61,031 nt of DNA from the NCBI GenBank assembly GCA_029565735.1, contig JAKQNO010000066.1, forward strand, positions 1 through 61,031. Reading direction: 5' to 3'. This document shows, in pieces, positions 1 through 61,031 of this stretch. The notes beneath the pieces are model-generated. The model searched no databases. It saw only the letters and a list, made by a program, of their open reading frames with translations, and was not told the DNA's origin. The first letter of the stretch is position 1. Every line of letters starts with the position of its first letter. The DNA is from a bacterium. GTDB taxonomy: Bacteria > Oederibacteriota > PGYV01. The translations under genes were made by a program, and so were the position numbers.

Positions 1-35
1 CCCCTTACAAACTTTAACACTGTTTCCATTATCAT
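1..35 (-). CDS. 5' end of an unidentified gene (partial)
   Basis: An ATG at 35-33 is preceded on the minus strand by a purine-rich AAGGGGG ribosome-binding site and lies 7 bp after the thioredoxin stop, so a downstream operon gene probably begins here and runs off the window. Only about 11 codons (MIMETVLKFVR) are visible, too few to identify it; a second in-frame ATG at codon 3 is also possible. A thioredoxin reductase would be a natural partner, but nothing in these residues shows that. Confidence 0.45.
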   Translation of the reverse strand, partial: MIMETVLKFVR

Positions 36-42
36 TCCCCCT

Positions 43-366
43 TTAAGCCGCAAGATGCGGTTTTATCGCCCGCTCTATGTGGTGCTTTGGCAGCGCGCCA
101 ACTATTGTGTCCACAACTTTACCGTTCTTGAATATTGCCATTGTGGGTATGCCTGATACCCCGTACATTCCCGCAAGCTCCGGCGAATCATCCACGTTTA
201 CTTTTGCCACAGTTAATTTTCCGTCATATTCCTTTGCCAGCTGGGACAGCGCCGGCGCCACCATCCTGCACGGCATGCACCATTCAGCCCAGAAATCGAC
301 CAGAACCGGTTCTTTTGATTCTATTACCTCTTTCTTAAAACTTGCTGAGTTCACGTTTATTTCCAT
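43..366 (-). CDS. trxA: Thioredoxin with WCMPC active site
   Basis: Cytoplasmic thiol-disulfide oxidoreductase of 107 residues, the usual thioredoxin length. The redox motif is W-C30-M-P-C33 inside FWAEWCMPC, with Met where most thioredoxins have Gly, and the cis-proline segment GIPT follows. The reading frame is open for 11 more codons upstream, but ATG at 366 is preferred because AAGGAGG lies 5 nt before it. It sits between the ferredoxin gene (36 bp upstream) and the partial gene at the window edge, apparently one redox operon. The Met substitution may shift redox potential or partner choice; that is inference. Confidence 0.93.
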   Translation of the reverse strand: MEINVNSASFKKEVIESKEPVLVDFWAEWCMPCRMVAPALSQLAKEYDGKLTVAKVNVDDSPELAGMYGVSGIPTMAIFKNGKVVDTIVGALPKHHIERAIKPHLAA

Positions 367-402
367 AACATCCTCCTTTTTTGCGCATTTAAGCGGCATA
401 AA

Positions 403-618
403 TTAAAATCCAAAAAAACTTCCGGCTTTTGCCCTTCTGTTAACCTTAATCGCGCCTGTGGGGCAGGCGTACATGCATCCGCCAAGCATATCGCAGGCTT
501 CTTGATTTATAACTTTTGCCGCGCCTTTTTCCATCTTAAGTATGCGCGCCGGGCACATTGCTACGCACGCGCCGCACCCCGTGCAAAGGCTTTCGTCTAT
601 TTCTACTTTCTTTTCCAT
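403..618 (-). CDS. Small ferredoxin, one full and one three-cysteine cluster motif
   Basis: Electron carrier of 71 residues. The first motif has four cysteines (C12, C15, C18, C22, followed by Pro). The second reads C42-DMLGG-C48-MYA-C52-P, so the second cysteine of a canonical motif is Leu, as in the known CDGLGxC ferredoxin subfamily. Two [4Fe-4S] clusters or a [3Fe-4S]/[4Fe-4S] pair are possible; the sequence does not decide. ATG at 618 is chosen over the upstream ATG at 642 because AGGAGG precedes it. It is the first gene of the trx operon, directly behind a strong promoter. Confidence 0.85.
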   Translation of the reverse strand: MEKKVEIDESLCTGCGACVAMCPARILKMEKGAAKVINQEACDMLGGCMYACPTGAIKVNRRAKAGSFFGF

Positions 619-654
619 TCTTTGTTTCCTCCTATTATTCATTTATACGTATAT

Positions 655-694
655 CTGTATAATTAAATATACAGCATTAATCATTTTTTGTCAA
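655..694 (-). promoter_or_regulatory. Promoter with a dyad over the -10 (ferredoxin-trx operon)
   Basis: On the minus strand TTGACA (694-689) and TATATT (671-666) are separated by exactly 17 bp. A perfect inverted repeat, CTGTATA (655-661) and TATACAG (668-674) with a 6-bp centre, covers the -10 element, the position expected for a repressor operator. The cognate regulator is unknown. Confidence 0.75.
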
Positions 695-703
695 CACGGT
701 TTT

Positions 704-1492
704 TTAAAGCAGGTTTAAGCTGACGGCCATTACAGCCATACCCGCGGCGATGCCGGCTATTTCCGTGTGCCCTTCGCCGTATTCACGCGCTGTCGGTAAA
801 AGTTCATCAAAAGAGATATATATCATGATGCCGGCGACCGCCCCCATAACTATACCCAACAACTGCGGGGTAAGAAAAGGCGCAAGTATCAGCCAGCCTA
901 AAAGCGCGCCTGCCGGCTCCGCAAGCCCCGATAAGGAAGAGTATAAGAACGCCTTTTTCTTATCTTCCGTCGCCGCATATATGGGGACAGATACTGATAT
1001 CCCTTCCGGAATATTATGTATTGCAACCGCTATCGCTATTGTTATGCCAAGTTTAATATCGCCTGCCGCTGCCGCGAATGTGGCAAAACCTTCAGGGAAG
1101 TTATGTATTGTAATGGCCGCTGCAGTAAAAAGCCCGGTACGCATAAGTTTGTGCTTTGAATGCCTGCCGCTTATCTTTAACTCTTTAACGCTTGCATCAG
1201 ACCTTACTTCATGCGGGTTCTGCGCTTCGGGAATCATTTTATCTATAAGCGCTGTAAACCCCATTCCGCCAAAAAACGCGGCAAGCGAAATCCATGGGCC
1301 CGCGCTTTGTGCGGAATGCGGAAGTATTTCCATAAATGATACATATACCATAACGCCGGCTGACAGCCCCAGCCCGAAAGATAAAAACTTTCCGCCCCTG
1401 CTGCCGGAAATAAACGCTATTGCCGCGCCTATGGCGGTTGACATTCCCGCGAACAAGGACAGCAAAAGCGCGTAAAAAATATTTGTTTCCAT
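704..1492 (-). CDS. zupT: ZIP-family metal transporter, ZupT type
   Basis: Inner-membrane importer of zinc and other divalent metals, 262 residues, the usual ZupT length. About eight hydrophobic helices are seen. The two metal-site helices carry HNFPEGFATF and HNIPEGISV, the paired HNxPEG signature of the GufA/ZupT branch, and a charged, lysine/histidine-containing loop lies before the first. It starts 9 bp after the feoB stop and is probably the last gene of a fur-feoA-feoB-zupT unit, so a zinc/iron importer would share the Fur-type control seen upstream. Confidence 0.92.
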   Translation of the reverse strand: METNIFYALLLSLFAGMSTAIGAAIAFISGSRGGKFLSFGLGLSAGVMVYVSFMEILPHSAQSAGPWISLAAFFGGMGFTALIDKMIPEAQNPHEVRSDASVKELKISGRHSKHKLMRTGLFTAAAITIHNFPEGFATFAAAAGDIKLGITIAIAVAIHNIPEGISVSVPIYAATEDKKKAFLYSSLSGLAEPAGALLGWLILAPFLTPQLLGIVMGAVAGIMIYISFDELLPTAREYGEGHTEIAGIAAGMAVMAVSLNLL

Positions 1493-1501
1493 TTTATCCC
1501 C

Positions 1502-3649
1502 TTATTTTATGAATAACAGCGCAATCCGGTAAACCATAAAAGAAAGCACCCACGCCGTTGCCATGGAATACGCGATATAAAAAAGCGTTATTTTAAGCCT
1601 TCCTATTTCTTTATGAAAAACAGCCGTGGCAGCCAGGCAGGGCACGTACAATAGCACAAAAATAATAAGCGCAAGCGCGGAAGCTGTGTTATACGCAGGG
1701 TCTGCGCGCAGTTTTTCCTTTAAAGGCGATGTTTCTTCGCCTATATCGCCAAGCGAATAAATTGTGCCCATCGTGGACACCACAATTTCTTTTGCGGCAA
1801 TACCCGCGGTTAAAGCCACGCCTACGCGCCAGTCAAAGCCAAGCGGCTTTATAACAGGTTCCACCAGTCTGCCGAACTTTCCGGCAAAAGAGTATTCAAG
1901 TTCTTTGCCCGCAAGTTCATTTCTTAAATTTTTTATAACACTCTGTTTTTCGCTTTCGGGAATGCTTTTCATACTTTCAACAGCCGCGGTTTTTTGCGCG
2001 TACTCATCAGCCAGCTTATGGTTGACCGGAAAATTAGAGGCAAACCATATAATTAAAGAAGCGGCAAGAATTGTCGTGCCCGCTTTTTTCATGTACATCC
2101 ACGCCTTCATCCACATCTGCATAAGGACAGACTGAATCGACGGCATCCTGTAAACAGGCAGTTCCATTACAAACGGCTCGCTTTGGCCTTTAAAAACCGT
2201 GGATTTAAAAAGTTTTGCCGAAGCCACAGCGACAAGTATTCCAAAAAGATAAACCCCAAAAAGAATATTGCCCGCGGCATTTTCCGGGAAAAACGCTCCT
2301 ATTAAAAGCACGTATACGGGAAGTTTGGCGCCGCAGCTCATAAACGGTATTACCATCATAGTGGCAAGGCGGTCGCCGCGGTTTTTTAGCGTGCGGCACG
2401 CCATAAACGCGGGCACAGAGCAGCCAAAACCCGTGACCATGGGGATAAAGGACTTTCCGTGAAGCCCTATTTTGTGGAAAGCCTTGTCCACCACAAAAGC
2501 CGCGCGCGCCATATAGCCGGTGGCTTCCAGAAAAGACAGCCCGAAGAATAAAAGAAGGATATTGGGAAGAAACACAAGCACCCCGCCGACACCCGCCACT
2601 ATCCCGTCCGCGACAATGGAACGCAGCAGGTTATTGCTTATATTTTTTCCCGCGGTATTGCCAAGCCAGTTAAAAAATGTTTCTATCCATCCCATCGGCG
2701 CTTCGCCAAGCTTAAACGTCATCTGAAAAATAAGCCACATAATTACAAAAAATACCGGAAGCCCAAGCACCCTGTTTATTAAAACCGAATCTATAATGTC
2801 AGTGGCTGTTTTTTTGTCCTGTTCTTTTTCGGTAACTGTTTCCTTAAAAGCGCCGCGCACAAAGGAGTGCCTGTCTTCGGCTATCTTTTTCTGAATACTC
2901 ATTTTAACAGCTGCTTCAAGGCTTTTTAATATAGGCGGAAGTTCTGTTTCAAGCCGTATCCACGCAGGGCTGTGCCTTGCCGTATTGTATGTAAACGCGT
3001 CCTGTTCCAGAAGCTTAATTGCCGCAAGCCTTGGCTTTAATTTGGAAGACATTAACGGGTCGGCTTCAACTATTGACTGCAGTTTTTCAATTGCATCTTC
3101 AACTTCATCGCTGTAGGTTATTTTGCCTTCCGGAGGCGTAATTTTTCCCTCGTAAAGCCTTACTATATGGCTTAAAAGCGATTCAAGCCCTGTTTTCTTT
3201 GCCGCGGACACGGGTATTACATGGCACCCCAAAAGCTGCTGCAGCATTTTAAAATCTATCTTAATCCCCTTTTCTTCAACTTCGTCATACATATTTAATG
3301 CCATTATCGTTTTGGGCTGAAGTTCCAGAAGCTGAACCGAAAGGTAAAGGCTGCGTTCAAGATTGGTCCCGTCAGCGACATTTACAATCACGTCAGCTTC
3401 CTTTGATTCTATGTAATCCCTTGCCACCGTCTCTTCAGGGGAATAAGCCGTAAGCGAATACGTTCCGGGAAGATCCACAAAATTTATCGTATACCCTTCA
3501 TATTCAACTTCAGCTTCGTATTTTTCTACGGTTACTCCGGACCAGTTGCCCACCTTTAAATTTGTGCCGGCAACCGCGTTAAAAAGTGATGTCTTGCCGG
3601 AATTTGGATTTCCCGCAAAAGCGGCTTTTATTACTTTATTTTGTCCCAT
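1502..3649 (-). CDS. feoB: Ferrous iron transporter FeoB
   Basis: Inner-membrane Fe(II) importer of 715 residues. The N-terminal G domain has P-loop GNPNSGKT (residues 13-20), G3 DLPGT, G4-like NMYD and an SAAKKTG G5. The membrane half carries the two Gate cores, with conserved GCSVPA and CGAKLP motifs, and a C-terminal VPCLAAT segment. ATG at 3649 is preferred over 3709 because it begins at the P-loop domain, overlaps the end of feoA by 14 bp as translationally coupled feo genes do, and has AGAGGG upstream. No separate FeoC is seen. Confidence 0.97.
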   Translation of the reverse strand: MGQNKVIKAAFAGNPNSGKTSLFNAVAGTNLKVGNWSGVTVEKYEAEVEYEGYTINFVDLPGTYSLTAYSPEETVARDYIESKEADVIVNVADGTNLERSLYLSVQLLELQPKTIMALNMYDEVEEKGIKIDFKMLQQLLGCHVIPVSAAKKTGLESLLSHIVRLYEGKITPPEGKITYSDEVEDAIEKLQSIVEADPLMSSKLKPRLAAIKLLEQDAFTYNTARHSPAWIRLETELPPILKSLEAAVKMSIQKKIAEDRHSFVRGAFKETVTEKEQDKKTATDIIDSVLINRVLGLPVFFVIMWLIFQMTFKLGEAPMGWIETFFNWLGNTAGKNISNNLLRSIVADGIVAGVGGVLVFLPNILLLFFGLSFLEATGYMARAAFVVDKAFHKIGLHGKSFIPMVTGFGCSVPAFMACRTLKNRGDRLATMMVIPFMSCGAKLPVYVLLIGAFFPENAAGNILFGVYLFGILVAVASAKLFKSTVFKGQSEPFVMELPVYRMPSIQSVLMQMWMKAWMYMKKAGTTILAASLIIWFASNFPVNHKLADEYAQKTAAVESMKSIPESEKQSVIKNLRNELAGKELEYSFAGKFGRLVEPVIKPLGFDWRVGVALTAGIAAKEIVVSTMGTIYSLGDIGEETSPLKEKLRADPAYNTASALALIIFVLLYVPCLAATAVFHKEIGRLKITLFYIAYSMATAWVLSFMVYRIALLFIK

Positions 3650-3920
3650 TGCGGTTCCCTCTTTTTCCGGACATTGGAATGCCGTCGCCAACCTGCCCTG
3701 ATTTTTCAACTGTTATAAAAGACGCCTCTTTGACCCTTAAAGCCATCATAAATCCGCGCAGTTTAATTTCTATCGGGTCTCCCAAAGGCGCTTTTCTTAC
3801 AACTTTAAATTTTGTCCCTGTCACAAGGCCCATATCCAGAAGCCTCTGCGCCACCTCGCCCTGCGCGTCAACCGAAGTAATAAAACCTTTATCTCCTGCT
3901 TTTAAATCCGACATTTTCAT
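3636..3920 (-). CDS. feoA: Ferrous iron transport protein FeoA
   Basis: Small SH3-like cytoplasmic partner of FeoB, 94 residues. It shows the family pattern of an LKAGDKG start, QRLLDMGLVTGT and the strand pair PLGDPIEIKLRG. The last about 15 residues are basic and extend past the core because the frame overlaps feoB. AGAGGAG lies 6 nt before the ATG. A 15-bp TGAGAC/GTCTCA dyad sits just upstream, and fur ends 44 bp before it, so expression is likely iron-regulated. Confidence 0.95.
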   Translation of the reverse strand: MKMSDLKAGDKGFITSVDAQGEVAQRLLDMGLVTGTKFKVVRKAPLGDPIEIKLRGFMMALRVKEASFITVEKSGQVGDGIPMSGKRGNRNGTK

Positions 3921-3932
3921 ATTCTACTCCTC

Positions 3933-3947
3933 TGAGACACAGTCTCA
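3933..3947. promoter_or_regulatory. Putative Fur-family operator before feoA
   Basis: A perfect 15-bp inverted repeat with arms TGAGAC and GTCTCA and a 3-bp centre, 13 bp upstream of the feoA start. The TGA...TCA edges fit a Fur-box-type 7-1-7 site. The fur promoter carries a similar TGAGA half-site, supporting one regulator for both. Confidence 0.6.
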
Positions 3948-3964
3948 TTTAACATTTAAAAAAA

Positions 3965-4390
3965 TTACTTCCTGCACCTGCTGCAGATTCCCTTTATTTC
4001 CATCCTGTGGCCGGTCATTTCAAAATTATATTTTTTTGCTATAAGTTCCTGGTGTTTTTCAATCACATTATCGTGAAATTCAAGTATTGCCCCGCATTTT
4101 ACGCAAATCATATGGTCGTGATGGCCGTTGCCGCGCGAAAATTCATATATCCTGCGGCCGTCTTTTTGTATGCTTTCTTCCACTATTTCAGCTTTCACCA
4201 GAAGCGGGATAGTGCGGTAAACAGAAGCCCGGGATACTTTACTGTCACTTTTTTTAACTGTATCCAGCAGCTGTTCCGCGTCAAAATGCCCTTTTATGGA
4301 AGCGGCAGCTTTTACAATTAAATCCCTGCCATGTGTCTTCTTAAGGGACTTTTTCTCCAGAAAACTGCTGAATGTTTTTCCTTTATCCAT
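3965..4390 (-). CDS. fur: Fur-family metalloregulator
   Basis: DNA-binding repressor, about 141 residues, the usual Fur length. The N-terminal winged helix includes SRASVYRTIPLLVKA. The dimerisation domain has GHHDHMICVKCG, a histidine-rich sensor region plus C96-x2-C99, and the C-terminal C136-x2-C139 that completes a structural Zn(Cys)4 site. ATG at 4390 is chosen because GGAG lies 6 nt upstream; earlier in-frame ATGs fall in the operator/leader. Its location directly ahead of feoAB and zupT argues for Fur; PerR or Zur function cannot be excluded from sequence. Confidence 0.88.
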   Translation of the reverse strand: MDKGKTFSSFLEKKSLKKTHGRDLIVKAAASIKGHFDAEQLLDTVKKSDSKVSRASVYRTIPLLVKAEIVEESIQKDGRRIYEFSRGNGHHDHMICVKCGAILEFHDNVIEKHQELIAKKYNFEMTGHRMEIKGICSRCRK

Positions 4391-4403
4391 GCACTGCTCC
4401 ATT

Positions 4404-4452
4404 TTGATATTGAATCTCAATAGCATTATACAAAATATCCGCCGTTTGTCAA
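4404..4452 (-). promoter_or_regulatory. fur promoter with autoregulatory dyad
   Basis: TTGACA (4452-4447) and TATAAT (4430-4425) match consensus with a 16-bp spacer. Immediately downstream, 4404-4420 holds a 17-bp dyad of 8-1-8 layout with one mismatch, whose core TGATATTGAATCTCA resembles the Fur consensus. It lies at the expected start of transcription, suggesting autorepression. Confidence 0.7.
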
Positions 4453-4553
4453 TAAAGTTTTATTGTTATATTATATGAATAAGTTTAACAAGTTCAACTT
4501 ATCCGGCACCTTCTATAAACGGAACAAAACACTGATTTCCACACAATTAATTG

Positions 4554-4587
4554 CCCTGTCTGCCGCATAAAAAGCCGGCAGACAGGG
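4554..4587. repeat. 12-bp perfect inverted repeat (hairpin)
   Basis: Arms CCCTGTCTGCCG (4554-4565) and CGGCAGACAGGG (4576-4587) enclose a 10-nt loop. It could fold on either strand, but no clear T-tract follows on the minus strand, so terminator function for ispH is uncertain. The rest of 4453-4677 is AT-rich with nothing recognised. Confidence 0.6.
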
Positions 4588-4677
4588 GGTGGGGGTGGCA
4601 GGAACCCTTTTCAATATATTTTTAAAAGTTACACTAATAATAAATATTGATAGTTATCTATTTTTCTTCACTTATAG

Positions 4678-5640
4678 CTACCTTTTAATAATTTGTACAA
4701 AATAATTTCGTACAGACGCACTAACAAACTTTAGATTCATTCTATTAAGTTTTAAAAACTTCCTGTTTTTATTAAACTCCATATTTTTCAAATACAAATT
4801 GACTTTTTTTATCTTTCTTTCAACATCAATAGTGATATGATTAGGCGTGGAGGCTCCGGCGGTAATTCCAACCCTTTTAACACCTACAAACCAGTTCAAA
4901 TCAACATCATCAGATTTTGATACTATGTATGATTTAATATTATTTTTTTCACATATCCGGTTTAGCTTGTTTGTGTTATTTGATTTTTTGCCGCCAACAA
5001 TAATTACAATATCACACGACCTACAAAGGCGCTTTAAAGCATCCTGCCGTTTTCTGGTAGCCGGACAAATCGTATCTGCAAATTTAATAATCGCGCCGCG
5101 GTTTTTATCTCTTATTCTTTCAACAATACTTTCAACGGATTCAGCGTCAGAAGTTGTCTGACATACAATCCCTATATATTTTTCATCATAAAATTTGACA
5201 TCTTCAATTTTTTCAACTATAGAATAGCGGTTTTCAGCAAGATCTTCAGCCACCCCTATCACTTCAACATGGTCTTTTTTTCCTATTATCACAATATACC
5301 TTCCGGCGCGTTTTAAAAGCATAGCCGTTTCATGCAGTTTTTTCACAAGAGGACAAGTGGCATCAATCAAATTAAGTCCATAAGATTCAACGATTGCCTT
5401 TCTTTTCAGGCTGATTCCATGCGCCGGTATAAGCAAATTCCCGGTCGTACAAAATATAGGCTCCGACAATTCCTTGATAAAATAAAATCCCTTTCTTTTA
5501 AGCTGTTCCGTAATATCATCATTATGAGCCAATTCCCCATACACAGTAACATCATAGGGAATTGTAATTTTATCAGCAATTCCAATAGCTGCTTTAACAC
5601 CATCACACATTCCCATTGTATCCGCTTTTATAATTTCCAT
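4678..5640 (-). CDS. ispH: 4-Hydroxy-3-methylbut-2-enyl diphosphate reductase
   Basis: Last enzyme of the MEP pathway; it reduces HMBPP to IPP and DMAPP with a [4Fe-4S] cluster. Cluster cysteines are C12 (GMCDGV), C96 (DATCP) and C192 (DTICPATRKRQ). H39, H74, H124 and E126 match the substrate-binding and catalytic positions of the E. coli enzyme, and GITAGASTP is present. It has 320 residues, with about 40 basic C-terminal residues beyond the core. Codons are AT-richer than in most of the window, as in the two genes upstream. It lies 59 bp after a CmpB-HD gene in what looks like a TetR-controlled operon, an unusual setting for a housekeeping gene; it may be a second copy. Confidence 0.94.
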   Translation of the reverse strand: MEIIKADTMGMCDGVKAAIGIADKITIPYDVTVYGELAHNDDITEQLKRKGFYFIKELSEPIFCTTGNLLIPAHGISLKRKAIVESYGLNLIDATCPLVKKLHETAMLLKRAGRYIVIIGKKDHVEVIGVAEDLAENRYSIVEKIEDVKFYDEKYIGIVCQTTSDAESVESIVERIRDKNRGAIIKFADTICPATRKRQDALKRLCRSCDIVIIVGGKKSNNTNKLNRICEKNNIKSYIVSKSDDVDLNWFVGVKRVGITAGASTPNHITIDVERKIKKVNLYLKNMEFNKNRKFLKLNRMNLKFVSASVRNYFVQIIKR

Positions 5641-5699
5641 ACTTCACCCCCATTTCTTTATCAGTATTTATTTTCATATACGGTATTGCACAGCCTTAT

Positions 5700-6722
5700 T
5701 CAAATTATTCTGCCGATAAGAACAGTAATTTTACCCATGATAAATTTTACCGGCCTGACCGAAAGAATATAGTCTTTTGCTCCACAATACGTATCGGATA
5801 TAGCTACAATCAACGACTCCGCGTGAAAAGGCGGTATCACTGTAAGTGGCCACATATGCTTTTTTATGATATCTTCTTCTTTTTGCGAAAGGCTGTAAAA
5901 CTTTTTAGCATTTCGTAAAGCAATATATGGATGTACAAATGCATGCCAGCGCGGCGCTTCCTCGGGATTCATCCAATCATAGTAAAACAGGTCATGTAAT
6001 AAAGCTCCCCTGACTACCGCTGAAATATCAAGTTTAAACCGCTTAGCTGTCACAAAACTTAACCATGCCACCTCCATCACATGGTCAAACCTGCTTGTAT
6101 TCCTGTGATGAGCTATTTCCCTAAGTCTTAGTATTTGCGGATTACTTATAATGTTCCTGGCAATTTCAGCGAATTCTCTTTCCATATCAGCTTTATATTC
6201 GGGATTAACTTTTGTTATATTCCGGAAAAGAACTATTATGAAATCAACAGACATAAAAGAAATTATGATAAAAGAAAAAATAGTTTTAATATCCAAAGGT
6301 AACGAAACTAAAAATATAGTGAACCTGTCAAACATAAGATAATCAAAGAGAAATACACTTAACATCCAAAAAAGTGAAAATTTTAAGCAAACAATGCCAT
6401 TGTAATTGAATTTTTCACCTGAGTAATCCCACAACTTGACATTGAATGCTTTCAGCAGTATTAATCCGGCAGCATATTCTGTTATTGTGGTGATCCCCAA
6501 ATAACTTACGGCCTTTATGAATATATTGAAATGCTGAATCTGACCGATAAGGAAAATACCCATTAACGCGCCGGTCCCATATACTGGAAGATATGGACCC
6601 ATTAAAAAGCCCCGGTTTACCATTCTTTTGTTTTGAACAGAGTCATACAACACTTCCACTATCCAGCCTATAATTGAAAATATACAAAACATAAAAGTTA
6701 AATCATATAAACTATTTGACAT
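5700..6722 (-). CDS. CmpB-type membrane domain fused to an HD hydrolase domain
   Basis: About 340 residues. The first about 160 residues are hydrophobic with 4-5 helices and resemble the putative ABC-transporter type IV (CmpB, PF06541) family: IGWIVEVLYDSV, NRGFLMGPYLPVYG. The C-terminal half is an HD-type metal-dependent phosphohydrolase: HHRNTSRFDHVMEVAW, LLHDLFYYDW and a later SDTYCG. The HD part would face the cytoplasm. Start ATG at 6722 has AAGGAG upstream and overlaps the preceding gene by 11 bp. The substrate is unknown; position before ispH invites a link to isoprenoid phosphates or nucleotides, which is speculation. Confidence 0.72.
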   Translation of the reverse strand: MSNSLYDLTFMFCIFSIIGWIVEVLYDSVQNKRMVNRGFLMGPYLPVYGTGALMGIFLIGQIQHFNIFIKAVSYLGITTITEYAAGLILLKAFNVKLWDYSGEKFNYNGIVCLKFSLFWMLSVFLFDYLMFDRFTIFLVSLPLDIKTIFSFIIISFMSVDFIIVLFRNITKVNPEYKADMEREFAEIARNIISNPQILRLREIAHHRNTSRFDHVMEVAWLSFVTAKRFKLDISAVVRGALLHDLFYYDWMNPEEAPRWHAFVHPYIALRNAKKFYSLSQKEEDIIKKHMWPLTVIPPFHAESLIVAISDTYCGAKDYILSVRPVKFIMGKITVLIGRII

Positions 6723-7380
6723 ATTCCTCATCTCCTTCACTGTTAATTTTCAGGATTTCAGGTTTTGGCCTGGAAATTTCATATATGAGTTCGTTTAACA
6801 GCAGCCCGCCTAATAAACCGGTAATTCCTCCGGCTGCGGCACTGTATCCACCCTCAGTTGTTCCAAAACATTTGTATCCAGCCACTGCACCCGCCGCGGT
6901 AAAAGAAGCCGGAATCAACAAAGCAACCGCAAGATTATCACGCTGCCATCTTTGCCTCCTTTCATTCATACTGCTTATGTATTCTGAACAAATTGCTTCG
7001 TTACAACCGCCGCCTTCAATTAACTCGGTTGTTTTATAGCCTAAAACTATTCCTGCTATTGTCAGTCCTGAAAATAACAGAATGTCGCCCAAAAACCGAT
7101 TCAATTCATCATTTACGTTTACCAAATCACTAATATAGTTTTCTCCGACGGAGAAATCATAATTCGGCACAATTAATTTAAACGAAACCGCGCTACCTAC
7201 CAAAGTTCCAAGCATCATACCAGTCATTCTGAAGGAATTAATTTTTTCACATTTTTCACAATTACCATTTTCATCTATGTCATATAGATAAGGCATTGCA
7301 TATATTGTGTTGATATTGATACAGACTAAAAAAACCAGCGCGGCTTTTTCTGTAATTCTAACCAATACATTTTCATCCAT
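6712..7380 (-). CDS. Unrecognised membrane protein, first gene of the TetR-controlled operon
   Basis: 222 residues. A signal-like hydrophobic segment (about 8-29) is followed by a short CEKC motif and three or four glycine-rich hydrophobic segments (around 52-70, 98-116, 150-168 and 180-198). These resemble glycine-zipper membrane segments more than a transporter fold. No family is recognised. The TetR-type operator lies 49-75 bp upstream of the start, and the 3' end overlaps the CmpB-HD gene. Composition is AT-rich like its operon partners. Confidence 0.7.
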   Translation of the reverse strand: MDENVLVRITEKAALVFLVCININTIYAMPYLYDIDENGNCEKCEKINSFRMTGMMLGTLVGSAVSFKLIVPNYDFSVGENYISDLVNVNDELNRFLGDILLFSGLTIAGIVLGYKTTELIEGGGCNEAICSEYISSMNERRQRWQRDNLAVALLIPASFTAAGAVAGYKCFGTTEGGYSAAAGGITGLLGGLLLNELIYEISRPKPEILKINSEGDEEYVK

Positions 7381-7428
7381 AATAACCGCCGTCCCTTTTC
7401 TATTTTATTAAAACCCGTGTTATTACTT

Positions 7429-7460
7429 TTTGAACATTTTTATCTTTTGTTCAAATTATA
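7429..7460 (-). promoter_or_regulatory. TetR-type operator with -10 element, upstream of the ispH operon
   Basis: TTTGAACA (7429-7436) and TGTTCAAA (7448-7455) form a 27-bp dyad. A TATAAT (7460-7455 on the minus strand) abuts it. The layout, -10 box running directly into TTTGAACA with the same total length, repeats that at the tetR promoter (8061-8092), so the same repressor should bind both. No good -35 is visible. Confidence 0.7.
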
Positions 7461-7472
7461 TGCAAAAAAAAA

Positions 7473-8045
7473 CTACCTCTTCTTCATTCCATCAATTAAC
7501 AATCTTACAATTACATCCAGATTCTTTTCAAGTAATAAAATATTTTTTTCAGTTACCCAGGAATACTCCAACCCTTTAATAAAAAAAATCAGTCCGTCAA
7601 GAGTCAAATCAACATTTTTTATATCAAAGTAATTACTGTTGTTGCCTTTTTCAAGTATTTCTTTAAGTAGTTTCCGCTCTTCCTTATCAAGAGCAATCCT
7701 GACTTTCTGGAGTTTTTCCCGTTCAATAAAAAACTTATCAATAAGCACTGAATAATAATTGGACAATTCATTAAGGCATTTGGCACGCGTAATAATAAAA
7801 ACTTTTAATTTTTCATCCGGCATTTCAGCCTTATCAACATTTTGTCTCATCGTGGAAATAAGGGTTGTTCCTTCTTTTTCAATTATCGCGCGGAACAGGT
7901 CTTCTTTATCTTTAAAATAGTAATATATATAACCTTTTGCTTTATTAATTTTCTTGGCAATATCTTCTATAGTAGCTTTTTTAAAGCCATATTTTACAAA
8001 TATTTCTGCCGCCGATTCAATTATGTCTTTCTTTGTTTGTTCCAT
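7473..8045 (-). CDS. TetR-family transcriptional regulator
   Basis: 190 residues. The N-terminal HTH is clear (KATIEDIAKKINKAKGYIYYYFKDKEDLF); the C-terminal ligand domain is helical and not assignable. ATG at 8045 has GGAG 8 nt upstream; codons before it lie inside the operator. A perfect operator overlaps its own promoter, and a second site of the same geometry stands before the next operon on the same strand, so it probably represses itself and the membrane/CmpB-HD/ispH genes. The ligand is unknown. Confidence 0.9.
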   Translation of the reverse strand: MEQTKKDIIESAAEIFVKYGFKKATIEDIAKKINKAKGYIYYYFKDKEDLFRAIIEKEGTTLISTMRQNVDKAEMPDEKLKVFIITRAKCLNELSNYYSVLIDKFFIEREKLQKVRIALDKEERKLLKEILEKGNNSNYFDIKNVDLTLDGLIFFIKGLEYSWVTEKNILLLEKNLDVIVRLLIDGMKKR

Positions 8046-8060
8046 TTTCAAATCTCCACT

Positions 8061-8115
8061 TTTGAACAAATCGCTTATTTGTTCAAAATATACCATACGA
8101 TTAAATTCTTGTCAA
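8061..8115 (-). promoter_or_regulatory. tetR promoter and 27-bp operator
   Basis: TTGACA (8115-8110) and TATATT (8092-8087) have a 17-bp spacer. A perfect inverted repeat, TTTGAACAAAT (8061-8071) and ATTTGTTCAAA (8077-8087) with a 5-bp centre, starts at the -10 and covers the transcription start. Confidence 0.85.
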
Positions 8116-8129
8116 TTTTTTATTTCTTT

Positions 8130-9359
8130 TTAATTATTTCCTTTAATCTCTTTTTCCATGTAGAAAAACACGCCAAGCGCCAACACCTGCACGCCGGCTA
8201 TTCCCCAGCACAAGACAGAAAGTGAAATATCATACAGTATTCCGGCAAGCCAGCTTCCGGCAAAAAGCGCGATGCCGTAGCTGAAATTAAAAATACCGTA
8301 GCCCGTTCCGCGTTTTTTCATGGGGGTTATATCGGCTATGCCCGCCTTCATAATAGTTTCGTGCGCCCCCATTACAACGCCCCATAAAACGGCGGATGCA
8401 AAAGCAAGCCACGGTTTGTCTGTAAAAGCCAAAAAAGGAATTAAAGCGGTTAACAACGGCATGGATGCCAGCGTGACAAGGCCGCCGCCGTGATGGTTTA
8501 ATTTTTCCTTAAGATAGTCATACCAGTGGCCCATAGCGTAAGCCGCGGCGCCGTCTGACAGCATTGCCGCTGCGTAAAACAACGGTATCATGGCGTCTGA
8601 TATTACTCCGGCTGCCTTAAAATGAAAACCCATTATCGCGTAGCTTATAAAACCAAAAGCCGTGACAAAAGAAAAAATATTGTAAATCCAGAAAAGTTTT
8701 GTGATTGTTTCCGGGTCGCCGTCCTTTTTTGGAGGCTCCAGTTTTGACGGGTCAGGCACTTTTGTATAGGCAATCCAGACAAATATCATAAGCAGAATAA
8801 ACGGAATTATGAAAATCCCGTACGCCTGCCTGTAATCAATTGCTGTTTTAACACCGCCGCCGGTTGCGGCAAAGTATCCCGCGAATATCAAAGGCCCCAG
8901 AAGCGCGCCGAACTGGTCCAACACTTCCTGAATGGCAAAACCTTTTCCCGTGCCTATTTTTTTTGCGGCGCTTGATAAAATTGTATCCTTTGCCGGGGCG
9001 CGCACCGCCTTGCCCAGCCTTTCCAATACCATAAACACCGCAGCCATCTGCCATACGCCGGTTAAGGCAAGCATAGGAACGGTTATTAAAAGCCCGTAAC
9101 CAAGAAAAGTAAATACCCAGTAACCTTTTGTTTTATCGGCAAAGTATCCCGATGCCAGCCTTAAAGCATAGCCTACAAATTCGCCTATGCCCGCTATTAA
9201 CCCCACCATTGCCGCGTTGGCTGACAGGGTTTTTAAATACGGCCCGTTCACGCTTCTGGCGCCTTCATATATAATATCGCCAAGAAGGCTTACAAAACCG
9301 AAAAATATTACAAGCTGAAAAGCCCTTTTTAAATCTTCCGGCATTTCAGTTTTTGTCAT
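8130..9359 (-). CDS. MFS transporter
   Basis: Inner-membrane permease of 409 residues with about 12 hydrophobic helices. It has the MFS-like loop [10 protein letters not shown] after helix 2 and a second RGTGYGIFN-like loop in the C-terminal half. The start overlaps the preceding membrane-protein gene by 14 bp, with AAGGAG 10 nt upstream. It is the last gene of the ArsR-CDF operon, so the substrate may be a metal or metal complex, but nothing in the sequence identifies it. Confidence 0.85.
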
Positions 9360-10014
9360 CTTCAGGTTTCTCCTTTTTAATAAGTATAATACCTATAAGC
9401 GGTGGTATCCAGCAAAGGTTTGCTGCTATAGTCTCCACTGCCGAATAAATTTGTGTGTCCGGTTTAAACCCAAGCAGCCTTACGCCCAGCAGTCCTGCAG
9501 GTACTATTGCAAGGACAAACAATCCGGCAATCATAACCGGATTTTTTATGTACGCCTTAAAACCCCCGGATACATTGCCTTCTTTTTTGGCAAAATACAT
9601 AAAACCTGAAACGCTTGCGCCCATCTGGTCGGACAGCGCGTAAAAATAAGGTATGTAAAAAGCCTGCACGCCAAGCACGTCAACGCCCAAAAGCCTGCTT
9701 GTAAAATCTATTATCCAGGGAAGCGCCATGCCGAAAAATTTGCCCCAGCCGTATGCCTGAGCAAGCGACATTGCTTTGCCCTGAATTTTTTTCTTTATCG
9801 CGAATATTCCTTCAAAGATGCTTTCCCCTTCACCGGAAAATGTGCGCACCAGCCAGTTGCCCACGGCATTTAACGGCATGCCTAAAAAATCCAAAACAGC
9901 GCCAAGCGCAAGCCCTATCCCATAACCGGATAAAGTATAACCAATCATTTCCTTAAATTCTTCCCTTTCATCTTCACATGCGCATCCGCATTCCTCTTTT
10001 ATTTCACCGCACAC
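9346..10014 (-). CDS. Unrecognised multi-pass membrane protein
   Basis: About 222 residues. A short cysteine-containing acidic N-terminus ([12 protein letters not shown], then an acidic stretch) precedes 4-5 hydrophobic segments. GTG at 10014 is chosen because AAGGAG lies 7 nt upstream and 11 bp separate it from the previous stop; an earlier in-frame start at 10065 has no such site. The N-terminal cysteines could bind metal, in keeping with an operon led by an ArsR sensor and a CDF exporter; this is inference. No family recognised. Confidence 0.7.
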
Positions 10015-10025
10015 TATAGTTCTCC

Positions 10026-10415
10026 TTAATTTTTTATTACAGCTAATACTAACCTGACGGTACAATACAGGACAATAATCCAGATTATGCCGATTATTAC
10101 TGCCGCGGCCATGCCGGCTTTTGTGTTTATTTTATTTTTACCGGCTCTAGCCAGGCTTTCTTTAAGAACCGGTTTTGGTATCATTTTCATCACGGCATAA
10201 ATACATGCCGGCAATATTATTACGTCATCAAGATATCCCAGCACCGGTATAAAATCCGGTATCAAATCAACCGGGGATAAAGCATAAGCGACGGTAAGAA
10301 TTCCAAACACGCGCGCGTACCACGGCGTCCTTGGATCCTTAATGGCAAAATAAAGCGCTGAAACGTATAATTTTAACCGTTTCAGTCTGCGTTTTATTGA
10401 AAACTTCTTTTTCAT
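10026..10415 (-). CDS. YkvA-like (DUF1232) membrane protein
   Basis: About 129 residues. The signature DUF1232 stretch [20 protein letters not shown] is intact, preceded by a basic N-terminus ([15 protein letters not shown]) and followed by a C-terminal hydrophobic helix. Function of the family is not established. ATG at 10415 follows the CDF stop by 19 bp. Confidence 0.85.
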
Positions 10416-10434
10416 AAATTTTCCGTTCAGCGCT

Positions 10435-11382
10435 TTAATCGTCCGCGTGTGTCGAACCGTCATACGGTTCCACATGCACAGTGGTGTTGCAGACTTTGAA
10501 TAATTCCTTCATTTTATGTTCTATTTTAAGCGTCAGCCCGTGCGATTCATCAACAGTCATCTGGCCGTCAACTTCAATATGCATGTCTATGAAAATCGTG
10601 GAACCGGACTGCCTTGTCCTTATCCTGTGGAAATTTTTAATCTGTCTGAATTCCTTTAAAGCGCTTTCAATTTTTTTGATTTCATTATCTTCAAGCCCTT
10701 TGTCTATTATCTGGTGAGTGAGCGTGTAAGAAAGCCTTAAAAAGATGCCCAAAACCCAGACACCCACAAATATGGCTGCCACAGGGTCTATCCACCATTT
10801 TTTTGTGATACTCAGCACGATAAGGGCCAGCGCTATGCCCAGCGAGGTGATGACATCGGCGCGCAGATGCTCTCCGTCCACTTCTATCCCGACCGACCTT
10901 AACTGCTTTCCTTTTTTTATAAGAAACTGTGAAACAAAAAAATTGATGATTCCGGACACGATCATGACCGCGATGCCTATTTCCACCATCTGCGGCTCTG
11001 ACTTATGAATGAATTTTTTTACTCCTTCATAAATAATTCCGGCGCCGACCAGAAAAATAAGGACATTTTCAATCCATCCGGTTATAATTTCAATCTTTCC
11101 GTGGCCGTACGGGTGTTCTTTATCCGCGGGTTTTAACGACTGCTTTACGCCTATATAAGCGACAACGGACGCCAAAAGGTCATTTGCGGAATGAAGCGCC
11201 TCCGCCACTATGGAAACAAGCCCTGTCATCCATCCGACTATCAGTTTGGCTATTACAAGGAACAAATTAGAGCCGATGGATAGAAGTATTATCCTTTCTT
11301 TTTCTTTTTTATGTTCTGATTCAATACTGTTTTTTTCCATATCAGCCACAATATCATCTGCATGTTCTTCTGTGTTTTTCAT
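10435..11382 (-). CDS. Cation diffusion facilitator metal exporter
   Basis: Inner-membrane metal/proton antiporter, 315 residues. Six hydrophobic helices carry the metal site on helix 2 (EALHSANDLLAS) and helix 5 (HLRADVITSLG). The C-terminal cytoplasmic dimerisation domain follows, ending with IDMHIEVDG and HVEPYD. It lies 20 bp after an ArsR/CadC-type sensor with thiol ligands, pointing to Zn, Cd or Co efflux. It also begins the downstream YkvA/membrane/MFS run. Confidence 0.93.
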   Translation of the reverse strand: MKNTEEHADDIVADMEKNSIESEHKKEKERIILLSIGSNLFLVIAKLIVGWMTGLVSIVAEALHSANDLLASVVAYIGVKQSLKPADKEHPYGHGKIEIITGWIENVLIFLVGAGIIYEGVKKFIHKSEPQMVEIGIAVMIVSGIINFFVSQFLIKKGKQLRSVGIEVDGEHLRADVITSLGIALALIVLSITKKWWIDPVAAIFVGVWVLGIFLRLSYTLTHQIIDKGLEDNEIKKIESALKEFRQIKNFHRIRTRQSGSTIFIDMHIEVDGQMTVDESHGLTLKIEHKMKELFKVCNTTVHVEPYDGSTHADD

Positions 11383-11402
11383 CCCGTTTACCCCGCAATT
11401 TT

Positions 11403-11759
11403 TTACTTTCTTAAAGCATTTGCTAAAAGGCCCCTTATATAACTGTTATTAAGGGAATAATAAACCATATTACCTTCATTTTTTCGCGTTACTATTTTTA
11501 AATCCCGCAGTTTTCTCAGCTGATGTGATGCCGCGGAAATTGTAAGCCCTAGTATGTTGGATATATCGCATACGCAAAGCCTCTCTTCCAGAGAAAGCGC
11601 GAATACTATTTTTGCCCTTGTCTTATTGCCAAGTGCTGAAAAAATCACTATTATGCCCTTTATAACAGAGTCTGAAGGCATAATTTTTTTTAGTTTTGTT
11701 ACCTTTTTTTTGTCAATACTGCATACATCGCATGTGTCTTTTAAACGGTTTTTTTTCAT
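11403..11759 (-). CDS. ArsR/SmtB-family metal sensor, CadC-like
   Basis: About 118 residues, a winged-helix repressor released from DNA by metal. The recognition-helix metal motif reads RLCVCDI, matching the ELCVCDL signature of CadC-type (alpha3N) sensors, and an N-terminal TCDVC supplies the partner thiols. ATG at 11759 is preferred to a GTG at 11771 that lacks a ribosome-binding site. The promoter contains a 40-bp perfect dyad, so autorepression and control of the CDF operon are expected. Confidence 0.92.
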   Translation of the reverse strand: MKKNRLKDTCDVCSIDKKKVTKLKKIMPSDSVIKGIIVIFSALGNKTRAKIVFALSLEERLCVCDISNILGLTISAASHQLRKLRDLKIVTRKNEGNMVYYSLNNSYIRGLLANALRK

Positions 11760-11774
11760 TTTTCCAGTCACACT

Positions 11775-11836
11775 TTAATATTCTATTTGAACGATTGTTC
11801 AAATAGAATATTAACATTTTTATTATTATCAGTCAA
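11775..11836 (-). promoter_or_regulatory. ArsR operon promoter with 40-bp perfect dyad
   Basis: TTGACT (11836-11831) and TAATAT (11813-11808) are 17 bp apart. Positions 11775-11792 and 11797-11814 are perfect inverted copies (18-bp arms, 4-bp centre), with TTTGAAC/GTTCAAA at the inner ends. The dyad starts at the -10, as expected for ArsR/SmtB repression. Confidence 0.85.
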
Positions 11837-11850
11837 TACTGCTTTAGGTA

Positions 11851-12225
11851 TTATTTTGCGCCGGATCTTTTTAAAAGGTCTGCAATAGCCGTATCTTTTA
11901 TCTCATTTACCGCCCTTGACAGGGCAGTACCTTTATAATTATCCGTAATATTAAGGTCTGCGTGTACGGCAATCAGCGCTTTTATCATTTCAGTATTTTT
12001 ATTTTCAACGGCGCGCATGACGGCAGTTATACCGTCAAGGCCGCGGGAATTAAGGTCAGCTTTGGCCGAAATAAGAAATTTTACCGCGCCTGTGTGGTTA
12101 TGATAAGCGGCCCATACTATGGGTGATATTTTATCACGGTCGCGGCAATTGACGTCTGTCCCCTTTTTAACGCACTCTTTTAAAGCGTTAATATCCCCGG
12201 CTTTTGCAGCTTCAAATATATCCAT
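11851..12225 (-). CDS. Small ankyrin-repeat protein
   Basis: 124 residues made almost wholly of three to four ankyrin repeats, e.g. ISPIVWAAYHNHTGAVKFLI and GITAVMRAVENKNTEMIKAL. No signal peptide, so probably cytoplasmic protein-protein binding. AGGAG stands 5 nt before the ATG. It follows the small cysteine protein by 20 bp. Confidence 0.88.
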   Translation of the reverse strand: MDIFEAAKAGDINALKECVKKGTDVNCRDRDKISPIVWAAYHNHTGAVKFLISAKADLNSRGLDGITAVMRAVENKNTEMIKALIAVHADLNITDNYKGTALSRAVNEIKDTAIADLLKRSGAK

Positions 12226-12245
12226 ATCGCTCCTGCAGGTTTTAT

Positions 12246-12464
12246 TTACCCCTGTGCTATAATCGCCTGAGCCCTGTCTGCCTGATTTGGAAGCAGGTCT
12301 GCCGGCACTTTTTCTTTGCCAAGTTTTCTGGATACCATAAGCCTGGCACAGTTTTCAAAATCACCCCTGCAGAATTTTTTTTTGTAAATTTCCGCTGTTG
12401 CCGGCAGGTTCGCCATCCTGTCGTTAAAGAAAGAGCATTTTTCAAGATTCGCGCAGTCAGCCAT
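12246..12464 (-). CDS. Small cysteine-containing conserved protein
   Basis: 72 residues from ATG at 12464 (GGGGGTGG upstream); six upstream codons are judged non-coding. The pattern CANLEKCSFFNDRM, then YKKKFCRGDFENCAR and ending VPADLLPNQADRA, gives four regularly spaced cysteines and looks like a small metal-binding domain that I recall in other bacteria without assigned function. Operon with the ankyrin protein. Confidence 0.7.
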   Translation of the reverse strand: MADCANLEKCSFFNDRMANLPATAEIYKKKFCRGDFENCARLMVSRKLGKEKVPADLLPNQADRAQAIIAQG

Positions 12465-12510
12465 AAGCCACCCCCATATCAATTTTTACGCCGGTATAAT
12501 TATACTATAC

Positions 12511-13065
12511 TTAAAACGCCTCTGTAAACACATCCGCCTGCCAGGTATAGCCCGGCATGTAGTCCGATGTTTTTTTGATAAACATCATAATATCGCTTTG
12601 TTTTATGTCAGTGGCGCCCGCGTCAGGGTCAAGGATTAAAATTTTTATTTTGCCCTCTTTTTTCTCTTCATTTTTTTCAAACAGCGCCACTGTGGCCACA
12701 GAAGCGCTGAATTTATATAAAATAAGCTCCCAGGGCATTTTATATGTATAGTATTCTTTTGCAAGGCCTCCCGGGCAGCACACCTTTAGACTGTGCATTC
12801 CGGTGGCCGGCCCTATGACGCCGTCATAATACAGCTGAAATTTTAACTCTTCGGGAAACGCAGCCATTTTTTCTGATTTTACATCCGCGGCAGAGGCAGG
12901 CGGCTTTTGCGGCGCTGTATTTTGTTTCATGGAAAGCATAATGGCCGTAAAATCCAGTATTACCAGTATTAAAAAACCGGCTGCCATATTACGCAAAAAA
13001 TTATCTTTTATTTTTGGCGCAGGGGCGTTATTATCTGCTGTTTTTCTACGCGCTTTCTTTTTCAT
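12511..13065 (-). CDS. Membrane-anchored unknown protein
   Basis: 184 residues. Basic N-terminus, one transmembrane helix at about 27-46, then a periplasmic or extracytoplasmic domain with a CCPGG motif. No family recognised. Its ATG overlaps the upstream stop (ATGA), and the upstream gene has the same anchor-plus-soluble-domain plan, so the two may act together. Confidence 0.65.
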   Translation of the reverse strand: MKKKARRKTADNNAPAPKIKDNFLRNMAAGFLILVILDFTAIMLSMKQNTAPQKPPASAADVKSEKMAAFPEELKFQLYYDGVIGPATGMHSLKVCCPGGLAKEYYTYKMPWELILYKFSASVATVALFEKNEEKKEGKIKILILDPDAGATDIKQSDIMMFIKKTSDYMPGYTWQADVFTEAF

Positions 13066-13598
13066 TCCCTCACCTTTATTTCTCCCCTTACGTTCTTTTC
13101 CGGCCTGTGCTTTTTAATAACCCTAAAAAGCCCGGAAAGGCCGTCTTCAACTTTTTTCCTGTCGTTTTCCGAATCCATCCACACCCTGAAAATTACCGTG
13201 TCTTTCTGCGCGCTGTCATCTTCAAGGGTCACATAGGCGTTAACGCCCGGCCCAAAATCATAATCCATAATTTCTTTTTCTGTTTTAAGTGAATATCTGT
13301 AATCCTGCGAACCGTCATTGTTTATTACCTTTAAAACGTATACGCCCCTGTCTGTCCTTTTTTTGCCGTATTCATAATATTCAAAAGTCTTTTTCCCGGA
13401 TTCAATTTTATCCCCTGCCGGGATTATTTCTGTTTTTTCTATCGGGTAAGTGTATAAATCAGCGCGGGTGACGCGGTTTTGCCTGTTAATATAAAACAGT
13501 ATTAACGTAATCATGGCCGCGGTTAAAAACAGCGCGGCGATGTAAGGAAAAACATTCTTCTTTTTTAACCTGTTTTTCTTTGCCTGTTTTAAAGTCAT
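13062..13598 (-). CDS. Membrane-anchored unknown protein
   Basis: 178 residues. Basic N-terminus, one transmembrane helix at about 17-37, then a charged, mostly beta extracytoplasmic domain. No family recognised. Translationally coupled to the next gene by a 4-bp overlap. Ribosome-binding site AAAAGGGCGG precedes the ATG. Confidence 0.65.
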   Translation of the reverse strand: MTLKQAKKNRLKKKNVFPYIAALFLTAAMITLILFYINRQNRVTRADLYTYPIEKTEIIPAGDKIESGKKTFEYYEYGKKRTDRGVYVLKVINNDGSQDYRYSLKTEKEIMDYDFGPGVNAYVTLEDDSAQKDTVIFRVWMDSENDRKKVEDGLSGLFRVIKKHRPEKNVRGEIKVRE

Positions 13599-13624
13599 AC
13601 TTTACCGCCCTTTTAAGGTTAAAA

Positions 13625-13654
13625 AAAAAGCCGCGTTTGTTAACGCGGCTTTTT
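13625..13654. terminator. Bidirectional intrinsic terminator
   Basis: GCCGCGTT (13630-13637) and AACGCGGC (13642-13649) form an 8-bp stem with a 4-nt loop, flanked by an A-run on one side and T-run on the other. It ends the unit containing the MORN-like gene at 13669-13977. Confidence 0.9.
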
Positions 13655-13668
13655 GCTGTATTAGTGTT

Positions 13669-13977
13669 TCATCTTTCTTCAATCAGCTTTCCTTCATTAT
13701 AAACCCGGACTTTTTCAAGCTTTTGGTCTTCTCCGTAAAACAGCCACTCGCCGTGCATAAGGCCGTTTTTATAAAAACCCGTGACAGAGACCCTGTCTTC
13801 GTCGCCCTTAAGCTCCCTGTAACTTCCGTTCATTATCCCGTCCGTAAGTTCAAATTCCCTGGTGATAAATGTTTCAGGGCATGCTTCCATAAAAGAACCG
13901 TTGGCAAGATACGCGCCGCCGCTGTCTTTTTTGCAGCCGCCGCACCCGCCGTTTTTATCCTCACTCACCCTTTTCAC
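13669..13977 (-). CDS. MORN/YwqK-like repeat protein
   Basis: 102 residues. The second half has MORN_2-like units (GIMNGSYRE, YKNGLMHGEWLFYGEDQKLEKV), and the N-terminus has a GGCGGCKKD cysteine pair. No signal peptide. The start is a GTG and its ribosome-binding site is poor; it overlaps the upstream gene by 17 bp, suggesting translational coupling. Function unknown. Confidence 0.6.
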   Translation of the reverse strand: MKRVSEDKNGGCGGCKKDSGGAYLANGSFMEACPETFITREFELTDGIMNGSYRELKGDEDRVSVTGFYKNGLMHGEWLFYGEDQKLEKVRVYNEGKLIEER

Positions 13978-14557
13978 CTTTGTGCTGTGCTTCTTTTTTT
14001 TCCCTGAATACCGCCATTGCTTTGTTGATGGCTTCTATGAAGCCTTCCACGTGGTCTTCAAAAACAAGGACCGTATCCTGCCTTAGCCTGCCGTTGTCAT
14101 TGCGCGTCTGAAGTATTACAAGCGCGCTGTCGCCTGTTTCGGTTTTCTGCATACCGAAAGAATAAGTCCTTTTTGCCGCGTCAAATTTTCCTATTTCCAC
14201 AAAATCTTTTGCCGGGCCGCTGTGTTTTTTGTGCTGGTTAAAAGGTTTATAAGGGGGTTTCCCCTGCTGAGTGTAATCTTTTTTTCTGTCATTAAAATAT
14301 TTTTTCTTTGCCCCGTCGCGTGAAAAACCCGCGGTGTTGCCGTCACGCCCGAAGCCGGCTGTGTTGCCGTCCCTGGAAAAACCGGTGTTGGTCCTTCCGT
14401 ATGAACCTGTGGTGCCGCCGTATCTTTTTGCCCCGCCGCCGGTATTGCCTGAAGCCGGCCTTTCATGCGAAGTCAATCTTGTTGTGTAGTTTGTGTTTCC
14501 ACCTACATACCTGCTTGTGCTTGAATCGCCAGTTTTTTTTCTGTAAACTCCGGACAT
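13961..14557 (-). CDS. Gly/Arg-rich protein with PUR-like nucleic-acid-binding domain
   Basis: About 198 residues. The N-terminal half is low complexity with repeats of the form GFSRDGNTA and GGTTGSYGRTN, rich in G, R, S, T and Y. The C-terminal about 75 residues (from FVEIGKFDAAKRTYSF to GFIEAINKAM) resemble the bacterial PUR/DUF3276 single-strand nucleic-acid-binding domain. AAGGAG lies 5 nt before ATG 14557; codons upstream are rejected. The disordered tail plus small binding domain suggests RNA or ssDNA binding. The family call is from motif memory. Confidence 0.6.
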   Translation of the reverse strand: MSGVYRKKTGDSSTSRYVGGNTNYTTRLTSHERPASGNTGGGAKRYGGTTGSYGRTNTGFSRDGNTAGFGRDGNTAGFSRDGAKKKYFNDRKKDYTQQGKPPYKPFNQHKKHSGPAKDFVEIGKFDAAKRTYSFGMQKTETGDSALVILQTRNDNGRLRQDTVLVFEDHVEGFIEAINKAMAVFREKKEAQHKGEKGE

Positions 14558-14642
14558 TATGTCTCCTTTGTTGGTTATCACGGGCCCCAAGATGATTGTG
14601 TCACGTGATGATTATGAGATTTTTCCCATGTTTGATAAAGTT

Positions 14643-14670
14643 ATTGTAGCATATCGGATTTTTTTTTCAA
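14643..14670 (-). promoter_or_regulatory. Promoter for the PUR-like gene
   Basis: TTGAAA (14670-14665) and TACAAT (14648-14643), 16 bp apart, leave a leader of about 80 nt before the ATG at 14557. The leader contains a TCACGTGA palindrome. Confidence 0.55.
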
Positions 14671-14748
14671 CAGTATTTTGTGCCTGTCAGAAATTTTATC
14701 GTTTAAATTTGCGGCTGTGTAAAACCTGCGCCGGTAATTACCTTAGGA

Positions 14749-14973
14749 TTAATTTGCCCTTGCAGAGCCCCCGTTTGGTTCTTTTAACTCTATCACGTGG
14801 TCTTCATATGCCATCTGCAGGATTATTTCTTCCTGCTGTTCATCCGACATAGTTGAAAACAGAATCCTGTTTTCCGGCTCCATAAGCGAAAGCAGCGACT
14901 GTTTTGCAATCCTTATGGTTTCGTTTTTTTGAGGAGAGTTTAAAAGCTGTTTTTTTGAAATCTGATTTCCCAT
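14749..14973 (-). CDS. Small unknown protein
   Basis: 74 residues, polar and helical, with an MSDEQQEEIILQMAYED core. No recognised family and no signal peptide. AGGGGG lies 6 nt before the ATG and a good promoter is just upstream, so it is probably real. Confidence 0.6.
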   Translation of the reverse strand: MGNQISKKQLLNSPQKNETIRIAKQSLLSLMEPENRILFSTMSDEQQEEIILQMAYEDHVIELKEPNGGSARAN

Positions 14974-15000
14974 TACATCCCCCTTTTTTTTAATAATTAA

Positions 15001-15029
15001 AGTATAGCAGCGCCGGAGGCTGTAATCAA
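15001..15029 (-). promoter_or_regulatory. Promoter for the 74-residue gene
   Basis: TTGATT (15029-15024) and TATACT (15006-15001) with a 17-bp spacer. Confidence 0.65.
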
Positions 15030-15048
15030 GTTTTGTAAAAGTATGGTT

Positions 15049-15783
15049 TCACTTTATGAAAACGGTAATTCCGGCGTTTACGTATATTCCGGAATATTCC
15101 AGTTCCTGCGTGTCTTTTGTGCCGTTATTGACTTCAAGGACATTGCCGCTTTTTATGTTTCCTGACACGCTCCCTGACATATGCCTGTATCCGGCTCTTA
15201 TGCCGAAACCAAGGTTTTTTTCAACAAAGTATTCGCAGCCCGCCTCTGCGTGGGCGCCGAACATAATCCCTTTATAATCAACGTCGGCATAATCCAGCTG
15301 CGAACCGTCGGGATTAAACCACTTTGTTTTGGCGTAATTATCCACGGAAAAAGAGATGCCCGCGTCCGCGGCGGCGTAAAAAAGAAATTCGTGTTCATAA
15401 AGGCGTTCTTTAAAATACTTCCTTAATCCGATTCCGGTGTAGGCGCAGTCATATTTGACCGTATTTTTCATAAGCGTGCCGCCGCCCGGGTAATTTACTT
15501 CGTTATAATCCTCTTTCATAAAGATAAAATTTGACCTGATGTAAGGCGCCCATCCGCCGTCAAAAAAAACGCCGGCGTCAAGTCCAAGGTTTAAATCCGA
15601 ATTTATGCCCTTTAATTTTGTATCAAATCCCATTGCCTCGTAATATATCTGCGCGTCATCCATACCGTCATTGAAAACCGACATGCGCGCCGCTGACCAT
15701 CCGCCGTACATGTCTATGAACACGCCCGCGTTTAAGGAAGCCGCTGCAGCAAAAAACACGGCAAGGAAAGTTATTTTTTTCAT
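15049..15783 (-). CDS. Predicted outer-membrane beta-barrel protein
   Basis: 244 residues. Signal peptide ending around SLNA, then alternating hydrophobic/aromatic strands (GVFIDMYGGWSAARM, GIRAGYRHMSG) and a C-terminal AGITVFIK strand with terminal hydrophobic residues, as in 8-stranded OmpA/OmpW-like barrels. No specific family recognised. It diverges from the RNase D-like gene, 75 bp apart. Confidence 0.7.
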   Translation of the reverse strand: MKKITFLAVFFAAAASLNAGVFIDMYGGWSAARMSVFNDGMDDAQIYYEAMGFDTKLKGINSDLNLGLDAGVFFDGGWAPYIRSNFIFMKEDYNEVNYPGGGTLMKNTVKYDCAYTGIGLRKYFKERLYEHEFLFYAAADAGISFSVDNYAKTKWFNPDGSQLDYADVDYKGIMFGAHAEAGCEYFVEKNLGFGIRAGYRHMSGSVSGNIKSGNVLEVNNGTKDTQELEYSGIYVNAGITVFIK

Positions 15784-15819
15784 TTTTTTCCGCCTTTACT
15801 TATTTATAAAAACGGCTTT

Positions 15820-15852
15820 ATTATACATTCAGCGCCTGATATTTGCTATACT
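15820..15852. promoter_or_regulatory. Divergent -10 elements between barrel and RNase D-like genes
   Basis: On the plus strand TATACT (15847-15852) ends six bases before the ATG at 15859, which would place the transcription start at the ATG itself. On the minus strand TATAAT (15825-15820) serves the barrel gene. Neither has a convincing -35. Confidence 0.5.
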
Positions 15853-15858
15853 CAATTC

Positions 15859-16383
15859 ATGCGCGTTAAAATTATAGATACAAAAGAAGGGCTTGATAAA
15901 GCCGTACAGAAGATGAAAGATGAAACCGTATTGGGCCTTGATACGGAAACAAGGCTGTATGGAAACCCGCCGGAGCTGTGCCTTATTCAGATGGCCACAA
16001 AAACAGAGTGCTGGCTTATTGACCCTTTGGCAATAGAAGATATTTCTCCGTTAAAAGAAATTCTGGAAAACCCCGGCATTATCAAAGCTATACATTTTGC
16101 CAATTTTGAACGAGCCGTGTTAAAACCTTTCGGCTTTGAACTGCGCGGCGTTTTTGACACATGCACCAATTCAAGAAAACTGCGCGGCAAACCCGCGTGC
16201 GGCGGCCATAATTTAAAGGACGTAAGTTTAAGGGAACTTGGCATTGTAATGGACAAATCATACCAGCGCGCTGACTGGACAGTAAGGCCGCTGACCAAAG
16301 GCATGAAAGACTACGCCGCCCTTGACGCCATTGTGCTGGTGAAGCTGTATGAGATATTTAAAGGGCTGAAACCTAGAAACTGA
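15859..16383 (+). CDS. RNase D-like 3'-5' exonuclease domain protein
   Basis: 174 residues, a single DEDDy exonuclease domain without HRDC domains. The family motifs are LDTET (D28, E30), HFANFERAVL, FDT and DYAALDA (Y152, D156). Glu84 replaces the usual Asp of the second motif, a change seen in some relatives, so activity is likely but not certain. No ribosome-binding site precedes the ATG; the TATACT box 7 bp upstream suggests a leaderless mRNA. First of three plus-strand genes dealing with nucleic acids or ADP-ribose. Confidence 0.85.
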   Translation: MRVKIIDTKEGLDKAVQKMKDETVLGLDTETRLYGNPPELCLIQMATKTECWLIDPLAIEDISPLKEILENPGIIKAIHFANFERAVLKPFGFELRGVFDTCTNSRKLRGKPACGGHNLKDVSLRELGIVMDKSYQRADWTVRPLTKGMKDYAALDAIVLVKLYEIFKGLKPRN

Positions 16384-16490
16384 TGTTTGGATGGTCAGAT
16401 GGTTGGAAGGTTGGCAAAACCGACCCTCCGACCTTCCGTCCCTCTGTCCCTCCGTGCATCCGTCCCTCCAACATATTCCCCTTGCCAATA
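16384..16490. repeat. Low-complexity CCGTCCCTC-type intergenic repeat
   Basis: Degenerate units of TCCGTCCCTC and TGGATGGTCAG. The reverse complement contains GAGGGACGGATGCAC, a sequence also found at 33.9, 34.2, 34.5 and 49.3 kb, always between genes. Confidence 0.7.
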
Positions 16491-16508
16491 AAATTGCTAT
16501 ATTATAAT
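16482..16508 (+). promoter_or_regulatory. Promoter for the PC4-like gene
   Basis: TTGCCA (16482-16487) and TATAAT (16503-16508) with a short 15-bp spacer. The leader ends in GGAGGAGG before the ATG at 16548. Confidence 0.5.
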
Positions 16509-16547
16509 ATATAAGTGTGTATCAATCATATATGGAGGAGGTTAAAC

Positions 16548-16787
16548 ATGCCTGAAATAACCTGGGACGTCAAAAAGACTCTTGGAATCATCGGCGAAGG
16601 CAGCGGCGGATGGAAAAAAGAGGTAAATATTGTTTCATGGAATGAACGCGCGCCAAAAATAGACATAAGGCCGTGGGACGGGGAACACAAAAAAATGGGA
16701 AAAGGCATCACTTTAAGCAAGGATGAAGTTTTAAAACTTAAGGAAATATTAAACAGCCTTGACATGGATACAATTGAAATAGGCTGA
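16548..16787 (+). CDS. PC4/YdbC-like single-strand nucleic-acid-binding protein
   Basis: 79 residues, the size of bacterial YdbC proteins related to the eukaryotic coactivator PC4. The family core is present: GGWKKEVNIVSWNERAPKID, IRPWD, KMGKGITLSKDE and LKEIL. ATG at 16548 has GGAGGAGG upstream; the in-frame ATG at 16515 lies in the promoter. It precedes a macro-domain gene by 25 bp, probably co-transcribed. Confidence 0.88.
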   Translation: MPEITWDVKKTLGIIGEGSGGWKKEVNIVSWNERAPKIDIRPWDGEHKKMGKGITLSKDEVLKLKEILNSLDMDTIEIG

Positions 16788-16812
16788 CACGCCTTAAAGG
16801 GGAACTTAAAAA

Positions 16813-17265
16813 ATGCCGGTTATAATCAAGGCCGAAGGCAATATATGCGATGACGGTTCGGACGCGATAGTGTCGGACGTATGCTGTTCAGGCGCGCCAA
16901 ACGGGCCGCTGCACAAACAGTTCGCGAAACGTTTTCCCATCAACGAAGAAAAATACAAAAAAGCCTGTTCTGAAGGAAAGATAAAACCCGGAAGGATTTT
17001 TTCAACAACCGAAGGCGATATGTTCGGGGCGTGGCACATATTAAACTTTCCCACCCGTGTAAAACCCGGAGAGGCTTCTTCCGAAGAACTTATTTCATCC
17101 GGCCTTGATGACCTTATAAAACAGATTAAACTTTATAAAATTAAGACAATTGCAGTGCCCGCACTTGGATGCGGCGCCGGCAAAATGAAGTTTGAACAGA
17201 TACAGCCGCTTATTGAATCAAAACTTGGGGCAATTGAAGGGCTTACGGTTTTTCTTTACAAATAG
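16813..17265 (+). CDS. Macro-domain protein (TARG1/DarG-like)
   Basis: 150 residues, a single macro domain that binds or removes ADP-ribose. It has an RIFSTTEGDMFGAWHILNFP strand region, GLDDLIKQIKLYKIKTIAVP and the phosphate-binding loop ALGCGAGKMKFEQI, closer to the DarG/TARG1 branch than to MacroD. No DarT-like ADP-ribosyltransferase is found beside it, so it is not an evident DarTG toxin-antitoxin pair. AAAGGGG precedes the ATG. Confidence 0.85.
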   Translation: MPVIIKAEGNICDDGSDAIVSDVCCSGAPNGPLHKQFAKRFPINEEKYKKACSEGKIKPGRIFSTTEGDMFGAWHILNFPTRVKPGEASSEELISSGLDDLIKQIKLYKIKTIAVPALGCGAGKMKFEQIQPLIESKLGAIEGLTVFLYK

Positions 17266-17328
17266 TTCATCTGAACTTCCTTTTTAACTGTCTTTTATTC
17301 TTCCGGGCATCCGGGCTTTCTCACTGCA

Positions 17329-17594
17329 GGGCTTGGGTGTATTTTTTCAGTGCGCGCCGTAAATTGGTATGCTTGCATTCAAATAAGTTTGAATTCAACA
17401 GGCATGTTAATTCATTGGCAATCGTGTACCCGCGGCACATACGTGTATGCCGTCCCCTAACACTTGCGCTCGTAAACTCGCGCAAGCCCGGGGATTTCCG
17501 CTTCGCAGGCTCGCTCCAACCGTTGCATTAAACCGCCCCTGCCGCATATATAGTATGTTAGCGCGGCACACACTGAAAAAACACACCCAAACCC
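17329..17594. mobile_element. MITE-like element copy 1, interrupted by a second repeat
   Basis: Imperfect terminal inverted repeats of about 31 bp bound the element: the left end reads GGGCTTGGGTGTATTTTTTC and the right end, inverted, GGGTTTGGGTGTGTTTTTTC. Its interior is an inverted match to the copies at 33995-34193 and 34288-34486. Unlike those it carries a 69-bp insertion at 17453-17521. No ORF or transposase. Confidence 0.75.
17453..17521. repeat. Nested 69-bp hairpin repeat, copy 1
   Basis: Begins TCCCCTAACACTTGCGC and ends CTCGCTCCAACC; absent from the homologous site in the 33995 element. Contains CTTGCGC/GCGCAAG arms around a 10-nt loop and outer CCCC/GGGG. A second copy is at 39696-39763. 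17266-17328 and 17595-17644 hold nothing recognised. Confidence 0.75.
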
Positions 17595-17644
17595 TGTTTT
17601 AAAATCTGCGGCAACTCTTACGGGTTTATGTTTTGATATTTAAC

Positions 17645-18100
17645 TTACTGTTTGTTTTTACTTACCAGCTGCATCATATTTAAACCTGTCGCGGGGTCAA
17701 TGTCCTTTATAGCATTTACGCCGGTTATTTCAGTTACCATCGCCTCAATTACGTTGAATATTTTCGCGTCAGAGCGTACGCAGCCCATTTTTGATTTTTC
17801 GCCTTTGCCGAAATTGCCGTGAATGTGCACCTGCGGCTCTTTCTTTTTATTTAAAAAAACAGAGCCCGTGCCGAAAACTTCCCAGCCGTCTTTTACCTGC
17901 AGCATATTGGGAACCGGCGGATTAACGGGTTTCTTGGGCCCTGCCGCCATTTTTGCTTTTACAACCGCTCCCAAAAAAACAAAAAACGCGCATTTAACCT
18001 TCTCTTTTTTTATGAATACCTTTATCTGCTCCAAGAAATCATCGTTGTTTTCAAACTTTAAAAGATAAACCCTGCCCTGTTTTCCCTGCGCGTATTTCAT
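17645..18100 (-). CDS. PPC/DUF296-domain protein
   Basis: 151 residues, a single PPC (DUF296) domain as in prokaryotic stand-alone relatives of plant AT-hook proteins. The VHIHGNFG metal-binding histidine pattern, FFVFLGAVVKAKM and VTEITGVNAI match. Function of bacterial members is not established. Last gene of the long minus-strand unit starting with the diguanylate cyclase. Confidence 0.82.
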   Translation of the reverse strand: MKYAQGKQGRVYLLKFENNDDFLEQIKVFIKKEKVKCAFFVFLGAVVKAKMAAGPKKPVNPPVPNMLQVKDGWEVFGTGSVFLNKKKEPQVHIHGNFGKGEKSKMGCVRSDAKIFNVIEAMVTEITGVNAIKDIDPATGLNMMQLVSKNKQ

Positions 18101-18115
18101 TATTCCTCCGTGGTA

Positions 18116-18655
18116 TCACCTTAAGACGGCGTTTAAAAACTTTTCCGCCAGCTTCAGGTGAAATTCATTTTTATCGTCAAACTTTTTTATATCCATAAGC
18201 GCTTTAAGCACGGCGTGCTTTATTTTTACCCGTTTAAGGCTTATTATTGAAAGCAGCATGGCTGATGATATTATATCGGCGGGCCCGCCCATTCTGTCAA
18301 TTGCAGGCATATCAGGATTATTTATTCCGGATAAAACGTTATATGAATCAGCCGCATTTTTTATATTTTCCGGCTTTCCCTCTTTTATTGCTTCATCCAT
18401 AAATTTATACGCGCGCGCCGTTTTTTCTTCCGCGGAGTATTCAGGCATATAATAATAAACAATGTATTCCATGGCTTCAGATGGGCTGTTAAAGGGTAAA
18501 AAAGTGATTACCGGCGTCATTGCAGCGCCCGGTTCGCCTTTTGGATAATAATACAATAAAGCGTAAAATTTATCCGCGGACAGCCTGACTCCCCCGGCAT
18601 TTAAATCTTTCCCGTGATTCTCCCATTTTTTCCTTAACGCTTCCCTGTCAATCAC
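18116..18655 (-). CDS. Unrecognised soluble protein
   Basis: 179 residues, no signal peptide, mixed alpha/beta in appearance with a helical C-terminal half (ISSAMLLSIISLKRVKIKHA). Starts with GTG overlapping the upstream stop by 4 bp, so it is translationally coupled to the secreted protein before it. No family recognised. Confidence 0.6.
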   Translation of the reverse strand: MIDREALRKKWENHGKDLNAGGVRLSADKFYALLYYYPKGEPGAAMTPVITFLPFNSPSEAMEYIVYYYMPEYSAEEKTARAYKFMDEAIKEGKPENIKNAADSYNVLSGINNPDMPAIDRMGGPADIISSAMLLSIISLKRVKIKHAVLKALMDIKKFDDKNEFHLKLAEKFLNAVLR

Positions 18656-19332
18656 TCCCAGACTCCGCCGTCTTCCGTGCTGTCTTTTCTTCCCGGTTCA
18701 TCCGGATTGTATTCATAAAGTTCGGGATTGCCGCTGTTTAAATCCGCCTGCTGTGTTTCAAAAAACAGCCCTGCCGTAATAAAGAAAGCGTCTGTCCTGC
18801 CGCCGTCATACCTGCCGTTAAATGACGCCGAAATTATAATTTCAGCGGCCCCGGCGCCTTCAAATTTAAACGCCTCCGTGGATACAAACGCTGACAGGGC
18901 GTATTTTTCCATCCCTGAAATTTTTCTAAGCCCTTTTATATCTTCATTTTCATAAAGCGCGGAAAAAGAAATTCCGGCGGCTTGGTTCAGCCCGAACAGC
19001 TGCGACAGGAAACAGCCGAAAGCAAAACCTGCTTCAAGCCCAAAGTAACCCGCGTCAGAAACATCATACAGCGGCGCGTCATAAACCGCGCCGTACATGC
19101 CGCCTGCTTTATCTCCGTTTTTTACAGCCGTGCCTGAAGCCGCCTTTACGGACAAAAAAGGCTGCGTAAAAAAACCGTCATTAATAAGCCTTACATGGGC
19201 TGAAACGCCGTGAATGAAGGCGTATGATGACTTATAAAGCGGAAACGACGGGGAGTAGCCCGCGCCAAAGGAAATTTTTTCATCCGAGTACGTGACGGCC
19301 GCCGCGCTGCCGCAGAATGACGTTAAAATCAT
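18652..19332 (-). CDS. Secreted, barrel-like unknown protein
   Basis: 226 residues from the first ATG. Alternating aromatic/glycine strands (FGAGYSPSFPLY, AGYFGLEAGFAFGCF) suggest an outer-membrane or periplasmic beta protein. The ATG codes for only a truncated signal (MILTSFCGSAAA) and has no ribosome-binding site. The frame is open upstream, where RKIIAVLMILTSFCGSAAA would be a proper signal peptide; the only plausible start there is ATA at 19374 behind AGGAAG. Confidence 0.62.
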   Translation of the reverse strand: MILTSFCGSAAAVTYSDEKISFGAGYSPSFPLYKSSYAFIHGVSAHVRLINDGFFTQPFLSVKAASGTAVKNGDKAGGMYGAVYDAPLYDVSDAGYFGLEAGFAFGCFLSQLFGLNQAAGISFSALYENEDIKGLRKISGMEKYALSAFVSTEAFKFEGAGAAEIIISASFNGRYDGGRTDAFFITAGLFFETQQADLNSGNPELYEYNPDEPGRKDSTEDGGVWE

Positions 19333-19370
19333 TAATACGGCGATTATTTTTCTGTTGCGGGTTGGATTTT

Positions 19371-19901
19371 TTATTTGTTTTTCTTCCTGTTATTTTTTTT
19401 AATTTTTTTCTTCGCTTCAGCCTGCTTTATCCTGCTCATTGCCTTTAATATCACAAACCTCATCCCGGGATATGATGATATGCTTTGCAGGGAAGGGTCC
19501 TTTATTCTGCCGTCAGTAAGCCCGCTTTCAATGGCGGCGGCAAGCGCTTCCCTTTCCATTGTATCCCTGCCTGTCACTTTCAGCCCTCTCTTAAACAGGT
19601 CTTCCGCAATTATAAGGTCGCCGTTTGATACGGCAAACACCAGCGAACCGAAAAGTTTGTCCTTAAACGCGGACTGGCACACAAGAAAACCCGACATCAG
19701 GTCGTTTGTATCATCCGCGCCTTCAAGCATAAGCGTTTCCATCATTAAACTGTCCGCGTATGCCGCGGCCCAGTCAAGCGCCGAATAGCCGTTTTCATCC
19801 CTGGCGTTTATATCAGCGCCGGATTCAATAAGGTTTTCCGCCCTTTCGGAGTCGCCCTGTTTTACCGCTATCATAAGCTGTTCGTTTAATGCTTTACCCA
19901 T
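19371..19901 (-). CDS. Ankyrin-repeat protein with basic tail
   Basis: 176 residues. Two clear N-terminal ankyrin repeats (QLMIAVKQGDSERAENLI, GYSALDWAAAYADSLMMETL), a degenerate third around SLVFAVSNGDLIIAEDLF and a lysine-rich C-terminus. Its ATG directly abuts the upstream stop. Probably cytoplasmic. Confidence 0.82.
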   Translation of the reverse strand: MGKALNEQLMIAVKQGDSERAENLIESGADINARDENGYSALDWAAAYADSLMMETLMLEGADDTNDLMSGFLVCQSAFKDKLFGSLVFAVSNGDLIIAEDLFKRGLKVTGRDTMEREALAAAIESGLTDGRIKDPSLQSISSYPGMRFVILKAMSRIKQAEAKKKIKKNNRKKNK

Positions 19902-20216
19902 TTATGCTCCCGCCGGCGTTGTTCTGTTTTCCCTTACCCTGCCGGTTTTTAGTTCGCGCGTTAAAAACATGCTTTCATCTTCGCCTTCGGCTTTTATCCT
20001 TGGATTAATCCGCCCGTTAAGCCTGATTATTACGCCGTCCCTTGAATTTTCCACCGCTTTTTTGAGGTCGCTTAAAAACTTCTGCGCTTTTTCCTCGGAA
20101 AGGTATATGTTGGGAGTTTCCGGCAGCACAAGAAATTCCGTGGGCTGAAGCACAAAAAGGTCAAGCTCCAGTTCCACTTCCGAACGGTCAACTTTTTTTT
20201 CTGATTCAGTGTCCAT
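19902..20216 (-). CDS. Small unknown protein
   Basis: 104 residues from ATG 20216, which has GGAAGG 8 nt upstream. Acidic and soluble; an LELDLFVLQPTEFLVLPETP strand region and a helix follow. No family recognised. It sits between ankyrin genes in one unit. Confidence 0.6.
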   Translation of the reverse strand: MDTESEKKVDRSEVELELDLFVLQPTEFLVLPETPNIYLSEEKAQKFLSDLKKAVENSRDGVIIRLNGRINPRIKAEGEDESMFLTRELKTGRVRENRTTPAGA

Positions 20217-20293
20217 CAGCAATACCTTCCGTTTCTTTTCATTTTACATCCGCCGTGAAAGTTTTTCAACACCAATAAAATATAAACCTTATA

Positions 20294-21373
20294 TTACTGG
20301 CCATCAAACCTGCCGGTGCTTCTTCTGTCGCCAAGAGCCTTTTTCATTTCTTCATTCCTTGCGTGGTCAAAAGCCGTCATTCCGCCTTCATCTTTGTCTC
20401 CCGCATCCGCCCCGGCTTCAAGAAGTTCTTTAACTGTCTGAATATACCCTTCCTTTACCGCTTCAAGCGGCAGGTTATGTTCAGTGTGGCTGCTGCCGTC
20501 TTTTTCCCATTTGTCCGTATATACTTTTACCACATCCAGATTGGATTCGCCCACAGCTTCCATCAGGGCCGTATAGCCGTACCTGTCTTTTTTTTCCACG
20601 TCAGCGCCAAGATTGATAAGCTCCCTTACGGCGTCCGGAAAACCTTTAAGGGCGGCTATCATAAGCGGCGTTTTGCCCCAGAAACCCTGCACGTTTACAT
20701 CAGCGCCGGCAGAAGCAAGTTTTCTTATTATAAGCGGATTCCCCGAAAGCGCCGCGAATATCATCGCGCAGTCGTCATATTTATTTTTAACCGAAGTGCC
20801 GGCGCCGGCGTGAATAAGCTCTGTTACTATGTCGGCATGCCCCTTGCTGCACGCGTAAATAAGCGCTGTTTCAGAGACCTTATTTACGGCATTGACATTT
20901 GCCCCCTTTGCAATCAGTTTTCTGACCACCCTGGTATTCCCTTTTTCCGCGGCGATGATAAGCGGTGTGTTGCCGAATTTATTGACGGTATCAATATTTT
21001 CCATATTGTCAATAATCTCCCCTGCTATTTCATAGTTCCAGTTCAGAATGGAAAATACCAGCGGAGTATTGCCCGAAGCGTCGGTTTCCTTCAAAAGTTC
21101 TTTTTTATTCCTTGCGATAAAATTAATCTTGGCCGTATCTTCGGTGATTGCCGCCAGGATAACCTCTGAAAACCCGTTGATTCCGGCGCTTGCGCCTTTT
21201 TTTACAAGCAAATCCGCAATCCTGCCCCTTCCGGTATAAGCCGCTATTTTTAGAAGGTTGTTCCCGCTTTCATCTTCCGTGTCCGGATTTACCCCCTCTT
21301 TCAGGAGTTTTTCAACAAGATCAGTATTCCCGTTATTTACCGCGGTTAAAATCCTTGAAGACTTTTCATCCAT
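20294..21373 (-). CDS. Ankyrin-repeat protein, about ten repeats
   Basis: 359 residues consisting of tandem ankyrin repeats from residue 6 to the end, e.g. GNTPLIIAAEKGNTRVVRKL and GKTPLMIAALKGFPDAVREL. No signal peptide or extra domain. ATG 21373 is supported by AAAGGGG; an upstream ATG at 21433 would add a basic tract inside the previous gene. It parallels the next ankyrin gene in length and layout, suggesting duplication. Confidence 0.92.
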   Translation of the reverse strand: MDEKSSRILTAVNNGNTDLVEKLLKEGVNPDTEDESGNNLLKIAAYTGRGRIADLLVKKGASAGINGFSEVILAAITEDTAKINFIARNKKELLKETDASGNTPLVFSILNWNYEIAGEIIDNMENIDTVNKFGNTPLIIAAEKGNTRVVRKLIAKGANVNAVNKVSETALIYACSKGHADIVTELIHAGAGTSVKNKYDDCAMIFAALSGNPLIIRKLASAGADVNVQGFWGKTPLMIAALKGFPDAVRELINLGADVEKKDRYGYTALMEAVGESNLDVVKVYTDKWEKDGSSHTEHNLPLEAVKEGYIQTVKELLEAGADAGDKDEGGMTAFDHARNEEMKKALGDRRSTGRFDGQ

Positions 21374-21392
21374 TTTTTTCACCCCTTTTCTT

Positions 21393-22481
21393 TTACGCCT
21401 GCCCGTTAATTTCCGCCAGTTCCATTTCTTCAAGCATTGTTTTTATTTTTTCGCTGCCCGCGCAGCACAGCGGCGTTTTGCCGTCATTATCCTTAGCTTT
21501 TAACGAAGCACCCGCTTCCAGCAATAAAGCAGCCGCTTTCATGTTGCCGTATTCCGACGCCACCATAAGCGCTGTCCTGCCCCTGTCCATTTTCACGTCA
21601 GGTTCAGCGCCTGCTTTTAACAGCCTTGACACAGCCGCGTTGTCGCCCTGCGCGGCCGCCAGCCCAAGCGGCGTGGCGCCAAGCTGGTCTTTGGCGTTTA
21701 AGTCGGCTCCGGCTTCTATTAACGCCTGCGTTATCGCGCCGTAATTTTTCATGACTGAAATATGCAGCGCGGTTTTATTCCACAGCCCCCTGCTGTTGAC
21801 ATCAGCCCCGCCTTTGATCAGCTGCTTTATTGATTTAAGCCTTCCGTTTATGGCACAGCTTAAAAGCGGGGTATTGCCGTGCCTGTTGATTATATTTACT
21901 TTTGCGCCCGCGTTTATTAAAAGGGCCGTTATCCTTGAATGGCCGTTTGCCGCCGCAAGCGAAAGCGGCGTTTCGCCGTTTTTATCCGAAGCATTTATGT
22001 CAGCTTTCGGATTATTCATTAATAACATTTTAACAGTCTCTATTGACCCTTTTTCACAGGCCGCCATCAAAGGGGTGCTTCCGCTGCGGTTTTTTACATC
22101 GGGATTCGCGCCTTTTTTAAGAAGCATTCCGGCTGCAAAAGAGTCGTTATATATGGCGGCAAAAGTAAGTTCGGAATTTCCAAGGGAATCCTGCTTTAAA
22201 AGCTCTTTTTTATTGTTGCTGATTATGTTTATTATTTTCCGCCTGTTCCCAAGCGCGATTGCCGTGGCAAGTTTTCCAAAACGTTTTTTTTCCGCGTAAG
22301 AGGCGTGTTTTAACATTAAAGAGGCAAGCGGCCTGCTCCCTGAATATACGGCAAAATATACAGCTGACCTGCCTTTGGAATCCCTTGAATTTACCGATGC
22401 CCCCTGTTTAACAAGCGCCCGCGCGCTGTCATAATCCTTTTTCATTATTGCTTCAAAAAGCTTATTTTCCAAATCTCCCAT
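21393..22481 (-). CDS. Ankyrin-repeat protein, about ten repeats
   Basis: 362 residues of tandem ankyrin repeats, e.g. GSTPLMAACEKGSIETVKML and RGRTALMVASEYGNMKAAAL. Both this and the following protein share a degenerate repeat region ending NNKKELLKQ / RNKKELLKE, strong evidence of common origin by duplication. GGAGG lies 8 nt before the ATG. First ankyrin gene after the diguanylate cyclase. Confidence 0.93.
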   Translation of the reverse strand: MGDLENKLFEAIMKKDYDSARALVKQGASVNSRDSKGRSAVYFAVYSGSRPLASLMLKHASYAEKKRFGKLATAIALGNRRKIINIISNNKKELLKQDSLGNSELTFAAIYNDSFAAGMLLKKGANPDVKNRSGSTPLMAACEKGSIETVKMLLMNNPKADINASDKNGETPLSLAAANGHSRITALLINAGAKVNIINRHGNTPLLSCAINGRLKSIKQLIKGGADVNSRGLWNKTALHISVMKNYGAITQALIEAGADLNAKDQLGATPLGLAAAQGDNAAVSRLLKAGAEPDVKMDRGRTALMVASEYGNMKAAALLLEAGASLKAKDNDGKTPLCCAGSEKIKTMLEEMELAEINGQA

Positions 22482-22526
22482 ACAAAAGCCTCCGGTACTG
22501 CTTTCAAAAAACTTCCCGGTAAAGTT

Positions 22527-23444
22527 TCAGCCTATTGTAACGCAGTTTTTTTCAAGGTGTTTGCTGTAATACATAAGCGAGTCCGCCCTTGTTATTAAAT
22601 CGCCTATTGATTCGTTCCTTTTGGCTATTGTGGCGCCTATGGACACGGTGACTTTTATTTTTTTGTCCATGTATTCTATTTGTGTCTCTTCCACAAGCGC
22701 GCGCAGTTTTTCTGCTATTATAAAAAGCGCCCTTCTGTCAACGTCGGAAATAACGGCTATAAATTCCTCCCCTCCCCATCTTCCTATAAAATCATGCTCC
22801 CTGATATTGTTTATAAGCGTCCTTGCAATCATCCTTAAAGCGCGGTCGCCGGCTTCATGGCCGTATTCGTCGTTAATCTTTTTAAAATCATCCGCGTCCA
22901 CAAAAAGCAGTCCAAAATCTTTTTCCCACGCGTATTTCGCAAGTTTCTGCAGTTTGACGTTTACCTTTATTTCCGTGTATCTTCTGTTGCCCACGCCGGT
23001 CAGTGAATCAATAAAGACAAGCTGTTTTAATTTTTCAAATTTCTGGAATGCCTCCACTTTGGCAAGGTTGTCCGTAAAAATTTCCACGGCTCCGTTTATT
23101 ACGCCGTTTTCATCGGCAATGGGGCTGATATTGGAATCAACAGGTATCCTGAACCCTTCGCTGTGCTTTATATAAGCCTCTTCCTGCACAAGGCGGTTGT
23201 CATTTATAGCTTTTAAAACCGGGCAATCCTGGTCATTGCACAGGTTTTTGCCTTTCATATCAAGGTGCACAACCGCATTATCCCAGCAGTGCTTTCCAAT
23301 GACATCTTTGGCCTGATAACCTGTTATTTTTTCGGCCGCATTGTTCCAGTATGTAATTACCCTGTCTTTGTTGACAAAGTACACGCCTGTGAAAAGGCTG
23401 TCAAAAACAGCCTTATAATTGTCAGTTTTATTGATTTCATCCAT
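22527..23444 (-). CDS. PAS-GGDEF diguanylate cyclase
   Basis: 305 residues, predicted to make c-di-GMP. An N-terminal PAS domain (about 10-125) includes a cysteine-rich loop (HCWDNAVVHLDMKGK, then CNDQDC) that could bind a cofactor. The GGDEF domain has GRWGGEEF as active site and RxxD (REHD) five residues earlier, the product-inhibition I-site. No transmembrane segment, so a cytoplasmic sensor. It has its own promoter and starts a run of genes rich in ankyrin proteins. Confidence 0.94.
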   Translation of the reverse strand: MDEINKTDNYKAVFDSLFTGVYFVNKDRVITYWNNAAEKITGYQAKDVIGKHCWDNAVVHLDMKGKNLCNDQDCPVLKAINDNRLVQEEAYIKHSEGFRIPVDSNISPIADENGVINGAVEIFTDNLAKVEAFQKFEKLKQLVFIDSLTGVGNRRYTEIKVNVKLQKLAKYAWEKDFGLLFVDADDFKKINDEYGHEAGDRALRMIARTLINNIREHDFIGRWGGEEFIAVISDVDRRALFIIAEKLRALVEETQIEYMDKKIKVTVSIGATIAKRNESIGDLITRADSLMYYSKHLEKNCVTIG

Positions 23445-23445
23445 G

Positions 23446-23499
23446 GCTTAAGCCCCCTTAAGCATCAGTAAGTATATAGACAGGAACAATAAAAGTCAA
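23446..23499 (-). promoter_or_regulatory. Diguanylate cyclase promoter and RBS hairpin
   Basis: TTGACT (23499-23494) and TATACT (23476-23471) are 17 bp apart. Just before the ATG, GCTTAAG (23446-23452) and CTTAAGC (23457-23463) are perfect inverted arms enclosing the G-rich ribosome-binding site, so a hairpin or bound protein could block translation. Confidence 0.7.
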
Positions 23500-23614
23500 G
23501 GAAGGCGGATTTTTGTTTTGTTATATTTTTCAGGTCAGGCAAAATACTTTACAAAACAGCGTTTTTCCCTGTTAAATACAGGGTTTTTAAAACAACAAGC
23601 CGGCAAAACAGGCG

Positions 23615-26600
23615 CTATTTAAACTCCTCAATTACCTGCTTTACTTCATTAAAATGCTCTTTGTTTTCAAACACTGAAAACAGGCTGTAGAATAAAGGCA
23701 CAACAAACAGTGTGAATAAAGTTGATACAATCACGCCGCCTATTATTACAACAGACATCGGTATCCTTGATTCGGCGCCGGGCCCAAGAGCCAAAGCCGG
23801 CGGTATTGCGGCGGCTATAGTGGCGACAGAGGTCATAATAATGGGGCGCAGCCTTAAAGGGCAGGCGTACAGTATGGCTTCGCGCGTGGCCATGCCCTGC
23901 TCGCGGGCGTGAATGGTAAAATCAACAAGTAAAATAGAATTCTTTTTTACTATTCCCATAAGAAGGATTATGCCTATCGCGCTGTAAATATTAATAGTAT
24001 TGCCGCTTATAAACAAAGCTATTAAAGCGCCCGTTAAACTGAAAGGAAGCGCCATAAGAACAGTAACGGGATGCACCAGACTGTTAAACTGAGAAGCAAG
24101 CACCATATAAGAAATTAAAATACCCAGAAAAAGGGCAATTGCAAGGCTTATAAACGTATCACTGAAACCTTTGGTGCTGCCGGAAGTTTTTACCGTATAA
24201 CCTTCAGGTATTATTTCTTTTGCCTTTTTTTGAGCATACGCTATTGCCTCACCCTGTGAACTTCCGGTGGCCACATTGGCATATACGCGCACAGCACGCT
24301 CACGGTCCTGCCTTGTAATAGAAACCAGGGTTTTTTCTTCCACAAAATCTGCCACTTCGGAAAGTTTTATCATTTCCCCCCTGCTGTTACGAAGCATAAG
24401 ATTTTTTAACTTTTCCGCGTTTTTTCTTTCTTCAGGTTTATATTGCACAATTATATCGTATCTTTTTCCGCCCCTGGTAAACTGTCCCGCGCTTATACCG
24501 CCATAAACTGATCCAACAGCAGTACCTATTGAACTTATGCTTACTCCGCGGTCAAAGGCTTTTTTTCTGTCAGGTATTATACGAAGTTCAGACATACCTG
24601 TCCTGTAATCCGTATCGGCATCTGTCATAAGCCCGCTTTTATCCATTTCTTCCGCAAGGGCAGAGGCATAACCTGAAAGTTTTTCCCATTCAGGCCCGGT
24701 TACAATAAATTCTACCGGATAACCCCGTCTTCCCGCACCCACGCTTACCACAGAAGGGTCCTGTATATTGGCGTTTCTTATGCCTTTTACCTGCTTAAAT
24801 TCTTTTCTTAATACATCAGATAACTGTTGCTGGCTTAAGCGCCTGCCTGTGGCAGGATCAGCAGGCCTTTCTTTCTTATCAAAAAGAGATACAAACATAA
24901 ATGCCGAGCCCGCTCCTATATTCGCGAAATACGCGGATACTTCCGGCCTTGATGTGACTATTTTTTCAATTTGAAGCATTGCTTTATCTGTAGCCTGCAA
25001 AGCAGAACCGGGAGCAAGCTGTACCCTTATTATCATTATGCCCACGTCCTGTGTCGGAGAAAATTCTTTTTTAACAGCCATCCCTAAAAAAAGCGAAATG
25101 CCAAAAATAAAAAATGCCGCAAAAACAACTTTTTTTCTGTGATTTAATGCGGTTTCAAGGGTTTTTGTATACCAATTCTTCAATACACCAAAAGGCTTAT
25201 CTATTATACTGCCTTTATTTTTTGTCATTAACTGCGAACTTAACATGGGCGTTAAAGTAAGCGCTCCCAGAAGCGATATAGCCACAGCGGCCGAAATAGT
25301 TACGCCAAACTGAAACAGATACCTTCCTATCACCCCTTCCATAAAAATCACTGGAATAAATATGGCAAGTATGGCGACAGTAGCCGCCACAGCCGCAAAT
25401 GTTATTTCGCGCGCGCCCCGTATGGATGACCTTATCTTTGATTCGCCGTTTTCAAAATGCCTGGTAATATTTTCCGCCATCATTATGGCATCGTCAACAA
25501 CTATTCCTATCACAAGAGAAACAGCAAGAAACGTAAACGTATTAAGCGTGAAACCCATTACCCTCATCAGAAAAAACGCGCCCAATATTGACATTGGTAT
25601 TGTAAGAAAAACGCTGAACGCCGAACGCAAAGAACCCAAAAACAGCCAGCAGACAAGGGAGGTAAGAATTACGGAAAGTAATATTACAAATATCATTTCA
25701 TCCGCCGCTTCACGTATGAACTTTGTGCCGTCAGAACGTATTTCAAGTTCCAGGCCTTCGGGAAAATTTTTTTGTATTTCAGAGACTTTCTTTTTCACCC
25801 TCTCCGCAACCTGCACAGAATTTTCACCGCGCTGTTTTCTTACACCCAAGCCCACTGATTCTTTCCCGTCTGTCCTTGCAAGCCGTGTTAAATCTTCCAG
25901 TCCGTCTTCCACCTGCGCAACGTCTTTTATCCTTAACGTTTTCCAGATGGGAGAACCTTTTCTTGTGGGAATTATTATTGAAGCAAGTTCATCCACAGTT
26001 CCGGCTTCACCCATAACCCTTATGTTGGTTTCTCTGGCTCCATTATCAAGATTTCCGGCGGGAAACTCCCTATGACCCTGTTCAACAGCGCTGATAATAT
26101 CTTCAGCTGTTATTTCATTTTGCGCCATTTTTTTTGTATCAAGCCATACCCTTACTTTTGGATCAAGATATCCTCCAAGTGATACTTCAGAAACCCCTTT
26201 AATGGTTGAAAAAGCGTCTTTAACATGATCCCTTGTATATTCCATTATAAATTTTTTATCGCGGCTGCCGGAAACAGACAGCCACATTATCGGCATATCT
26301 TCCGGATTACTTTTTGTTATTACCGGAATATCCGCGTCATCAGGAAGCCTTCTGACCGCCCTGTTTACGGTACTCTGCAGGTCCTGCAGTGCCGCGTCAA
26401 TATCCCGGTCAAGGCTGAATGAAACAGTAACGTTTGACCTGCCACGGGATGAAGAAGACGTAATTTCTTCAACTCCTTCAACTCCAAGCGCCGCTTCTTC
26501 TATAATATCGGTTATTTCTTTTTCCATAACTTCCGGAGCCGCGCCTTCCCAGCCCGTGGAAACATTAAGTGTGGGAGCATCCACATCCGGCATCTGGCTT

Positions 26601-26701
26601 ACACCAAGCCCGCTGTAGGCAATAAACCCGAAAAGCGCCACAGCCGCCATTATCATCCAGGCAAGAACGGGATTTTTTATGGAAAGGTCAGATAGCGTCA
26701 T
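23615..26701 (-). CDS. RND-family efflux pump inner-membrane subunit
   Basis: 1028 residues, the size of AcrB/MexB-type hydrophobe/amphiphile pumps. N-terminal helix with MTLSDLSIKNPVLAW, twelve helices in two repeats, large periplasmic porter loops, and GIVVDDAIMMAENI carrying the paired aspartates of the proton relay. The start overlaps the TolC gene by 4 bp (ATGA). No periplasmic adaptor gene lies in this operon. 23500-23614 holds no gene. Confidence 0.95.
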   Translation of the reverse strand: MTLSDLSIKNPVLAWMIMAAVALFGFIAYSGLGVSQMPDVDAPTLNVSTGWEGAAPEVMEKEITDIIEEAALGVEGVEEITSSSSRGRSNVTVSFSLDRDIDAALQDLQSTVNRAVRRLPDDADIPVITKSNPEDMPIMWLSVSGSRDKKFIMEYTRDHVKDAFSTIKGVSEVSLGGYLDPKVRVWLDTKKMAQNEITAEDIISAVEQGHREFPAGNLDNGARETNIRVMGEAGTVDELASIIIPTRKGSPIWKTLRIKDVAQVEDGLEDLTRLARTDGKESVGLGVRKQRGENSVQVAERVKKKVSEIQKNFPEGLELEIRSDGTKFIREAADEMIFVILLSVILTSLVCWLFLGSLRSAFSVFLTIPMSILGAFFLMRVMGFTLNTFTFLAVSLVIGIVVDDAIMMAENITRHFENGESKIRSSIRGAREITFAAVAATVAILAIFIPVIFMEGVIGRYLFQFGVTISAAVAISLLGALTLTPMLSSQLMTKNKGSIIDKPFGVLKNWYTKTLETALNHRKKVVFAAFFIFGISLFLGMAVKKEFSPTQDVGIMIIRVQLAPGSALQATDKAMLQIEKIVTSRPEVSAYFANIGAGSAFMFVSLFDKKERPADPATGRRLSQQQLSDVLRKEFKQVKGIRNANIQDPSVVSVGAGRRGYPVEFIVTGPEWEKLSGYASALAEEMDKSGLMTDADTDYRTGMSELRIIPDRKKAFDRGVSISSIGTAVGSVYGGISAGQFTRGGKRYDIIVQYKPEERKNAEKLKNLMLRNSRGEMIKLSEVADFVEEKTLVSITRQDRERAVRVYANVATGSSQGEAIAYAQKKAKEIIPEGYTVKTSGSTKGFSDTFISLAIALFLGILISYMVLASQFNSLVHPVTVLMALPFSLTGALIALFISGNTINIYSAIGIILLMGIVKKNSILLVDFTIHAREQGMATREAILYACPLRLRPIIMTSVATIAAAIPPALALGPGAESRIPMSVVIIGGVIVSTLFTLFVVPLFYSLFSVFENKEHFNEVKQVIEEFK

Positions 26702-27933
26702 TTTGTACCCTCCATGCCTGCCGTGTATAAATCAAGAAGCATTGAATACTTTAACAGCATTGCGCTTTCCCTGTCATACGCGCGCTTTGAATCAGTTACA
26801 TCCATCATTGACTGCAGCACTTCAAGGTTTGAAACATTTCCCAGATAATAATCGTTTTCCTGAGCCTTTGCGCTTTTTTCCGCCGCTTCATAGGCAAGTT
26901 TTAATATTTCCTTGCGTTTTAAAGAAGCCTGATAGTCATTGAATATCCCGCTGATTTTCAGTTTCATATACCTTTTAGCGTCTTCATAATCCTGTTCCGC
27001 CGCTTTTGCGGCTGATACCGCCGCCGCAGTCTGCGCTATTCTTGCACCGCCTTCAAAAATACTCCATTCCGCAAAAAGTGAGACCGAAGGGCCTGTGTAT
27101 GTGTAATTATCTTCTCCCAGTTTATGCGAAGCCGATACGCTTACCACAGGCAGAAAACTTCCCGCCTGAGCCCATGCCGCGCGCTGCGCGTAATTAAATT
27201 TTTCTTTCTGCGACTGCACCAGCGGATTATTTTCAGCGGCGATATCAGCGTCAAAATCTGAAATTTGCGTGTTAACACATTCCGGAAGAATGAACTTTTC
27301 CGTTTCCACCCCTGCCATAAGGCTGATTTCATCTTTTATTTTCCGTAAGCTGTTTTCATACTGCACAAGCTGGGCATTCAGGGAATAATATCTGACTTCC
27401 GATGATGCAACCTCGCTTTTTCTTGCTTTGCCTATCGCTTCCCTTCTTTTTAATTCTTTCAGGCGTTTTTCCATAAGGTTGTACGATTCCAAATAATTAT
27501 CCGTTTCCATGGCAAGAGACGCGCCTTCAAAATAAACCGAAATTGCCTCTTCCGCGGCCAGCATCCTTGAATATTGCGCGCTCTTCTCAAAAGAAGCTTC
27601 CATGCTTGTCCCGGCAAGGTAATAGTTGACCCTTGACAATCCTGAAAACAAAACCATCCTTGCGTTTAAATAAGTATCCCAGCCGTTGTCTTCAATTTTA
27701 TCCCGGCCCGCAAGATAATAGCGGTTGTACCTTAAAGATACTGCGGGAAGCATATCGCCTATCGCGGCCAGCGACAGCATCTTCTGCCTTTGCAGATTTT
27801 CATCGGCTTTTTTAACTTCAGGGCTGTTATTAATTATTTTATTTATTACAGGAAGGCATCCGGAAAAATCCTCCGCTTTTATATAAGAAAAAAAAGGAAT
27901 TAAAAAAAGTATCACAAACGCTGTTTTTTTCAT
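26698..27933 (-). CDS. TolC-family outer-membrane efflux channel
   Basis: 411 residues. Signal peptide ending FFSYIKA, then two repeats of long alpha-helical hairpins (KRLKELKRREAIGKARKSEV, EENDYYLGNVSNLEVLQ-like tip) separated by short beta strands, the OEP layout. It precedes and overlaps the RND gene and is expected to form its outer-membrane exit. Confidence 0.9.
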   Translation of the reverse strand: MKKTAFVILFLIPFFSYIKAEDFSGCLPVINKIINNSPEVKKADENLQRQKMLSLAAIGDMLPAVSLRYNRYYLAGRDKIEDNGWDTYLNARMVLFSGLSRVNYYLAGTSMEASFEKSAQYSRMLAAEEAISVYFEGASLAMETDNYLESYNLMEKRLKELKRREAIGKARKSEVASSEVRYYSLNAQLVQYENSLRKIKDEISLMAGVETEKFILPECVNTQISDFDADIAAENNPLVQSQKEKFNYAQRAAWAQAGSFLPVVSVSASHKLGEDNYTYTGPSVSLFAEWSIFEGGARIAQTAAAVSAAKAAEQDYEDAKRYMKLKISGIFNDYQASLKRKEILKLAYEAAEKSAKAQENDYYLGNVSNLEVLQSMMDVTDSKRAYDRESAMLLKYSMLLDLYTAGMEGTK

Positions 27934-27954
27934 AAATACCTTCCGATTTTTATA

Positions 27955-28017
27955 TTAACGTTAAAATCTTAGTTTTGACGCATGTGGAATTATAAAGGTT
28001 GCCTAAGTTTAAGTCAA
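27955..28017 (-). promoter_or_regulatory. Promoter of the TolC-RND operon
   Basis: TTGACT (28017-28012) and TATAAT (27994-27989) with a 17-bp spacer. A TTAACGTTAA palindrome (27955-27964) in the leader may be an operator. Confidence 0.75.
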
Positions 28018-28025
28018 TTAAGGCT

Positions 28026-28367
28026 TTAAGACTTCTTTGCGGATAACCTTCTTTTTTTCCTGTTTTTTGTTTTCCTGATTTTATTGATTCTATCCGTCCT
28101 TGAGCTGCGGCCTGTCCGGAGTTCTTCTATTTTGTCCACAAGCAGCCTTTTGGCAAGAAAACGGTTTATCTCCCTGTGGCGGGTCTCTTTGCATTTCACT
28201 TCCAGCCCGGTAGGCAGGTGTTTAAGATAAACGGCATTAGCGCTTTTGTTTGCCTTCTGCCCGCCCTTGTTTCCGGATGTCATGAATTTTTCAGTGATGT
28301 CCCCGTCTTTAATTCCAAGTAAGGTTATCTTATCAGCAAGCATCTTTAATTTGGCATCGCTTATCAT
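28026..28367 (-). CDS. Release-factor-like GGQ domain protein (ribosome rescue type)
   Basis: 113 residues containing only the peptidyl-tRNA hydrolysis domain of class I release factors: FMTSGNKGGQKANKSANAVYL with the catalytic GGQ, then ETRHREINRFLAKRLLVDKIEE and a lysine/arginine-rich tail. There is no codon-recognition domain, so it belongs with ArfB/ICT1 or C12orf65-like factors that free stalled ribosomes. The basic tail fits the mRNA-channel-binding tail of such proteins. Confidence 0.88.
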   Translation of the reverse strand: MISDAKLKMLADKITLLGIKDGDITEKFMTSGNKGGQKANKSANAVYLKHLPTGLEVKCKETRHREINRFLAKRLLVDKIEELRTGRSSRTDRINKIRKTKNRKKRRLSAKKS

Positions 28368-28376
28368 TATAAAATT

Positions 28377-30203
28377 CTATTCCGCCCTTTTCATCATTTT
28401 TCTCGCGTCGCGCGCCATGGAATAAATCTCTTTATCCGTCCACGCGGACATTCCCCACGTTTCAAGCGCGTTTTCATAATCGCCGTCTTTGTAAAAAAGT
28501 TTTCCCAGTTCTTTTTTTATCTTTTCTTTCCACGGGTATCTTTCAAGGGAATCCTGAAGAAAATCAATCGCGTTATCCCGCCCCGCGTCTTCATACAGCC
28601 TTGAAAGTTCTATCACAGCATCTTCAGACGGCCTTGTTTCAAGAATCATTTCCATTTCCTGAATTGCGGCGCCCGGATTTTTTTTGTCATAAAAATTTTT
28701 GGGGTTATGCGGATACACATGCCTGTAATAATTGTCCGTCTTGGCGGGGTTCACAAGAAGCACCACTTCATCGTCAAAATACGCGGCCATATAACCCCTT
28801 TCAAACAGCGCGGACATAAGCGCGGCAGAATCTTTTTTTATCAGAAAAGAATTCAGGCTGTATCCGTCCATATAAGTGTCCAGGGCTTCGCTGCCGGATT
28901 CAATTTCTTTTGCCTCTGCCGCTGTTTTTTCATCATAGCTGATAAAAGGCCTGACAGCCGGGTACAGGTTGTACGCCAGAAAACTTCCCCATTTTGGTTC
29001 ATTATAAAGGTTTGCGGGCACGCCTTCAGCGGCTATGTATTTTGCCGCCGCCCGCGGATAATAAGCTTCTTTTGACGCGGATGTGGAATAAGACATAAGG
29101 ACAAAAAGCGAGAAAAAAAGCATAAGCCCGTAAACCGGAAGCTTGACGCGCTGAAGGCTGCTTTCGGTCCACTGCCTTGGCATTACAACTTCCCATCTGA
29201 ATGCCAGATAAAGGTAATAGGCGGACACAGGCACCGCCACAGCCAGCAGGTATGGAATGTATTCCGCGTCTGTAACGGCAAGCCCAAGAAAAATGATGAA
29301 AAGCACGACATCTTTCATAAATTCGGAATTTCTTCCCGAATCCGAATTTTCCCTTGTGTCAAAAATGACAAGCGCGGCCGTCATGGCGATAAAAAGGTAC
29401 AGGAGTATGTAATATATAATGGCATTTCCCGCGTAGTTAAACCCCCTGTGAAAGCCGCCGGTAAAAATTTCCCTGATAAAACTTAAATGGCTGTTCAGGT
29501 CGCCCGGCAAAAACAAAACAGCGCCGCAGACAGTTAACAGCGAAAAAAGATATATATAAATATTATACAGGTATTTTTTTTCGGTGTTTTCCTTAATCTG
29601 AAGAAGAAAAAACAAGCCGTAAATTGCCATTATAACCGGCGCCAAAAGCGAAGTGGATGAAGTGTTGGCCCAAATTACCGCCGCCGCCGGCAACGAGACG
29701 TAATACCACAGTTTTTTCGGTATCGGCCTTAATTCCATGACGTAAATAAAGTACGCGGTAAAAAACACTCCCGCGGCAGTGCCCGAAGAATTAAGTTTCG
29801 GCAGAATCAGAAAAGCGCCAAAAAGGCACAGCGGCATAACTATGCTTACGTACTTTTTCTGCTGCCTCCGGTAAACGGTGGCAAAAAGCACAAGGAAAAA
29901 AAGCGCGTAAAGCAAAAATACCGGCACAAACATGAATTTTATCCCTGTTACATAAGACATGGCATAAAACAAAGAATCCGAAAGCCATGTCTGCGGTTTT
30001 ACCATCTGCTGTTCGGTGTAGGAGAAATCAAATGTCTCGGGCAGTTCCATTGACCTTACTATCTGCCTGCCCTTGGTTGCTTTGTCAAAATAAGACGCGG
30101 AATTTTCCGGCGCCGCCGCACAGAAAAAAACTATAAGGGCAAAAAAGAAAAAAAGCGCGGTTTTAAGAATCTCTTCTGTTTTTTTCATTCCCGGTTCCTG
30201 CAT
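28377..30203 (-). CDS. Large multi-pass membrane protein with C-terminal TPR-like region
   Basis: 608 residues. About 11-13 hydrophobic helices in the first 370 residues, then a soluble domain starting PRAAAKYIAAEGVPANLYNE and TPR-like helices (VIELSRLYEDAGRDNAIDFL, LGKLFYKDGDYENALETW). The layout recalls GT-C-type or O-antigen-polymerase-like membrane proteins with a soluble tail; no catalytic motif is identified. AAGGAG precedes the ATG. Confidence 0.75.
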   Translation of the reverse strand: MQEPGMKKTEEILKTALFFFFALIVFFCAAAPENSASYFDKATKGRQIVRSMELPETFDFSYTEQQMVKPQTWLSDSLFYAMSYVTGIKFMFVPVFLLYALFFLVLFATVYRRQQKKYVSIVMPLCLFGAFLILPKLNSSGTAAGVFFTAYFIYVMELRPIPKKLWYYVSLPAAAVIWANTSSTSLLAPVIMAIYGLFFLLQIKENTEKKYLYNIYIYLFSLLTVCGAVLFLPGDLNSHLSFIREIFTGGFHRGFNYAGNAIIYYILLYLFIAMTAALVIFDTRENSDSGRNSEFMKDVVLFIIFLGLAVTDAEYIPYLLAVAVPVSAYYLYLAFRWEVVMPRQWTESSLQRVKLPVYGLMLFFSLFVLMSYSTSASKEAYYPRAAAKYIAAEGVPANLYNEPKWGSFLAYNLYPAVRPFISYDEKTAAEAKEIESGSEALDTYMDGYSLNSFLIKKDSAALMSALFERGYMAAYFDDEVVLLVNPAKTDNYYRHVYPHNPKNFYDKKNPGAAIQEMEMILETRPSEDAVIELSRLYEDAGRDNAIDFLQDSLERYPWKEKIKKELGKLFYKDGDYENALETWGMSAWTDKEIYSMARDARKMMKRAE

Positions 30204-30225
30204 TTTTTCTCCTTTGCCTTATAAA

Positions 30226-30555
30226 TTAAAGTCCGCCGTGTTTCCCGGTTTTCATTTTTACGAAATTTATTTTTATGTCATGCATGGTGTCATTGATTAA
30301 GGCGTGGGCTTCCCCGGTTTCCACAAGAAAAGCGTCGCCTTCAGAAATCCTGTATTCTTTTCCGCACGCTTTGAAAAGCGGGGTGCCCTTGATAAAATAA
30401 AAGAATTCCTTTTCATCATCGTGCATATGCTCCGCTATTTCGCCGCCCGGTATAATCACAGCGCTTCCCGCGGAAAAATCCGGTTCATTAAAAAGGTACC
30501 TTGAACCCCACACGCCGAATTTTGCGGGCACTTCATTCTCATTTATTTTTTTCAT
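30226..30555 (-). CDS. Cupin-domain protein
   Basis: 109 residues, a single cupin barrel. Motif 1 is IPGGEIAEHMHDDEKEFFYFIKG with two histidines and glutamates as metal ligands; motif 2 is GDAFLVETGEAHAL. No specific enzyme activity can be assigned. The start overlaps the upstream membrane-protein gene by 17 bp. Confidence 0.85.
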   Translation of the reverse strand: MKKINENEVPAKFGVWGSRYLFNEPDFSAGSAVIIPGGEIAEHMHDDEKEFFYFIKGTPLFKACGKEYRISEGDAFLVETGEAHALINDTMHDIKINFVKMKTGKHGGL

Positions 30556-31876
30556 TTTTTACCCCTTTGCCGAATATTCTGTAGTATTTGGTTTCTGCCA
30601 TAATGCCGTACCCGTTAAGGCTTATTTTATCTTTGGGAGAAGAACGGTCCATGCAGATTATATCGCTATTTCCCGAATATTTAAGCCCGGAAAGAAAATA
30701 TACTTCCATACATCCGCCTGCGCAGTAAGTATTAAGTGTTTTTGCCCCGGTGTTTTTAATCACTTCCGCGGCGTTTATTGAATCATACTGTTTTTCATGT
30801 ACCAATCCGCCGGATGCCAGATACCCTTTCATGCCGGAGATGTAAAAGTGCGCTATTATTATAACAACAGCCGCTGCAGTTATAACCGCTTTATTTGCCG
30901 CGGAATCCTTATCCATGCCGGCGCTCTGAAAAAGCATTGAAACAGATAAGGCAAGAAACGGCGCAGCGCATAAAAACGCGCCTTTTTCTTTTGTTATTAA
31001 GCCCGCAGCGCCGCATATAACCGCCGCCAGCAAAGCCGCCAAAACAGGCGCGCTTTCAGGTTTTATTTTTTTTATCAAAGCCGCAGCCACACACAGCGCG
31101 GCTGATGCAAATCCCGCCCAATAAGCCGTAAAAATACTTATAACTTCACCCTGCACTTTTAAATCAAACGAAGGTAAAAGCGCCGCAAAAAATCCCGCCA
31201 GCATTCCCTCTTTTTGCATGTACACACAGCAGCTTATAAATACAATTAAAAACCCGGCAATAAAATAAACCGCTTTCTTTCCGGCGGTTTTTTTGTCGCG
31301 CGTTAAAATAAAAAATAAAGGCAATAAAACAAAAAAAACAGCCTGCGCGGCTGTTAAAAAAGCCGCGGCTGTAAACGCTCCGGACAGGGCGTAATCCGCG
31401 TTTTCAAAACCTTCTTCAAGTTCAGCGATAAAAAGAAAAGCAAGAAGCAGAAATATCTGCGAGAAATATGAAGGATACGCGTTTAATCCTCCGCCCGCGT
31501 AAGTGTTTTGAAACAAACCATACATAAAAACCGCGAACACGGATAAAGCCGTCCCAAAATACGTCCTTGCCGCCATGAACAGAAGCGCGGCGGCCATTAA
31601 AAAATAAATCACTCCAAGTTTCCTTATCGCCTCCGCATTTTCTCCGGCAAATGTAAACGCGGTCCTGTAAATATACGCTCCCAGCGGCATCAACGCGGTG
31701 CTTTTTCCGGCATACATGGTTTCCGCCCCGGTATTTTGCCCGAAGTACGCAAGCTCCCCTTCAGTGGAATCAAGCGGGTTAAATATGAAAAACAGCCTGA
31801 ACAGAGCGAAAACCGACACCAGGACCGCGAAAAATATTACGGTTTTCAGTGAAATGCTTTTTTCGTCCGCGCTCAC
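30539..31876 (-). CDS. Polytopic membrane protein, GT-C glycosyltransferase-like
   Basis: 445 residues, 10-12 hydrophobic helices. The early loop NPLDSTEGELAYFGQN carries acidic residues after helix 1, as in dolichyl-phosphate-mannose-type GT-C enzymes, and a soluble C-terminal piece follows. Starts with GTG overlapping the dehydrogenase stop by 4 bp. Enzyme activity is inferred from layout only. Confidence 0.65.
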   Translation of the reverse strand: MSADEKSISLKTVIFFAVLVSVFALFRLFFIFNPLDSTEGELAYFGQNTGAETMYAGKSTALMPLGAYIYRTAFTFAGENAEAIRKLGVIYFLMAAALLFMAARTYFGTALSVFAVFMYGLFQNTYAGGGLNAYPSYFSQIFLLLAFLFIAELEEGFENADYALSGAFTAAAFLTAAQAVFFVLLPLFFILTRDKKTAGKKAVYFIAGFLIVFISCCVYMQKEGMLAGFFAALLPSFDLKVQGEVISIFTAYWAGFASAALCVAAALIKKIKPESAPVLAALLAAVICGAAGLITKEKGAFLCAAPFLALSVSMLFQSAGMDKDSAANKAVITAAAVVIIIAHFYISGMKGYLASGGLVHEKQYDSINAAEVIKNTGAKTLNTYCAGGCMEVYFLSGLKYSGNSDIICMDRSSPKDKISLNGYGIMAETKYYRIFGKGVKNEKNK

Positions 31877-32991
31877 AGCACCCTCTTTAAAAGTTTTTCA
31901 GTTTTCCCGGCATCCATTTTAACCGGATTATACTGCATTGACCCGGAATACGCAGTGGTTGACAGAATAAGGCCCGCCATCGCTTTTGCGTTACCGCATA
32001 CGCCGCTTATTTTTCCGGGTATTTTCATTTGTTTATTCATTTTTAATACAGTGTCTATTATGTCATTTCCCGTTTCTTTTTCAAGGGCTTTCATCTCTTT
32101 TAAGCACGCTTTTTTATTGTATTTAAGGACATGCGGCAGCATTATGGCGTTTACAAGGCCATGCGGTATTTTACATATCGCGCCCACCGGATGCCCAAGG
32201 CCGTGCACTGCGCCAAGGCCGGCGTTCGCAAAAGCAAATCCCGCGTTTACGCTTGCAAGAAGCATCGAGCGCCTTGCTGTTTTATCGCCACCGTTTTTAT
32301 ATGCTTTAACAATATTTTCCTGAATAAGTTTTATGGCGCAAACCGACAGCGCTTTTGTCGTTTCATTGGCGCCCGAAGAAAAATACGATTCCACCGCGTG
32401 CGTTAACGCGTCCATTCCCGTCCACGATGTAATGTCAGGCGGCATTGAATAGGTAAGTTCCGGGTCTGCCAGCACAAGCCTTGGCACAAGGCTGTCGCCC
32501 CTTAAGCTTATTTTTACCTTTCTGGCGGTCCAGGTTAAAACCGCATTTTTTGTGCATTCCGATCCGGTCCCGGCGGTTGTCGGAACCGCGGCAAAATATA
32601 AAGGAGGCTTGTTAAGTTTTGCTTTATCTTCAAGGTATTGCGTGACGCCGCACCCGCCCGGCGCGCAGCCGGCAGCGGCTTTCGCGCAGTCAAGCGCGCT
32701 TCCGCCGCCCAATCCAATCACATAAACAGCTTTTATTTTTCTGCAGTATTCTGACGCTTTATCAGCCGTTTCAACGGATACTTCAGGCTCCACACCGTCA
32801 AATACGTATACTTTATCCCCTCTTTTTTCAAGATAAGATACCGCGCGGCCAAGCGCTTTTGATTTTTTTGCGGATTTTCCGCCGGTAATTATAACGCCCG
32901 GGCCTTTTGGAATATTTTCTTTTTCAAGAAGGGAAAGGCAGCCTTCGCCAAAACGCACAACAGAAGGGAATAAAAAATTCACAACGCTCAT
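31873..32991 (-). CDS. Iron-containing alcohol dehydrogenase
   Basis: 372 residues, group III NAD(P)-dependent dehydrogenase. GLGGGSALDCAKA binds the cofactor, PTTAGTGSE is family-typical, and metal ligands are visible in GMDALTHAVES and AVHGLGHPVGA. Substrate is not evident. It overlaps the MEMO gene by 4 bp (ATGA) and the membrane-protein gene by 4 bp, so three very different proteins are translationally coupled. Confidence 0.92.
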   Translation of the reverse strand: MSVVNFLFPSVVRFGEGCLSLLEKENIPKGPGVIITGGKSAKKSKALGRAVSYLEKRGDKVYVFDGVEPEVSVETADKASEYCRKIKAVYVIGLGGGSALDCAKAAAGCAPGGCGVTQYLEDKAKLNKPPLYFAAVPTTAGTGSECTKNAVLTWTARKVKISLRGDSLVPRLVLADPELTYSMPPDITSWTGMDALTHAVESYFSSGANETTKALSVCAIKLIQENIVKAYKNGGDKTARRSMLLASVNAGFAFANAGLGAVHGLGHPVGAICKIPHGLVNAIMLPHVLKYNKKACLKEMKALEKETGNDIIDTVLKMNKQMKIPGKISGVCGNAKAMAGLILSTTAYSGSMQYNPVKMDAGKTEKLLKRVL

Positions 32992-33788
32992 TTGATTATT
33001 ATTCCTCCGTATCCCACCACCTGTTCTGTTTCGCCTGTTATGTCCCCTGAAGTCATATACCTTACAAGGCTCGCTTCTGACGCCCCAAGCTCTTTACAGG
33101 CAAGCAGCATAACGTATACAGGCATCCAGCCGCACATTGAAATTTGATATTTTTCAACCGCGTCAAGCATGGCGTCAGGGTCAAGCTTTAATATTTCATC
33201 AATTACCCTTTTGTCTTTTTCCTTTACAATTTCAGCCGATTCGTAATGAGTCAAATCCGAAGAAGCGATTATTAAAGCCTGGCTGTCGTCAAGTTCTTCT
33301 GCCAGGGCTTTCCCCAAAAGTTTAAGTTCATCCCTTGAAGGTTCGGCCAGGCACACCGGCACGAATTTTATGCTGTTATTTATCTGCTGAAGAAAAGGAA
33401 GCATTACTTCTATTGAATGCTCCCTTGCGTGTGCTGTCCTGTCCTGATGGGTGATGCCGGCTTTTTTCATTATATCCGCGGCAAGGCTTTTATCTATCTG
33501 CATTTCGCCAAGCGGGGTTTTCCACGCGCCTTCCCCGTAAATTGACACAGGAACGCCGACGCCGGTATGATTAGGCCCCAGTATTATCACGGTATCAGGA
33601 ATTTCAACGGAATTAAATGTTTCTGCCGCGACCTTCCCGGAATACATATATCCGGCGTGCGGCACCATTATCCCTTTTGCAAGCACTTTTTCAGCAGGCG
33701 CGTCCTTTTTTAATTCCAAAATCTGTTTAATAAGGCCTTCTTTTGATTTTTCATAAAACGTCCCCGCAACAACAGGTTCCCTGACCAT
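32988..33788 (-). CDS. MEMO-family protein (AmmeMemoRadiSam B)
   Basis: 266 residues. MEMO1-like fold related to class III non-haem iron dioxygenases. The metal-site residues of human MEMO1 (two His, one Cys) correspond to VPHAGYMYSG, GPNHTG and SMCGWMPVY. Biochemical role in bacteria is not settled. In many genomes it sits beside AMMECR1 and a radical SAM gene; here AMMECR1 is 14 kb away and no radical SAM protein is in the window. Confidence 0.9.
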   Translation of the reverse strand: MVREPVVAGTFYEKSKEGLIKQILELKKDAPAEKVLAKGIMVPHAGYMYSGKVAAETFNSVEIPDTVIILGPNHTGVGVPVSIYGEGAWKTPLGEMQIDKSLAADIMKKAGITHQDRTAHAREHSIEVMLPFLQQINNSIKFVPVCLAEPSRDELKLLGKALAEELDDSQALIIASSDLTHYESAEIVKEKDKRVIDEILKLDPDAMLDAVEKYQISMCGWMPVYVMLLACKELGASEASLVRYMTSGDITGETEQVVGYGGIIIK

Positions 33789-33994
33789 AATTATCCCCCA
33801 ACCGCGCGGTTTGCAGTTTCAAAATACAGTCTCTGCGAAAAAATATTCCCGCAACCATCCGGTTACCTTTATTTTATTATATAAAACATGCATATTCAAC
33901 CTTAAACATAAGGCTGAGGGACGGATGCACAGAGGGACGGAAATACATAAAAAACATCGAAAATTAGAGATTCGATATTCGATTAACACCTGCA

Positions 33995-34193
33995 GGGGTT
34001 GGGTGTGTTTTTTCAGCGCGTGCCGCGCTAACGTACTATATATGCGGCAGGGGCGGTTTAATGCAACGTCGGCATACACGTATGTGCCGCGGGCTCACGA
34101 TTGCCAATGAATTAACATACCTGTTAATTTCAAACTTAATTGGTTACAAACACACCAGTTTGCGGCGCGTGCTGAAAAAATATACCCAAGCCC
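33995..34193. mobile_element. MITE-like element copy 2 (intact)
   Basis: 199 bp with imperfect terminal inverted repeats: left GGGGTTGGGTGTGTTTTTTC, right (inverted) GGGCTTGGGTATATTTTTTC, both continuing into CAGCGCG/CAGCACG and GCCGCG. It is the inverse-orientation homologue of 17329-17594 without that copy's insertion. Confidence 0.75.
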
Positions 34194-34287
34194 GGTAAAG
34201 CCGAGGGACGGATGCACAGAGGGTCGGAGGGTCGGAAGTAAAAACAAACATCGAGATTCGAAATTCGATATTCGATTAACACCTGCA

Positions 34288-34486
34288 GGGGTTGAGTGTG
34301 TTTTTTCAGTGCGCGCCGCGCTAACATACTGTCTATACGGCAGAAACTGTTTAATGCCGCGCCGGGAGATTCGGATATGACGCAAGCCTACGGCTGCCAA
34401 TGACGTTAACACAGCGGAGATTTCAAACTTGTTTGCATACAAACATACCAATTTGCGGCGCGTGCTGAAAAAATATACCCAAGCCC
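34288..34486. mobile_element. MITE-like element copy 3 (diverged interior)
   Basis: 199 bp, the same length and termini as copy 2, with a diverged centre. TIRs remain clear (GGGGTTGAGTGTGTTTTTTC and, inverted, GGGCTTGGGTATATTTTTTC). Confidence 0.7.
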
Positions 34487-34620
34487 GGTAAAGCTGAGGT
34501 ACGGATGCACAGAGGGTCGGAGGGACAGAAGTAAAAATAAACCTCGAGATTCGAAATTCGATATTCGATTAACACCTGCAGAGGTTGAGTTTGTTTTTTC
34601 AGCGCGTGACGCGTAAAATA

Positions 34621-34651
34621 AAAAAGGCGCCCTGTTAAGGGCGCCTTTTTT
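34621..34651 (-). terminator. Intrinsic terminator after the helical repeat protein
   Basis: GGCGCCCT (34626-34633) and AGGGCGCC (34638-34645) form a perfect 8-bp stem with a 4-nt loop, flanked by A5 and T6, so it works in both directions. Confidence 0.9.
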
Positions 34652-34666
34652 GATATTATCTGATTA

Positions 34667-35323
34667 TTACTTTTTGCCTTTGCCTTTTTCTTCTTTTACT
34701 TTTTCAACTTTTCCCTTTACTTCTTCGGCTTTGGCTTTAATTTCTTTTCCCGCTTTTGCTTTCTTTTCCTTCATTGCCTTCTTTTCTTCTTTGGACATTC
34801 CGCTCCATCTTGCTTTTGCCTTTGCAAGCTTTTCCGCCCTTTTCTCTTCGCTCATGTTAGCCCAGCGTTTTTCGGCTTTGGCAACAAGCTCGGCCCTTTT
34901 TTCAGGTGTAAGCCCGTTAACTTTTTCCTGCGCTTTTGCCTTTATCTGCGCCTTCTGGTCTTCAGGAAGAGCTTCCATCTTTTCAACTGCTTTTGCTTTA
35001 ACAGCTTCTTTCTGTTCTTCTGTCAGCCCCTGGAATTTCTTTTCCATCTTTGCCTGTTCAGCAGCTTTCTTCTTTTCGTTCATCTTAGCGTATTTCTTTT
35101 CAAGTTTCTTTGCCGCTGCAGCTTTACCGGCTTCTGTCATTTTTCCCATTTTTCCGGCAACTTCTTCAATTGCAGCTTCCTGCTGCTGTACCGGCATGGA
35201 TTCATAAACCGCTTCTTCAACCACAGCGTCGTCCTTTGCGATGTCTGTTGCTTCATCCGCGATTGCAGCAAACGCGAATGTCATGAAAAACATTACCATT
35301 ACCAAACCAAAGCCTTTTTTCAT
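34667..35323 (-). CDS. Secreted charged helical-repeat protein
   Basis: 218 residues. Signal peptide ending AFAAIA, then an almost wholly helical, Lys/Glu/Ala-rich domain built of about 20-24-residue units, e.g. LTEEQKEAVKAKAVEKMEAL, LTPEKRAELVAKAEKRWANM and MSKEEKKAM. A long coiled coil or helical-hairpin stack in the periplasm is likely. No family assigned; similar composition occurs in DUF3106-like proteins. It has a strong promoter and terminator of its own, so it may be abundant. Confidence 0.75.
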   Translation of the reverse strand: MKKGFGLVMVMFFMTFAFAAIADEATDIAKDDAVVEEAVYESMPVQQQEAAIEEVAGKMGKMTEAGKAAAAKKLEKKYAKMNEKKKAAEQAKMEKKFQGLTEEQKEAVKAKAVEKMEALPEDQKAQIKAKAQEKVNGLTPEKRAELVAKAEKRWANMSEEKRAEKLAKAKARWSGMSKEEKKAMKEKKAKAGKEIKAKAEEVKGKVEKVKEEKGKGKK

Positions 35324-35355
35324 TTCTGTTTCTCCTTCTTTATAAATAAAAAACT

Positions 35356-35433
35356 CTGTTATTCACAGGAATAACAGTAAATGTTTTCTACTATACTGTG
35401 GTAAATTATATTCCCCAAAACCGCCTTTGTCAA
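35356..35433 (-). promoter_or_regulatory. Strong promoter and leader hairpin of the helical-repeat gene
   Basis: TTGACA (35433-35428) and TATAAT (35410-35405), 17-bp spacer. In the leader, CTGTTATT (35356-35363) and AATAACAG (35370-35377) can form a hairpin. Confidence 0.8.
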
Positions 35434-35440
35434 TAGCGGG

Positions 35441-36190
35441 TCAGATTTCATTTAATAAAACAGAATAAAATGTTTCAACAGCCTCTTTTTCCAGCCAAGG
35501 CGTGTGGCCGCACCTTTCCAGAAGTATAAATTTTGAATCCTTTACATATTTTTTAAGCGGCTCCCTTACACCATCCGCCGGATGCGGATCATAATCCCCG
35601 TGAACAGCCGTTACAGGGCACTGAATTTCCCTTAAAAAGTTAATAAGCCCGCCGCTTCTTCTCAGTTGCGCGGCTTCTTCCCAGACTTTTTTGTATATTT
35701 CATAATTCAGTTTTACAGGGTCATTGCTCTTAATTGGGGAATACGAATCCGCCTTGGCAAAAATTTCACCGAATCTTTTAAATGCACCCGCGTCCGCTTT
35801 TTCATTTTCAAATTTTTTAACCTCTTCTTTTTCCTTTTCCGTCAGCCTTGCCATGCGTGCCCGGTGAATATCAGCGGCGTATTCTTCCTCCAACGGGCCG
35901 CCTGAAACAAGAATTAATTTTTTGACGTGCGAAGGATACGCGGCCGCGAATATAACGGAAAGCCACGCTCCCCAGGAATGCCCTATAAGCACAACAGGAA
36001 TATCCCCGTACTTTTCAGCGCAGCCTTTAAGTTCATCAACCTGCCCTTTTATTGTATCCTGTTTCTGATACGGTTCCAGAATCCCTGTTTTTTCAGACAG
36101 CCTGCGCGCCACAGGCGCCATTTCACCGGCAGCGCCCGGCCCTCCGTGAATTACAATTACTTTATATGGAGCATTTCCGTACTTTTTCAT
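35441..36190 (-). CDS. Alpha/beta hydrolase, proline-iminopeptidase-like
   Basis: 249 residues. HGGPG oxyanion-hole motif near the N-terminus, nucleophile elbow GHSWG, acid in HGDYDPHP and histidine in RCGHTPW complete the Ser-Asp-His triad. The cap region is charged and helical. Substrate unknown. Its ATG overlaps the MerR-type regulator stop by 4 bp, so it is controlled with it. Confidence 0.9.
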   Translation of the reverse strand: MKKYGNAPYKVIVIHGGPGAAGEMAPVARRLSEKTGILEPYQKQDTIKGQVDELKGCAEKYGDIPVVLIGHSWGAWLSVIFAAAYPSHVKKLILVSGGPLEEEYAADIHRARMARLTEKEKEEVKKFENEKADAGAFKRFGEIFAKADSYSPIKSNDPVKLNYEIYKKVWEEAAQLRRSGGLINFLREIQCPVTAVHGDYDPHPADGVREPLKKYVKDSKFILLERCGHTPWLEKEAVETFYSVLLNEI

Positions 36191-36948
36191 TTATCCCCTT
36201 TTTTTGCCCCTGCAAAAACGTAAATTGCGTCTTTCATAAAATCCGCCAGATTCTTTCCGAATTTTTCATAATACGCGCGGAACCTTTCGTCAGATGCGTA
36301 CAAATCGCCAAGCCCTTTATACATTTCAGGATTCGGTTTATAGAAATTATGCAGGTATTTGTAATGTTTAGCAATAACTTTCTGCGCTTTTTCGCCTGCC
36401 GGGTCAGACCCAAGCAAAAGCGCCATTTCTTTTGCTATATCTTCACCCTCTTTCATAAGGCTGTCATATTGGGGTTTTGATAAGCCGGCAACCTTCTGAT
36501 AAGATTCTTTCACCATTTTCGGGTCATATTTTTCCTTAACCTCTTTTTTTATGGCTTTAATCTCTTCCTTTGAAAAACCTTCATACAATTCTTCATCCTT
36601 TAACATTGCGTTTTTCTCCTTTAATGATTTTATGGTTTTATCAATTGTGCGAATAAGCACCTTTGTCCTTTGATTTCTTTCAGTAAGGCATTTTTTATGA
36701 TTTTCAAGCGCCTTTACCATGTCAAAACCGGCCTTATTTATTATTACCTTCACCCTGTTTAAAGGCATTTCCAGCTCCCTGTAAAACATTATCTGCTGAA
36801 GCTTTAAAAGTTCCTTTTCCCGGTATACCCTGTATCCGGCGTCAGTCCTTTTGAAGGGTCTTAAAATTCCTGTTTTATCGTAGTGATGAAGAGTCCTTAC
36901 GCTTACACCTGCAATTGCCGCAAGTTTTTTCACCGTATATTCTTTCAT
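36187..36948 (-). CDS. MerR-family regulator with TipAS-like C-terminal domain
   Basis: 253 residues. N-terminal MerR winged helix (YTVKKLAAIAGVSVRTLHHYD, RTDAGYRVY), dimerisation helix, then an all-helical domain of about 130 residues with LSKPQYDSLMKEGEDIAKEM and YASDERFRAYYEKFG like the drug-sensing TipAS domain. It probably senses a small molecule and activates its own promoter, which has the long 19-bp spacer typical of MerR targets. Confidence 0.92.
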   Translation of the reverse strand: MKEYTVKKLAAIAGVSVRTLHHYDKTGILRPFKRTDAGYRVYREKELLKLQQIMFYRELEMPLNRVKVIINKAGFDMVKALENHKKCLTERNQRTKVLIRTIDKTIKSLKEKNAMLKDEELYEGFSKEEIKAIKKEVKEKYDPKMVKESYQKVAGLSKPQYDSLMKEGEDIAKEMALLLGSDPAGEKAQKVIAKHYKYLHNFYKPNPEMYKGLGDLYASDERFRAYYEKFGKNLADFMKDAIYVFAGAKKGDK

Positions 36949-36985
36949 TTATCCGCCTTCTTATGGTATTTTTTATAACGAAATA

Positions 36986-37016
36986 ATTATAAACAATGAC
37001 GTAACGTCATAGTCAA
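36986..37016 (-). promoter_or_regulatory. MerR-type promoter with 19-bp spacer
   Basis: TTGACT (37016-37011) and TATAAT (36991-36986) are 19 bp apart. The spacer contains the perfect dyad ATGACGT-A-ACGTCAT (36996-37010). Overlong spacer plus dyad is the hallmark of MerR-activated promoters. Confidence 0.88.
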
Positions 37017-37081
37017 GGATTATTTTATTTCAGGATAAAAAAAAAGCGGCGGTTTTGGGAACGGTCGGTGGGGCGTCTTTT

Positions 37082-37285
37082 TCAAGCAGGGCTGCGAACC
37101 CTTTTGCCCTTGGCCATTTCCAAAACCACCTGCCGGAACTGCTGGTGTTTCCTCCGGCCTTTCCCTGCCACTTCACTTGCCACTTTCTGTTGCCCTTTCT
37201 CTTTCTGTTGCACTTTCTGTTTCCGTTGCACTTTCTGTTTCTCTTGCACTTTCTGTTTCTGTTCCTCTTTCTCTTCCTCTTGCAT
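37082..37285 (-). CDS. Low-complexity ORF over a minisatellite (doubtful)
   Basis: About 67 codons from ATG 37285, mostly Lys/Gln/Glu repeats (QKVQRKQKVQQKEKG) encoded by 18-bp tandem units, then a basic tail. No ribosome-binding site; a consensus-like promoter ends only 4 bp before the ATG, so a leaderless mRNA is conceivable. The opposite strand is open too. Coding status is uncertain. 37017-37081 has nothing recognised. Confidence 0.3.
   Translation of the reverse strand: MQEEEKEEQKQKVQEKQKVQRKQKVQQKEKGQQKVASEVAGKGRRKHQQFRQVVLEMAKGKRVRSPA
37190..37279. repeat. 18-bp minisatellite, five units
   Basis: Five head-to-tail 18-bp units of the form TTGCACTTTCTGTTTCTG, the first and last diverged, with a partial unit upstream. 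Three near-identical central units occupy 37208-37261. Confidence 0.85.
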
Positions 37286-37289
37286 ACTA

Positions 37290-37318
37290 ATTATACACCA
37301 CAAAACAGCCATAATCAA
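37290..37318 (-). promoter_or_regulatory. Promoter before the low-complexity ORF
   Basis: TTGATT (37318-37313) and TATAAT (37295-37290), 17-bp spacer, on the minus strand. Confidence 0.55.
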
Positions 37319-37332
37319 ATTTTCACGCCTTA

Positions 37333-37361
37333 TTGATATTTTTAATTCCGCGGTATATAAT
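37333..37361 (+). promoter_or_regulatory. Promoter of the ACT-like gene
   Basis: TTGATA (37333-37338) and TATAAT (37356-37361), 17-bp spacer; the leader has GGGAGG before the ATG at 37391. Confidence 0.8.
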
Positions 37362-37390
37362 TATTGAAATTAAAAAACGGGAGGTAATAA

Positions 37391-37636
37391 ATGAAAAAAG
37401 AACTTATTATCGTATCCATCACAAAAAGGCTTGAAGACGCGGTGCTTGTACAGAAAGTCTTAACCGAACACGGCTGCAGTATTAAGACAAGGCTTGGGCT
37501 TCATGACGCCAGCCCCACCTCATGCAGCAATACAGGGCTTTTAATACTGGAAATAATAAACCCTAAAGACGCCTCTGTAATGGCCGCGAAGCTTAAAAAA
37601 ATTAAGGGAGTAAACGTAAAAGCGGTAAGCATTTAA
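37391..37636 (+). CDS. Small ACT-like protein, TM1266/hydrogenase-regulator type
   Basis: 81 residues with a single beta-alpha-beta-beta-alpha-beta ACT-like fold: ELIIVSITKRLEDAVLVQKV, TRLGLHDASPTSCSNTG, LILEIINPKDASVMAAKLKK and GVNVKAVSI. It resembles small regulators named after iron-only hydrogenase systems, but no hydrogenase gene is in the window, so the role is open. Promoter and terminator flank it as a single-gene unit. Confidence 0.75.
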   Translation: MKKELIIVSITKRLEDAVLVQKVLTEHGCSIKTRLGLHDASPTSCSNTGLLILEIINPKDASVMAAKLKKIKGVNVKAVSI

Positions 37637-37646
37637 CAAAAATATT

Positions 37647-37685
37647 AAAGCCGGGAGGCAAAATTATATTTTGTCTTCCGGCTTT
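37647..37685 (+). terminator. Intrinsic terminator of the ACT-like gene
   Basis: A 17-bp stem (37647-37663 with 37669-37685), AAAGCCGG.../...CCGGCTTT, perfect except for two G-T pairs, followed by TT-rich sequence. It overlaps the stop of the convergent helicase gene by two bases. Confidence 0.8.
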
Positions 37686-39594
37686 ATTTATTAAAAAACC
37701 TTATCACATTATCCATATCATGTGTGATTTCAGCGTCAGGAAGGGATTTAATAAAACTTCTGCCGTAAGTCTTTTTTGTAATGCGGGTATCAAGTATAAT
37801 GACCGCGCCGCGGTCATCCTTTCCCCTTATTAACCTGCCAAACCCCTGCTTTAACATAAAGACCGCCCTTGGCAGCGCTATATCCGCAAAATCATTGCCG
37901 CCCTGTTCTTTCACATGGCGGTAAATTGCTTTCTGAAGCGGGTGTTCCGGCACTTCAAAAGGCAGTTTTGTTATAACCACGCATTTTAAAGCGTCGCCTT
38001 TTATGTCAACGCCCTGCCAGAAAGAGCTTGTGGCAAACAGAACAGCAGGGCCTTCCCTGAATTTTTCAATTAACTTTACCGCGTTAAACTGCCCCTGCAT
38101 TAAAAACTTTATCCCCCTGAATTTCGGTTTTAAAGCTTCGTACGATTTTTTCATAAGGTCAATGCTGGTAAACAGTATAAGCGTGGCTCCGCCTGTTATC
38201 TCTATCACTTCCTGCAGCCTGTTTATTAAAGCGGGCGCAAACTCCTTTTCAGAGGGCAGCGGCAGCTCTTTTTCCAGATATAATATGCTTTGTTTTTTAT
38301 AATCAAACGGGGATTTTAAGACTCCCATATTCGCCGAATGCACGCCAAACTGGTTGACAATATATGAAAAATCATCGCCCGCCGCAAGCGTCGCGGAAGT
38401 CATAATCACGCTGTCGTAAGTGCTGGATATTTTTTCCTCAAAATCCTCGTTAAGGCTGTAAGGCGTTATCCATAAATTTACATTGCTGTCAGGTTCCTGC
38501 TCCAGCCAGTAAAAGCACTTTGCATTGTCCCTGTTTATCCAGTCCTTTACGGTATAAGCAGCATTTTCAAGCGACCCAAAAAGGTACTCCGCGTATTTGC
38601 GTTCATCAGAAGACTGTGCCTCTTGGGCTTTTTCCTTAAGGATAAATAACAGCTCCGCCAGGTGCTTATGCAGGTCAATACGCGATGATACGTCTTTATC
38701 CACCAGCGCAGTGTTTTTTCTGTCAAGCTGCAGCTCTTTTTCGGATAAAAGCGAGCGTATGAAATCATCAACCGCTTTTTTAACCGCTGCGGTATTTGTG
38801 TTTTTCCCTTTTTTTCTTGCGCCCCTGCCCGCGCCGTAAATAAAATCCGCGGCTTCGGCAAGCAGTGCTGAAAAGGCAAAAGTGGAAAAAGTCCTGCTTA
38901 TCATCTCCCTCATTACTTCTTCAAGCCTGTGGGCCTCGTCAAAAATCACGCAGGACGCTTCCGGCAGTATTTTGGCGCCGAAAACTATGTCGCTGAAAAA
39001 CAGGTGGTGGTTGACCACAACTATATGGCATTTGCTTAAACGCCTTCTCATGGTCCAGTAATGGCACTTTCTGAAATGCTCGCACGATTCCTCGCCGCAC
39101 TGGTTGCGGTCCCTGTTAATTGAGGACCATATCTCTTCACTTATGTGAAAAGGGCTGTTTTCCCTTAACCCCTGAGCGTTATTCAGAAAATCAATTATAT
39201 TCCCCGCGCTTCCGGCTTCCTGAAACAAAGGGCTTTTGTCCTGCAGCATAAACGCGCGCCTGCGGCACATGTAGTTTGACATGCCGTAAGCCGCCTCAAA
39301 TTTCAGCTCCGGAAATATCTGTTTTATGACAGGAAGGTCTTTTTTTATTATCTGCGCCTGAAGTGTCCTTGAATATGTTGTCACAATCACGCGGGTATCG
39401 TTTTTAATGGCGTGTTCCGCCGCGGGTATAAGATACGCAAGGGTCTTGCCAACGCCGGTCCCCGCCTCAATAAGAAGGTTTTCGCTGCGCGACATGGCTT
39501 TATGGACTGCTTTTGACATTGCTATCTGTTCGGGCCGTTCTTCAAAATCAGGTATTACAGACGGCACGTCTTCCGTAAAATATTTTTCAATCAT
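37684..39594 (-). CDS. dinG: DinG/XPD-type iron-sulfur DNA helicase
   Basis: 636 residues, SF2 helicase. Walker A GTGVGKT (45-51), DEAH box in FDEAHRLEE, motif VI GFGRLIRGKDD. Four cysteines (NYMCRRR, then NQCGEESCEHFRKC) between motifs Ia and II are placed as in the XPD/DinG [4Fe-4S] cluster. Compared with E. coli DinG the length is slightly short. Roles of the family include R-loop and forked-DNA unwinding. No SOS-type dyad is seen upstream. Confidence 0.92.
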   Translation of the reverse strand: MIEKYFTEDVPSVIPDFEERPEQIAMSKAVHKAMSRSENLLIEAGTGVGKTLAYLIPAAEHAIKNDTRVIVTTYSRTLQAQIIKKDLPVIKQIFPELKFEAAYGMSNYMCRRRAFMLQDKSPLFQEAGSAGNIIDFLNNAQGLRENSPFHISEEIWSSINRDRNQCGEESCEHFRKCHYWTMRRRLSKCHIVVVNHHLFFSDIVFGAKILPEASCVIFDEAHRLEEVMREMISRTFSTFAFSALLAEAADFIYGAGRGARKKGKNTNTAAVKKAVDDFIRSLLSEKELQLDRKNTALVDKDVSSRIDLHKHLAELLFILKEKAQEAQSSDERKYAEYLFGSLENAAYTVKDWINRDNAKCFYWLEQEPDSNVNLWITPYSLNEDFEEKISSTYDSVIMTSATLAAGDDFSYIVNQFGVHSANMGVLKSPFDYKKQSILYLEKELPLPSEKEFAPALINRLQEVIEITGGATLILFTSIDLMKKSYEALKPKFRGIKFLMQGQFNAVKLIEKFREGPAVLFATSSFWQGVDIKGDALKCVVITKLPFEVPEHPLQKAIYRHVKEQGGNDFADIALPRAVFMLKQGFGRLIRGKDDRGAVIILDTRITKKTYGRSFIKSLPDAEITHDMDNVIRFFNK

Positions 39595-39695
39595 TTATTA
39601 TAAACATCCTTTTTAATAATTATCCCATATACAAATACTATCCCATATCCCATAGATAAAAACTATTACATCTAAGCTGTGTAGCTTTCAAGCTG

Positions 39696-39763
39696 TCCCC
39701 TAACGCTTGTGCTCGTAAACTCGTACAAGCCCGGGGATTTCCGCTCGCAGGCTCGCTCCAACC
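39696..39763. repeat. 68-bp hairpin repeat, copy 2
   Basis: About 90% identical to 17453-17521. The arms here are CTTGTGC and GTACAAG: one C-G pair of copy 1 has become T-A and a neighbouring G-C has become G-T, so the stem is preserved. Followed by CCAACC/CCATCC low-complexity sequence to 39796. The rest of 39595-39801 holds no gene. Confidence 0.8.
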
Positions 39764-39801
39764 GACCTTCCAACCATCCAACCATCTAACCTTCTGCTTC
39801 A

Positions 39802-40596
39802 CTACCAGTCCTTCTCATTTGAATTCGGGTCTTTCTGCCCCTGCATGGGTTCGTTCATCTGCTGCCTCATATACTGCATTATTTCTTCCGGCGACATGCG
39901 CATCATATCAAATGGATTAAGCTGTCTGGTATTGCCCTGCGGCTGCTGCTCTTTTCCCTGCCTGTTAAAATACTGCTGAAGCTGTTTTTCCTGTTTCTGC
40001 ATCATATTCAGCATTGCCTGTGCTTCATCTTCGCTCATTCCGCCAAGCTTCTGCTTTCTTGCTTCCTGCTGTTCTTTGGCCTGCTGCTCTTCTGATTTAC
40101 CTTCTCCGCTTTCAGCCTGTTTTTCACTTCCATCTTTATTTTTATCAGCCTGCTGTTTATCCTGATTTTTTTTATCATTTTCACTCTGATTTCCCTGCTG
40201 CTCCTGCTGATTGCCCTGATTTTTTTCACCGCTCTCTTTCTTTTTATCCTGTTTGTTATTCTTATTGTCCTGCTTTTTTTGGGGCTGTTCTTTTATCTTT
40301 TCTTCCGTTACTTTAATATTGTACTTTATATCTTCATCCTTGGGTTTTAATTCTTCGGCTTTTTTATACATTGAAAGCGCGTCTTCGTACTGTTCCATTC
40401 TGAAAAGGGAATTTCCTGCGTTATAATAACCTTCGTAATATTTCGGATGTTTTTTTATGAATTCATTATAGTCAGTAACGGCTTTATCATACTGCCCATT
40501 AAGGTAATTTGTGTTGCCGTCTTTAAAATAATTTTTGGCGTATGCCGGCATAGCCGCAAGTACCGCCAGCATTGCCATTACCAGTGTCTTTTTCAT
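39802..40596 (-). CDS. Secreted TPR protein with Gln/Lys-rich tail (BatE/BatC-like)
   Basis: 264 residues. Signal peptide ending MPAYA, two to three TPR units (TNYLNGQYDKAVTDYNEFIK, YYNAGNSLFRMEQYEDALSM), then a long K/Q/N/E low-complexity stretch and a methionine/glutamine-rich end. Layout resembles BatE/BatC of the aerotolerance operon, but no MoxR or VWA genes are nearby. Its own promoter contains a palindrome. Confidence 0.7.
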   Translation of the reverse strand: MKKTLVMAMLAVLAAMPAYAKNYFKDGNTNYLNGQYDKAVTDYNEFIKKHPKYYEGYYNAGNSLFRMEQYEDALSMYKKAEELKPKDEDIKYNIKVTEEKIKEQPQKKQDNKNNKQDKKKESGEKNQGNQQEQQGNQSENDKKNQDKQQADKNKDGSEKQAESGEGKSEEQQAKEQQEARKQKLGGMSEDEAQAMLNMMQKQEKQLQQYFNRQGKEQQPQGNTRQLNPFDMMRMSPEEIMQYMRQQMNEPMQGQKDPNSNEKDW

Positions 40597-40622
40597 TTTT
40601 GCCCCTGTAAATAATTTTAAAA

Positions 40623-40651
40623 ATTATAAGTGAATCACTTCAAAATGTAAA
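40623..40651 (-). promoter_or_regulatory. Promoter of the TPR gene with spacer palindrome
   Basis: TTTACA (40651-40646) and TATAAT (40628-40623), 17-bp spacer containing the dyad AAGTGA-A-TCACTT (40628-40640). Confidence 0.7.
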
Positions 40652-40702
40652 GGGGTTCACACAGATTGGACGTAATGAGAACAAAAAAGGCTGCCTGTTT
40701 TT

Positions 40703-41830
40703 TCAGCTTACGGTTTTTTTGAACTGCTTAATGGCAGCGGCAAATATCACAAGCCCAAAAACCAGAAGCGCCAGGGTCTGCGGCAGAAGTTCCATAAATC
40801 CAAGGTCCTTTAAAAATATGCCTTTTAATATCACGTTGTAATGCGTCAGCGGCAGTAAATAGGATATAAACTGAAGCGCGGCAGGCATATTATTTATGGG
40901 AAATATGAAACCCGAAAGCAGGATATTGGGTACGATAAAAAACATTGATGTCAGCATTGCCTGCTGCTGGGTGGAAGAAACGGTTGATATAAGTATTCCA
41001 AGGCCCAGATTGGCGAATATCATGAATATGGAGAGCGAAAGAAGCAGCATAAAACTGCCCTGAAGGCTTATCTTAAAAACAAGAAGGCACATTGCCGTAA
41101 TAAGCAGAATGTCAACAATTGAAATCAGTATATACGGGACTGTTTTGCCCGCTATGATTTCCATGGGTTTTATCGGCGTCACCACAAGCTGTTCAATGTT
41201 GCCATTTTCTTTTTCGCGCACAATGGACACAGCGGTTATTATTATGGTTATAATCATTAGAATCATTCCCATTACGCCCGGCACCATTGTGTTGGCGCTT
41301 TTCAGCTCCGGATTGTACCAGACACGCTCTTCAAGCTTAATCTCGGGCAGCGCGCCGATTATCGGTTTCATAATTTCCATTTTCTCCGTAAATACATTTG
41401 CGGAAAATCCCTGGATTATGGAAGACGCCCTGTTCATTGAAATTAACGAAGCGTTGCTGTCGCTGCCGTCCACTATTAACTGCACCTTTGCCGCTTTTCC
41501 TTTTTTTATCAGCGTGTCAAAATCCGCCGGTATTCTTATTGCAATTAAAGCCCTGCTTTTTCCCAGTACTTCATCAATCTCTTCGGGGTTATTTATTACG
41601 TATTTGACGTTAAAATACTCGCTGTTTGTAAATTTTTCCTCAAGACCGCGCGCCTGCGCCGAAGGCTTTTCAATGCATATCGCGGCGGGGACGTGTTTAA
41701 TGTCAGTGGTTGCCACATAACCGAATATTATCATCTGAATTATAGGCGCCGCAATAAGCATCCTTATGATTCCGGTCCTTTTAATCTCTGTAATCTCTTT
41801 TTTAATCATGTAAAACGCCGGGGGCTTCAT
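40703..41830 (-). CDS. ABC-2 type export permease (second)
   Basis: 375 residues, YhhJ/YbhR-like. One N-terminal helix, a periplasmic domain of about 150 residues, then five helices; REKENGNIEQLVVTPIKP is the conserved cytoplasmic motif after the second helix. Paired with the homologous permease 12 bp upstream to form a heterodimeric exporter. Last gene of the six-gene cluster. 40597-40702 contains the TPR gene promoter. Confidence 0.92.
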   Translation of the reverse strand: MKPPAFYMIKKEITEIKRTGIIRMLIAAPIIQMIIFGYVATTDIKHVPAAICIEKPSAQARGLEEKFTNSEYFNVKYVINNPEEIDEVLGKSRALIAIRIPADFDTLIKKGKAAKVQLIVDGSDSNASLISMNRASSIIQGFSANVFTEKMEIMKPIIGALPEIKLEERVWYNPELKSANTMVPGVMGMILMIITIIITAVSIVREKENGNIEQLVVTPIKPMEIIAGKTVPYILISIVDILLITAMCLLVFKISLQGSFMLLLSLSIFMIFANLGLGILISTVSSTQQQAMLTSMFFIVPNILLSGFIFPINNMPAALQFISYLLPLTHYNVILKGIFLKDLGFMELLPQTLALLVFGLVIFAAAIKQFKKTVS

Positions 41831-41842
41831 TTTTTCCTTTTC

Positions 41843-43000
41843 TTACAGATTTTTTTTGAATCTTTTAGCTGACATCACCACAAAAAACAGGCCAAAGAAA
41901 AGCAGCAGCAGGGCTTCCGGATACAGGACATTAAATCCCACATCAGGTTTTAAAAACAGCGACCGTAAGGCGGTTAAAAAATACTTAGCCGGGACAATAT
42001 AACTTATAACCTGTATTACACCCGGCATTGAAGAAACCGGAAATACAAAACCTGACAGCAGTAATGAAGGCAGCATGGTCGCCATGACCGTCCCGATGAC
42101 CGCAACTGTCTGGTTCGGCGCGACGCTGGAAATAAGCATTCCCATGCCCATGGCGGTAAAAATAAACATTACAGACATTAAAAGAAACGCGATGACATCG
42201 CCCCTGAAAGGCACTTTAAACCACAGCATGCCGACAACCGCCACTATTATCACATCCACAAACCCTATTATTACGTAAGGAAAAAGTTTTCCGGCCATCA
42301 GTTCAAGCGGTTTTACAGGGGTGGATATAAGCTGTTCAAATGTGCCGCGCTCTTTTTCCCTTACAACCGTAAGGGAAGTAAGCGTGCCGGCAATAAGCAT
42401 CATAAGTATGGCGATAAGGCCGGGCACGATAAAATTCACGCTTTTCATCTGCGGGTTATACCAGACCCTTGGTTCAGCCGTAACCGCCGGGATACTTTTC
42501 GGGTTTATTCCCCGTATTTTAACCTTTTCAAGTATTATGCCGCGGGAATACATCATGGTTACCGCGGAAGCGTAGCCTATGGCGACAGTTGAAGTGTTGG
42601 GTTCTGACCCGTCGCATATTAGCTGAACAGATATTCTCTTATTGCTTTTTAAACCCGAAGAAAAACCTTTTGGAACGGTAAGTATTGCCCTTACCTTATT
42701 TACCCTTAAAGCCTGCACGCTTTTTTTCATGTCATTGCGCGCTTCTTCGTAAAGGGTGAAATATCCTGATGCTTCAAATTTTGACACATACTGCCTGCTG
42801 TAAGCGGTATTGTCGTAATCAACAACGGAAATAATAATATTTTTTATGTCAAACGTAACCGCGTACCCGTAAAGGATAAGCAGCACCACAGGCGCCAGAA
42901 GCGCTATTCCAAGCGAACGCGGGTCGCGCTTAATCTGAAGAAATTCCTTGCGCATTACCGGAATCACCCTTTTTATATCAAGCCTGCCGTGTCCTTTCAC
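41843..43000 (-). CDS. ABC-2 type export permease (first)
   Basis: 385 residues with the same layout as its partner: SLGIALLAPVVLLILYGYA helix, periplasmic domain, then TVVREKERGTFEQLISTPVKP and five helices. Starts with GTG behind GGAAGG, 13 bp after the ATPase gene. Confidence 0.92.
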   Translation of the reverse strand: MKGHGRLDIKRVIPVMRKEFLQIKRDPRSLGIALLAPVVLLILYGYAVTFDIKNIIISVVDYDNTAYSRQYVSKFEASGYFTLYEEARNDMKKSVQALRVNKVRAILTVPKGFSSGLKSNKRISVQLICDGSEPNTSTVAIGYASAVTMMYSRGIILEKVKIRGINPKSIPAVTAEPRVWYNPQMKSVNFIVPGLIAILMMLIAGTLTSLTVVREKERGTFEQLISTPVKPLELMAGKLFPYVIIGFVDVIIVAVVGMLWFKVPFRGDVIAFLLMSVMFIFTAMGMGMLISSVAPNQTVAVIGTVMATMLPSLLLSGFVFPVSSMPGVIQVISYIVPAKYFLTALRSLFLKPDVGFNVLYPEALLLLFFGLFFVVMSAKRFKKNL

Positions 43001-43013
43001 TTTTCACCTTCCG

Positions 43014-43937
43014 CTATTTTCTTACCAGTTTTACAAATACGTCTTCCATTGTAGGTTCGGATATTTTCAGCATTCCGTGAACAATGCCTTCTTTATTAAG
43101 AAGCGCGCTTATTTTATCCTGAACGGTTTGCATCGGGACCGCGGATATAATATGAAGCATAGCGCCGTGCATTGACACTTCGCCTGTTTCTTTATCCCCC
43201 GAAAGAAGTTTATACGCCTTGCCCGCGTCTTCGGTTTCCATTTCATAAACAGGCGTTTTAAACGCGTGATTTTTAAGCTCCTGAACATTGCCTTCCGCTA
43301 TTATTTTTCCGCCGTCCATAAGAGATATCCTGCCGCAGTTTTCCACTTCATCCATATAGTGCGTGGTCACAAATACGGTGGTGCCTTGTTTTGAAATAGT
43401 ATCTATTATCTCCCAGAATTTTCTGCGCAAAATAGGGTCTACACCGGCTGTCGGCTCGTCAAGAAAAACAATTTCAGGCCTGTGCGCTATGGCGCAGGCA
43501 AGCGATATTCTCTGCCTTATGCCGCCGGCAATTCCCGATACAAGCCTGTCCGCGTCATCATCAAGGCCAAGCTGTTTTATTACCTCTCTGCTGCGGCTCT
43601 TTATTTCATCTTCTTTCAGCCCGTAAATACCGCCGTAGAATTCAATATTTTCAGCGGCTGTCAGGTTTGTATACAGCGCGAATTTCTGCGACATGTATCC
43701 AAGCCTTTTTTTTATCTCTTCGGGGTCTTTTTTCACGCTGTAACCCGCCACAACAGCGTCGCCCTTTGTGGGTTCAAGCAGGCCGCAAAGTATCCTTATA
43801 GTGGTGGTCTTCCCGGCGCCGTTAGCACCCAAAAATCCGTATATTTCCCCTTTTTTTACTTCAAAGGAAATATTGTCAACGGCGGTAAAGGTACCGAATG
43901 TCTTTGTAAGGTTTTGCGCTTTTACGGCTATTTCCAC
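43014..43937 (-). CDS. ABC transporter ATPase (second)
   Basis: 307 residues. Walker A GANGAGKTT, Q-loop SQKFALY, Walker B VFLDEPTAGVDP and H-loop VTTHYMDE are intact. The signature is IAGGIRQR instead of LSGGxxQR, a variation found in this exporter group. C-terminal extension of about 70 residues as in drug exporters. GTG start with AAGGGG upstream. Confidence 0.93.
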   Translation of the reverse strand: MEIAVKAQNLTKTFGTFTAVDNISFEVKKGEIYGFLGANGAGKTTTIRILCGLLEPTKGDAVVAGYSVKKDPEEIKKRLGYMSQKFALYTNLTAAENIEFYGGIYGLKEDEIKSRSREVIKQLGLDDDADRLVSGIAGGIRQRISLACAIAHRPEIVFLDEPTAGVDPILRRKFWEIIDTISKQGTTVFVTTHYMDEVENCGRISLMDGGKIIAEGNVQELKNHAFKTPVYEMETEDAGKAYKLLSGDKETGEVSMHGAMLHIISAVPMQTVQDKISALLNKEGIVHGMLKISEPTMEDVFVKLVRK

Positions 43938-43948
43938 ATTATTACCCC

Positions 43949-44845
43949 TTAGCTTATTTTTTCTATGAATACATCTTCAATGGTCACGCTTGTTTTTTTT
44001 ACCTGAACACCATTGTTTGCCCTGTTTTTAAAAATTTCCATCTCTGATTCATCGCTTAAAACAACCCTGTAATGCCCGCCAAGCGGGCGCAGGTCTTCCA
44101 GCGAAGCAAGCCCGTGTGCCGCGCTTTTTATGATTTCAGAATCTCCGGATACTTCATACGCGAAGCTTTTTATGCTTTTTTTCAGTTCAGACGGGCTTCC
44201 TGATAAAAGCAATCCGCCGTTATACATAAGCCCCACCCTTGAACACCATTCAGCCTCGTCCATATAAGGCGTGCTTACAATTATCGTCACCCCTTCATTT
44301 CTTATCTCCTGAAGAATCTCCCAGAACTCCCTGCGCGATACAGGGTCAACCCCTGTGGTGGGCTCGTCAAGTATCAACAATTTCGGCCTGTGAATAAGAG
44401 TGCACATAAGGGCAAGTTTTTGTTTCATTCCGCCGGATAAATTTCCCGCAAGCCTTTTTCTGAAAGGGTCCAGCCTTGTCATTTTTAGCAGCGGCTCCAG
44501 CCTTTTTTTCAGCGCCTCCCTTTCTATTCCGAAAATATCGGCAAAAAATTCCATGTTCTCTTCCACGGTCAAATCAGTGTACAGGGAGAATTTCTGCGGC
44601 ATATAACCCGTATGTTCCTTTGCGCCTTCGGCTTCTTTTGGCAGGTTAAAACCCATCACATTGCATTCGCCCGAATCCTGATGCATTATTCCCGCTATCA
44701 TCCGTAATGCCGTGGTTTTGCCTGCGCCGTCCGGCCCAATAAGGCCGAATATTTCACCGCCGGAAATATCCAATGACAGGCCAAGAACCGCCCGCACCTT
44801 GCCAAAACTTTTTTTTAAATTCTTTATTGAAACCAGGTTTTCCAT
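43949..44845 (-). CDS. ABC transporter ATPase (first)
   Basis: 298 residues. Walker A GPDGAGKTT, signature LSGGMKQK, Walker B LLILDEPTTGVDP; the H-loop is VSTPYMDE, with Pro in place of the catalytic His. With the canonical H-loop but variant signature of its partner, the pair forms an asymmetric heterodimer with one degenerate site. In E. coli YbhF the two are fused; here they are separate genes. Confidence 0.93.
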   Translation of the reverse strand: MENLVSIKNLKKSFGKVRAVLGLSLDISGGEIFGLIGPDGAGKTTALRMIAGIMHQDSGECNVMGFNLPKEAEGAKEHTGYMPQKFSLYTDLTVEENMEFFADIFGIEREALKKRLEPLLKMTRLDPFRKRLAGNLSGGMKQKLALMCTLIHRPKLLILDEPTTGVDPVSRREFWEILQEIRNEGVTIIVSTPYMDEAEWCSRVGLMYNGGLLLSGSPSELKKSIKSFAYEVSGDSEIIKSAAHGLASLEDLRPLGGHYRVVLSDESEMEIFKNRANNGVQVKKTSVTIEDVFIEKIS

Positions 44846-44858
44846 CAGTGTTCCTTAT

Positions 44859-45620
44859 TTAAATAGAGTCAATTACAACATCAGCCGGTATTCCGGGTTT
44901 TAATATTCCTTCGTCATTTTTAACCGTTATTTCAACCGCAAATACCTGTTTCACCCTTTCATCTTTTGTCTGGACATTTTTAGGGGTAAATTCAGCCGAC
45001 TGCGATATACGCGTGACTTTTCCCTTAAAAACCCTGTCTTTATACGCGTCTATTTTTACCGAAGCATCGCTTCCTGTTTTCACCCTGCTCATTTCCAAAA
45101 GCGGAAGGTAAATTGTAATCTTAGCCGTGGTTAAATCGCCGATGGTAAAAACAGGGGTGTTAGGCGAGACAAGCTCACCCTCTTCAACATGCACTTCCAT
45201 AATTACCCCGTCCCACGGCGCTTTTACGCGCGCCTCCTTTAACATTTCTTCAGCCGTGATGTATGCGGATTTCGCCTGATTAAACTGGGCTTCAGCTGAT
45301 TCAAACTGCTGTTTAGAAATTGACGCGGACGAATAAAGTTCTTTTGCCCTTTCATACGCGGATTTTAAGGTATTATATGAAGCATATGCCGCATTGTACT
45401 GCGCTTCCACTATCGTGCTTTCAAGAACCGCGATAACCTCGCCCTCTTTAACGCTTTCTCCGCCGCCTTTTAACTTCTGTTCAACCCTGGCGGAAATCTT
45501 TGAAGCCACATCAACCTCCCTGATTTCAACAGTTCCCGAACCTGACACAGCACCGTTTTTTTGCACGCATCCCCAGGCAATTAAGGCAGACGCAAAAACA
45601 ATCATAAATATTTTTTTCAT
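44859..45620 (-). CDS. HlyD/YbhG-type periplasmic adaptor lipoprotein
   Basis: 253 residues. Signal with lipobox-like IAWGC, lipoyl halves (VASKISARVEQKL..., APWDGVIMEVHVEEGELV) flanking an alpha-helical hairpin and a beta-barrel domain. It links the ABC exporter to an outer-membrane channel, possibly the TolC protein at 26.7 kb. Directly follows the tetR stop with GGGAGG before the ATG. Confidence 0.9.
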   Translation of the reverse strand: MKKIFMIVFASALIAWGCVQKNGAVSGSGTVEIREVDVASKISARVEQKLKGGGESVKEGEVIAVLESTIVEAQYNAAYASYNTLKSAYERAKELYSSASISKQQFESAEAQFNQAKSAYITAEEMLKEARVKAPWDGVIMEVHVEEGELVSPNTPVFTIGDLTTAKITIYLPLLEMSRVKTGSDASVKIDAYKDRVFKGKVTRISQSAEFTPKNVQTKDERVKQVFAVEITVKNDEGILKPGIPADVVIDSI

Positions 45621-46295
45621 TTATTTTTTCCTCCCTTTTACATCTGTCAGCATTCCGCTTCTGAATGTGTCCATTATGTATTTTTTTCTCTCTTTAATGA
45701 ATTTCCCGACCAATAACCTGTCAAAACCTATTTTGCCCGCAACATCCTCGGCAACCGGTTTTACAAGATAGACCGGCGCAAGCTGCACAATGAAACTGAT
45801 TAAAAACTGATATATATTTACTTTCCTCAGTTTTCCTTCTTTCATATTTTTTTTCAGATATTTATAAAGTTTTCCGTTTACAGGATTAAAAGGTATTTGG
45901 TTAAAATTATCAAAAATTATTTTTGGCAGGTACTTTGCGCCGCTTATCACTTCATATACCAGCAGTTTCAGATAGCTTCCATATTCATCAAACATTTTTT
46001 CATAAATATCAAGGACACTGGACATGACCTCTTCAATGCCGGAGTTTTTTTCAAAATCAATAGCGTTTATCCTTTCTATAAGTATTCCAAAAACCGTCCT
46101 TAACACCTGTTCATATATTTTTTCCTTGGAAGAAAAATAATAATGAAGAAGCGCTTTGTTAACTCCGGCCCTGTCACCTATCCTCTGCGTCCTCGCCCCG
46201 TAAAAACCGTATTCCACAAACTCATCGGACGCGGCTTTAAGTATTCTTTCTTTTGCCTTTAATTCTTTTTCCGGATCCTGTTGTTTTGACACCAT
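45621..46295 (-). CDS. TetR-family regulator of the ABC exporter
   Basis: 224 residues. HTH region GFYGARTQRIGDRAGVNKALLHYYF, then a helical ligand domain. It is the first gene of the TetR-HlyD-ABC-ABC-permease-permease cluster, the order of E. coli ybiH-ybhGFSR, so it likely senses an exported compound. ATG 46295 with AAGGAGG upstream. No clear dyad in the upstream gap. Confidence 0.9.
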   Translation of the reverse strand: MVSKQQDPEKELKAKERILKAASDEFVEYGFYGARTQRIGDRAGVNKALLHYYFSSKEKIYEQVLRTVFGILIERINAIDFEKNSGIEEVMSSVLDIYEKMFDEYGSYLKLLVYEVISGAKYLPKIIFDNFNQIPFNPVNGKLYKYLKKNMKEGKLRKVNIYQFLISFIVQLAPVYLVKPVAEDVAGKIGFDRLLVGKFIKERKKYIMDTFRSGMLTDVKGRKK

Positions 46296-46373
46296 CAGCC
46301 TCCTTTTGCCTGCCGGAAAAAATAAAATACATGTCCCATACCGGCATAAGTGTTATATTGCAGCGTTGTTTTT

Positions 46374-47549
46374 TCATAGAAAATCAAAGTCCATATATAC
46401 AGGTTTTAAAGCCGGAAACGCCGCTTTAATAATACTTTTATTATCTTTTATTTTATATGGCGTTCCAAGCACCATTTTCATAAATGTGCCTTCCGTTATG
46501 CGCGCTGCAGCCTTATTGGAGCGGTATAACGTTATTTCACCGTGCATATTTTTTTCCGTCCTTTTAATATCAAAATCGCCTTTAATGCCCTTTTGCTTAA
46601 ACCTTTGTTGCACAAGGGGAACAAGGACTTTTTTTAATTCTTCAAAATTTCCGCTTCTATACATCCTTAAATGTTTCGCGGAGGCGTAAATTTCCTTTTC
46701 TTTTTTATCCGGCTCTCTTAATCCTTTGAAATCTGTATCATCAGCATAATCGCAGTATATTTTGCTTTCGCCTTTTTCGGCCGCGTATTTAAGCGCCCGC
46801 TCAGCCAGGGCTTCTGCCGCGTCTTTATGGCCGGGAAGGAAACAAAGCTCTGATATTTTAAGACCGCTGTTTTCTTTTTCATTGGCGGGCCCTACTAAAA
46901 CATACGCGCAGGGCTTATTACCCTTAAATGCCATAAAGGCGGGCGATATGCCTATTCCCTCAAATTTCCCTTCTTTCTTTATATATTCGGTTCCAATCAG
47001 CCACGTTTTTATGGTCCTTTCCACAGGGCCTGTCTTATCCGCGCAATATTTTTTGTGTATTTCGGCCATAGTTTTAATATTATTCTTATCCGCGGCTTCA
47101 AATTTTCTTACGGCATATCCGCGCTGAATATTAAATTTATGATGCGAATCAAGAACTTTAAACCGGAATGAAACAGGCGAGTATCCAAACTGTTCATAAT
47201 AGGAAGCCTTATATGGATTAAGATATGTAAGCGGGTATCCTTCTTTTTTGATAAATTCAACGGCGTCGCGCGTTATTATGGCGGCGTACCCTTTTCCCCT
47301 TTCATCAGGCGCGGTTGCCACACCCGCGATGCCGGCTGCTTTTACTTTTACCCCGTCTATATACATAATTCTTGGCAGAATGCACGCCATGCTTACAAGT
47401 TTTTTGCCCTTATACAGAAGCCTTATGTTTTTATGGGAAAAGCCATCTTCTTTGATGACGGATGAGGTAAGAAAAGATGAATTAAAGACTTTTTCGCTTA
47501 ATTTTACCGCGTCTTTAATCCTTATTGTGTCTGACTGTTTTATCTCCAT
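46374..47549 (-). CDS. GNAT acetyltransferase, Eis-like size
   Basis: 391 residues, larger than single GNAT domains. The acetyl-CoA motif GVATAPDERGKGYAAIITRD is followed by NPYKASYYEQFGYSP, and the long C-terminal part suggests the tripartite Eis-like architecture (two GNAT regions plus a sterol-carrier-like domain). Substrate unknown. Preceded by a strong promoter nested in dyads, so it is tightly regulated. Confidence 0.8.
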   Translation of the reverse strand: MEIKQSDTIRIKDAVKLSEKVFNSSFLTSSVIKEDGFSHKNIRLLYKGKKLVSMACILPRIMYIDGVKVKAAGIAGVATAPDERGKGYAAIITRDAVEFIKKEGYPLTYLNPYKASYYEQFGYSPVSFRFKVLDSHHKFNIQRGYAVRKFEAADKNNIKTMAEIHKKYCADKTGPVERTIKTWLIGTEYIKKEGKFEGIGISPAFMAFKGNKPCAYVLVGPANEKENSGLKISELCFLPGHKDAAEALAERALKYAAEKGESKIYCDYADDTDFKGLREPDKKEKEIYASAKHLRMYRSGNFEELKKVLVPLVQQRFKQKGIKGDFDIKRTEKNMHGEITLYRSNKAAARITEGTFMKMVLGTPYKIKDNKSIIKAAFPALKPVYMDFDFL

Positions 47550-47558
47550 ATAAACCGC

Positions 47559-47625
47559 CTGTATAATTTAACCAATCAGTTTAACCATCTGGTTAAATTA
47601 TACAGTTCCGGCATATAGAAATCAA
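47559..47625 (-). promoter_or_regulatory. Promoter and multiple-dyad operator of the GNAT gene
   Basis: TTGATT (47625-47620) and TATAAT (47602-47597), 17-bp spacer. CTGTATAATTTAACC (47559-47573) and GGTTAAATTATACAG (47591-47605) are perfect inverted arms; a third GGTTAAA lies between, so GGTTAAA half-sites repeat three times downstream of the -10. Confidence 0.8.
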
Positions 47626-47642
47626 TACTTTTTTATCGCGCG

Positions 47643-48191
47643 TTAATCTTTTTCCCCGAATACCTGGGCTTCAAAAACATAGATTTCCGTTTTTGGGTCA
47701 AGGTAAGCGTCTTTTGACAGCCCTGCTTTTCCTTCACAAAGGTGTTCCATAAATTCTTTCCTGCTCCAGCCTGTTTCTGTCGCCACCTGCGGAAGAAAAA
47801 TCCCGGAAGCAAAACCTTTTTTTACAATCACGCCGTGAGTGCCAAGTTCAATCTCATCAACACTTTTTACCCTGCGCTTGGGCGTCAGCACGGATACTTC
47901 AAGGTCAATGTCTTTCAGTTCGTATTCATTTATGGGTTCAAACCTTGGGTCCTGCGTGGCGGCTTCAATTGCCATCTCTTCCACGGTTTTATATATTGAT
48001 TCATCGCTTTCTATTATGCCTATACACCCGCGCAGCTGCCCGCTGTTGTGTATTGTCACAAAAACTCCGCCTGTCTGACTGAATGCAGGGTCAGAAGAAT
48101 CAAACCTTGGTATCATTCCCTTTGTTACGTATTGCTCTATTGTGTTTCTTGCAAGTTTTAAAAGGGCCTGCTGTTCTTCTTTATTCAGCAT
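47643..48191 (-). CDS. AMMECR1-domain protein (AmmeMemoRadiSam A)
   Basis: 182 residues, a single AMMECR1 domain with the invariant LRGCIG motif (GQLRGCIGIIE), PRFEPI and a conserved WSRKEFMEHLCEG region. Molecular function is not established; the family co-occurs with MEMO, present at 33 kb. It overlaps the UlaG-like gene by 11 bp, behind GAGGGGGG. Confidence 0.92.
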   Translation of the reverse strand: MLNKEEQQALLKLARNTIEQYVTKGMIPRFDSSDPAFSQTGGVFVTIHNSGQLRGCIGIIESDESIYKTVEEMAIEAATQDPRFEPINEYELKDIDLEVSVLTPKRRVKSVDEIELGTHGVIVKKGFASGIFLPQVATETGWSRKEFMEHLCEGKAGLSKDAYLDPKTEIYVFEAQVFGEKD

Positions 48192-48924
48192 AAGAACCCC
48201 CCTCTTTCAGGACAATGACTTTTATTGCTTTATTCTTAACATATTTTTTGAATTCTTCTCCGTCGTTTTCATTGCCCACGATAAGCCCGTAATGCATTGG
48301 CACCGCTATTTCAGGTTTTACTATTTCAACCGCCTCTGCCGCTTCCTTTGCATTCATAACATATGTTCCCGACACCGGCACAAGCGCTATTGATACTTTT
48401 CCCAAATTATTCATTTCTTCTATATAGTCAGTGTCACCCATATGATAAATTCTGACGCCGCCGTAATTTAATATATATCCCACCTTACCGTCTTTTTTTG
48501 GATGAAACTTCTTATTGGTGTTATAGGCAGGAACAGCTTCTATTTTTATCTCTCCGGCCATAACCGATTCCGGGCTTTTAATGACCTTTACGTTAAAACC
48601 TTTAAGTTTTTCTGCGGCCTGCACCGGGCATATTATTACCGTATCTTTTTTCATTATTTTTTTAATATCTTCCGGCGAGCAGTGGTCATAATGTTCATGC
48701 GTGACAAGGATAAAATCCGCCGGTTTTGAAGAATTAATCTTAAAAGGGTCTATGTAAACGGTTTTCCCGGCAAGTTCAATCATAAAAGAATCGTGGTGAA
48801 ACCAGGTAATATTTTTCATTGCCTGTTCTGCGGTAAGTTTTTTATCTATGGCTGCCCCTCCTAAAAAAACTGTTATCAGCAAGAATACCTGCACCAGTAA
48901 CAATCTGACAGTGGTTTTTCCCAT
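48181..48924 (-). CDS. UlaG-like metallo-beta-lactamase-fold hydrolase
   Basis: 247 residues. An N-terminal hydrophobic signal or anchor, then the metal-binding motif THEHYDHCS, GDTDYIEEM and the terminal PMHYG, the pattern of UlaG-type lactonase relatives. Likely extracytoplasmic if the signal is cleaved. Substrate unknown. AGGAGG precedes the ATG. A minus-strand TATAAT at 48965-48960 overlaps the tRNA promoter -35. Confidence 0.88.
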   Translation of the reverse strand: MGKTTVRLLLVQVFLLITVFLGGAAIDKKLTAEQAMKNITWFHHDSFMIELAGKTVYIDPFKINSSKPADFILVTHEHYDHCSPEDIKKIMKKDTVIICPVQAAEKLKGFNVKVIKSPESVMAGEIKIEAVPAYNTNKKFHPKKDGKVGYILNYGGVRIYHMGDTDYIEEMNNLGKVSIALVPVSGTYVMNAKEAAEAVEIVKPEIAVPMHYGLIVGNENDGEEFKKYVKNKAIKVIVLKEGGSYAE

Positions 48925-48954
48925 ATTCCCTCCTTTGCCCTGCTTATTATTCCC

Positions 48955-48982
48955 TTGACATTATACCTTAAAAAAATATAAT
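48955..48982 (+). promoter_or_regulatory. tRNA promoter
   Basis: Perfect TTGACA (48955-48960) and TATAAT (48977-48982) with a 16-bp spacer, 27 bp before the tRNA. Divergent minus-strand TATAAT at 48965-48960. Confidence 0.88.
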
Positions 48983-49009
48983 ATAAAACACTTTGAAATT
49001 ACTAAAAAT

Positions 49010-49086
49010 GGGCCCTTAGCTCAGTTGGTTAGAGCAGTAGACTCATAATCTATTGGTCGTAGGTTCAAGTCCTACAGGGCCCACCA
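49010..49086 (+). tRNA. tRNA with CAU anticodon, probably tRNA-Ile2
   Basis: 77 nt, full cloverleaf: acceptor GGGCCCT/AGGGCCC, D-arm GCTC/GAGC, anticodon loop CTCATAA, T-arm GTAGG/CCTAC, discriminator A and encoded CCA. The TTGGTC variable region and TTCAAGT T-loop resemble E. coli ileX more than elongator Met, so C34 is probably modified to lysidine by TilS. Elongator Met is the alternative. Confidence 0.93.
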
Positions 49087-49087
49087 T

Positions 49088-49132
49088 TTAAAATAAAAAA
49101 GGCGTACCTTGTGTACGCCTTTTTTATTTTAA
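49088..49132. terminator. Intrinsic terminator of the tRNA
   Basis: 20-bp perfect arms (49088-49107 and 49113-49132) with a GGCGTAC/GTACGCC core, A/T-rich outer pairs and a 5-nt loop, including T6. Confidence 0.93.
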
Positions 49133-49249
49133 GGCCCTGTAGGACTTGAATGGTTTTGACCGCGTCCAGCGGACGAAAAGCGAGTGGAGCGAGCGTCAGG
49201 TCAAAACCGGGGCCGACGAGGCGCAGGTAGCGCCGAGGTGGCCAAGTCC
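49133..49249. repeat. Palindromic element starting with an inverted copy of the tRNA 3' end
   Basis: GGCCCTGTAGGACTTGAA (49133-49150) is the exact inverse of tRNA positions 49064-49081. It leads into a nested fold: GGACTTG (49142-49148) with CAAGTCC (49243-49249), GGTTTTGACC (49152-49161) with GGTCAAAACC (49199-49208), CGTCC/GGACG and GGCGC/GCGCC hairpins. No ORF. Confidence 0.75.
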
Positions 49250-49255
49250 GATAAG

Positions 49256-49303
49256 AACAGAGGGACAGATGGTCGGATGCACGGAGGGACGGAAGGGAAC
49301 CAA
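49256..49303. repeat. GGACGGATGCAC-type low-complexity repeat
   Basis: Contains GGTCGGATGCACGGAGGGAC, the same family as at 16.4, 33.9, 34.2 and 34.5 kb. The remainder to 49368 holds no gene. Confidence 0.65.
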
Positions 49304-49368
49304 AAAATCTAAAACAGACTTTAGCTTTTTACAATTTTTTTGCTTATGTTTAATTGGTTATCTGCTTA

Positions 49369-50454
49369 TTACTTAGAACTAAAACTTATCCCCAACTCTT
49401 CGGGTTCAACCCCTTCAAATTTCAAACCTTTAATAAACTCTTTTACTTCAGCGGGGTTTTCCATAATTTCAGGAGTATAATCCACAAGTTTCACGGGTAT
49501 AAGTTTCACGCTTTTAATTTTATTATCCTGTAAGTAAAGATTTACCAATCCGCTTTTATGCGTCTCTTCACGGTCAAGGTCAAATACAAAATTTCCGATT
49601 CCGTAGAAAATATACTTATCCTTATATTTTTCCACATCCTGAAAAAGGTGAGTGTGCGAACCAAAAACAAAATCCGCGCCCAGGTCAATTAATCTTCTGG
49701 CGAATTTTTTCTGGTATTTTTTTACTTCCTCATATTCTTTTCCCCAGTGAAGGTATATTATAAGAATATCCGTATCAGCCCTGCACGCTTTTATGTCTTT
49801 TTCAATTTCATCCATAAGCGCCGGAATTGTGCCGTACCTGTCCTTGCCCGCAAAAAAGGTTTCATGGGAAACGTTTGAATAACATAAAAATGAGACTTTT
49901 GTCCCGTTTATATACTTTACGCACGGAACATTCGGCTTCCAAAGGCTGTTCTTTCTTATGCCGCAGTAATCAATGCCCGCCTGTTCAAGCGCCTGCACAG
50001 TCTGCGTAAGGCCGTATTGCCCGTAGTCCAGTATATGGTTATTTGCAAGGGATACAATGTTAAAACCCGCGTCCGCCAGTGCCCGCGCGTCCCTTTCAAA
50101 TCCATAAAGATGCACGGCTTTATCTTTACCCTGTTTTGTAAGCTTTGCCGTATTTTCCGTTTTTACAAGTGGCGCTTCCAGGTTGCCGAATATAAGCGAA
50201 GAATTTTTAAGGAGAGATTTTATTTTCTTATAAGGATAGCCCGCTTCATTGCCGTCTATAACAGGGGAAAGTTTTCTTCCGGTCATTATGTCGCCGGCAA
50301 GGGTTATGATATCAACGGCGCCGGCTTTATGTGCAGCCTGGGCTTTTTCACCGAATAATTTCAGATTATCCGCTTTTTTTACTGTGGCGCATCCAGCTAA
50401 AAATATTATTATACCGGCTGCAAATGTTATTTTCCAAAAAGCTGTTTTATTAAT
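49369..50454 (-). CDS. CapA-family (PGA_cap) lipoprotein with probable AUU start
   Basis: Metallophosphatase-like CapA fold. From the first ATG (50286) the protein would be 305 residues and lose half of the LAGDIMTGR metal motif. The frame is open upstream, giving a lipoprotein signal NKTAFWKITFAAGIIIFLAGC with lipobox LAGC and then AVDIITLAGDIMTGR. The only start-like codon behind the AGAGGGCGG sequence is ATT at 50454, giving 361 residues and a 28-bp overlap with the AsmA gene. Other motifs: NLEAPL, LANNHILDYG, HWGKEY, GSHTHLFQ. Confidence 0.82.
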   Translation of the reverse strand: MNKTAFWKITFAAGIIIFLAGCATVKKADNLKLFGEKAQAAHKAGAVDIITLAGDIMTGRKLSPVIDGNEAGYPYKKIKSLLKNSSLIFGNLEAPLVKTENTAKLTKQGKDKAVHLYGFERDARALADAGFNIVSLANNHILDYGQYGLTQTVQALEQAGIDYCGIRKNSLWKPNVPCVKYINGTKVSFLCYSNVSHETFFAGKDRYGTIPALMDEIEKDIKACRADTDILIIYLHWGKEYEEVKKYQKKFARRLIDLGADFVFGSHTHLFQDVEKYKDKYIFYGIGNFVFDLDREETHKSGLVNLYLQDNKIKSVKLIPVKLVDYTPEIMENPAEVKEFIKGLKFEGVEPEELGISFSSK

Positions 50455-52574
50455 TTTCCGCCCTCTTTTTCCATATACTTTTTGCCTTCTTCTTCAAGCT
50501 TTTTAGCAAGGTTCCTTTTTATATTTGCCATCATTCTTGACTGTGAATAATCGTACTTTTTCTGCGCTATGGTATTGTATACCCTGAAATCAAAAGGCAT
50601 CCATCCCTCTTTATCATAAGCATAGCCCGCGTCTTTTATTCCAAAGTTAGCTGCAATATTTTGTTCAAACTGTTTAGCCAGTTTTGGGCTGATATCTGTT
50701 TCCGCCTTAAAATCAAGAGCCCTGTCCACGGTTATCCATCCGGCTCCTTTTACTTTTATGTCGCCTGCTTTGCCGTCAGCGCCCTTATCAAGCCGGAAAT
50801 TTTTAACGTCAATTTTTCCGGAAGCCATGCTGAATACACCCGCCATAGTATCAAACTCTATGGCATTGCCCAAATCTGAAATACCTGTTTTTTCGGCAAG
50901 GTCTTTGCCCATTTCAAGCGGCCCCACAAGGCCGTTTGTAATACTGAAATTTCCGCTGCCTTTTACCGTATGCAGTATGTCATTAAACGTTGTCCCGGAA
51001 AATTTGGAATTAATGGCGGCTTTACCCTGAACTTTTCCTTTAAGGTCGTCAATAAAGGTCTTTTTAGACGCGTCTTTTCTTGGAAGCACGGCTATCACAT
51101 CATCTATAAGCCGCGTCATCTGTACCTGCGATGTTATAAAATCAAATGAATAAGTCCCTTTATTGATGTCCGAAACCGCGCTGCTGTTTATGTTTCCGCT
51201 GTAAGCCGCGGCTGACGCTTCCATATAAAACTTATTATTAACAAGCCTTACATTGGCTATGGTTTTGCCAATTGTGATTTCCTTAAAGGTTATATTGTCC
51301 GCCTTAACATTGACGTAAGTGCCGGGCGCTTTTATGGCTTTTTTTGTTTTAGCAGGGGCGGATTTTTTACCTGCCGCGCCTTTATCAGCGGCTGATTTAT
51401 CCTTTTTTGGAATTAAAGCCATCAGGTATTCCACCGCAAGTTTTGGCGAATAGATGTCAACATTGAATATGCCGCTGTCCATATTGGTTACGTTTGTCCC
51501 GTTTATCTTGATATTAACGTCATTCCCGGCAAGTTTAAAATCCATGTCTGATTTTAATTTATAATCGGATGTAAGCTCCGCCATGCCGTTAAAATTTTCC
51601 ACGGCTTTTTTTCCGCGGTATAATACTTCCGCCTTTTCAAGCGCTGCTGAATCTGTAAATATGAATTTCCCGTTTGCAAAAGAAAATTTAATGTTATTTT
51701 TTACAGTTCCGGATATCGCAACGTCTTTTAATCCGGCTGATGCATTTTCAGGAAGCAATTTTATCAGCGCGGAGATATCACCCAGTGTGGAAATCCTGCC
51801 CGATGCATCCTTATAATTTATAAGCTTAACATTTCCTTCGCTTACGGTTCCGGCAATTACAAGTTTTCCCAGTGCGATATCAGCGTCTTTAGATTTAAGG
51901 TCAAGCTTAACCTGTGATTTTAAATCAACCGGTATAGTGTAATTTCCGTAAACTGCGGTAAAATCAGACTTAATATCCACAGGCACGGCAGCGCTTAAAA
52001 GCATATTGCCTGTTGAAAAGTTAAAATCCTTAACCTGCGCGTTTATGCCTTTTGGCTTTGAATTATCAAGATAAATAAAGTTTCCTTTTTTTACTGCAAG
52101 CCCTGTCACTATGATATTGTTAAAAAACGGTTTTTCGCCGTTGTCTTTTTTCTTTTTAACCGTTTTTTCTTTTTTTTCGCCGTTAAGCATGTCTGAAAAG
52201 TTAAACTTTCCGTCCGGCTGTTTTATGATTTTTACGTAAGGCGACACAAGCTCTATTCTGTTTATTATAAGGTCCCGTTTTAAGAGCGAAAGAAGGTTAT
52301 ATTTAAATACCACTGAATCCGCTTTTAAAAAGTTTTCTTTGTTCAAAGCGCCGCTTTCCTTAATGAATACATTATCCGCTTCTATTCCCTTAAATATGTT
52401 GAATTTAAGATCCCCTAAACCTATTGTCCTTCCCGTGATTTCGGAACCTTCTTTTATCACAATCTGTTTTATTTTTTCCGCAGGGAACATGATATAGACA
52501 GCGGCAACAGCTCCGCCAATCAAAATGACAAGAATACCTGTTATTATAAGCAAAATCTTAAGAAATTTCTTCAT
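50427..52574 (-). CDS. AsmA-family protein
   Basis: 715 residues. One N-terminal inner-membrane helix (about 5-28), then a long beta-rich periplasmic part with the AsmA-type N-terminal pattern (GRTIGLGDLKFNIFKGIEAD, NRIELVSPYVKI) and an AsmA_2-like C-terminal region. Relatives span the envelope and help move phospholipid. AGGAGG lies before the ATG. Confidence 0.88.
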   Translation of the reverse strand: MKKFLKILLIITGILVILIGGAVAAVYIMFPAEKIKQIVIKEGSEITGRTIGLGDLKFNIFKGIEADNVFIKESGALNKENFLKADSVVFKYNLLSLLKRDLIINRIELVSPYVKIIKQPDGKFNFSDMLNGEKKEKTVKKKKDNGEKPFFNNIIVTGLAVKKGNFIYLDNSKPKGINAQVKDFNFSTGNMLLSAAVPVDIKSDFTAVYGNYTIPVDLKSQVKLDLKSKDADIALGKLVIAGTVSEGNVKLINYKDASGRISTLGDISALIKLLPENASAGLKDVAISGTVKNNIKFSFANGKFIFTDSAALEKAEVLYRGKKAVENFNGMAELTSDYKLKSDMDFKLAGNDVNIKINGTNVTNMDSGIFNVDIYSPKLAVEYLMALIPKKDKSAADKGAAGKKSAPAKTKKAIKAPGTYVNVKADNITFKEITIGKTIANVRLVNNKFYMEASAAAYSGNINSSAVSDINKGTYSFDFITSQVQMTRLIDDVIAVLPRKDASKKTFIDDLKGKVQGKAAINSKFSGTTFNDILHTVKGSGNFSITNGLVGPLEMGKDLAEKTGISDLGNAIEFDTMAGVFSMASGKIDVKNFRLDKGADGKAGDIKVKGAGWITVDRALDFKAETDISPKLAKQFEQNIAANFGIKDAGYAYDKEGWMPFDFRVYNTIAQKKYDYSQSRMMANIKRNLAKKLEEEGKKYMEKEGGKLIKQLFGK

Positions 52575-52644
52575 ACATTACCTCCTATGCCGTAAATATG
52601 ACGTTATTCTAACAGAAAGGGTTGCATATTGCATATATAAAAAC

Positions 52645-52731
52645 AAAATGGCCGGCGGGGCCTCACAGGGCCCGCGCCGGCCGGAAAACAAAGGGCGTCA
52701 TAAACGGTTTAAGCCGTCAGCCTTAAACCGT
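52645..52731 (-). terminator. Double hairpin ending the SOS operon
   Basis: In transcript order: ACGGTTTAAG/CTTAAACCGT (52704-52713 with 52722-52731), then a GC-rich hairpin with GGCCGGCG (52650-52657) pairing CGCCGGCC (52675-52682) plus five inner pairs, followed on the minus strand by ATTTTGTTTTTAT. Confidence 0.75.
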
Positions 52732-52756
52732 GATATATGCTATTGGGGTAACAATA

Positions 52757-53170
52757 TTATACAGACGCCTTTAAGTTTTCCTTTTTGTTTTTATCTTTAT
52801 ACGCAGCGAACTTTTCACGCGTTGATTTTAAAGCCGAAGCGCATATTGAAGATATTGTTCCCGCTTCTTTTACCAGCTCATTAAACAGCCCTTCTTTTTC
52901 AAGGCCCGCAAGCTGAAGTACTTCCATAAGGTGTTTTGCCTCGTTTGAAAGCCTTTCTGTTTCTTCCAGCCTTGAAAGAAAATCCTTTCCTGAAGTGCTT
53001 TTGCACGCCGCCCTGTAGCTTGCGCCTGTCAAAGACGCGCACCTTACAATCATTTCACCGATAATTTTTGCTTCTGTCTTGTCCGGAAGCTTAGCGCACG
53101 CCGTTGCCGCCGATGCCCCGAATTTTAAAGTCCTTTCGCACATCTCTTTGCTGAACTGTTCTTTTTCCAT
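52757..53170 (-). CDS. Four-helix-bundle protein (23S IVS-protein family)
   Basis: 137 residues. The family pattern is clear: CERTLKFGASAATACAKLP, IVRCASLTGASYRAACKS and a FLSRLEETERLSNEAKHLMEVL helix. Family members are encoded in 23S rRNA intervening sequences or stand alone; function is unknown. It lies 47 bp after recA, apparently last in the lexA-recA unit. Confidence 0.88.
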   Translation of the reverse strand: MEKEQFSKEMCERTLKFGASAATACAKLPDKTEAKIIGEMIVRCASLTGASYRAACKSTSGKDFLSRLEETERLSNEAKHLMEVLQLAGLEKEGLFNELVKEAGTISSICASALKSTREKFAAYKDKNKKENLKASV

Positions 53171-53217
53171 AGCTCTACCCCTCTTTTTTTGGGCTTTCGC
53201 CCGTTAAATAAAAACCC

Positions 53218-54357
53218 CTACTTCTTTTTTGAAGCTTTTTTCGGTTTCTCTGTTTCTTCTGTTTTATCTTTTTCTTCTTCTTTTACTTCTTCTTCAAGGT
53301 CTTCCAGGTCATCCTCTTCTTCTTCCTGCTCCGGCGGAGGCGGCGCCTGACCGGCGGCTTTCGCGAAGAATTTTTCCTTTGTTTCATTTTCTATCTGAGT
53401 TGTCACTTCAGGATGCTGTGTTAAGTAGGCGACTGAATTGTCTTTTCCCTGCCCTATTTTTTCCCCTTTGTATATGTACCAGCTTCCGCTTTTTTCAACT
53501 ATTCCAAAATCCACAGCCGCTTCAAGCGTCGCGGGCTCCCGCAATATTCCCTTGCCGAAAATGATGTCAAAGAAAGCTTCCCTGAAAGGGGGCGCGACTT
53601 TGTTTTTTACGATTTTTGCCTTTACCCTGTTGCCTATCATTTCTTCGTTCTTTTTGATTGTTTCAACCCTTCTTATGTCTATCCTTACGGAGGAGTAAAA
53701 TTTTAAAGCCCTTCCGCCCGGCGTTGTTTCCGGATTTCCGAACATTACCCCTATTTTTTCCCTTATCTGGTTAATGAAAATAACGATGCACTTTGATTTG
53801 TTGATTATGCCCGTCAGTTTTCTCATTGCCTGGGACATAAGCCTTGCCTGCACGCCCATGTGGCTGTCGCCCATATCGCCTTCAATTTCCGCCTTTGGCA
53901 CAAGCGCGGCCACAGAGTCAACGACAATTATGTCCACGGCTCCGCTTCTTACAAGTTTTTCAACAATTTCCAGCCCCTGTTCCCCGGTATCCGGCTGGGA
54001 AATAAGAAGTTCGGCAACGTCAACGCCCACTTTGGCCGCGTATTCCGCGTCCATGGCGTTTTCCGCGTCCACATAAGCGGCAACGCCGCCAAGTTTCTGC
54101 GCCTGCGCCACGATATTAAGCGCAAGCGTGGATTTGCCCGAAGATTCCGGCCCGAACACTTCTATTATTCTTCCCTTTGGAATTCCGCTTCCTCCAAGCG
54201 CAAGGTCCAAAGACAATGCCCCGGTGGGTATTGATTCAATCTTGCCTGTCTGCGTCTGGCCAAGCTTCATGATGGAACCCTTGCCGAATTCCTTTTCAAT
54301 CTGCGCTATTGCAAGGCTTAACGCTTTTTTCTTTTCACTTTTGCTCTCTTCGCTCAT
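53218..54357 (-). CDS. recA: Recombinase RecA
   Basis: 379 residues. P-loop GPESSGKS (69-76), [10 protein letters not shown] Walker B, loop region [15 protein letters not shown], and the [21 protein letters not shown] signature. The C-terminus is a long acidic run ending in a lysine-rich KKASKKK, longer than in E. coli. AAAGGGAGG precedes the ATG. No promoter or LexA dyad is seen directly upstream, so it is probably read from lexA. Confidence 0.98.
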
Positions 54358-54430
54358 TTCTGTTGCCTCCCTTTGTTTTCCTCTATGTTTTTTTGTACTG
54401 CGCCCTTTGTTTTCTTTCTGCCGGCTTTCT

Positions 54431-54706
54431 TTAATTGATAAATTCGTTTATGTTCCTGCCGTTTACGTAAACTTCCGCGACAAGGTCTTTGCCCTTTACC
54501 TTTATAACTTTGCCCACGTGTATCTGTTTTCCAAGCACAAGCGCGGTTAACATCTTTACGGCTTTTTCATAGCCCGGCGCGCCCTTTCTTGGCCCGTGAT
54601 AATTGGCAAGCCTGATAAAAGCGCCGCTTTTGCTTCCCATTTTCCATCCGTACATTACCCGAAACGCGTCAACTTCGCTTACTGCGCTTACAATAAATGG
54701 CGACAT
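54431..54706 (-). CDS. Small SNase-like (OB-fold) protein
   Basis: 91 residues resembling the core of thermonuclease domains: [36 protein letters not shown] and [16 protein letters not shown]. The first catalytic Arg is present (IRLAN), the Glu after Pro is not at its usual spacing, and the second Arg is Lys (VKGKDLV), so nuclease activity is doubtful. It sits between lexA (15 bp) and recA (73 bp). Confidence 0.65.
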
Positions 54707-54721
54707 ATATTCATCCTCCTG

Positions 54722-55342
54722 TTATAGTCCCGGTATAGTTGTTACAACAATGCCCTGAATCATAAAATCATCCGTAAGTATGATGGGCTTGTGTTTTGGA
54801 TTGGTTGATTTGGGTTTTAAAAGCACCATGTCACCGCTTTTGTTGAATTCTTTTATGGTGGCTTCGTCGTCAATTAAGGCGACAACAATGTCCTTATTTC
54901 GCGCGGTGTCCTGCTGCCTTATAAGGACAGCGTCGCCGTCGTTGATGCCGGCAAGGTTCATGGAATCGCCCTTGGCGCGCAGCATGTAATACCTGTAAGG
55001 CGGCGCAGCAATCCGCGTTGATACGGGTATCATCTGTTCCACATTTTCTTCCGCAAGAATGGGCGAACCGCAGGCAACCATTCCGACAAGCGGAATTTGA
55101 ACGGTCTGAACCCTGCTTTCGTCTCCGGAAAAGTTTTCAATAATCTGAAGATCCCCTTCCGCGTTTCTTCTTAAGTAGCCCTTTGCCGTGAGTTTTTTAA
55201 TAAGCTCCGCGGTAGAACGCGGCGACTTATAACCAAGCTCCTCCATAAGCTCTCTCACGCTTGGGCTGTGCCCCTTCATCAGGGTGTTTCTTACCGCCTT
55301 AATCAGCTCTGTTTCTTTTGAAGTAAGTGTATGTTTCTTCAT
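54722..55342 (-). CDS. lexA: SOS repressor LexA, Cys-Gly cleavage site
   Basis: 206 residues. Winged-helix DNA-binding domain (SPSVRELMEELGYKSPRSTAELIKKL), then the self-cleavage domain with catalytic S127 (AKGDSMNL) and K164 (ATIKEF). The scissile bond is C91-G92 in VACGSP, where most LexA proteins have Ala-Gly. ATG 55342 lies six bases after a TATACT box, with no ribosome-binding site, so the mRNA is probably leaderless. A dyad over the promoter suggests autorepression. Confidence 0.96.
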   Translation of the reverse strand: MKKHTLTSKETELIKAVRNTLMKGHSPSVRELMEELGYKSPRSTAELIKKLTAKGYLRRNAEGDLQIIENFSGDESRVQTVQIPLVGMVACGSPILAEENVEQMIPVSTRIAAPPYRYYMLRAKGDSMNLAGINDGDAVLIRQQDTARNKDIVVALIDDEATIKEFNKSGDMVLLKPKSTNPKHKPIILTDDFMIQGIVVTTIPGL

Positions 55343-55348
55343 GACACA

Positions 55349-55377
55349 AGTATACATAATGTATACATTTATGTCAA
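55349..55377 (-). promoter_or_regulatory. lexA promoter with LexA-type dyad
   Basis: TTGACA (55377-55372) and TATACT (55354-55349), 17-bp spacer. GTATACAT-A-ATGTATAC (55350-55366) is a perfect 8-1-8 palindrome filling the -10 side of the spacer. Predicted start of transcription is at the lexA ATG. Confidence 0.85.
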
Positions 55378-55473
55378 CAAAAATATACAGATTATTTTTA
55401 ATTATTTTTTGGCCGGAATAACCTGATTTTTTTGAATAAAGATTAAACAGATTATATTTATTACGCAGGCGCG

Positions 55474-55833
55474 TTAACGCTTTTGCAGCTGCTCCTGTGC
55501 CCTGAACTTTACTATTTTTGTTATCAGCCCGTATGGTATCGGTTTATCAAGCGGGAATCTTATTGTGCCGCGGGCCTGTTCGTATTCCGCAAGTTCATTT
55601 TTGAATTTTTTCATCGCTGAATTCCCGTTTGGATAAAAACCGATGTGCTTTTTAAATCCCGCAAAAAATACCAAATTGCCGTTAAGTTTGAATGCAGGCA
55701 CCCCGTAACCCATGGCTTCTTCGGCTTTTGGCGCGGCTTTGTGAATTGCCGCGCGGATTTTGTTAAGGATTAATTTTACATCTTTGGGATATTTTTCTAT
55801 GAACGCGGTCACTTCCGGGCTTTTCTTGTACAT
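55474..55833 (-). CDS. DUF1801/YdhG-like protein
   Basis: 119 residues with the family core VTAFIEKYPKDVKLILNKIR, EAMGYGVPAFKLNG, FAGFKKHIGFYP and GTIRFPLDKPIP. A frataxin-like fold; function not established. Single gene between lexA and a YkgJ gene. Confidence 0.88.
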   Translation of the reverse strand: MYKKSPEVTAFIEKYPKDVKLILNKIRAAIHKAAPKAEEAMGYGVPAFKLNGNLVFFAGFKKHIGFYPNGNSAMKKFKNELAEYEQARGTIRFPLDKPIPYGLITKIVKFRAQEQLQKR

Positions 55834-55858
55834 ACACCCTCCCTTATTTAATATATTA

Positions 55859-56290
55859 TTATCTTCCCGCGCGTTTTACTATTACCTTATTATATGAAGA
55901 CGCTATCCGCGCAAGTTTATCCAGTTCCGCGCCGCCCCGCGCCAAAGAACACCCGCTTTTTATTATGACAGCGTCCTTTTCCACCACAAAAGGAAAAGCC
56001 CTGCAGCTTACGGACCTGTGTTCATAATTCTTGCACATACGGGTGCTGCAGTCAAACTGCCTGCAATAATCCTTTGTTTCTATGCTGAACATGCCTTTGC
56101 CCGCTTTTTTAATCCCGATTTTTTTATAGTCGCCGGGGTTAATTTTTTCCCCAAATATCTTTGTAAGCTCTTTTTCGTTTACCTGCAGGGACACATTGCG
56201 CATATCACAGCATGTTTTTTCGCACTTTGTAATGCAGAAGTTTCCAAAATCTTCTTTTTTCCACTTTTCAAAATCCGCTTCAAATCCCAA
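55859..56290 (-). CDS. YkgJ-family cysteine cluster protein
   Basis: 143 residues with CITKCEKTCC, YCRQFD, CSTRMCKNYEHRSVSCRAFPF and a later SGCSLARGG, the cysteine spacing of the YkgJ zinc/iron-chelating family. The likely start is TTG behind AGGGCGG. Function unknown. Confidence 0.85.
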   Translation of the reverse strand: MGFEADFEKWKKEDFGNFCITKCEKTCCDMRNVSLQVNEKELTKIFGEKINPGDYKKIGIKKAGKGMFSIETKDYCRQFDCSTRMCKNYEHRSVSCRAFPFVVEKDAVIIKSGCSLARGGAELDKLARIASSYNKVIVKRAGR

Positions 56291-56323
56291 TTTTTAAAAT
56301 CCGCCCTGTTTGGTTTTAAAAAA

Positions 56324-57082
56324 TTAAAATCCTATGCCAGCTCTGAAAACCGTGCGTTCTGTCTTGTAATCTATCAGCCTTTCGCCGTATCCGTGAAAAA
56401 ACTGCAGGACAACAACAGGAAGCATATCTTTCATAAAAAACAGATTCCCGCGCAGCGTAATTTCCTGCCCTCCCTTTAATAAATCAACTGATGACGGGCC
56501 GCCCGGATACACCCTTATTGTTAAATCATTCCTGTCAAACAGCCCTTTGGCAATATTGTTTATTGTAACCTGCATTTCAAACGTGCCCCTGTAACGCTGC
56601 AGGTCCGGCGAAGTGGGGTCAGGGCCGTAAGGGTACCACACCTTAAACGACCAGTGCAGTTCGTTTTCCTGCCCTATAAATACGCCATCCGTATACCGCA
56701 GGTAAAGTTTATTCCAACTGCGCGAATCTTCGCCCTGCAGCCCGTTTGATTCATGGTCCAAAAGCCCCACATCAAGCCAGGCAGAACGGCTGTTATCAAC
56801 AACTATCCTGAAAAACATATCGGGGTTGTAATTTACGTCATACATGGGATGTGAATCCTCCCACAGCCCCCAGTACATCTGCTGAGTGTAAGCGACAAAA
56901 AGCCCGCCTTCCTTAATTGCGCGGAACTTTGTGCTTATCTGCAGTTTGGAATCAGGCACGCCCAATATGAAATAATTTGAATTATATCCCTCACCCGGCC
57001 AGTGCGGCGGGTTGAATTCGTTGGAATAAGCGTACGCCATAACCGGCAATAAAACCATCATCAATGTTCTTAGAATTTTCAT
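56324..57082 (-). CDS. pldA: Outer-membrane phospholipase A
   Basis: 252 residues, OMPLA family. Signal peptide ending VMAYA, then the barrel. The catalytic triad is visible: H110 and S112 in LDHESNG and N124 in SRSWNKLY. The terminal strand FFHGYGERLIDY matches the family's NGYGESLIDY. It hydrolyses phospholipids in the outer leaflet upon dimerisation with calcium. Strong evidence for an outer membrane. Confidence 0.92.
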   Translation of the reverse strand: MKILRTLMMVLLPVMAYAYSNEFNPPHWPGEGYNSNYFILGVPDSKLQISTKFRAIKEGGLFVAYTQQMYWGLWEDSHPMYDVNYNPDMFFRIVVDNSRSAWLDVGLLDHESNGLQGEDSRSWNKLYLRYTDGVFIGQENELHWSFKVWYPYGPDPTSPDLQRYRGTFEMQVTINNIAKGLFDRNDLTIRVYPGGPSSVDLLKGGQEITLRGNLFFMKDMLPVVVLQFFHGYGERLIDYKTERTVFRAGIGF

Positions 57083-57083
57083 A

Positions 57084-57461
57084 TTATGCTTTGAATCCTT
57101 CCAGTTCTATATCTCCAATTGCCCTGAAGTCCTTATGGTTTGCAGTGCATAGAACCTGTGTGGATTCCGCGGCTGTTGCGGCAATAAGGCAGTCCGCGAC
57201 AGATATGGCGCTTTTAAGGCCGTGCTCTTCCATATATATAAGAGACCTGTGGCTGATATCGTCGTTTATTGGTATTACGGTAAAGTTTAGTTTTTTAATC
57301 AGCTTTTTTATTGCCGCGCTTTCATTCTTATTGGCAGCCGCTTTTAAAAGTTCCATAAACGTAATAACGCTTATGCATCTGTCCTTTTCAGACATAATTT
57401 TATCCGCGGCATTTCTGTTTCCCCTTAAAAGCCATATCAGTACATCAGTATCAAACTGCAT
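57084..57461 (-). CDS. vapC: PIN-domain toxin, VapC-like
   Basis: 125 residues, predicted endoribonuclease. Acidic active-site residues D4 (FDTDVLIW), E37 (TFMELL), D90 (SVADCLIAAT) and D111 (TANHKDF). It overlaps its antitoxin gene by 11 bp, the usual toxin-after-antitoxin order. Confidence 0.92.
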   Translation of the reverse strand: MQFDTDVLIWLLRGNRNAADKIMSEKDRCISVITFMELLKAAANKNESAAIKKLIKKLNFTVIPINDDISHRSLIYMEEHGLKSAISVADCLIAATAAESTQVLCTANHKDFRAIGDIELEGFKA

Positions 57462-57693
57462 GGCGTGGTTTCCTTAAATCTTTGACGGTCCGGCTAACGC
57501 TTTTCTTATGCTTTGCCCACATACCAAAAGCAGGATCTTCAAAAAGATTATATTCACCTTCCGGCTCTAAATTAACAGGATATATAACGCCTTTTTCCGT
57601 ACCCCTGTGGGTAAGTATTACTTTTTCTTTCCTGTCAATAGCGGAAATTATTGATTTCATTTTCCTGCGAAGATCCAAAACCGACGCTTTCAT
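57451..57693 (-). CDS. Antitoxin of the VapBC-type pair
   Basis: 80 residues. N-terminal Phd/YefM-like DNA-binding region (VLDLRRKMKSIISAIDRKEKVILTHRG, with GVIYPV), then a C-terminal toxin-binding segment. An operator-like dyad lies 11 bp upstream, so it probably represses its own operon. Confidence 0.85.
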   Translation of the reverse strand: MKASVLDLRRKMKSIISAIDRKEKVILTHRGTEKGVIYPVNLEPEGEYNLFEDPAFGMWAKHKKSVSRTVKDLRKPRHAV

Positions 57694-57703
57694 GATTGCC
57701 TCC

Positions 57704-57732
57704 TTATGTGTACATAATAAGTGTACACATAA
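57704..57732. promoter_or_regulatory. Operator of the vapBC operon
   Basis: TTATGTGTACA (57704-57714) and TGTACACATAA (57722-57732) are perfect inverted arms with a 7-bp centre; the GTGTACA/ATAATAA pattern also repeats directly. A TTGACT box lies just upstream on the minus strand. Confidence 0.8.
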
Positions 57733-57762
57733 TAAGTGTTAAAGTCAAAAGAAAATCGTTTA

Positions 57763-58317
57763 TTATTTTCTTAGTTTCAGAAAATATTTCTTCTTTGCAG
57801 CGGTTTCGTCAAGAATTTTATGCAATACTTTTGCCCTTTCCTTTATGTTAATTCCTGCGGAGGCTTTTTTTGCCTTTATTATTATCTGCCGTAATTCTTC
57901 CGTTTTCATCACAGTTGCCGCGATGCAGTAATAACTTTTGGAACGGCCGTCATTAAAATCTTTCAGCATCGCTTTTAACAGTTTTTCTTTTACCTTCTGC
58001 CCTTTTATAAACTTTTTAACGCCGTGCTTCTGAATAAAGGCAATATCATTTTCAAGCGCCTGATAGCATTTAAAGGAATCGTGCTTTTTCCCTGCTTCCC
58101 TGTGTTTTTTCCACTTAACGCAGGTTTTATTTTCTTCGCAGTCCCAGCAGAATTCAATGCCTTTATTTTTTACGGCGCATGTTATAAAAGGGCATCCCGC
58201 GGACATCCTGTAATCGCTTTTGCACCCCGGGCACCTGCTCTTTGCGTCCGTTTGATAATTGGGGCACAGCCTGCACGATAACCCGCATATCCCCGTTTCA
58301 GGATGTTTTATTTTCAT
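57763..58317 (-). CDS. DUF3795 cysteine-rich protein
   Basis: 184 residues. The N-terminal half has the DUF3795 cysteine pattern (CGLSCRLCPNY, CPGCKS, CPFITCAVKNKGIEFCWDC, CVKW), likely metal-binding; the C-terminal half is helical and basic. Function unknown. Confidence 0.85.
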   Translation of the reverse strand: MKIKHPETGICGLSCRLCPNYQTDAKSRCPGCKSDYRMSAGCPFITCAVKNKGIEFCWDCEENKTCVKWKKHREAGKKHDSFKCYQALENDIAFIQKHGVKKFIKGQKVKEKLLKAMLKDFNDGRSKSYYCIAATVMKTEELRQIIIKAKKASAGINIKERAKVLHKILDETAAKKKYFLKLRK

Positions 58318-58376
58318 GGAATATCCCTAAATAAATTTTTAATTCCCGATAACCGCTCCCGTTTAAAAACAAAACC

Positions 58377-58447
58377 CGCGGGCTGAAGACCCGCGTCTAC
58401 CACTGCAAATTCAACCAATCAAAGCGAGACGCAATATATTGCGTCTC
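58377..58447. repeat. Two intergenic hairpin repeats
   Basis: CGCGGG (58377-58382) and CCCGCG (58390-58395) with a 7-nt loop, followed by a 22-bp perfect palindrome at 58426-58447 with arms GAGACGCAATA. These resemble short dispersed repeats I have seen in other genomes. 58318-58479 otherwise holds nothing. Confidence 0.7.
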
Positions 58448-58479
58448 TACAATAAAGGACAGATTATAACTGCGGATAA

Positions 58480-58857
58480 TTATGGCGTGTATGTTTTTTC
58501 TTTTACAACGCTTCCATTGCTGTAAAACTCTGACTTTATCAGTTTTCCCTGCCTGTCGTAATATTTAAACTCGCCTATGCGTTTGCCGTTTTTTATCACG
58601 CCTTCGTGCTCTTTTATATTGCCCTCGTAATAAAAAATTATCCTTCCGTCAGCCGCGCCTCTTTTAACTTCCTGTGTTGTTTTTATGTCCCCTGATTCGT
58701 AATACCATATAATTTTCCCGTGTTTTAACCCTTTTACCATGGGCATTTCCGCCAGCAGTTTTCCCGACGGATAATAGACTTTTTCTATCTTTTCCGGTTT
58801 TGCCGTGCAGGCCGCCATTACAAGCAACGCTGTAAAAAATACCGCTATTTTTTTCAT
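58480..58857 (-). CDS. MORN-repeat lipoprotein (YwqK-like)
   Basis: 125 residues. Lipobox VMAAC at residues 13-17, then five MORN_2-like units (YYPSGKLLAEMPMVKGLKHG, FYYEGNIKEHEGVIKNGKRI, YYDRQGKLIKSE). Probably anchored to a membrane leaflet; function unknown. Overlaps the upstream stop by 1 bp. Confidence 0.82.
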   Translation of the reverse strand: MKKIAVFFTALLVMAACTAKPEKIEKVYYPSGKLLAEMPMVKGLKHGKIIWYYESGDIKTTQEVKRGAADGRIIFYYEGNIKEHEGVIKNGKRIGEFKYYDRQGKLIKSEFYSNGSVVKEKTYTP

Positions 58858-59069
58858 CAGATTCTTCTTCCGTCCTTGTATCTTGCGTTTGTGTCAGGTT
58901 TTACTTCCTGATGTTCTTTTTCCAGAACTTCTTTTTCTTTTTTAATAAGTTCTTCTTTAAAATTCTTTTTCTGCTTTCCCTTATTGTGCGGGGGCTGGAC
59001 TCTGTTCTGCCGCTCGTCAATGCGCATTGACCTGTCAGTGTCAATAGGAGTCAGTTTTTCATCACTCAT
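58857..59069 (-). CDS. Small charged unknown protein
   Basis: 70 residues from ATG 59069, which has AGGGGG upstream. Highly charged, with a coiled-coil-like FKEELIKKEKEVLEKEHQ. No family recognised. Lies between aroE and the MORN lipoprotein in an apparent operon. Confidence 0.6.
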   Translation of the reverse strand: MSDEKLTPIDTDRSMRIDERQNRVQPPHNKGKQKKNFKEELIKKEKEVLEKEHQEVKPDTNARYKDGRRI

Positions 59070-59091
59070 ACAACACACCCCCTAAAACAAT

Positions 59092-59928
59092 TTATTTTTT
59101 ATTAAAATACCTGTTCAACTTTTCTTTTATAAGGGGATAATCGGATTTTTTTCCTGTCCAAATCTTAAACGATTCCATCCCCTGATAAATAAGCATATCA
59201 AGCCCGTTTATTATTTTAGCGCCCATTTTTTCCGCACGCGCTAAAAACTCCGTTTTTTCCGGATTGTAGATAATGTCGTATACAACCGCGCCTTTTTTTA
59301 ACTTTTCAATTTCATATACCACCTGATTGCCGTGCATTCCCACCGACGTACAGTTCATTATAAAATCAGCTTCGGCAAGTACCTTGTCCTTTGCCGCGCT
59401 TTTTTTAATATCCCCTATTATGGCTTTTTTTAATCCCAGTTTTTTAACAAGGTTTTTTGTCATCGGGATATCTATATTATAAATGTGGAATTTTGAAGGT
59501 TTTTGCGTCATTAAGGCGTACCCAACGGCGTGCGCGGCGCCGCCGGCTCCAAGCATTACCACTTTTTTTCCTTTAAGATTTATCTTTGCCTTTTTAAGCG
59601 TGGCAAGAAAGCCAAGATAGTCAGTGTTATATCCTGTAAGGACCCCGTTTACGTTATTAACGGTGTTCACCGCGCCTATCCTTTCGGCGGCAGGGTCAAT
59701 TTTATCCAGAAGCGGCATTACAGCGTGCTTGTGCGGAATTGTGACGTTTATCCCTTTAATGTTTTCCCGCCTTACCCTTTCTATCACAGCAGGGACATTT
59801 TCCGGTTCTGTTTCAAATACCTTATATTCCCATTTCATTTTATATTTTTTAAAAACCGCGTTATGCATTACAGGGGATAAAGTATGGGAAAGCGGGAAAC
59901 CTATTATGCCGGTGATTGTTTTTTTCAT
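59092..59928 (-). CDS. aroE: Shikimate dehydrogenase
   Basis: 278 residues. It reduces 3-dehydroshikimate with NADPH in aromatic amino-acid synthesis. GFPLSHTLSPVMHN, the catalytic lysine and surroundings NVTIPHKHAV, GYNTDYLGF, nucleotide loop GAGGAAHAV, NCTSVGM and the C-terminal GLDMLIYQG are all present. Confidence 0.96.
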   Translation of the reverse strand: MKKTITGIIGFPLSHTLSPVMHNAVFKKYKMKWEYKVFETEPENVPAVIERVRRENIKGINVTIPHKHAVMPLLDKIDPAAERIGAVNTVNNVNGVLTGYNTDYLGFLATLKKAKINLKGKKVVMLGAGGAAHAVGYALMTQKPSKFHIYNIDIPMTKNLVKKLGLKKAIIGDIKKSAAKDKVLAEADFIMNCTSVGMHGNQVVYEIEKLKKGAVVYDIIYNPEKTEFLARAEKMGAKIINGLDMLIYQGMESFKIWTGKKSDYPLIKEKLNRYFNKK

Positions 59929-59948
59929 TGCCTGCTCCTGATTTTGTT

Positions 59949-61031
59949 TTATCTTCCTGCCGCTGTCATGTCCCCTATTACAACAGTGGGGCTTCCGTAA
60001 TTAAAATAAAACGTTATGTCTTCGCATACATCCCTGACATTCATTAACACGTCCTTTATGTTGCCGGTTACAAGCATTTCCTTTACTGCCTGCTTAATTT
60101 CGCCTTTTTCAAGAAGCCAACCGTTTAAACCCAGCGAAAAATTGCCTGACACGGGGTCCGCGGTGTGCAGCCCCATTAAAGAGTTTATTATAAGGCCGCT
60201 GCCTTTCATAATATTATCTTTTCTGGAATCCCCCGGCACAATATAAAAATTGGATACCCCGCATTCAGGAAGCGTTTTAAAACTTCCGCGCACGCCGTTG
60301 CCTCCAGGCTCTTTTTTAAAGAAATTCGCGGATGATATGTCATATAAAAATTCCATAAGCTTTCCGTGCTTTATAAGCATCTTATTTTTTCCGGCAATAC
60401 CTTCGCCGTCCGTGCCAAAACTTCCCGCGCGGAAAGCCAGAAGCGCGTCGTCGTTTATGTTAAGTATGGATGCTGCGACAGTATCGCCTTCTTTGTTTGA
60501 ACCAAAAAGAGATTTGCCTTTGCGTATATTGGAAGCGTAAAAAAGCGGCGCTAATATCTGCAGGAAATCCACGGCTGCCTGCGGCGGAAGTATAAGGCTG
60601 TATCTGCCTGTTTTTAAAGCACCCCCGCCTAACAGCATATCCGCTTTTTGCGCGGCTTCACGGCCAAGCTTTTCAGCGTCAATATCCCTAAATACGCACG
60701 AGCCTGCCATAACTTCGGATGCTTCCTGCACGGCGCCGTCCGAAGATATGGCGGAAGTAAAACAATAATAATAGGTTCTTTCAGAAGAAGAGTCCGCGCC
60801 GTTAGTATTCATATAATAGGAGGCGCTTTTTACATCAGTAAGGTTTGTATCCCTTACAAATTTTACTTTTTTACCGTATTTTTTTGCTGCAGCTTCTGTT
60901 TCAAGCGCTTTGTCCTGCCTTATTTTTGATGTAATAGAGTTATAATCCGGATCAACTGTATCAGGCGGCGTACATTTGCAGAAAGGCACAAGGGTGTACT
61001 TTTCATATCCTTCTATAAGCGCGGTATCAGC
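59949..61031 (-). CDS. tldE: TldE/PmbA-family metalloprotease subunit (5' end beyond window)
   Basis: The frame stays open to the window edge, at least 360 codons, so the N-terminus is missing. SGNFSLGLNGWLLEKGEIKQ and the C-terminal half match PmbA/TldE rather than TldD: no HExxxH zinc motif is present. TldE pairs with TldD to degrade or mature small peptides. It lies 20 bp before aroE; no tldD is seen, which may lie outside the window. Confidence 0.88.
   Translation of the reverse strand, partial: ADTALIEGYEKYTLVPFCKCTPPDTVDPDYNSITSKIRQDKALETEAAAKKYGKKVKFVRDTNLTDVKSASYYMNTNGADSSSERTYYYCFTSAISSDGAVQEASEVMAGSCVFRDIDAEKLGREAAQKADMLLGGGALKTGRYSLILPPQAAVDFLQILAPLFYASNIRKGKSLFGSNKEGDTVAASILNINDDALLAFRAGSFGTDGEGIAGKNKMLIKHGKLMEFLYDISSANFFKKEPGGNGVRGSFKTLPECGVSNFYIVPGDSRKDNIMKGSGLIINSLMGLHTADPVSGNFSLGLNGWLLEKGEIKQAVKEMLVTGNIKDVLMNVRDVCEDITFYFNYGSPTVVIGDMTAAGR

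Follow-up and report, generated by a model that had tools for sequence, protein, structure and literature searches.

Four genes fill positions 4678-8096 of the minus strand in a 61,031-nt stretch of bacterial DNA (the window, meaning the whole stretch analysed) and run in the order tetR, membrane protein gene, CmpB-HD gene, ispH. They are read here, with a probability of roughly 45%, as a horizontally gained, TetR-repressed operon that would combine a second HMBPP reductase (IspH2) with two membrane proteins in a membrane-lipid response. The gene positions proposed in a first-pass annotation of this DNA were reproduced by open reading frames, and the TetR, CmpB-HD and IspH assignments by Pfam and NCBIfam scans (Table 1).

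Table 1. Features of the inserted block and its edges (window coordinates).
Feature	Position	Strand	Basis or remark
Block absent from both congeneric genomes, inserted between fur and an MFS gene	4464-8108	.	blastn; GC and GC3 shift
Left 8-bp direct repeat, TTGTCAAT	4446-4453	+	Read from sequence; holds the fur -35
Right 8-bp direct repeat, TTGTCAAT	8109-8116	+	Read from sequence; holds the tetR -35
ispH2, second HMBPP reductase-like gene	4678-5640	-	TIGR00216 over cut-off; alignment to solved IspH; tree
CmpB-HD fusion, 346 aa	5700-6740, likely start near 6722	-	Pfam
Membrane protein gene, 222 aa, about five hydrophobic stretches	6712-7380	-	No family match
tetR, TetR_N helix-turn-helix regulator	ORF 7473-8096; likely 7473-8045	-	Pfam TetR_N
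Candidate operator 1, TTTGAACA-N11-TGTTCAAA, 27 bp	8061-8087	-	Overlaps last base of tetR -10 box
Candidate operator 2, TTTGAACA-N11-TGTTCAAA, 27 bp	7429-7455	-	Overlaps last base of TATAAT
tetR promoter, TTGACA-17-TATATT	8087-8115	-	11 of 12 consensus positions

The membrane protein and CmpB-HD genes overlap, and ispH2 follows 59 bases further on behind a clear ribosome site, a spacing that points to one three-gene transcription unit. The regulator matches TetR_N at 51.6 bits against a cut-off of 24 (Pfam). Since its listed ORF start lies upstream of operator 1, the true start is probably the MEQTKK near 8045, which was chosen for its position behind the operator and a ribosome site. No relative of the membrane protein turned up in Pfam or NCBIfam, among plasmids or in the loci compared. 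It had been described as a glycine-rich membrane protein; the membrane assignment stands, and the glycine enrichment is only mild (10.4% Gly).

Palindromic sites overlie both tetR's own promoter (TTGACA at 8115-8110, TATATT at 8092-8087) and the promoter of the target operon, and both dyads begin at the final T of a -10 box. Before the membrane protein gene, a TATAAT at 7460-7455 was read from the sequence, and no good -35 box was found for the promoter at operator 2. The dyad pattern occurs twice in the window, against an expectation of zero from 100 shuffles of the window, and the whole 2.47-Mb genome holds two matches, both in the block, with none for a reversed-pattern control. An origin of the operators as chance dyads is ruled out by these shuffles and by the genome-wide scan, which returned only the two matches. 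No comparable dyad was found before related tetR genes elsewhere. The placement is that of a classic repressor site over a start point, where TetR would be expected to bind. Two claims of the first-pass annotation are thereby supported: that two 27-bp operators of the same geometry run out of -10 boxes, both now located and genome-unique, and that a dedicated TetR accompanies them, in keeping with the TetR_N match.

Two congeneric genomes (G001 and G002) have an empty site in which fur is joined to the MFS gene and the block is cleanly missing. In blastn alignments, window position 4463 meets L165:5890 and 8109 meets L165:5907, leaving 16 bases between, while 4452 and 8127 meet L166:7525 and L166:7517 with an overlap of a few bases. 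These empty sites rule out descent of the block from an ancestral gene set of the genus. The GC content is 34.6% in the block versus 43.4% in the remaining window sequence, and the block's genes have a GC3 of 29-36% versus 43-54% in most neighbours, confirming an earlier remark that the region is AT-richer than its surroundings. The same remark took this richness as a hint of transfer; with empty sites in two congeners beside the shifted composition, the block was most likely gained by horizontal transfer. The paired TTGTCAAT copies at its edges resemble a duplication made on insertion, and the empty site of G001 has a single copy. Neither a transposase nor a terminal inverted repeat was seen at the block. 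The repeat supplies an identical -35 to fur and tetR. Both congeners also lack another block of the window (10136-11850), which encodes a cation efflux CDF protein, a small protein and an ArsR-type regulator; in them its flanks are joined within about 100 bases.

IspH2 scores 256.7 bits against LYTB (Pfam) and 253.4 bits against TIGR00216 (NCBIfam, cut-off 187.85). Aligned with the solved A. aeolicus and E. coli IspH and with relatives, it keeps all cluster cysteines and all substrate and active-site residues, as had been claimed for its catalytic residues. The suggestion that it is an ispH paralogue was also correct: the same genome carries a further ispH that scores higher, flanked by an S1-like gene and plsC and close to aroA and rex, in the aroA-plsC-ispH-S1-rex setting that is usual for the housekeeping gene. 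The detoxification role suggested with it is conjecture, and the gene's direct tie to HMBPP is its enzyme family. This better-scoring copy in its canonical setting rules out IspH2 as the sole housekeeping ispH. Almost all genomes of the window's phylum carry just one ispH, the housekeeping gene.

In a tree of 38 IspH proteins, IspH2 falls within a nine-row clade (support 100/98) that stands apart from the housekeeping IspH of the window's own phylum. The other members are second copies in four genomes and sole copies in four more. An intact squalene/phytoene synthase-like gene comes after the sole copies of G049 and G336, an argument for IPP/DMAPP production by the clade; G197, another sole-copy genome, has a broken-looking remnant of such a gene. 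Together, the kept residues and the sole-copy members favour true HMBPP reductase activity for IspH2. Its long branch (1.78 changes per column; best identity 39%) leaves room for a change of substrate.

Second ispH genes of this clade recur in regulated, membrane-linked settings. In three genomes (G030, G036 and G309), as in the window, a second IspH of the clade is clustered with a regulator and a small membrane protein; the genes before the enzyme there encode a regulator of HTH_34 type and a membrane protein of 200 aa. These units are homologous to one another but differ from the window's in regulator family and membrane protein, both of which are unrelated, and they have no CmpB-HD. In G204, a B12-binding radical SAM gene (L138 7029-9505) comes after the second IspH; elsewhere, CmpB-HD is fused to an enzyme of this type.

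The CmpB-HD protein matches ABC_trans_CmpB (PF06541) at 132.6 bits (cut-off 25.9) and HD (PF01966) at 20.4 bits, just below the 22-bit cut-off; the HD domain of its relative L074 scores 22.8 bits. The metal ligands H220, H249, D250 and D316 (H...HD...D) are invariant in 24 aligned homologues. The protein comprises an N-terminal membrane CmpB domain and a C-terminal HD hydrolase (AlphaFold2 pLDDT 87), and a fold search returned weak, generic HD matches such as dNTPase, PgpH and YhaM.

Relatives of CmpB-HD were drawn from a scan of named genomes, and the best 80 of 372 were analysed. In 42 of the 75 loci among them with at least 1 kb downstream, the next gene encodes two BadF/BcrA ATPase domains and DUF2229 in a product of about 1,400-1,540 aa where complete; a tetR-type gene directly precedes CmpB-HD in 20 of the 72 with enough upstream sequence. 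An HD-domain tree gives the window's protein (SH-aLRT 99) a sister clade of 51 rows, and in 44 of these CmpB-HD directly precedes a gene with two PF01869 domains and DUF2229. This is the architecture of PlsA, the plasmalogen synthase, with two activation and two reduction domains (PMC12838417), and of its homologue Ger, a glycerol ester reductase with two PF01869 domains that was validated in Desulfatibacillum (PMC11150832, PMC13274423); PlsA and Ger are inseparable by sequence alone (PMC13274423). In three further members of the sister clade, the place of the PlsA/Ger-like gene is taken by a B12-binding radical SAM domain fused to CmpB-HD itself. These fusions, from deltaproteobacterial genomes and with tetR upstream, lie at L072:6995-9115, L073:7034-9442 and L074:6947-9346. 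The CmpB-HD and PlsA/Ger-like genes at L059, L060 and L085 have a patatin-like phospholipase gene immediately or a short way ahead of them.

In the window, the slot after CmpB-HD, which holds a PlsA/Ger-like gene in most of the sister clade, is taken by IspH2. The operon has no PlsA/Ger-like gene (two PF01869 plus DUF2229), and none of the best 80 of 372 relatives has ispH beside CmpB-HD. The one DUF2229 gene of the window's genome is unlinked, on contig C27, and its product is 23% identical to that of G020, a genome of the same phylum. There, CmpB, HD and a PlsA/Ger-like gene follow one another, and a TetR of 40% identity lies 6 kb upstream. The G020 row (L125 496-12939, one strand) encodes TetR, an MMPL-like transporter, lipoprotein-sorting-like, outer-membrane-like and branched-chain aminotransferase-like proteins, CmpB, HD and the PlsA/Ger-like protein, and could be one lipid operon. 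A Collinsella replicon (L042 3940-12957) holds dxs, HD, CmpB, TetR-like and BadF-domain 2-hydroxyacyl-CoA dehydratase-like genes within 9 kb; its dxs-HD-CmpB run was set aside as an isoprenoid link, as the nearby TetR-like and BadF-domain genes fit the PlsA/Ger pattern.

PlsA/PlsR and Ger loci thus resemble the window in having a TetR-type regulator directly upstream, as in the CmpB-HD loci of Desulfobacterota and in E. faecalis pls, where the upstream gene is TetR/AcrR-like (PMC9702350), in having CmpB-HD as next-door partner and in ending on an oxygen-sensitive [4Fe-4S] enzyme. They differ in that their last gene is of the PF01869/DUF2229 type, whereas the window ends in IspH and has an extra membrane protein. 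The best 80 of 372 CmpB-HD loci and a sample of 384 genomes from across bacteria contained no other instance of the exact four-gene set, and the unit is so far unique. A search for this neighbourhood in other genomes, proposed in the first-pass annotation, thus found the whole only on this contig, an outcome that the annotation had named as refuting its reading, but both halves recur: TetR with CmpB-HD, and a regulator with a membrane protein and a second IspH.

In the favoured reading, TetR would sit on both operators, at the start sites of tetR and of the operon, and repress them until a ligand, perhaps hydrophobic or lipid-like, releases it. The membrane protein, the CmpB-HD hydrolase and IspH2 would then be made together. 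IspH2 would raise or protect the last MEP step, from HMBPP to IPP/DMAPP, and CmpB-HD would act at the membrane on a phosphorylated substrate, both presumably in the service of membrane lipids. Since its clade includes sole housekeeping copies, IspH2 would most likely act as an isozyme of HMBPP reductase that is induced as part of a membrane-lipid response. For CmpB-HD, the best-supported role, judged from gene context, would be that of a membrane hydrolase drawn from an ether-lipid gene neighbourhood. Counting against the favoured reading are the long IspH2 branch, the absence of ispH from the best 80 of 372 CmpB-HD loci, the want of a good -35 box at operator 2 and the precedent of M. tuberculosis LytB1. 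Like IspH2, LytB1 is a second IspH with intact residues beside a working one; according to PMC4550268, it keeps all critical residues yet cannot replace LytB2. The abstract mentions no TetR/CmpB-HD setting of the kind found in the window.

The LytB1 precedent (PMC4550268) and the long branch are also what recommend the view that IspH2 has changed function. In the PlsA/Ger-type slot it would serve as a [4Fe-4S] reductive dehydroxylase for a different allylic alcohol, phosphorylated or lipid, with CmpB-HD as a common membrane partner of such low-potential lipid enzymes. The usual occupants of that slot, PlsA/Ger-like proteins (44 of 51) or the fused B12-binding radical SAM domain (three), are iron-sulphur enzymes by family, which agrees with this view. 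It is nevertheless considered unlikely: IspH2 retains every pyrophosphate-binding and catalytic residue of IspH, members of its clade serve as the only IspH of other genomes, and of the loci examined just one has an IspH after CmpB-HD. A bolder version of the idea makes CmpB-HD a general membrane partner of lipid-reducing iron-sulphur enzymes (PlsA/Ger, B12 radical SAM) and IspH a recruit to a new lipid or polyprenol reductive dehydroxylation under a lipid-sensing TetR; this is speculative and improbable.

Nor does an inducible stress isozyme seem likely. TetR-family regulators often sense hydrophobic drugs, and the window's TetR might respond to an antimicrobial or redox-active compound, with IspH2 replacing a housekeeping IspH damaged by oxygen or metals and CmpB-HD being incidental. 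IspH is oxygen sensitive (PMC8837944), and the block did insert between fur and an MFS gene. However, these two flanking genes are host backbone in the congeners, and the inserted block contains no efflux pump or detoxifying enzyme. CmpB-HD is also hard to call incidental because its pairing with an upstream tetR recurs. That recurrence, and that of the other half of the set, weigh likewise against a chance pile-up of unrelated acquired genes behind a TetR, with IspH2 as a neutral passenger. Although the exact four-gene set has been seen once, the overlapping or closely spaced genes share a candidate operator and were inserted as one low-GC block, and a pile-up is judged quite improbable.

With a second ispH that was probably acquired by transfer and put under a repressor, one can ask in a natural setting why cells would turn the final MEP step on and off, and the operon might serve as a switch by which membrane lipids are adjusted. 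Beyond the window, the arrangement of TetR, CmpB-HD and PlsA or Ger recurs across Desulfobacterota and in one genome of the window's phylum (G020), and a literature search found no mention of CmpB-HD proteins together with plasmalogens. Given this recurrence, anaerobic ether-lipid synthesis may involve an accessory factor that has so far been overlooked.

Follow-up and report, generated by a model that had tools for sequence, protein, structure and literature searches.

Positions 49133-49249 of the window (by which we mean the whole stretch of 61,031 nucleotides that was analysed, from a Goldiibacteriota genome) are probably an old copy of a family of gene-less, mobile DNA elements that insert at the T loop of tRNA and tmRNA genes, a reading that we draw from sequence comparison. 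Members of the family measure about 85-200 nt, the copy in the window about 110 nt, and no gene was found inside them. Along the tRNA strand, the parts follow a single order: the tRNA as far as its TT, the segment from C56 to CCA, a trailer often containing a terminator, an inverted copy of the T arm, AA, a structured core, a second C56-to-CCA segment, and the host flank.

The element beside the CAU tRNA gene

ARAGORN reports one tRNA (CAU) at 49010-49086 on the + strand, which we take, judging by its sequence, to be probably the lysidine tRNA-Ile2 rather than a tRNA-Met. Exactly two inverted pairs were returned by a repeat search of the region: 49088-49107 with 49113-49132 (20 nt, 100%, loop of 5) and 49064-49081 with 49133-49150 (18 nt, 100%). 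The sequence-only reading had seen in the second pair an exact inverse of the tRNA end and had noted that 38 bp of stem could form with only CACCAT (49082-49087) bulged out; the two perfect pairs bear out both points. The element continues past 49150 with a structured core (49151-49242) and closes with what is left of a second, direct tRNA copy (49243-49249). The features of the locus are as follows.

49010-49086, + strand: host tRNA gene with CAU anticodon (ARAGORN; Rfam RF00005, 76 bits)
49066-49086, + strand: tRNA 3' end from C56 to CCA, 21 nt, duplicated directly at other, intact elements
49088-49132, + strand: intrinsic terminator of the CAU tRNA, between tRNA and element, a 20-bp perfect stem and then a T run; kept in both congeners
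49133-49150, + strand: inverted copy of the tRNA T arm and acceptor, 5' arm of stem P1, 18 nt, perfect (repeat search); target-specific family-wide
49152-49161 with 49199-49208, + strand: stem P2 (folding; covariation in 8 of 10 P2 pairs)
49163-49175, + strand: hairpin P2a, inside P2 (folding)
49180-49194, + strand: hairpin P2b, inside P2, with a tandem G.A motif (folding)
49211-49243, + strand: hairpin P3 (GGYC...GRCC), stopping at the junction with the direct tRNA copy (folding, covariation)
49243-49249, + strand: CAAGTCC, remnant of the second, direct tRNA copy and 3' arm of P1; the full 21 nt at intact elements (L021, L038, L044, L113)
49258-49296, + strand: unrelated dispersed repeat just beyond the element, present in similar form at several further sites of the genome

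The predicted fold is a three-way junction, in which the inverted arm and the second direct copy form P1, P2 encloses P2a and P2b, and P3 is the remaining hairpin. In an alignment of eight elements, 87.9% of the cells pair and 19 of the 30 pairs have changed on both sides, with a covariation score of 0.489 versus 0.070-0.105 for controls with slid partners. P1 is Watson-Crick at 291 of 304 positions, and tandem G.A mismatches between GC pairs can be read in P2a and P2b of many copies. The covariance model matches 49138-49256 with 115 bits, the window sequence being among those used to build it. The share of G-U among predicted pairs is 4.7% in the elements, as against 10.2% in tRNAs and 10.9% in shuffles, and on the curated alignment G-U occupies 2 of 239 cells; this depletion suggests that the predicted fold matters as DNA. 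The repeat at 49258-49296, of the GAGGGACRGATGGTCGGATGCACGGAGGGACGGAAG type, has similar copies elsewhere in the own genome and in the congeners, on both strands, and is probably the reason for the shortened direct copy in the window.

The tRNA and its terminator recur in two congeners (G001 and G002), as does the inverted copy, there with 1-3 substitutions, and no inverted copy was present in order-level relatives with a readable CAU tRNA. Because both congeners carry drifted versions, the inverted copy at 49133-49150 is, on these sequences, an inherited, decaying feature and no chimera. The sequence-only reading had envisaged relatives devoid of the copy and a chimeric assembly; an assembly chimera is ruled out by the presence of the copy in both congeners and of the family in dozens of independent assemblies, including the complete chromosome CP070780. 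The substitutions in the congeners break the pairing with the upstream tRNA, which is therefore not conserved. Misfolding of the transcript over the tRNA, put forward earlier as a reason for the copy, found no support, and terminator or RNA misfolding was rejected as the sole explanation, since in most elements the downstream second tRNA copy is the pairing partner of the inverted T arm, and many lack a terminator in between.

The same features can be viewed from the side of RNA, as a vertically spread structured RNA that acts in tRNA maturation or termination and controls processing by base pairing of its T-arm complement to the tRNA or the tRNA copy. The location, always downstream and on the tRNA strand, the strong covariation and the long pairing potential with the upstream tRNA would all suit such a function, which we nevertheless regard as very unlikely: G-U pairs are depleted, the pairing has decayed in the congeners at the window locus, exact second copies of the 3' end include the CCA, most tRNAs differ between congeners in presence or absence of the element, and the same core occurs at many tRNAs, tmRNA included, and in tandem arrays.

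Copies at other tRNA genes and empty sites

Each of 121 tRNA genes, 38 of them in the own genome (G000), 42 in G001 and 41 in G002, was compared with its own downstream DNA. Within 300 nt, inverted copies of at least 10 nt of the tRNA's own 3' end are found at 20 tRNAs, where 100 dinucleotide shuffles give a mean of 0.5 and a maximum of 3; for direct copies of at least 19 nt the figures are 13 tRNAs and 0 in the shuffles. A few of these copies stem from neighbouring isoacceptors in tRNA clusters. Comparing tRNAs with DNA downstream of other isotypes gave a background far below what they show with their own. Ten of the direct copies run from C56 in the T loop to the terminal CCA and have a length of exactly 21 nt; across the family, which amounts to 14-15 elements in the three congeneric genomes, the direct repeat measures 21 nt in most cases and 34-60 nt in some. 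In the own genome, intact copies lie downstream of about 8 of the 38 tRNA genes, namely tRNA-Arg(CCT), Thr(TGT), Val(TAC), Ser(CGA), Gln(TTG), Leu(GAG), initiator Met and the CAU tRNA of the window, whose direct tRNA copy is reduced to 7 nt; remnants occur at further tRNAs, such as Gln(CTG) and Ser(TGA). Inverted tRNA fragments beside other tRNAs, a search for which had been suggested from the window, are present at many tRNAs of these genomes.

Several tRNA sites are occupied in one congener and empty in another. At these sites the DNA beyond the second tRNA copy corresponds to the flank of the empty site, with identities of 97% over 89 nt (Thr), 92% over 89 nt (elongator Met), 89% over 79 nt (Arg), 84% over 58 nt (Leu) and 82% over 87 nt (Pro). 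The Leu site of G002 may have decayed rather than never been occupied, as it keeps AAAGGGGA where the inverted arm would be. The inserted unit sits between T55 and C56 of the tRNA and adds or duplicates the segment from C56 to CCA together with a few to about 60 nt of trailer, so that the upstream tRNA stays complete and the original host flank follows the second copy. The suggestion of an integration or inversion event at a tRNA attachment site is thus upheld in kind for integration, by the occupied and empty sites of the congeners, and was rejected for inversion, as there is no inverted segment of greater length. The empty site has no counterpart of the trailer and terminator that separate the first CCA from the core at the elongator Met of G001, so in that case both the tRNA end and the terminator came with the unit. 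The trailer is duplicated too at Arg (23 nt beyond the CCA) and at Gln-CTG (39 nt). It is possible that a staggered cut with duplication or a tRNA end carried by the element produced these arrangements, as both fit and the varying extent of the direct repeat makes them indistinguishable.

The inverted arm follows the tRNA beside which it lies. Its longest match has a mean of 9.9 nt with the own tRNA versus 5.9 nt with other tRNAs. In one deltaproteobacterial bin, cores 91% identical to each other stand behind tRNA-Ala and tRNA-Lys with the arms GGGAATCGAA and GGGGATTTGAA, each fitting its tRNA, and in one Omnitrophota bin cores with 89% identity stand behind tRNA-Ser and tRNA-Thr with the arms CAGGGATTCGAA and AGGAGTCGAA. 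Near-identical cores with arms that fit different tRNAs therefore argue that the core moves between tRNAs and that the arm is rewritten each time. On its inner side the arm ends uniformly (...GAA in most, ...CGAA); on its outer side its extent ranges from 8 to 18 nt.

Two further observations concern the same genomes. Upstream of tRNA-Val GAC (L150 in G001, L151 in G000), cores are embedded in additional, broken copies of tRNA-Val (two such cases in G001), and their junctions fall within the anticodon and T-stem regions and not at C56. Separately, a hairpin, TGGTAGACGCGGGTCTTTAGCCCGCG, recurs downstream of tRNA-Thr, Leu and Gln (L083, L021, L124, L126) and elsewhere, and represents a further dispersed repeat.

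Mode of insertion and candidate enzymes

In the mechanism that we propose, the core would act as folded single-stranded DNA, moved in trans by a recombinase or nickase that cuts T55|C56, and the folded core would be joined to C56 after the cut. The inverted arm would then arise by copying of the target strand, through fold-back synthesis from the core end, or alternatively by off-centre opening of a hairpin-capped end, while the left side would be refilled from C56 onward. Either origin of the arm would explain why the inner end of the inverted copy is fixed and its outer end varies; we infer the fold-back copying from this geometry. More broadly, and as a tentative proposal to which we give somewhat less than even weight, these elements may constitute a widespread class of minimal gene-less mobile DNA that rewrites its terminal stem from the host tRNA or tmRNA at each insertion, can use any tRNA and leaves it intact. 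A common host enzyme, perhaps XerC/D or one of replication or repair, would move it in the form of folded single-stranded DNA while the target strand is copied, a chemistry so far undescribed. If this were true, tRNA targeting would have been solved without an integrase gene, many tRNAs being accepted, each kept functional, and the recombination stem rebuilt from the target. That target sequence is copied into the end of the element would be a mechanistic oddity open to testing.

No mobilising enzyme was found at the motif-scan loci, where the elements hold no gene and have no recurrent neighbour gene family, and an autonomous, gene-bearing copy was sought at the examined loci and not found; the only direct copies of a tRNA end farther off belong to one tandem array and two tRNA clusters. 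The own genome has only two tyrosine recombinases, both of XerC/D type, one being an XerD above its own cut-off and below that for integron integrases, and the other a similar protein of 301 aa. Searches with the covariance model near the Y1 and Xer genes tested gave no adjoining element.

Transposition of a REP-like repeat by a host Y1 single-strand transposase (RAYT or IS200-IS605 type) would draw on enzymes whose substrate is folded single-stranded DNA, and a Y1 gene is present in all five Goldiibacteriota carriers and in 21 of 30 other carriers. It is missing, however, from 9 of these 30 (metagenome-assembled genomes, which may be incomplete) and present in four relatives with no covariance-model match; moreover, the Y1 genes tested have no adjoining element, and Y1 insertion proceeds without a direct repeat and without target copying, so that we hold this route to be improbable. 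REP sequences and REPINs with their RAYT (Y1) are likewise short, palindromic, gene-less and probably folded as single strands, but the present elements are bound to the 3' ends of tRNA and tmRNA genes instead of being scattered between genes, have direct repeats, and lack a universal Y1 partner.

The fixed right junction with a variable duplication length, and the folded, conserved 3' end with target sequence copied at the left junction, might also be expected of a structured RNA retrotransposed by target-primed reverse transcription from a bottom-strand nick at T55|C56, with target-site duplications of variable length. The reverse transcriptase domain RVT_1 is nevertheless absent from all 12 Goldiibacteriota genomes, including the own one and the five that carry the element, on which basis reverse transcription was rejected; it is also absent from 20 of the 30 other element-bearing genomes (present in 10 of 30), and G-U pairs are depleted. 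In our judgement, this alternative to movement as folded single-stranded DNA is very unlikely.

Two more systems resemble the family in part. Integron cassettes with their attC sites are similar in their working, being gene-poor units that end in an imperfect hairpin recombination site, form tandem arrays and enter at one fixed site, but the entry site of the elements is the tRNA T loop and their terminal stem derives from the target. No integron integrase exceeded the cut-off among the tyrosine recombinases of the own genome, of which the XerD, the one classified, lies below it, and the GTTRRRY core site is absent from the crossover, where the tRNA T loop supplies the junction G[T or A/G]N|CRANYCC. 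MITEs, too, are small, non-coding and mobile in trans; their constant terminal inverted repeats, shared with a parent transposon, differ from the arms of the elements, which are copies of the target tRNA with no constant family sequence, and the direct repeat is here the tRNA 3' end. No parent transposon was found. At the element loci, only the tRNA and tmRNA models of Rfam 15 reach their cut-offs, and the open-access full-text literature yielded no description of the element. Provisionally, we place it in no known family, its newness being drawn from failed membership tests and a limited literature search; its mode of insertion, with a forward and a backward copy of the end of the target tRNA at each site, likewise provisionally matches no known mobile element that we found.

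Occurrence across bacteria

Among 59 relatives searched with the covariance model, the element was found in five Goldiibacteriota genomes. A scan of 84,980 species with the 19-nt P2a motif of the core, GCCGAGCGAWTAGCGAGGA, returned 58 stretches with 64 motif instances, 50 of which are found on the same strand, at most 300 nt downstream of a tRNA (45) or tmRNA (5), as against 0 of 64 behind a tRNA or tmRNA on the opposite strand. The rest are at contig ends, in three more units of one tandem array, or in a few unrelated sequences. Annotated carriers include Omnitrophota, Deltaproteobacteria, Elusimicrobiota, Spirochaetes (with Treponema), Mucispirillum, FCPU426, Goldiibacteriota and others. In the 43 parsed elements, the direct copy begins at C56, with no further leftward match, in 33 of 38, and is complete to the tRNA end in 35 of 43. 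As elements are found at tmRNA genes too, the target is the T-arm and acceptor part common to tRNA and tmRNA. The tmRNA 3' ends that carry an element are L165, L175, L189, L191 and L207, and tandem arrays are found at L159, L166, L177, L190, L198 and L201.

Classical attachment sites include the T loop and 3' end of tRNA and tmRNA genes, where integration rebuilds the tRNA (PMC8371274). The elements might accordingly be scars of integrative elements, that is, attL/attR remnants of prophages or islands inserted by a tyrosine integrase at the tRNA T loop, with the core as leftover attP DNA. The family shares with such elements the target from T loop to 3' end, the rebuilt tRNA and direct repeats of the 3' end of att-like size flanking the insert, of which the window has the 7-nt remnant only. 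Integrative elements, however, bring an integrase and cargo, whereas the units described here have neither, measure about 110-180 bp, use many tRNAs and rewrite the inverted T-arm copy at each site, unlike attP sites. A single conserved core of near-constant size extends over several phyla and many tRNA species, never with cargo, the own genome has XerC/D-type integrases only, and the phage and plasmid collections gave no match to the element. No integrase gene, such as the sequence-only reading had advised looking for, belongs to the element. Attachment-site scars are thus an unlikely explanation, and a gene-less mobile family remains our preferred one.

The IMG/VR viral contigs gave seven matches to the core motif, six in unrelated coding-like sequence and one genuine element (L221), and no match to a longer pattern. 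The genuine one, on a contig of 32 kb, lies beside a tRNA tail and in tandem, with a tyrosine integrase domain at 25.6 kb of the record.

The 19-nt motif reaches several phyla as well as tmRNA, and much of the tRNA-adjacent repeat DNA of uncultured bacteria may belong to this element. For annotation, the footprint of an insertion can take the form of a pseudo-tRNA end or a hairpin behind a tRNA.

Two loci show other arrangements. Behind tRNA-His/Arg of one genome (L154/L198, G003:C40:64-67 kb), tandem units of about 250 bp each combine the tRNA-Arg(CCG) 5' half, reaching to the anticodon region, with the structured core. In a phylum-level relative (L016, G032:C75), a different element lies about 100-350 nt downstream of the orthologous CAU tRNA, with a 15-nt inverted copy of the variable loop and T stem, a direct copy of the 3' end, and a core that lacks the motif; it is perhaps a distant branch that uses another tRNA position.
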